From contig PATE01000088.1 in the NCBI GenBank assembly GCA_002712305.1, forward strand, positions 1-18,576: a stretch of DNA of 18,576 bases, read 5' to 3'. The translations under genes were made by a program, and so were the position numbers. This DNA comes from Gemmatimonadota bacterium (GTDB lineage: Bacteria; Latescibacterota; UBA2968; UBA8231). Shown here in pieces: positions 1-18,576 of this stretch. The notes beneath the pieces are model-generated. The model made no database searches, was not told where the DNA came from, and saw only the letters and a list, made by a program, of their open reading frames with translations. Position 1 is the first letter of the stretch, and each line of letters starts with the position of its first letter.

Positions 1-1
1 A

Positions 2-1054
2 TACGGATTCTGCGTGATCGACAATGTCATTCCAGCCGACGAGGTGGATGGCATCCGCGAGGAAGTTGTGGGGGCGCGGTCCGCCGTAAAACAGAACCTG
101 GCGGGCATCACACAGCTGTTTGATCAGGGGGCAAGCGCCGAGGAATTGCTCGGAGGTCGGGCGGCGGCCAACAACGTGGAGTTGAGGCCGGTGCGGCGCG
201 TCGGGCACCCACCGAAACCTCCGAACGACATCATCTGGATGCCGCGTTACGCCCGACACCTGGCCCACCCGACGGTTACCGCCGTGGCACGCCACGTCCT
301 CGACGACCACCTGCGGATCGCCCAGTTGCAGCCGCGCTTCGTCGATGCGGACCCGGCGGCCGGTACCCAAGAAGATCATGGCAGGGCCAGACACCGCGGC
401 CGGGCTGACACTCGCGAATGGCACACGGACTGGCCGCACGACTTGTCCGCCTACGGTCATGACAATCCCAACGAGAACGCCGGATGTATCCGCCAGCCTT
501 TCCCCGACGTCACCATGTGCCTGGTGATGATCTGGTATCTGACCGATGTGGATGAAACCTCGGGCGGCACCTGGGTCGTACCGGGATCCCATAAGGACAT
601 ACGAAACCCGCGAGGGCCGGCTGACGACATGATTGTCTCGGCGCCCATCCCCGGCGATATGCAGGTAACTGCGCCGGCGGGATCTGTCTATATCCAGGAC
701 TCGCGTTGCTGGCATGCCTCCGCCATGCACAATCCCAGTGGCCACGCGAGGGTCGCCGTCGTCAACCGCTGGTGTCCCTGGTGGTTGTCCGTCGACGACT
801 TCGCACCAGGAGACAAGTTCAGCAGCAGTGTCGTATGTCGCCCGCTGGCGCACGCCGAGTACCTGGCCCTACCACCGGACCTCCAGCCGTTGATGCGTCA
901 TCTCTGCCCCGATGAACGCGATACGCTACAGCAACCGGTGCTCGATCGTGCTGGCGCAGCCGGTCAACGCACTGCAATGGGATTTCAGCAACTGGAAGGG
1001 GATCCCGATGCCCTGGCGCAGGCCAACGCTCACATCCGGGTCGCGATTCGCTGA
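2..1054 (+). CDS. PhyH-family Fe(II)/2-oxoglutarate dioxygenase, 5' end cut by window
   Basis: This is a non-haem iron and 2-oxoglutarate dependent oxygenase of the phytanoyl-CoA dioxygenase (PhyH) family, expected to hydroxylate a small organic molecule in the cytoplasm; the substrate cannot be read from sequence. The frame is open to the window edge and reads YGFCVIDNVIP before the first possible start (GTG at 14). That is the usual opening strand of PhyH proteins, so the true start lies upstream. Counting from GTG 14, the iron-binding HTD triad is at residues 137-139, the distal histidine at 234 (in CWHAS), and the 2-oxoglutarate-binding arginine is probably R246. A double-stranded beta-helix signature (GGTWVVPGSHK) lies between them. 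The gene is followed after 51 bases by a creatininase-family gene on the same strand, so the two are probably co-transcribed. Family assignment is firm; substrate is unknown. Confidence 0.88.
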   Translation, partial: YGFCVIDNVIPADEVDGIREEVVGARSAVKQNLAGITQLFDQGASAEELLGGRAAANNVELRPVRRVGHPPKPPNDIIWMPRYARHLAHPTVTAVARHVLDDHLRIAQLQPRFVDADPAAGTQEDHGRARHRGRADTREWHTDWPHDLSAYGHDNPNENAGCIRQPFPDVTMCLVMIWYLTDVDETSGGTWVVPGSHKDIRNPRGPADDMIVSAPIPGDMQVTAPAGSVYIQDSRCWHASAMHNPSGHARVAVVNRWCPWWLSVDDFAPGDKFSSSVVCRPLAHAEYLALPPDLQPLMRHLCPDERDTLQQPVLDRAGAAGQRTAMGFQQLEGDPDALAQANAHIRVAIR

Positions 1055-1105
1055 TGCAAGAATTGAACTTCACGCAGGTAGGCGTTATCAGAGAGGACGA
1101 CGACC

Positions 1106-1846
1106 ATGAAACTCGGTGAAATTACCTGGCCAGAATTGAAAGCGTTGGACAAGAGCAAAATGGTGCCAGTGTATCCGATCGCCTCATTCGAACAGCATGG
1201 GCCCCATCTGCCCTTCTTGACCGATACCCTGGAGACGCAGGAAATAGTCGACCGCCTGGACCAACGCCTGCCAGACGACGTTGTCTGCCTGCCGACTCAG
1301 TGGCTGGGCTACTCCTACCACCACCATCGCCTCGGCTGCCTTACAGCCACATCGGATACCCACATCAACCTCATGACCGAGACCGTCGCGTGCCTGCTCG
1401 ATTCCGGGTTTCCCCGGGTGATGATCGTCAATGGGCATGGGGGCAACGAAGCCGACATGGCCGTGACCCTGCAGAAGCTCAAGGAGCGATACGCCGACTC
1501 TCGCGTATTCGGTGTTTCATACTGGAAGGTGGCACACGAGCGCCTGGAAAAACTCAGGGAGGCAGGCCCGCACGGTTGGGGACACGCAGGTGAGATGGAG
1601 ACCTCCATGATGATGCAGATCCGCCCGGATCTGGTGAAGGCGGATCTACCCGGAATGGACGGTTCCCATCCCGAGTCAGCCCACGGTGATGATGTGGCTC
1701 AGTTTCTGCGCATGGACGAGATATCCGAACATGGAATCCACGGCGATCCGTCATTCGGCACCAAGCAGAAGGGAGACCGCATGCTGGACGCAGCCGCCGA
1801 CGCCTTGGTCGAAGTCGTCAGAGACATTCAGGAGGGCCGGCTATAG
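1106..1846 (+). CDS. Creatininase-family metal-dependent amidohydrolase (copy 1)
   Basis: A 246-residue member of the creatininase / creatinine amidohydrolase family, which opens cyclic or linear amide bonds with two metal ions. The family also includes formamide hydrolases of pterin and flavin pathways and the peptidase MftE, so creatinine need not be the substrate. The metal ligands sit where the family has them: E29 and H31 in EQHGPHLP, D40 in LTD, H111 in VNGHGGN, and E163 or E165 in GHAGEMET. Length fits the family (about 240-270). The ATG at 1106 is preceded by a good ribosome binding site, GAGAGGA at 1091-1097. No signal peptide is visible, so the enzyme is cytoplasmic. It follows a PhyH dioxygenase on the same strand; a second family member lies at 7648-8538, also beside a PhyH gene. 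The specific reaction is not known. Confidence 0.9.
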   Translation: MKLGEITWPELKALDKSKMVPVYPIASFEQHGPHLPFLTDTLETQEIVDRLDQRLPDDVVCLPTQWLGYSYHHHRLGCLTATSDTHINLMTETVACLLDSGFPRVMIVNGHGGNEADMAVTLQKLKERYADSRVFGVSYWKVAHERLEKLREAGPHGWGHAGEMETSMMMQIRPDLVKADLPGMDGSHPESAHGDDVAQFLRMDEISEHGIHGDPSFGTKQKGDRMLDAAADALVEVVRDIQEGRL

Positions 1847-1861
1847 GCTGTCATCCACAGC
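1847..1861 (+). terminator. Weak hairpin directly after the creatininase stop
   Basis: GCTGT at 1847-1851 and ACAGC at 1857-1861 form a perfect 5-bp stem with a 5-base loop immediately after the TAG stop. It lies in the 65-base gap between convergent genes, where a terminator is expected. There is no run of T after it, so it is not a convincing intrinsic terminator. Confidence 0.2.
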
Positions 1862-1911
1862 TTCACCGATGATCACGGCAACCATCAGCGCCGGCCGCAG
1901 CGCATCCACTC

Positions 1912-3246
1912 TTAGAAGGGCCACTCCTTCAGCGCGCACCGTGTCTGGTCCACAAGCCGCAGGGTGTGGTCTTGGGTCATCGGCAGCGACAGACATCCGC
2001 CGACGCGCGTAGTGATGCCGTGGTTCATCATCCAGAAGTTCAGCCAGCGATGTTTCTCCCCTGAGTCCAGGGCTGCCTGCCGGTAGTTCTGGGGCGCGCG
2101 ATCCAGGAAGTAGATCCGGAACATCGATCCAGCGACGACGACGCTAGCCTCGACGTCAGCTGAACGGAAGGACTCCTCCAGTTCCGTTCCCAGGTTCTGG
2201 GCCAAGTGGTTCATTGCCGCGTACGCCTCCGCCGTCATCTGCTGCAGCGTCGCCAGCCCGGCGATGGCGACCAGCGGATTCCCGTTGTATGTGCCGGACT
2301 GAGGAATCCCAGGCGATCGACCTGTAGGATCGTAGATCGACATGACGTCCTCGCGCCCGCCGAAGGCGCCGCCCGGTGTGCCGCCGGCGATCACCTTGGC
2401 CAGACAGGTCAGGTCGGGGTCAATCCCGTAGGCTCCCTGGGTTCCGCCAAAGCCAAGGCGGAAGGAGACGATCTCATCGAAGATCAGCAGCTGGCCCAGA
2501 GAGGTCGTGATCTCGCGCAGGGATTCGAGGAATCCCGGTTGTGGAAAGGCGAGACCCGCCGCAGTGGACAACGGATCGACGATCACCGCCGCCAGCTCTC
2601 CGGAATGAGCTCGGAGGATCGCCTCGCAGGCTACCGGATCGTTGAAGGGCAACACGACGACCGATTCCGCAGTACCCGGTGCCAGCCCTCCGGAAGACAG
2701 CACGGAACGAGGATCGTCCTCCGGTCCGAGGTCGGGCCCCAGAGCAGGCATGTAGCTGATCATCGCTGGATCATCGATGCCGTGGTAGGCACCTTCGAAC
2801 TTGGCGATTTTCGGCTTCCCCGTAAAAGCGCGAGCCACCCGGATCGCATTGAGCACCGCTTCCGTCCCCGAGCTACAGAATCGCAGACGCTCGAGGGAGG
2901 GCAGGCGACTGCGCAGCAGTTCCGCCAGCTCGATCTCGAGCTCGGTGGGCCCGAAGAACGCGGTTCCCAGCGCCGCTCGATCCTGCAGTGCGGCGACGAT
3001 GGACGGATGCGCATGGCCGATGATCAACGCTGTCGCATTGTTGACGAAGTCGAGCCGCTCGTTGCCATCGACGTCGGTGACACAGGCACCTGCGCCACTG
3101 AGCGAGTAGACGGGAAAGGGATCGACATACACGCCGGTTCGAGTGTTGCCACCGGGCAGTGAAGCCTGCGCACGGGTGAACAGCTCGAGGGATTGGGGGT
3201 TCCGGGTGCGATAAGTGGAAACCAGCTGGTCGATCGTGATAGTCAC
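1912..3246 (-). CDS. Class III aminotransferase, glutamate-1-semialdehyde aminomutase-like
   Basis: A 444-residue PLP enzyme of the class III (fold type I) aminotransferases, closest in motif pattern to glutamate-1-semialdehyde 2,1-aminomutase. Visible landmarks are the phosphate-binding CSSGTEA (residues 124-130), YHG (154-156), the cofactor-contacting pair D257-E258 in IFDEIVSF, and the Schiff-base lysine K284 in LAKVIAGGTPGGAFGG. Length matches the family (about 430-450). The start is GTG at 3246: an in-frame TGA lies 7-9 bases upstream of it, and AAGGA precedes it by about 10 bases. It stands alone on the minus strand, convergent with the creatininase gene and divergent from the LamG gene, with no other haem-pathway gene next to it. 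A role in haem synthesis is therefore not implied; many paralogues in uncultured bacteria act on other amino or keto acids. Confidence 0.92.
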   Translation of the reverse strand: MTITIDQLVSTYRTRNPQSLELFTRAQASLPGGNTRTGVYVDPFPVYSLSGAGACVTDVDGNERLDFVNNATALIIGHAHPSIVAALQDRAALGTAFFGPTELEIELAELLRSRLPSLERLRFCSSGTEAVLNAIRVARAFTGKPKIAKFEGAYHGIDDPAMISYMPALGPDLGPEDDPRSVLSSGGLAPGTAESVVVLPFNDPVACEAILRAHSGELAAVIVDPLSTAAGLAFPQPGFLESLREITTSLGQLLIFDEIVSFRLGFGGTQGAYGIDPDLTCLAKVIAGGTPGGAFGGREDVMSIYDPTGRSPGIPQSGTYNGNPLVAIAGLATLQQMTAEAYAAMNHLAQNLGTELEESFRSADVEASVVVAGSMFRIYFLDRAPQNYRQAALDSGEKHRWLNFWMMNHGITTRVGGCLSLPMTQDHTLRLVDQTRCALKEWPF

Positions 3247-3394
3247 TGGCGTTCATTCCTTTTCGAACCGGTGTATGGAGCCGTACCGCCAAGGGTGATG
3301 CCGATCCGCCGGCGGCCCCCCCCCGGTTGGACCAACTCGAATCCTAATCCTATCGTTGTCACGGAAATCATCCAAAACATGCGGTAACTCTTAC
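3247..3394. promoter_or_regulatory. Divergent intergenic region with palindromes
   Basis: This 148-base gap separates the aminotransferase (minus) from the LamG gene (plus) and should hold both promoters. It contains a 10-bp perfect palindrome CCGCCGGCGG at 3306-3315, a run of nine C at 3316-3324, an odd-length palindrome GTTGGACCAAC at 3326-3336, and a tandem AATCCT repeat at 3340-3351. The second palindrome has the shape of a dimeric regulator site, but no regulator gene is present. I see no convincing -35/-10 pair. Confidence 0.35.
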
Positions 3395-5125
3395 ATGCAA
3401 TCGGATCCGCTGAAAAACGGGCTGGTAGGCCACTGGAAATTCGTCGGAGACGCCCGGGATCACTCCGGGCACGAGAACCACGGACGTCCGCATGGCGTGG
3501 ACTTTTCGGCGCCGGGCCGGTCGGGCAAACCCGGTACGGCTGCCCGTTTCAACGGGGTGGACGATTGCATCGAGGTAAAGCATCACCCCACTCTTTCCCT
3601 TGGAAACAAGGATTTCTCGATCGCCACGTGGGTGCGGCTCGATGAGGCGCATGACGATGTGATCGGCGACATCGCCGGCAAATACGACCCGGTCGAGCGC
3701 CGCGGCTTCAACTTCTACGTCACCGCCAGTTCCTCCGGCTACAATTCCCACGGCGACAGCCGCCACCTCCATTTCGGCATCGACAACGCCATGGAGGAGT
3801 CCTGGCGCGACTGCGGCGCCCTGCATCCAACCAATACATTTGTCTCCTCCCTCACTGCCCACGACGGCCGCCTCTATGCGGCCCAGGCCGACGCCCTGGG
3901 AGACGGGTCAGATTCCTGCCACGTCTACGCATATGCCGGCGGCCACGAATGGGAGGACTGCGGCCGGGTTTCGGACGACCTTCGCCAGCGTTCGGCCTAT
4001 TCCCTCATCGCCCACAGAGGCCATCTCTATTGTGGGACCGGACAGCAGGATTGGCAGGCCGCTGGTCCCGAGCTCTGCAATTTTTCTCATGTGTATCGCT
4101 ATGTCGGCGGACGGGAGTGGGAGGATCTGGGCCAGGTGGGACGGAACTATCGCATCCTCGGGCTGGCCTCCTACAAGGGCGACCTCTACTGCGGCACCGA
4201 CGTTTCCCACCCACAGGTCTTCCCCGACTCGGGCAATGTATTTCGCTACGCCGGCGGCCAGCAATGGGAGGACTGCGGCCGCCTGGGCGAGCAGGTCCAC
4301 ACATTCGCACTGATGGTTCACAACGGCGAACTCTTCGGCGGATGCATGGGCGAAATATACCGTTATCTCGGTGACCGAAACTGGGAGTACCTCGGACAAC
4401 CGTTAGGCAACACCCAGGTTCATTGCCTGGAAGTATACCGTGGCGATCTGTGGGCGGGAACGTGGCCCCAGGGATACGTTCTCCGCTACCACCACGGCCA
4501 GACATGGGAAAATGGCGGTGTCGTCGGCGAGCGCCACGAGCGCACCACGGACCCGGTGAACGAGATCAACGACCTTACGGTCCACAATGGCTCGTTCTTC
4601 GCCGGCGTGATTCCCAGGGGCGAAGTCTGTCGCTACGAAGGGGGTCGGCAGTGGCGTGTCGTGCGACGGCTGCTGGCCAACCCCGACTACGACCCCCACC
4701 AACTCGATTCGTGGGCTCGGGTACCCAGCATTGCCGCCTTCGACGGCAAACTGTTCGCGTCGACCGGAACCTGCAGAGGCTGTCCACAGGAGCGTCCTCA
4801 CCACGAGGCCGGGCGCATCTATTCTACCCAGATTGGCAGAGCCGTATCCTGGGACCGCGACATGGGCTCTGGCTGGAACCATGTGGCCGCGGTCAGGGAG
4901 AACGACCGACTGCGCCTCTATCTGAATGGCCACCAGGTAGCGTGTTCTGATTCAATTCCAGCCAGCTGCTACGACCTCGACACGGCCGTTCCTATGTATC
5001 TCGGCTTTGGATCTGTGGACTACTTCTCCGGGGACATGGAGGACGTGCGCATGTATTGTCGGGCACTTCATCGCGAAGATGTGGCGACTCTGGCCAGTCA
5101 ATCAGCGGGCGACTCGCCATGGTGA
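3395..5125 (+). CDS. LamG (concanavalin A-like) domain protein with a seven-repeat propeller-like insert
   Basis: A 576-residue protein with an unusual layout. Residues about 8-130 are the N-terminal half of a LamG jellyroll (GLVGHWKF, ARFNGVDDCIEV, FSIATWVRLDE). Residues about 484-567 are its C-terminal half (WNHVAAVRENDRLRLYLNG, GDMEDVRMYCRAL). Between them are seven tandem units with the consensus Y-R-Y-x-G-G-x-x-W-x-D-x-G followed by x-x-G-x-L-Y-x-G-T; the second element recurs at residues 155-163, 207-215, 260-268, 309-317, 348-356, 397-405 and 449-457. Seven such four-strand units suggest a seven-bladed beta-propeller. LamG and propeller domains usually bind glycans or proteins, so a sugar-binding or surface role is inferred. 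I chose ATG 3395 because LamG starts right after it; an in-frame TTG at 3356 is also possible. Neither start shows a clear ribosome binding site or signal peptide, which is odd for a presumed surface protein. A PhyH gene follows 31 bases downstream. Confidence 0.82.
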   Translation: MQSDPLKNGLVGHWKFVGDARDHSGHENHGRPHGVDFSAPGRSGKPGTAARFNGVDDCIEVKHHPTLSLGNKDFSIATWVRLDEAHDDVIGDIAGKYDPVERRGFNFYVTASSSGYNSHGDSRHLHFGIDNAMEESWRDCGALHPTNTFVSSLTAHDGRLYAAQADALGDGSDSCHVYAYAGGHEWEDCGRVSDDLRQRSAYSLIAHRGHLYCGTGQQDWQAAGPELCNFSHVYRYVGGREWEDLGQVGRNYRILGLASYKGDLYCGTDVSHPQVFPDSGNVFRYAGGQQWEDCGRLGEQVHTFALMVHNGELFGGCMGEIYRYLGDRNWEYLGQPLGNTQVHCLEVYRGDLWAGTWPQGYVLRYHHGQTWENGGVVGERHERTTDPVNEINDLTVHNGSFFAGVIPRGEVCRYEGGRQWRVVRRLLANPDYDPHQLDSWARVPSIAAFDGKLFASTGTCRGCPQERPHHEAGRIYSTQIGRAVSWDRDMGSGWNHVAAVRENDRLRLYLNGHQVACSDSIPASCYDLDTAVPMYLGFGSVDYFSGDMEDVRMYCRALHREDVATLASQSAGDSPW

Positions 5126-5156
5126 AGATGAAAGCTTTGCCTGGATTTGCTGCCAA

Positions 5157-5921
5157 ATGACGAATCGTAGCGCCATCGACGTGAGGCAGATCGTTCGATC
5201 GCTCCAAACGGATGGCGTCACACTGGTCGAGAACCAGTTGACCGACGACCAGTGTCAGCAGGCACTGGATGGAATCGAGTGGGGACTGCAGAACAAAGCG
5301 GGACCGCAGCCACTCCAGCGTCAACGTACGTATGAATGGTTCCGTGAGTTTCCGATCTTCGTCGAACTGATTGAAAACCCTCTGGTCATACAGATCGCAG
5401 ACGCCTGCCTAGGACAAGAATACCACCTGATCTGCGCGGAGATAACAAGGAACGAAAAGGACAACCACTACCTTGAAGCCGTAAAGAAAACTCACCAGGA
5501 CCACTGTTTCTTCCCCGAGCAATCTGACCTGCTCACCCAGATGCAAACACGGATGTTTGGCTTCACGGCTCAGTGGGTCGTTCTCGACATTCCTCCAGAA
5601 ATGGGCCCGACAGAGTTCATCCCGGGATCGCAAAGATCCGGCCAGCGACACACTAACGAGATCGCTCCGTCGGATTTCTCCTTCAGAAGTCATTTTCCAA
5701 GAGGCAGTCTTGTGTTGTATGACCATCGCGTCTGGCATCGAGGAACCGACAATCACTCGGAAACCGCCAGAGACCTGCCACAGAACTGCTATGCACTTCA
5801 CGCCGTGGACAAAGTTCAGATCATGACCACGTGCGAAGATGGAGCCGAGATCTACGTCCCTTGTAGCGAACTGCTTGAATCGGGCAGTGATACGATTCGG
5901 AAGCTGCTCTCACCCGTCTGA
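5157..5921 (+). CDS. PhyH-family Fe(II)/2-oxoglutarate dioxygenase
   Basis: A 254-residue PhyH-type oxygenase. The iron triad is HQD at residues 113-115 with the distal histidine H194 (in VWHRG), and R205 is the likely 2-oxoglutarate anchor. The family's opening segment is seen at about residues 10-30 (DGVTLVENQLTDDQCQQAL) and the mid-domain GPTEFIPGSQR follows. The frame is open further upstream to 5007, but that stretch overlaps the end of the LamG gene and is unlike PhyH proteins, so I place the start at ATG 5157, 31 bases after the LamG stop; its ribosome binding site is weak. The close spacing suggests one transcript with the LamG gene. It differs clearly from the other two PhyH proteins in the window around the metal ligands, so these are separate subfamilies and not recent duplicates. 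Substrate unknown. Confidence 0.88.
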   Translation: MTNRSAIDVRQIVRSLQTDGVTLVENQLTDDQCQQALDGIEWGLQNKAGPQPLQRQRTYEWFREFPIFVELIENPLVIQIADACLGQEYHLICAEITRNEKDNHYLEAVKKTHQDHCFFPEQSDLLTQMQTRMFGFTAQWVVLDIPPEMGPTEFIPGSQRSGQRHTNEIAPSDFSFRSHFPRGSLVLYDHRVWHRGTDNHSETARDLPQNCYALHAVDKVQIMTTCEDGAEIYVPCSELLESGSDTIRKLLSPV

Positions 5922-6019
5922 GTTCGCGCAAGACACCTCGCCGGTCTCATCCACCCAGGTCCACGGTGTAGCGCACTTGCTCGTGGGTGCCGCCCGGAAT
6001 CTTGGACTAAGCTCGTTGG

Positions 6020-7480
6020 CTACCGTCCCTGCCGCGCCAGGGCGGTCTGCGCCCAGAATCGCAGGTATTCGCTGTCTTCGGTTTGAGCCTGTTGCAGTGG
6101 ACCGATCAACGTGTCGGGCAGGTCTCCCAGTTTGGCCAGAGCGGACGCCGCGTTTTCTCGCAGAGGGTCTTTGCCCAAGGACCAGGCCGTCACCGGGCGT
6201 GTGTCGGTCAGGGTGTCGGCAAGTGCCCCCGCGGTGTTGCCATCCTGAGTGGTGATGTTGCCCAAAGCCTGGGCCGCATTGCGTGCGACCCACTCGTTTG
6301 GATCCGCCAGGGCAACGGTCATGGCCGACGAGGCACTGTCAGCGTTGAGACCCATGCAGCCCAGGGCAGCCACCGCGGCTGCACGGACATACCAATCCGA
6401 GTGGTCCAACGCCGCACTCAGCCCCGGAGCGGCCGCACCGCCGGCGGCGGCCAGGCCGAAGGTCAGATCAAGCTGGCTGGGGTTGGTAAAGTCGCCCCGC
6501 TGGAGGTTTGCTTCCCACTTCTCAGCCGCTTCGTTCTTCAGTCCCTCCAGCAAAAGCGGCACACCGTCGGCGACACCAGAGCCTAAGGCATAGGCGGCGT
6601 TGAGGCGGACCACTTCGTCCGGATCGGTCAGCGCGGCGGCCAGTTCCGTGGCAGCAGACTGAGCTTCCGGACCATAGAGGCCGAGGTCTTCGGCTGCGCA
6701 CCTGCGCTCGAGCAGATCCGGGCTCTTGAGGCTTGCGATCTCTTGAGGGCTTGGAGCTCCTGCGGCATAGACGATGTCGTCTGTACCACCCCTATACCAG
6801 TGCCATATGTGCTGCCACAGATTGCGGTGCGGGAAGAGTTGGTGTGCCTGCGGAGACCAGTGAGGGGTGGTATGGTCCCAGGTCGGACCACGAGGCTCTT
6901 CCGTGCGGGTGTACAGGAACTTGAGCATGAAGCGCGTGCGGTCACTGGTATTGGCAGTGGCCTGATGCCAGACCTCATAGTGGGTGAGGACAACGGTGCC
7001 CGCGTCGACGTGCAGATTGAGCCCCGGCAGATCCGGCCGGGACTCCATGTAGTACTGTGTCCCCGGCTGGATGGCCGTGGGGCCCATTGCAGGGCTGACC
7101 TGCTGCGGATAGTAGAAGAGCAGCAAGGTGCGGGTTCGGTGGTAGCGCATATTGCCGCCCAACGGGTAGTCCTTGTGCCAGCCCTGGGCGTCTTTGCCGG
7201 GTCCCCAATTGTGGCAGGCGCAGTGCCGGTCCAACACGTGGTTGGCGCCTATCAGGCTGGTCAGCGCACCCGTAACTTCCGGGGCGTTGAGGACATCATT
7301 GATGTAGGGTGCCCGATCGAGCAGGTCATTGCCCGGGTTGCCGTGGCGCTCGATCATAGCCGTGAGGCGGTTGTACGCGTCCTGGTGAAAGGCCTCGGTC
7401 AGGTTTTCCGGTTTCAGGACCAGATAACCGTTGATGATGAAGTCCTGCATGGCTTGGTCGTTGAGCAGGTAAGAACTCAT
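6020..7480 (-). CDS. PhyH-family dioxygenase fused to C-terminal HEAT-like repeats
   Basis: A 486-residue two-part protein. Residues about 8-200 are a PhyH dioxygenase: opening segment FIINGYLVLKPENL (14-27), iron ligands H102 and D104 in WHKDYP, distal H172 in VWHQA, and R181 or R183 as the 2-oxoglutarate anchor. A tryptophan- and histidine-rich linker (about 200-245) follows. Residues about 248-485 are helical HEAT/PBS-lyase-like repeats, recognised by recurring units such as DEVVRLNAAYALG, WYVRAAAVAALG, EWVARNAAQALGN and LRENAASALAKLG. Plain PhyH enzymes are about 250-300 residues, so the repeat tail is an addition, probably for binding a protein or positioning a large substrate. The start is ATG 7480 with GGAG a short way upstream. 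No signal peptide is visible. It is convergent with the previous PhyH gene and divergent from a creatininase-family gene. Confidence 0.88.
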   Translation of the reverse strand: MSSYLLNDQAMQDFIINGYLVLKPENLTEAFHQDAYNRLTAMIERHGNPGNDLLDRAPYINDVLNAPEVTGALTSLIGANHVLDRHCACHNWGPGKDAQGWHKDYPLGGNMRYHRTRTLLLFYYPQQVSPAMGPTAIQPGTQYYMESRPDLPGLNLHVDAGTVVLTHYEVWHQATANTSDRTRFMLKFLYTRTEEPRGPTWDHTTPHWSPQAHQLFPHRNLWQHIWHWYRGGTDDIVYAAGAPSPQEIASLKSPDLLERRCAAEDLGLYGPEAQSAATELAAALTDPDEVVRLNAAYALGSGVADGVPLLLEGLKNEAAEKWEANLQRGDFTNPSQLDLTFGLAAAGGAAAPGLSAALDHSDWYVRAAAVAALGCMGLNADSASSAMTVALADPNEWVARNAAQALGNITTQDGNTAGALADTLTDTRPVTAWSLGKDPLRENAASALAKLGDLPDTLIGPLQQAQTEDSEYLRFWAQTALARQGR

Positions 7481-7647
7481 CTGACGTGGTCTCCGTTTTC
7501 ATGATCGTGCTCTTGAGTCTTATTTGGAGCTATATATAGGCCTCTTGGGGAGGGGGCAAGTAATGTGGTGGACACGTAATTGGAGCGATGAGCCCTCGAT
7601 CACGAGGGGTCAACTGACACAACTGATCCGACAGAAAGAGGATGACA
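7481..7647. promoter_or_regulatory. Divergent promoter region between PhyH-HEAT and creatininase genes
   Basis: This 167-base gap must serve two diverging genes. For the minus gene there is a possible sigma-70-like promoter: TTGCCC (7559-7554), a 17-base spacer, and TATATA (7536-7531), about 50 bases before the ATG at 7480. The -10 lies in a 10-bp palindrome CTATATATAG at 7530-7539, which stands out in otherwise GC-rich DNA and could act in both directions. On the plus strand TTGAGT at 7513-7518 is only 12-14 bases from it, too close for a good promoter. Confidence 0.35.
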
Positions 7648-8538
7648 ATGGCCGCTGAGCCTTGGCGTTACGAGAAACTGACCTGGCCCGACATCAACGA
7701 TGCCGTAGAAGCTGAAAAGGTCATCATCGTTCCCGTGGGTTCGACGGAGCAGCACGGCCCCCATCTGCCACTGGATGTAGATGTTGTCTGCCCGCGAGGC
7801 ATGGCCGAAGAAGCGGCCAAACTGATCCCCAACGACGTGTTGGTCATGCCCGCCTTCATCCATGGCTACACGGCCCACGTGATGGATTTCCCGGGTACCG
7901 TCAATGTGGATTGGGAGAACTTCATCAAGTGCAATGTGGATGTCGGCAAGAGCCTGGCCTATCACGGCTTCAAGAAGATCATCTTCCTGAATGGCCACGG
8001 CTCCAACTCACCCAACCTGGATCTGGCCGCCCGTAGAGTGAATCTCGAAACCGACGCCGAATGCATTCACTGCAACTGGTGGTCGCTGCTGACAGTCGAC
8101 CCGGATTTCATGAAGAATTGGCGCGAGAGCAAGTTTCCCGGCGGCTGTGCCCACGCCTGTGAACTGGAGACATCTGTCTATCTCTACTTCGACGAAGACA
8201 ACGTCCGCAAAGAAAAGATGACCGACGGCGACATCGCCTTCCATCAGTACAAGTCGGACTTCCGCTGGGTAGATCTGTTCGCGGCGGGCCCGGGCACGCC
8301 CATCAGCTGGACCGCCTCCTATTCGGATTCCGGCATCCTCGGTCAGGCATCTCTGGCAACGAAAGAGAAGGGTGAAGCCGTTGTGCGGCAGGTCAGCTCG
8401 CAGCTGGCCCGGATGGTCACCGAGTTCCGCAGCCTTCCCAAGCCGCCTCGCGGTGATCATCATGCCACGCCACCCACCATGCCTATGCCATGGAAGGCCG
8501 ACGGGTCACCGGATAGCAGCGGCGACGTGCACGGGTAG
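7648..8538 (+). CDS. Creatininase-family metal-dependent amidohydrolase (copy 2)
   Basis: A 296-residue creatininase-family enzyme. Metal-binding motifs are E34 and H36 in EQHGPHLP, D45 in LDVD, H117 in LNGHGSN, and E172 or E174 in HACELET, preceded by H169. It is longer than copy 1 (246 residues) because of a C-terminal tail rich in proline and histidine (about 265-296), and the two copies differ a good deal, so they probably have different substrates. I prefer ATG 7648 over ATG 7642: the purine-rich AAAGAGGA at 7635-7642 gives normal spacing only to the second ATG. No signal peptide. It is divergent from the PhyH-HEAT gene and 97 bases upstream of an unrecognised 600-residue protein on the same strand, with which it may be co-transcribed. 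The exact amide substrate is not known. Confidence 0.9.
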   Translation: MAAEPWRYEKLTWPDINDAVEAEKVIIVPVGSTEQHGPHLPLDVDVVCPRGMAEEAAKLIPNDVLVMPAFIHGYTAHVMDFPGTVNVDWENFIKCNVDVGKSLAYHGFKKIIFLNGHGSNSPNLDLAARRVNLETDAECIHCNWWSLLTVDPDFMKNWRESKFPGGCAHACELETSVYLYFDEDNVRKEKMTDGDIAFHQYKSDFRWVDLFAAGPGTPISWTASYSDSGILGQASLATKEKGEAVVRQVSSQLARMVTEFRSLPKPPRGDHHATPPTMPMPWKADGSPDSSGDVHG

Positions 8539-8635
8539 CGGCCACTTCAATGCCGCTGCCCCACCCAATGCGTGCTGCGTCTGCAGTTCGGGTATGATCA
8601 CGAATGGATCCACATCCTCGGAGGGGGCATGACCC

Positions 8636-10438
8636 GTGATCCGGCCTAACTCGAGGCAACAAGCGCAGTGGTGGACCAGCAGCCGCCTTCTCCGACTCGG
8701 TGAACCGATCGACTTTCGATTCCACCTGCCCGCAGGTGCCTCAACGAGACCGCTGCACCTATTCGGTCGGTATCTCGAACAGGCACAGCCAGGCGATGCC
8801 TTCGCAGCCGGTGGTGATCTTGCATGGCTCGATACGGTGCCGTCGGAGACCGTCGACCTGGAGTTCGCTGGGAACACGGCATCCTTCGCCTACACGCCGC
8901 CGGAGCCCGGCAACTACCTCGCGCGATGGGGCACCGCGGACGAATCGCTCTATCGCTACTTCAGCGTCGTCGAACACGACTGGATCGTGCTGCGCTTCAG
9001 CACCTTCGGCCCCCTTGAATCAGAACCGACACTCCACGGCACGGGCATCCCTTTGGATTACCGTCTGTCGGCGGCGCAGTTCGATGCCGACGATCCGCTC
9101 TTTCAGACCATGCTTGGACACAGTCGGTCCTATGGCGATGGGCTGATCCCCTTCCTGCCGGACATGCCCTCGACCTTCTCGGTCAGTGACGAGGAGCGCG
9201 ACAAGCTGTATGCGCACCTCATCACGAAGGCACGCTCGGTGATGCCCTTTGCCGATGACATTCGTTCGGCGCGTGTGGAAATGAACCATCCCGTCGATCC
9301 CGGCTACACGACAACGCTTTCGCGGCTGGGTATCCATGACCACTGTGGCCTGCAAGAGGCCAACGCGGAACCGTGGCTTGGGATGCCCGAGTTTCCCTAC
9401 TTCTCATCGGAAGTTGACTGCCGGAAGCCGAGTCAGAAGGCGAAGGGGCAGATCGTGGCGCATCAATGGGACTTCTGCGGGGGATTCCATTTTACCGGGC
9501 CCGTCAGTTGGCACTTCAAGGTGGCCGAGGGTGATTGGGCCAAGGCCGAGCAGTGCCTGCGCCACGGGATGGAGGAATTCGAGCACCTCGCGGCGATGAG
9601 CGGCCATCCCGCATTTGTGCATCCCCTGTATGACGGTGTGCTCCCGCCGGGTTATCCCGATGACGGCGTTCTGGACGCGGGTTATCCCAATCCGAGTTTC
9701 CGCTACGACCTCGCTGATCACGGAACCGGCTCGATGCACGCGTTTGTGCAACGCTATCAGCAGTTCATGGCCTTCGAAATGCCCAAGGCGCACAAGGTTG
9801 TTTTCGCCCGATCGATCGATGTCGCCGACTACTACATTCGGCATTTCGAAAAAACACCGCGCACCGTGTTCGTCAGTCGGACAGACCACATCGACTATGA
9901 CAAATGGTGGCTCTGCACCTGGTGCAACGAGTCTCGTCTCGTGCCGGGCGGCGAGCTTCCGTGGGACACACCCATTTCGCCCCTTCACGCCAAACGAGAC
10001 GCATCACAAAGGATGTTCAAGGATCCGTTGTCGTGTGAATACATCCAGGTGGAAGATGCGAAACGGTCCATGCGTTTTGAGTACGCATGTCCCCATCCGA
10101 TCTGGTGGTTTGACTACACAGAAGAAGAACGAGTGCCGCAAGGCAGCACGATCACGGCCACCAGGACACCGGACGTACAGATCACACGATCTGAATGGAT
10201 TCGAACGAATGACGAGTGGAGTTTGACGCTGAAGATGCATTCGGCCGTCACCTTCGCCGACTATGCCATCGCCCTTTGGGACATGCCCGACGGATTCGAC
10301 GGAAATACGGAGAGTGTTCGGTCCGATGCGAAGGAGTGCATCGTCGCGTGGAACAGGATAGGGGCCCATCGTCTCATACTTGTGTTCGACCTCGTGCCGG
10401 AGATGGAACTGCACGTGACGATCACCGCCGATTCTTAG
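8636..10438 (+). CDS. Unrecognised 600-residue protein, three-part layout
   Basis: I do not recognise this family. The start is GTG 8636, well supported by GGAGGGGG at 8620-8627 and an in-frame TGA just upstream. Residues about 18-112 look like a beta-sandwich: alternating hydrophobic strands ending in PGNYLARWGT and YRYFSVVEHD, as in Ig-like domains attached to sugar enzymes. The middle (about 115-435) is rich in His, Asp, Trp and Cys, with clusters HDHCG (234-238), HQWDFCGGFHF (276-286), a near-repeat DGVLPPGYP / DGVLDAGYP (333-341, 343-351) and SRTDHIDYDKWW (414-425). These look like an enzyme active site, perhaps metal-binding. The C-terminal part (about 470-600) again looks like beta strands. 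No signal peptide or membrane segment is seen. A carbohydrate-active enzyme is possible but unproven. It follows a creatininase-family gene and is convergent, with a 10-base gap, with a methyltransferase. Confidence 0.8.
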   Translation: MIRPNSRQQAQWWTSSRLLRLGEPIDFRFHLPAGASTRPLHLFGRYLEQAQPGDAFAAGGDLAWLDTVPSETVDLEFAGNTASFAYTPPEPGNYLARWGTADESLYRYFSVVEHDWIVLRFSTFGPLESEPTLHGTGIPLDYRLSAAQFDADDPLFQTMLGHSRSYGDGLIPFLPDMPSTFSVSDEERDKLYAHLITKARSVMPFADDIRSARVEMNHPVDPGYTTTLSRLGIHDHCGLQEANAEPWLGMPEFPYFSSEVDCRKPSQKAKGQIVAHQWDFCGGFHFTGPVSWHFKVAEGDWAKAEQCLRHGMEEFEHLAAMSGHPAFVHPLYDGVLPPGYPDDGVLDAGYPNPSFRYDLADHGTGSMHAFVQRYQQFMAFEMPKAHKVVFARSIDVADYYIRHFEKTPRTVFVSRTDHIDYDKWWLCTWCNESRLVPGGELPWDTPISPLHAKRDASQRMFKDPLSCEYIQVEDAKRSMRFEYACPHPIWWFDYTEEERVPQGSTITATRTPDVQITRSEWIRTNDEWSLTLKMHSAVTFADYAIALWDMPDGFDGNTESVRSDAKECIVAWNRIGAHRLILVFDLVPEMELHVTITADS

Positions 10439-10448
10439 TCGGAGTCGG

Positions 10449-11060
10449 CTATTTCCTGCAAATCATCAGAAACACAGGAAAGGAGCGTGCCTTGCCATCC
10501 ACCTCCTTCTCGATGGAATAGCAGATCTCTGAGTCGACGTCAGTGAATCCAATCCGTTCGAGTGTGCTCTTCAGTTGCTGCTGGTCGAAGCCGTGATGGC
10601 CGTGGAACTCCCCGCTGTGGAAAGACCCATCTTCCTTGTTCAGGTCAGCGACGCAGAGATACCCGCCTTCGCTCAACATGCTGTGGAAGATCTGCAGAAT
10701 GCGATCGGTATCGTCGATGTGGTGCAAGGTCAGCATGGAGTAGATCAGCTGGAAGGGCGTCTCCGGCGCGGCCTCTTCCATGAGATCAAGCTGCAGGTGA
10801 TTCATGTGGGTGGCACCAGCAGCCTGGATCTTTTCCTCCACCACCTCGAGCATCCCCACCGAACTGTCGGCCAGCGCGATCTGCCCTAGCTCGTCGCGCA
10901 GACAGAAACTCAGCAGGCCCGTGCCACAGCCGTATTCGAAACCGCTCATATCCCGGGTCAGCTTCACCTTGCTTCTGATGAGATCGGCCACCGCTTGAGC
11001 CCGTTCGGCTTTTTCAGGTGTGTCCCAGGTCCTGGCTTTGACGTCGAAGTTTGTTGTCAT
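10449..11060 (-). CDS. Class I SAM-dependent methyltransferase
   Basis: A 203-residue small-molecule methyltransferase with the Rossmann-type SAM fold. Motif I is EYGCGTGLLS (residues 42-51), the ribose-binding acidic residue is D65 (LADSS), and the motif II/post II region is IYSMLTLHHIDD (106-117). The C-terminal end (IGFTDVDSE, then FPVFLMICRK) is of the UbiE/Coq5-like Methyltransf_11/25 type. The start ATG 11060 has a clear ribosome binding site, AGGGAA, just upstream. It lies 21 bases after the GH32 gene on the same strand and is probably the last gene of that transcription unit. It runs convergent with the 600-residue gene, the two stops being 10 bases apart with no visible terminator between them. 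Acceptor substrate unknown. Confidence 0.92.
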   Translation of the reverse strand: MTTNFDVKARTWDTPEKAERAQAVADLIRSKVKLTRDMSGFEYGCGTGLLSFCLRDELGQIALADSSVGMLEVVEEKIQAAGATHMNHLQLDLMEEAAPETPFQLIYSMLTLHHIDDTDRILQIFHSMLSEGGYLCVADLNKEDGSFHSGEFHGHHGFDQQQLKSTLERIGFTDVDSEICYSIEKEVDGKARSFPVFLMICRK

Positions 11061-11081
11061 GGTTCCCTACCGTGTTTTGGC

Positions 11082-12671
11082 CTATAGGAAGACACGTTCC
11101 ATCGCCCACGCCTGAAGCTTGCTGCAGACGGCACGGTGGCCTCGGGCCTCGATGGAAAATCCGACACTGTCAGCTCCCGCCGGGTAGACGCGAGTCAGAC
11201 AGGCGCTCTGTCCATTGACGAAGACCTCCACGATGCTGCGATCGACGAAGATCCGCAGTTCGAGGGGTTCACCTTCCAAGTAGGGGAAGAAGCAGCTCTG
11301 CGGTTGGTTGATGTCGCCCTGCTCCCCGATCGTGGAGAAGGTCGGGTCGAGGGTGATCATACTGTCGCGGACACTCCAGCTGCGATTGGCGAAGTCCTTG
11401 CCCACGTCGCGGTGAAAGTTCACAGCCGTGTATTCCGACTTGTCATCGGCGCGCAGCACGTTGAGCCGGATGTAACGAGCCTCCCCAGGATCGATCGTGG
11501 CCACGATCTCCATCGCGTCACCTCGTACCTGATCGACCACGACCTCCTGGTTGGCGGGCAACTCGATGTCCGACAGCTCGACAGCCTCCTCTCGTAGCGA
11601 CTCTACATCACCCGCCGGTTCCATCAGCAGGCGATCATCTTCGCCCAGCGTGTAGCGACGCGGCAGCGACATGATCTGCGCCCAGCCATCCTGCGGTCGG
11701 CCTTCTGTGACATTGTAGATACAGTAAACGCCACCGGTGCCATCCGGATACGCCGATGGCGCGTGAATGCTGCCACTGCCCTGCCGACCCGAATTCAGAT
11801 ACCCACCCCGACGGGCGACGAACTTCTGCCGTGACCGGTCGTAGTCGCCGATGACGAACATGGCGCTGTGCACGTGGCTGAATGTGAGCAGGATGTGCCG
11901 ATTACCGATGGGCCAGAAATAGGGACACGAGCCGTCGTCACCGGAGAATCCGAACAGATCATTCTCCATGAACTCCCCCATATAGACCCAGCTCTCGAGG
12001 TCGGAAGAACGATACAGATGATCCACCATCCGACCGGGTGTCAGGTCTTCGAAGCCCACCTTGTTGTGAGCGTGGGGTTCGGCGAGAGGATTGATGCCGT
12101 CGGCCCATCCCCCGCACAGTACGTAGTAGAAGTCGCCGTCCTTCCAGATGCAGGGATCGTAGACCTGGTGAGGTCGGCCGAGTTCGTCATAGTCGATGTT
12201 GGGGATCACCGCCTTACCCGTGACGGTCTCCCAATTGAGCAGAAGCGGATCGTCGGATACGGCCACCATCAAGCCCGCCGCGCTCTGGTGACCATAATAG
12301 GCGGCGATCACCCGATCCTCCTCTACGAAGCACGTGCCAGAAAAACTGTTCTCTTCGGTGTCGGGGTAGATGGCGTAGGGCAGATCCCGCCAGTGGATGA
12401 GATCCTCGCTGACCGCGTGACCCCAGTGGACCCGCCCCTCATCGGGAGAGCCCTGATAGAAGAGGTGCCACTTCCCCTGCCAGTAGCACAGACCATTTGG
12501 ATCGTTCAGCCCATTTTCTGGCGGGCTGAAGTGATAGAATGGGCGGTAGCGATCTCTTTCTTTGCCTTGGCGTGATTCGGCGAATCGCTTCAGCAAAACA
12601 TTGTCTTGTAGTTCCTGCTGTTGAGTGGCGCGGTCGGAGCTGAACGTTTGTCGTGGCGTACGGGATTTCAC
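11082..12671 (-). CDS. Glycoside hydrolase family 32-like protein (fructosidase type) with altered acid/base motif
   Basis: A 529-residue GH32-type enzyme; the family cleaves beta-fructosyl bonds (sucrose, levan, inulin). The N-terminal five-bladed propeller has the nucleophile motif NDPNG (D57), WGHAVSEDLIHW, FSGTC, and D172 in YDPCIW where most members have RDP. The usual acid/base motif ECP reads SCP here (S248-C249-P250 in DGSCPYFWPIG), so the catalytic glutamate appears replaced; D245 or D246 is nearby. The C-terminal beta-sandwich is typical (RIFVDRSIVEVFVNG, about 473-487). The start is GTG 12671, with GGAG seven bases before it, overlapping the stop of the upstream cytochrome c'-like gene as GTGA. 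There is no signal peptide, so it is probably cytoplasmic. It lies downstream of a sulfatase and an OPT-like membrane protein, which suggests a role in using an imported sugar. The fold is sure; fructosidase activity is not. Confidence 0.88.
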   Translation of the reverse strand: MKSRTPRQTFSSDRATQQQELQDNVLLKRFAESRQGKERDRYRPFYHFSPPENGLNDPNGLCYWQGKWHLFYQGSPDEGRVHWGHAVSEDLIHWRDLPYAIYPDTEENSFSGTCFVEEDRVIAAYYGHQSAAGLMVAVSDDPLLLNWETVTGKAVIPNIDYDELGRPHQVYDPCIWKDGDFYYVLCGGWADGINPLAEPHAHNKVGFEDLTPGRMVDHLYRSSDLESWVYMGEFMENDLFGFSGDDGSCPYFWPIGNRHILLTFSHVHSAMFVIGDYDRSRQKFVARRGGYLNSGRQGSGSIHAPSAYPDGTGGVYCIYNVTEGRPQDGWAQIMSLPRRYTLGEDDRLLMEPAGDVESLREEAVELSDIELPANQEVVVDQVRGDAMEIVATIDPGEARYIRLNVLRADDKSEYTAVNFHRDVGKDFANRSWSVRDSMITLDPTFSTIGEQGDINQPQSCFFPYLEGEPLELRIFVDRSIVEVFVNGQSACLTRVYPAGADSVGFSIEARGHRAVCSKLQAWAMERVFL

Positions 12672-13024
12672 AGCGCGTCTCCAGAGCGGGGATTTTGTGG
12701 AAGCATAGTGATACCTCGAGTGGCTTCCAGATACCCCGCCCAGTCCATCCAGATCGCCGGCAACGCTTCAGTGTGTCCCGCACTCACCGGCGCCTTGAAG
12801 GCGCTCTCGATGAGGCTGCCAGCCAGTTCAAGGGATTGCGCATGGACGCCGATGTTGTCGGTGAGGGGCAGTCCATTCTTCAGAATGTCGCTGATGGCAC
12901 CCATGCCGGCGCCGATCGATTTCATCACCTTCTGACGATACTTGACGTGGGCAACATCTTCCTGTGCCAGGCTTGTGCCGGCCATCGTGGCGATGGTGGC
13001 CAGGATCAATACAATCACTCTCAT
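12668..13024 (-). CDS. Cytochrome c'-like protein lacking the haem-binding C-terminus
   Basis: A 118-residue exported protein whose mature part matches the first three helices of cytochrome c' (Cytochrom_C_2). Residues 1-20 are a signal peptide (MRVIVLILA..., cleavage likely after SLA). Then come YRQKVMKSIGAGMGAI, the helix with NIGVHAQSLELAGSLI, and PAIWMDWAGYLEA, all in family order. Cytochromes c' are periplasmic, about 125-130 residues when mature, and attach haem through a CxxCH near the C-terminus. Here the reading frame ends about 30 residues early and no CxxCH appears in any of the three minus-strand frames downstream, so the haem helix has been lost. The start ATG 13024 has GAAGGA upstream. 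Its stop overlaps the GTG start of the GH32 gene. It may be a decaying gene, or a shortened form that no longer binds haem covalently. Confidence 0.7.
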   Translation of the reverse strand: MRVIVLILATIATMAGTSLAQEDVAHVKYRQKVMKSIGAGMGAISDILKNGLPLTDNIGVHAQSLELAGSLIESAFKAPVSAGHTEALPAIWMDWAGYLEATRGITMLPQNPRSGDAL

Positions 13025-13089
13025 CGTTCTATGTCCTTCGTTTCTCAGACCTCTTGCACCGCGTGGAGACCAGCAACCATCGTCTTCCG

Positions 13090-13115
13090 GTAGCGCAGGC
13101 GTCAAGCAACGCTAC
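13090..13115. repeat. 6-bp inverted repeat downstream of the membrane-protein gene
   Basis: GTAGCG at 13090-13095 and CGCTAC at 13110-13115 pair perfectly across a 14-base loop in the 104-base gap between the OPT-like gene and the cytochrome c'-like gene. It could weakly terminate or stabilise the mRNA. No T-run follows on the minus strand. Confidence 0.2.
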
Positions 13116-13128
13116 GACCCGGCGCTGA

Positions 13129-15075
13129 TCAACCGAAGAAGATCCCCCTCAACGTATTGCCTTCCATGCCGGTCACGTAGTCAACGCCCACCCAGAAGCC
13201 GCCGACACAGGCCTCTCCCAGAATCAGCCCGAGGAACATGGGCCGCAGGCGCCGGAACAGGGGAGGACCACCGTATTTCATGATGACCGACTTGAGCAAC
13301 ATCGCCAGGAAGACGCTGAACCACATGCCACCAAAGACGCAGCTGACCGGGTAGCCCAGCGGGTGGAAGGGCCACCAGACAAAGCGATGCTGAGCGATCA
13401 TAAGCGCCCCCATCACCACCGCCCCAATGCCGGTGTGGGTCCAACCCATCCAGTTCGGACCGGCCGGCTCACCGAGATTGAAGGCCATGAATCGGAAGGG
13501 ATACTGCGAGACATTGTTGAAGTAGAAACTCGACAGGTTGATGGCGCCGTGCTGGTAGCTCAGATAGATCACCATGGCGATGGAGGCGGAGAGGGTCAGC
13601 GTGATGACGGCGACAATGGCTGCAAAGAGTCGCCGGTGGTGTGCGGCTTTCACCTCAGTGAGCAGTTTCAGCCCATTCGCACAGGCACTCATCATCAGGA
13701 TCAGCGTGTCGACACTCCAGGCATAACAGATCGCCAGGGCCCCCAGGCCTTTGGCGCCGACCGCTGAAGAGCCGATACCAGAAATGATGAAGTCGGGAGG
13801 ATTGGTCGGCGGGAACATGTTGGCCACGCCGCCCTGGGCGACGGTGCGTGAGATGGCGATGAAGATGATGAAGGCGACGCCCAGCAGCAGGGGCACCAGC
13901 AGTGGCGGCATGCCCGTCGCCACCAGCCAGACACCCATGACCAGCAGACCCACCATGGTACCCAGGACGGCGCGGCGGTAGGAGATGATCTCGTCGTCGT
14001 CATTGACATCCTCTGCATCCAAGAGGGCCTTGCGGAACACGTCTCGCAGGTGATGACGACCGATCCACAGGGTGCCGATGACCAGCACAATCATGCCGCC
14101 CATGGCCTCGTGAATGATGTCGGGCTCCGTGTATTGGGAGTAAGCGCCCATGGCGTCTTCCTTGTCGCCCCATCCGACCAGTCCCCACAGGCCACGCTGC
14201 ACGGTGGTGAGCAGGTAGAAGAAACACAGACCCGCAGCGATGTTGACGGGCACGAAGTACGAGAAGCCGACCATGGATGCACTCAGGGTCAACTGAATCG
14301 AGGCCATCCCACGCAGAATGGGGATGCTTGGCAGATTGGCAACGACGGTGGGCACAAACTCGAAGTAGTTGTGGAGTGCGTTGATCGATCCCATGGTGAA
14401 GGGAATTGCGAAGCCAGCCCACATCAGGGGATTGCGGAAGAGCGGCTTGATGACGGAATCGCGCTCATCGTCGGCCAGCATGGCTAATGGGAGCTGTACC
14501 ATCGGATAAGCAAGCCGCTCATTCTCCACCCACTGGCGTCGAAGTATGACCATGATGCAGGCCATCGTCAGAAACAGGGCCAGGGCAAAGATCCCCCACC
14601 ACAACAGCGGCTTGGCCCACGCCTCCCAGGGGATATGTCCCGCAGGACTGCCCTCGTAGAACTGCCAGAGGGCCTGTCGTCCTTGAGGCAAGATCTGACT
14701 TGGCAGGTGAGGCTGTACGACAGCTGCCCAGTCGTTCTCTGGCGTCGCGTAGTACTCGGCCCCCGTGAGGACGGGTAGGATCTGGCTGGAGAAGCCCCGC
14801 CCAGTCAGCGTATTTGCCAGCAGAATAATGAAGTAGGCGACGGCCAGTTCGCCGCGCGACAGGCTCCACGGTCGATGCACCCAGCGCACGAACGTGTTCA
14901 GGATGGCTACGAGGAGGAAGAAGACGACAATGGCGCCAGGGGTCCAGTTCCAGGTGGCCAGCCCCGAACCCTTGATGATCATGTCATTGTAGGTGGACGC
15001 GACACCAAGAAAGACGGCCCCAGACAGACCGATGAGGAGGGCGCGGCCGCTGGCGCCGCGTTCCTTCAGTTGCAC
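13129..15075 (-). CDS. Polytopic membrane protein, OPT-like (DUF6785 type)
   Basis: A 648-residue integral membrane protein with roughly a dozen or more hydrophobic helices (for example residues about 12-27, 47-65, 79-92, 160-181, and a clear pair near 375-410). It resembles the large uncharacterised membrane proteins annotated DUF6784/DUF6785 in Planctomycetes and Poribacteria, which look distantly like oligopeptide transporters (OPT). A conserved-looking NERLAYPMVQLPLAM loop follows an early helix, and GGVANMFPPTNPPDF lies between later helices. The name is from memory and the transport role is inferred. The start GTG 15075 is the most upstream start in the frame; its ribosome binding site is poor. 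It sits between a sulfatase (73 bases upstream) and the cytochrome c'-like and GH32 genes downstream on the same strand, so it may import the compound these enzymes act on. Confidence 0.85.
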   Translation of the reverse strand: MQLKERGASGRALLIGLSGAVFLGVASTYNDMIIKGSGLATWNWTPGAIVVFFLLVAILNTFVRWVHRPWSLSRGELAVAYFIILLANTLTGRGFSSQILPVLTGAEYYATPENDWAAVVQPHLPSQILPQGRQALWQFYEGSPAGHIPWEAWAKPLLWWGIFALALFLTMACIMVILRRQWVENERLAYPMVQLPLAMLADDERDSVIKPLFRNPLMWAGFAIPFTMGSINALHNYFEFVPTVVANLPSIPILRGMASIQLTLSASMVGFSYFVPVNIAAGLCFFYLLTTVQRGLWGLVGWGDKEDAMGAYSQYTEPDIIHEAMGGMIVLVIGTLWIGRHHLRDVFRKALLDAEDVNDDDEIISYRRAVLGTMVGLLVMGVWLVATGMPPLLVPLLLGVAFIIFIAISRTVAQGGVANMFPPTNPPDFIISGIGSSAVGAKGLGALAICYAWSVDTLILMMSACANGLKLLTEVKAAHHRRLFAAIVAVITLTLSASIAMVIYLSYQHGAINLSSFYFNNVSQYPFRFMAFNLGEPAGPNWMGWTHTGIGAVVMGALMIAQHRFVWWPFHPLGYPVSCVFGGMWFSVFLAMLLKSVIMKYGGPPLFRRLRPMFLGLILGEACVGGFWVGVDYVTGMEGNTLRGIFFG

Positions 15076-15148
15076 GGTTTTCCCGAACTCACAAGTGGGA
15101 GAACCATGGCAGACGGTTCCGGGGTGCCCCTGAAGATCCGCACCATAC

Positions 15149-16531
15149 CTAGCCTGCTTCGGTCAGGTCGTAGAGAGCGATGATGTAGGGATGCTCCGGG
15201 TCATAGGTCGTCAACGTCTGTGGGTCTTCAACATGACCACGTGGGCGGCAACCGCTACCGACTACCCCCGAGGCCTCACACCCCAGATCGGTCCTCGCCC
15301 TGGTTGCATGGGCTTGCAGTTCGGCGACGATCTCCGGCTGTTGCTCGAAGAGATTGGTCGTTTCGCCCACGTCGTTGTGTAGATCGTACAGTTCGCTCAC
15401 TTCTTCGGCGTCGCGACCACGTCGCACATGCAACTTCCACCGTTCATTGCGGATTGCCTGCAACGTGTTCTGCCAGTAGTAGAAGAAGACCTCGTGCGGG
15501 CTGGTGGCACCCTCTTCGGCTTGCAGCAACGGCGTAATGTCGCGGCCGTCGATGAGGCGATCCTGCGGCTCGGTCGTGCCTGCCAGGCGTGCCAGTGTCG
15601 GTAACAGATCCATGGACGTGGTCAGCTCGGAACAGGTCGATCCCGCCGGGATCTGCCCGGGCCAGCGAGCGATCAGAGGCAGCCGCATGCCGCCTTCCCA
15701 GGTCGTGCCCTTCGTGCCCCGCAAGGGGTCATTGCTACCGCCCTCATGTGTGCGGGATCCATTGTCAGAGGTGAAAAGGACCATCGTATTGTCATCGAGG
15801 CCCAGACGCTGCAATTCGTCAAAGAGCACGCCCACACTCCAATCGATGGCCTCCACGCATGCGCCATAGGGGCCATTGCGTGACTGGTCTATGAACCGTG
15901 GGGCTGCGTAGAGCGGCAGATGTACGTGCATGTGGGCGAAATACAGGAAGAAGGGCTGGTCCTGGTGCGCGCGCAGAAAACGCACGCCTTCCTCCACGTA
16001 ACGCTCGGTCAGACCGGTCTGATCGGGCTGAGCCTGGATGACCTCGTCGTCCCGCAGCAGGGGCAAGGGAGGCCAGCGATCCTCGCGACCCACCTGACGT
16101 CCCATGTCATTGGAGTAGGGCAGACCGTAGTAGTGATCGAATCCATGGCGTGTCGGCAGGAACTCCGGCTGGTCTCCCAGGTGCCACTTGCCCACCAGTT
16201 GCGTGGCGTAGCCCTGCTCCTGCAGTAGTCGAGCGATGGTGACTTCGTCAGGATGCAGACCCGCCTTGTCGCCGGGGAACAACACGGCCCGGCCGTCGCC
16301 ACCGGTGCCCAGACCGATGCGTGGCGGATAACACCCGGTCATCAATGCGCCTCTGGACGGTGAACAGACAGGTGAGGCCATGTAGAAGTCGGTGCAGCGC
16401 AGTCCCTCGGCGGCCATGCGATCCAGATGTGGTGTGGCGTGAAGGGTGGAGCCGTAACAGCCCACATCGCCGTAGCCGAGGTCGTCGCAGTTGATGAGAA
16501 TGATGTTCGGTCGATCTGTGGGAGATCTCAT
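15149..16531 (-). CDS. Sulfatase (formylglycine-dependent, arylsulfatase type), no signal peptide
   Basis: A 460-residue type I sulfatase that removes sulfate esters. Metal ligands D16-D17 lie in NCDDLGYGD, and C56 in the CSPSR signature (56-60) is the residue converted to formylglycine. GKWHLG (K115, H117), H204 in HMHVHLP, D256-N257 in TSDNGS and K274 complete the active site. The C-terminal domain has the usual YYWQNTLQAIRNERWKLH and a DVGETTNL region. The pattern is closest to arylsulfatase A / N-acetylgalactosamine-6-sulfatase types. The protein starts only eight residues before the first core strand, and no start exists further upstream in frame, so there is no export signal; most relatives are periplasmic. 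No formylglycine-generating enzyme or anaerobic maturase is in the window. It heads the minus-strand gene run that continues with an OPT-like membrane protein and GH32. Confidence 0.93.
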   Translation of the reverse strand: MRSPTDRPNIILINCDDLGYGDVGCYGSTLHATPHLDRMAAEGLRCTDFYMASPVCSPSRGALMTGCYPPRIGLGTGGDGRAVLFPGDKAGLHPDEVTIARLLQEQGYATQLVGKWHLGDQPEFLPTRHGFDHYYGLPYSNDMGRQVGREDRWPPLPLLRDDEVIQAQPDQTGLTERYVEEGVRFLRAHQDQPFFLYFAHMHVHLPLYAAPRFIDQSRNGPYGACVEAIDWSVGVLFDELQRLGLDDNTMVLFTSDNGSRTHEGGSNDPLRGTKGTTWEGGMRLPLIARWPGQIPAGSTCSELTTSMDLLPTLARLAGTTEPQDRLIDGRDITPLLQAEEGATSPHEVFFYYWQNTLQAIRNERWKLHVRRGRDAEEVSELYDLHNDVGETTNLFEQQPEIVAELQAHATRARTDLGCEASGVVGSGCRPRGHVEDPQTLTTYDPEHPYIIALYDLTEAG

Positions 16532-16749
16532 GGCCCGCTCTGCCCTGTTCTCTTGAGGCGTGTGGGGCAGCCAGTGGTGCCCAGAGCCCTCACGCTATCC
16601 CGTTGAGGCAGAGAAGGCAAGCCTCATCGAGGTTGCGGCGAATGCCTGAACTCCACCATCGTCCCCATGGAAGTGGCCTGACAGATCTTCACGAACCCAC
16701 GGTGACCAGCATCGCGCTGGCGACTGGGTTCTCCCGATGTGAGAAGCCT
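16532..16749. promoter_or_regulatory. Divergent intergenic region upstream of sulfatase, with repeats
   Basis: This 218-base gap lies between the sulfatase (minus) and the URO-D-like fragment (plus). It holds TTGAGGC twice, at 16553-16559 and 16603-16609, exactly 50 bases apart. The second copy pairs with GCCTCA at 16621-16626 as an inverted repeat with an 11-base loop. This could be operator sites for control of the sulfatase run, but no regulator is encoded here. No clear -35/-10 pair was found. Confidence 0.3.
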
Positions 16750-17169
16750 GTGAACACACGCGAACGATTCGTGCGCACGTTGACTGGGAAGCCTGTGGAT
16801 CGGGTGCCATTCATGCGGGTCTTCGGTGGCACCAATGCCGTGCTGCCGCGTTGGGAAGAGGAGCACCCGGGGATTGGCGAGTGCGTCGACGAACTGCTGG
16901 GTTTCGAGGGGGTGTATCGTGGCTGGGGAGTTACCCCGGTGGACATGAATCCCCGCGGCTTCGGACCACCGGAGACGATCGAGGAGACGCAGGAGATCCG
17001 GACGCAGCGGCTCGGAGACGGTACGGTCGTGCAGGTATACAAACACGGCGACTACAACCGTCACACGATTCAGTGGCCGGTGCAGACGCGTCGCGACTGG
17101 GATACATCCGGGATTTGCCTCCGGGTTGGCAGATTTATCATACTGCTGGCCGCCAGGAAGTATGGATAG
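16750..17169 (+). pseudogene. Truncated uroporphyrinogen decarboxylase-like (URO-D/MtaA-type) gene
   Basis: The first about 120 codons match the start of URO-D-like proteins: NTRERFVRTLTGKPVDRVPFMR, then ETIEETQEIRTQRLGDGTVV and IQWPVQTRRDWD. This group includes haem-pathway URO-D and cobalamin-linked methyltransferases; in uncultured bacteria many have unknown roles. Full-length members are about 340-400 residues. Here the similarity stops after RRDWD (about residue 118) and 21 unrelated residues lead to a TAG at 17167. Neither other frame restores the family pattern before the permease gene, so about two thirds of the gene, including the rest of the barrel, is missing; a deletion is more likely than a frameshift. 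I take GTG 16750 as the start because the family begins there, although the frame is open further upstream. It overlaps or abuts the start of the permease gene. Confidence 0.7.
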
Positions 17170-17206
17170 CCACACCCTGTTATTGTCTTTCGAAAGGACT
17201 TGCCTC

Positions 17207-18538
17207 TTGTCCCCAGAGAACGTGCCGGAGAATACTGAAAAGGAACTGGTAGGAGATGCAGCTCGCTCGCAGCTGCCTCTCTCCCATCGACTCGGATTCT
17301 GGACCAACAGTTTCATCCTGTGGGGCTGGGTGCTGGTCCTGTCGAGTTTTCTGGTGGGTGGCCTGGTGGGTCAGGTGTTCCCACTCAAACTGTCGATGCC
17401 GATCATTCTCCTCGGCACGTTGTGCAATGCCATCATCGGGGTTCTGATCGGATCGGCTGCCGCTCGAACGGGATATTCCAGCGCCCTGCTGTTCCGTTAT
17501 GCATATGGGCGCAAGGGAGTCATTCTCCCCAACGTTCTGATGGGCCTCACCAACATGGGCTGGTTTGCCCTGATTCTGAATCTGACCCGCGATGGGTTCG
17601 TCGCACAGGTCGGCGCTGAACCGGGTGGCACGGTGTGGCTCGCGTCCACCTTCGTGCTCGGCGCCCTGTTCATCATTCCAGCGGCGGTGAAGATCCGTTG
17701 GATCGCATACATCGATTGGTTCGCCGTGCCCGGGTTCATGGCCATCTTCCTGCTCGTGCTGATGCACGTGCTCAATGGCGCGGGCGGCTTCTCCGAGTTG
17801 TGGCAGAAGTGGTATGAACCCGGCAAACCGATCTTTATCGGTTTCGACATGGCCGCCGGCGGCTGGCTGGCGGGGGTGACGATCATCGCCGACCTCGCCC
17901 GTTTCTGGCGCAACGCCAGGCATGCCGTCATCGGCATCATGACCGCCTACGTCGGGCTCGTGACGGTGCAGTATTGGGGCGGGGCCATCGGTGCCGCCCA
18001 TACAGGCGAATGGAATCTCTTCCTCATCTCCAGTGCTCTTGGCTTGGGTTTCCTCGCGTGGCTTGCCCTTTGGTTCGGTGCCCAATCGACCGTTCAGGGC
18101 GGCACCTATGCCGCCGGTCTCGCCTTTTCGGCCCCCCCGATTCCAATGGTCAGAGGCCAGGAAACCACACGGCGCATGGCCACCGTTGGCGTCGGTGTGT
18201 TGGGACTGGTGGGTAGTTTCATCGGTCTGGACAAGTTCGCCATGTGGTGGGTTCAGTTTCTCTCGTGGGTGGTCATGCCCATCGCCATCACCGTCATCCT
18301 CGACTACTGGGCCTTCCCCGAGAAGCGGAATCGCTATGAACGGGCCGATGGAGCCGACACCGATCTCAATCCCGCCGCTTTCGTCGCCTGGATTGGGGGT
18401 TTCATCGCGGGATTCTATATCGGCGGCAACGAGATCTGGAGTGGCCTGTTGAGCTCGGGGATCGTCGCCGGTCTGATCTACTACATCTGGATGCGAATTG
18501 CCCTGACCCAGGGCGGCACTGAAAGCGGGACGACATGA
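17207..18538 (+). CDS. NCS1-family nucleobase/hydantoin:cation symporter (cytosine permease-like)
   Basis: A membrane transporter of the nucleobase:cation symporter-1 family, which brings in cytosine, purines, hydantoins or allantoin with H+ or Na+. About twelve hydrophobic helices follow a short polar N-terminus ending in PLSHRLGFWTNSFILWGW, the usual entry to helix 1. Other family features are the GSAAARTGYSSALLFRYAYG segment after helix 2 and the helix 3 region NMGWFALILN; GWLAGVTIIADLARFWRN matches helix 6 and the loop after it. The start is uncertain: TTG 17207 has a good AAAGGA eight bases away and gives a plausible polar N-terminus, while ATG 17162 and the frame opening at 17126 are alternatives overlapping the URO-D fragment. 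Length from TTG is 443 residues, normal for the family. The next gene begins within its stop codon. Substrate cannot be fixed from sequence. Confidence 0.9.
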   Translation: MSPENVPENTEKELVGDAARSQLPLSHRLGFWTNSFILWGWVLVLSSFLVGGLVGQVFPLKLSMPIILLGTLCNAIIGVLIGSAAARTGYSSALLFRYAYGRKGVILPNVLMGLTNMGWFALILNLTRDGFVAQVGAEPGGTVWLASTFVLGALFIIPAAVKIRWIAYIDWFAVPGFMAIFLLVLMHVLNGAGGFSELWQKWYEPGKPIFIGFDMAAGGWLAGVTIIADLARFWRNARHAVIGIMTAYVGLVTVQYWGGAIGAAHTGEWNLFLISSALGLGFLAWLALWFGAQSTVQGGTYAAGLAFSAPPIPMVRGQETTRRMATVGVGVLGLVGSFIGLDKFAMWWVQFLSWVVMPIAITVILDYWAFPEKRNRYERADGADTDLNPAAFVAWIGGFIAGFYIGGNEIWSGLLSSGIVAGLIYYIWMRIALTQGGTESGTT

Positions 18539-18576
18539 CATCGGTGATCTGGTTGGCGTTGGCTTTGGAGATCTGT
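18535..18576 (+). CDS. Start of a downstream gene, cut by window end
   Basis: ATG at 18535 overlaps the permease TGA as ATGA, a common sign of translational coupling. The frame then stays open for 14 codons to the window end (MTSVIWLALALEIC), a hydrophobic beginning that could be a signal peptide or membrane helix. Too little is present to name it. Confidence 0.4.
   Translation, partial: MTSVIWLALALEIC

Follow-up and report, generated by a model that had tools for sequence, protein, structure and literature searches.

A predicted seven-bladed propeller nested in the LamG jellyroll of a bacterial protein family

LamG jellyrolls and propellers in described proteins

The concanavalin A-like jellyroll of the Laminin_G_3 type (PF13385; solved in 4qvs) and the β-propeller are both common folds. 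LamG-type jellyrolls commonly bind glycans, and LamG jellyrolls and propellers also bind many other things. The nesting of a whole propeller within a jellyroll loop, as predicted for the protein described here, is unusual, and no account of such an architecture was found in the literature searched.

Among known propellers, those of the Kelch type (KLHL3, KLHL20, Keap1, SAKe6) have the same strand order and the same hydrophobic, Gly, Tyr, and Trp positions as the inserted repeats (profile matches with E between 1e-9 and 1e-5). The best fold match is virginiamycin B lyase (Vgb, a streptogramin lyase; 2z2o), which forms a closed seven-bladed ring and is not nested. Sialidases and trans-sialidases hold the same two folds in one chain, an Asp-box propeller and a LamG-like lectin domain, and share with our protein the Trp after the turn at the c-d position. 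In the sialidases, however, the lectin domain is a flanking or decorating module of the propeller, the reverse of the nesting here (PMC12355970, PMC8865650), and the Ser/Thr and Asp of their Asp-boxes are absent from our protein. The Vibrio adhesins Bap1 and RbmC combine a propeller closed by a Velcro strand with sugar-binding modules into a two-sided adhesive (PMC10102183). They differ in having eight blades and β-prisms instead of a LamG jellyroll, and they are likened to our protein by description.

A split LamG jellyroll and its inserted repeats

The window is the whole stretch of DNA analyzed (18,576 nucleotides, contig PATE01000088.1). The gene under study encodes a protein of 576 residues (P0001), with the following features:

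3395-5125, + strand: whole gene, 576 amino acids, ATG start; homologues align across residues 6-566
3395-3796, + strand: N-terminal LamG part, residues 1-134 (AlphaFold2/DSSP, Pfam, PDB chain 4qvs)
3797-4831, + strand: inserted propeller, residues 135-479 (AlphaFold2, VIA-align)
3806-3820, + strand: closing strand, residues 138-142, assigned from topology as the fourth strand of blade 7 (DSSP, full-length matches to seven-bladed propellers)
3839-3967, + strand: blade 1, residues 149-191 (AlphaFold2/DSSP)
3992-4135, + strand: blade 2, residues 200-247 (AlphaFold2/DSSP)
4151-4282, + strand: blade 3, residues 253-296 (AlphaFold2/DSSP)
4307-4396, + strand: blade 4, residues 305-334 (AlphaFold2/DSSP)
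4415-4522, + strand: blade 5, residues 341-376, with Gln341 (4415-4417) and Trp357-Pro358 (model and conservation)
4559-4669, + strand: blade 6, residues 389-425, with Glu390 (4562-4564) and Pro407 (model and conservation)
4718-4828, + strand: Arg442 (4718-4720) and the first three strands of blade 7, residues 446-478 (model and conservation)
4832-5122, + strand: C-terminal LamG part, residues 480-576 (Pfam Laminin_G_3, AlphaFold2)

With the whole protein as query, Laminin_G_3 scores 58 bits, above the curated cut-off of 27.6, and only the C-terminal part lies above threshold (residues 492-564 on profile positions 79-151, E 1.6e-15). Taken alone, the C-terminal part scores 47.7 bits; the N-terminal part gives a weak match to positions 10-54 (E 0.008, 16.7 bits). 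When the two are joined in silico at 134/480, a single match covers almost the whole profile (positions 10-151, E 1.1e-17, 65.1 bits). Two distant homologues, L067 and L111, behave likewise: once joined, both cover positions 2-151 (86.3 and 74.6 bits). The gain on joining is from 58 to 65 bits in the 576-residue protein, from 81 to 86 in L067, and from 67 to 75 in L111. All 63 aligned members match Laminin_G_3 at E ≤ 1. The motifs W-x-H-V-A and L-x-L-Y-x-x-G of the family are conserved. The LamG-type chain 4qvs_A aligns to the N-terminal part with E 3e-4, and the profile aligns 4qvs to both parts, its residues 86-122 occupying the place of residues 92-478 here (profile positions that are near, not exactly, residue numbers). 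Unlike in an ordinary Laminin_G_3 domain, an insert of about 345 residues separates two neighboring strands; residues 135-479 interrupt the domain, which is contiguous only once its parts are joined. An annotation showing only part of the LamG match misreads such proteins as carrying half domains. An NCBIfam match to TafC falls far under the family cut-off and was rejected.

The AlphaFold2 model of the whole protein (63 aligned homologues) has a pLDDT of 93.5 and a pTM of 0.94. Its LamG strands are 10-14, 30-33, 50-53, 58-61, 74-82, 91-98, 103-110, and 124-134 in the N-terminal part (assigned with DSSP) and 480-486, 493-502, 505-510, 513-517, 534-536, and 545-554 in the C-terminal part, all at pLDDT of about 97-98. 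Between the two parts, the predicted order is strand 138-142, six blades of four strands, and three strands in 446-478. Residues 131-484 folded alone give the same strands (pLDDT 93.1, pTM 0.93). The model strongly supports one LamG jellyroll that holds, in an insert between two neighboring strands, a propeller of seven blades forming a closed ring. A complete, self-closing Kelch-like propeller would thus sit in the loop that joins two jellyroll strands, one ending at 134 and the other beginning at 480, with blade 7 closed by one N-terminal and three C-terminal strands. From topology, this one-plus-three closure would bring the ends of the propeller close together on the outer edge, where blade 7 makes its c-d turn, so that the jellyroll loop can accept the propeller with neither fold disturbed. 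The connections at the junctions are a few residues long and are predicted at pLDDT 96-97; the two domains are therefore probably held rigidly together. It is hardly credible that we have here ordinary consecutive domains, with a LamG match made of two half-domains that do not pack, since only the above-threshold Pfam match to the C-terminal part alone speaks for it, against the continuous profile match of the joined parts and their pLDDT and pTM in a single model.

The units of the insert are anchored on the turn glycines 158, 209, 262, 311, 350, 399, and 451 and on the tryptophans 186, 242, 291, 330, 371, 420, and 137. On average, pairs of these units score 53 with BLOSUM62, compared with -33 ± 2.8 for 2000 shuffles, none of which exceeds -23. 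Of the seventh unit, the last strand lies at 138-142 and the first three in 446-478, so that it is split across the ring. With VIA-align, the propeller alone matches virginiamycin B lyase (Z 30.3, rmsd 2.5, 287 of 295 residues aligned) and other complete seven-bladed rings, E. coli YncE (Z 28.9) and WD40 rings of the RACK1 type (Z about 28-29), differences in Z that are small and not to be over-read. With the whole model as query, propellers fill the match list, so that this search bears mainly on the propeller part.

A preliminary description, made from the letters, had read here a LamG domain split around seven tandem units. The reading frame, the coordinates, the split, and the units are all real; the prediction has the halves packing together, the repeats closing into a ring through the N-terminal strand that completes blade 7, and the propeller nested in a jellyroll loop. 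The same description held that the repeat is not a standard Kelch or WD40 unit. It is indeed no textbook unit of either, but the comparison of profiles makes it Kelch-like, without the Gly-Gly of Kelch or the residues of the Asp-box. Against solved Kelch propellers, the repeat profile reaches E 2.5e-9 for the best match (the designed SAKe6BC) and 6e-9 for KLHL3. The Gly-Gly that closes the second Kelch strand is missing, with Ala-Gly-Thr in its place (consensus L-Y-A-G-T), and no Kelch model scores clearly: the 576-residue protein matches no Pfam Kelch model, and among the 63 members the best match is to Kelch_2 (E 0.012; four members). The WD40 model has one weak match in one of the 63 members, and WD40 rings resemble the propeller in fold alone. 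An Asp-box, suggested by the G-G-x-x-W spacing, was rejected; S/T-x-D-x-G-x-x-W is absent, and at its place one finds mostly R-Y-x-G-G-x-x-W (third position A, V, A, L, H, E), lacking the Ser/Thr and the Asp.

Conserved residues and possible functions

Repeat residues apart, conservation is strictest at Gln341, Glu390, and Arg442, which are invariant in 63 of 63 members and also in an alignment of 20 rows. Each stands nine residues ahead of the turn glycine, in blades 5, 6, and 7, respectively; the equivalent ring position is variable in blades 1-4. Trp357-Pro358 (blade 5) and Pro407 (blade 6), in the b-c loops, are invariant or nearly so, and general propeller topology would place them, too, on the channel-mouth face. 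Such invariance is strong evidence, at the level of alignments, for a functional site of some kind. The three residues likely form a candidate ligand pocket on the propeller face away from the jellyroll, a position and a side of attachment argued from the strand order and general propeller topology. They offer a clear target for mutagenesis.

No experiments on any family member were found in the literature searched. Our best guess is a two-faced glycan-binding protein, and we favor, with some reserve, the joint reading of the nested LamG-propeller structure with two-faced (glycan-type) binding through a pocket of Gln341, Glu390, Arg442, and Trp357. The jellyroll would bind a glycan or a similar ligand. 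The propeller would bind a second ligand in the pocket formed by these four residues at the channel mouth, which, from propeller topology, would lie on the face opposite the attachment of the jellyroll. A glycan-type ligand is preferred because such ligands are common for LamG-type jellyrolls and because many relatives are secreted. Secreted planctomycete forms and leaderless forms like ours would differ in the compartment where they meet the ligand, but not in the kind of ligand bound.

The main and serious rival, although we hold it to be less likely, is that the propeller has enzymatic activity, as a lyase or hydrolase of a glycan or a small molecule, with Gln341, Glu390, Arg442, and Trp357 in the active site and the LamG domain as substrate-binding module. 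Adjacent blades carry, at equivalent positions of the channel, three polar residues that differ from one another and never vary, as would suit an active site, and the Gln/Glu/Arg/Trp set could equally be catalytic. Polysaccharide lyases exist among other seven-bladed propellers, and the window holds genes of catabolic type (a GH32-like protein, creatininases, PhyH oxygenases). The nearest solved fold, virginiamycin B lyase, is itself an enzyme; its identity to our protein in the structural alignment is, however, 8-9%, the likeness is one of fold only, which shows no function, and WD40 non-enzymes lie within 1-2 Z units. In addition, none of the His, Tyr, or metal-ligand sets that typify known propeller lyases was seen to be invariant in the alignment of 63 members.

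Less probable still is a structural adaptor, in which the ring at the channel mouth would bind a protein or peptide partner while the jellyroll anchors the protein to a surface or to a second protein. Keap1-type propellers bind peptides at the ring formed by the starts of the a strands, and Kelch adaptors are the best profile matches among solved structures. Yet no partner gene travels with the propeller-LamG gene, no neighbor recurring across 80 loci, and the mixture of phyla in the homologue tree speaks for a free ligand that many bacteria encounter. One protein of about 390 residues (L067:4465-5646, L017:321-1445, L106:5633-6760) was considered as partner and rejected; it belongs to no Pfam family and is very abundant in the phylum (up to 20 copies per genome), and its adjacency is taken as chance.

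Distribution, genomic setting, and a second, apparently nested repeat family

A scan of the contigs of related genomes with the single sequence gave no match to close relatives. With the alignment as query, tblastn finds 330 related stretches, and nearly all of the best 80 of these, which were kept, span the whole protein. Relatives at the level of the genus, the family, and the class share the full domain order. Among named records, a Candidatus Latescibacterota bin supplies the closest homologue (67% identity), and on this ground the window is assigned to that phylum, in which 33 of 64 genomes carry the family. The titles of the best 80 of 330 name Latescibacterota, Planctomycetota, Verrucomicrobiota, Chloroflexota, Armatimonadota, Hydrogenedentota, Sumerlaeota, Lentisphaerota, Acidobacteriota, Gemmatimonadota, and the cultivated Paenibacillus eucommiae, many of them being names of metagenome bins that may be wrong. 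On these similarities, the architecture is found in hundreds of relatives from about ten phyla, mostly of uncultured bacteria, and is thus widespread in poorly known environmental organisms. The cultivated carrier, P. eucommiae DSM 26048 (L067), makes the family testable. In the homologue tree the phyla are intermixed, which suggests lateral transfer of the gene. Some copies (L013/L041, L048, L106) carry in-frame stops or frame breaks; these could be sequencing errors in metagenome bins or decayed genes.

The preliminary description had found the lack of a signal peptide puzzling. It is lacking in the 576-residue protein, and the 13 residues that would be added by an in-frame TTG at 3356, upstream of the ATG, are non-hydrophobic; but the family as a whole does not share this lack. 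By a simple hydrophobicity rule (no trained predictor) and by eye, about half of the sampled homologues have a leader, mostly those of planctomycetes and some Tat-like, and none was seen in the Latescibacterota sampled. At least nine changes of state are needed on the tree.

The source genome encodes three more proteins with a LamG-like start, repeats, and then the rest of a LamG domain: P0002 (L007, contig C21), P0003 (L005, C23), and P0004 (L006, C78). Their units read F-D-G-R-Y-V-Y-F / S-W-x-x-Y-D, seven being counted by eye in P0004, which has no significant similarity to the 576-residue protein. Joining the LamG parts raises the Laminin_G_3 scores from 34.5, 41.7, and 31.5 to 44.5, 44.5, and 42.1 bits, each in a single stretch. 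By eye, the insertion appears to be one loop earlier in LamG, so that from these comparisons a second seven-repeat family, found in 31 of the 64 genomes, apparently uses another LamG loop as its insertion site. That one genome should have two such families, unrelated to each other and apparently in two different LamG loops, leads us to suggest, tentatively, that LamG jellyrolls are recurrent hosts for whole propellers and that these probably carry a conserved new site for catalysis or binding. If so, "propeller-in-jellyroll" would be a general, so far undescribed building plan for two-site proteins.

The source assembly has 4.77 Mb in 146 contigs. In the window, a PhyH-type dioxygenase (5157-5921, + strand) starts about 31 bases past 5125 on the same strand; such a neighbor was not seen beside close homologues. 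A protein of 600 residues (8636-10438, + strand) has no Pfam or NCBIfam match. At 15149-16531 (- strand), a sulfatase-like protein, called by eye, starts without an evident leader; given this neighbor, leaderless catabolic proteins may be usual in the source genome. Elsewhere in this genome (contig C29, 8415-9944), the paralogue L010 is 38% identical to the 576-residue protein and is without about the first 45 residues, corresponding to the first LamG strands; a similar copy is present in genome G001.
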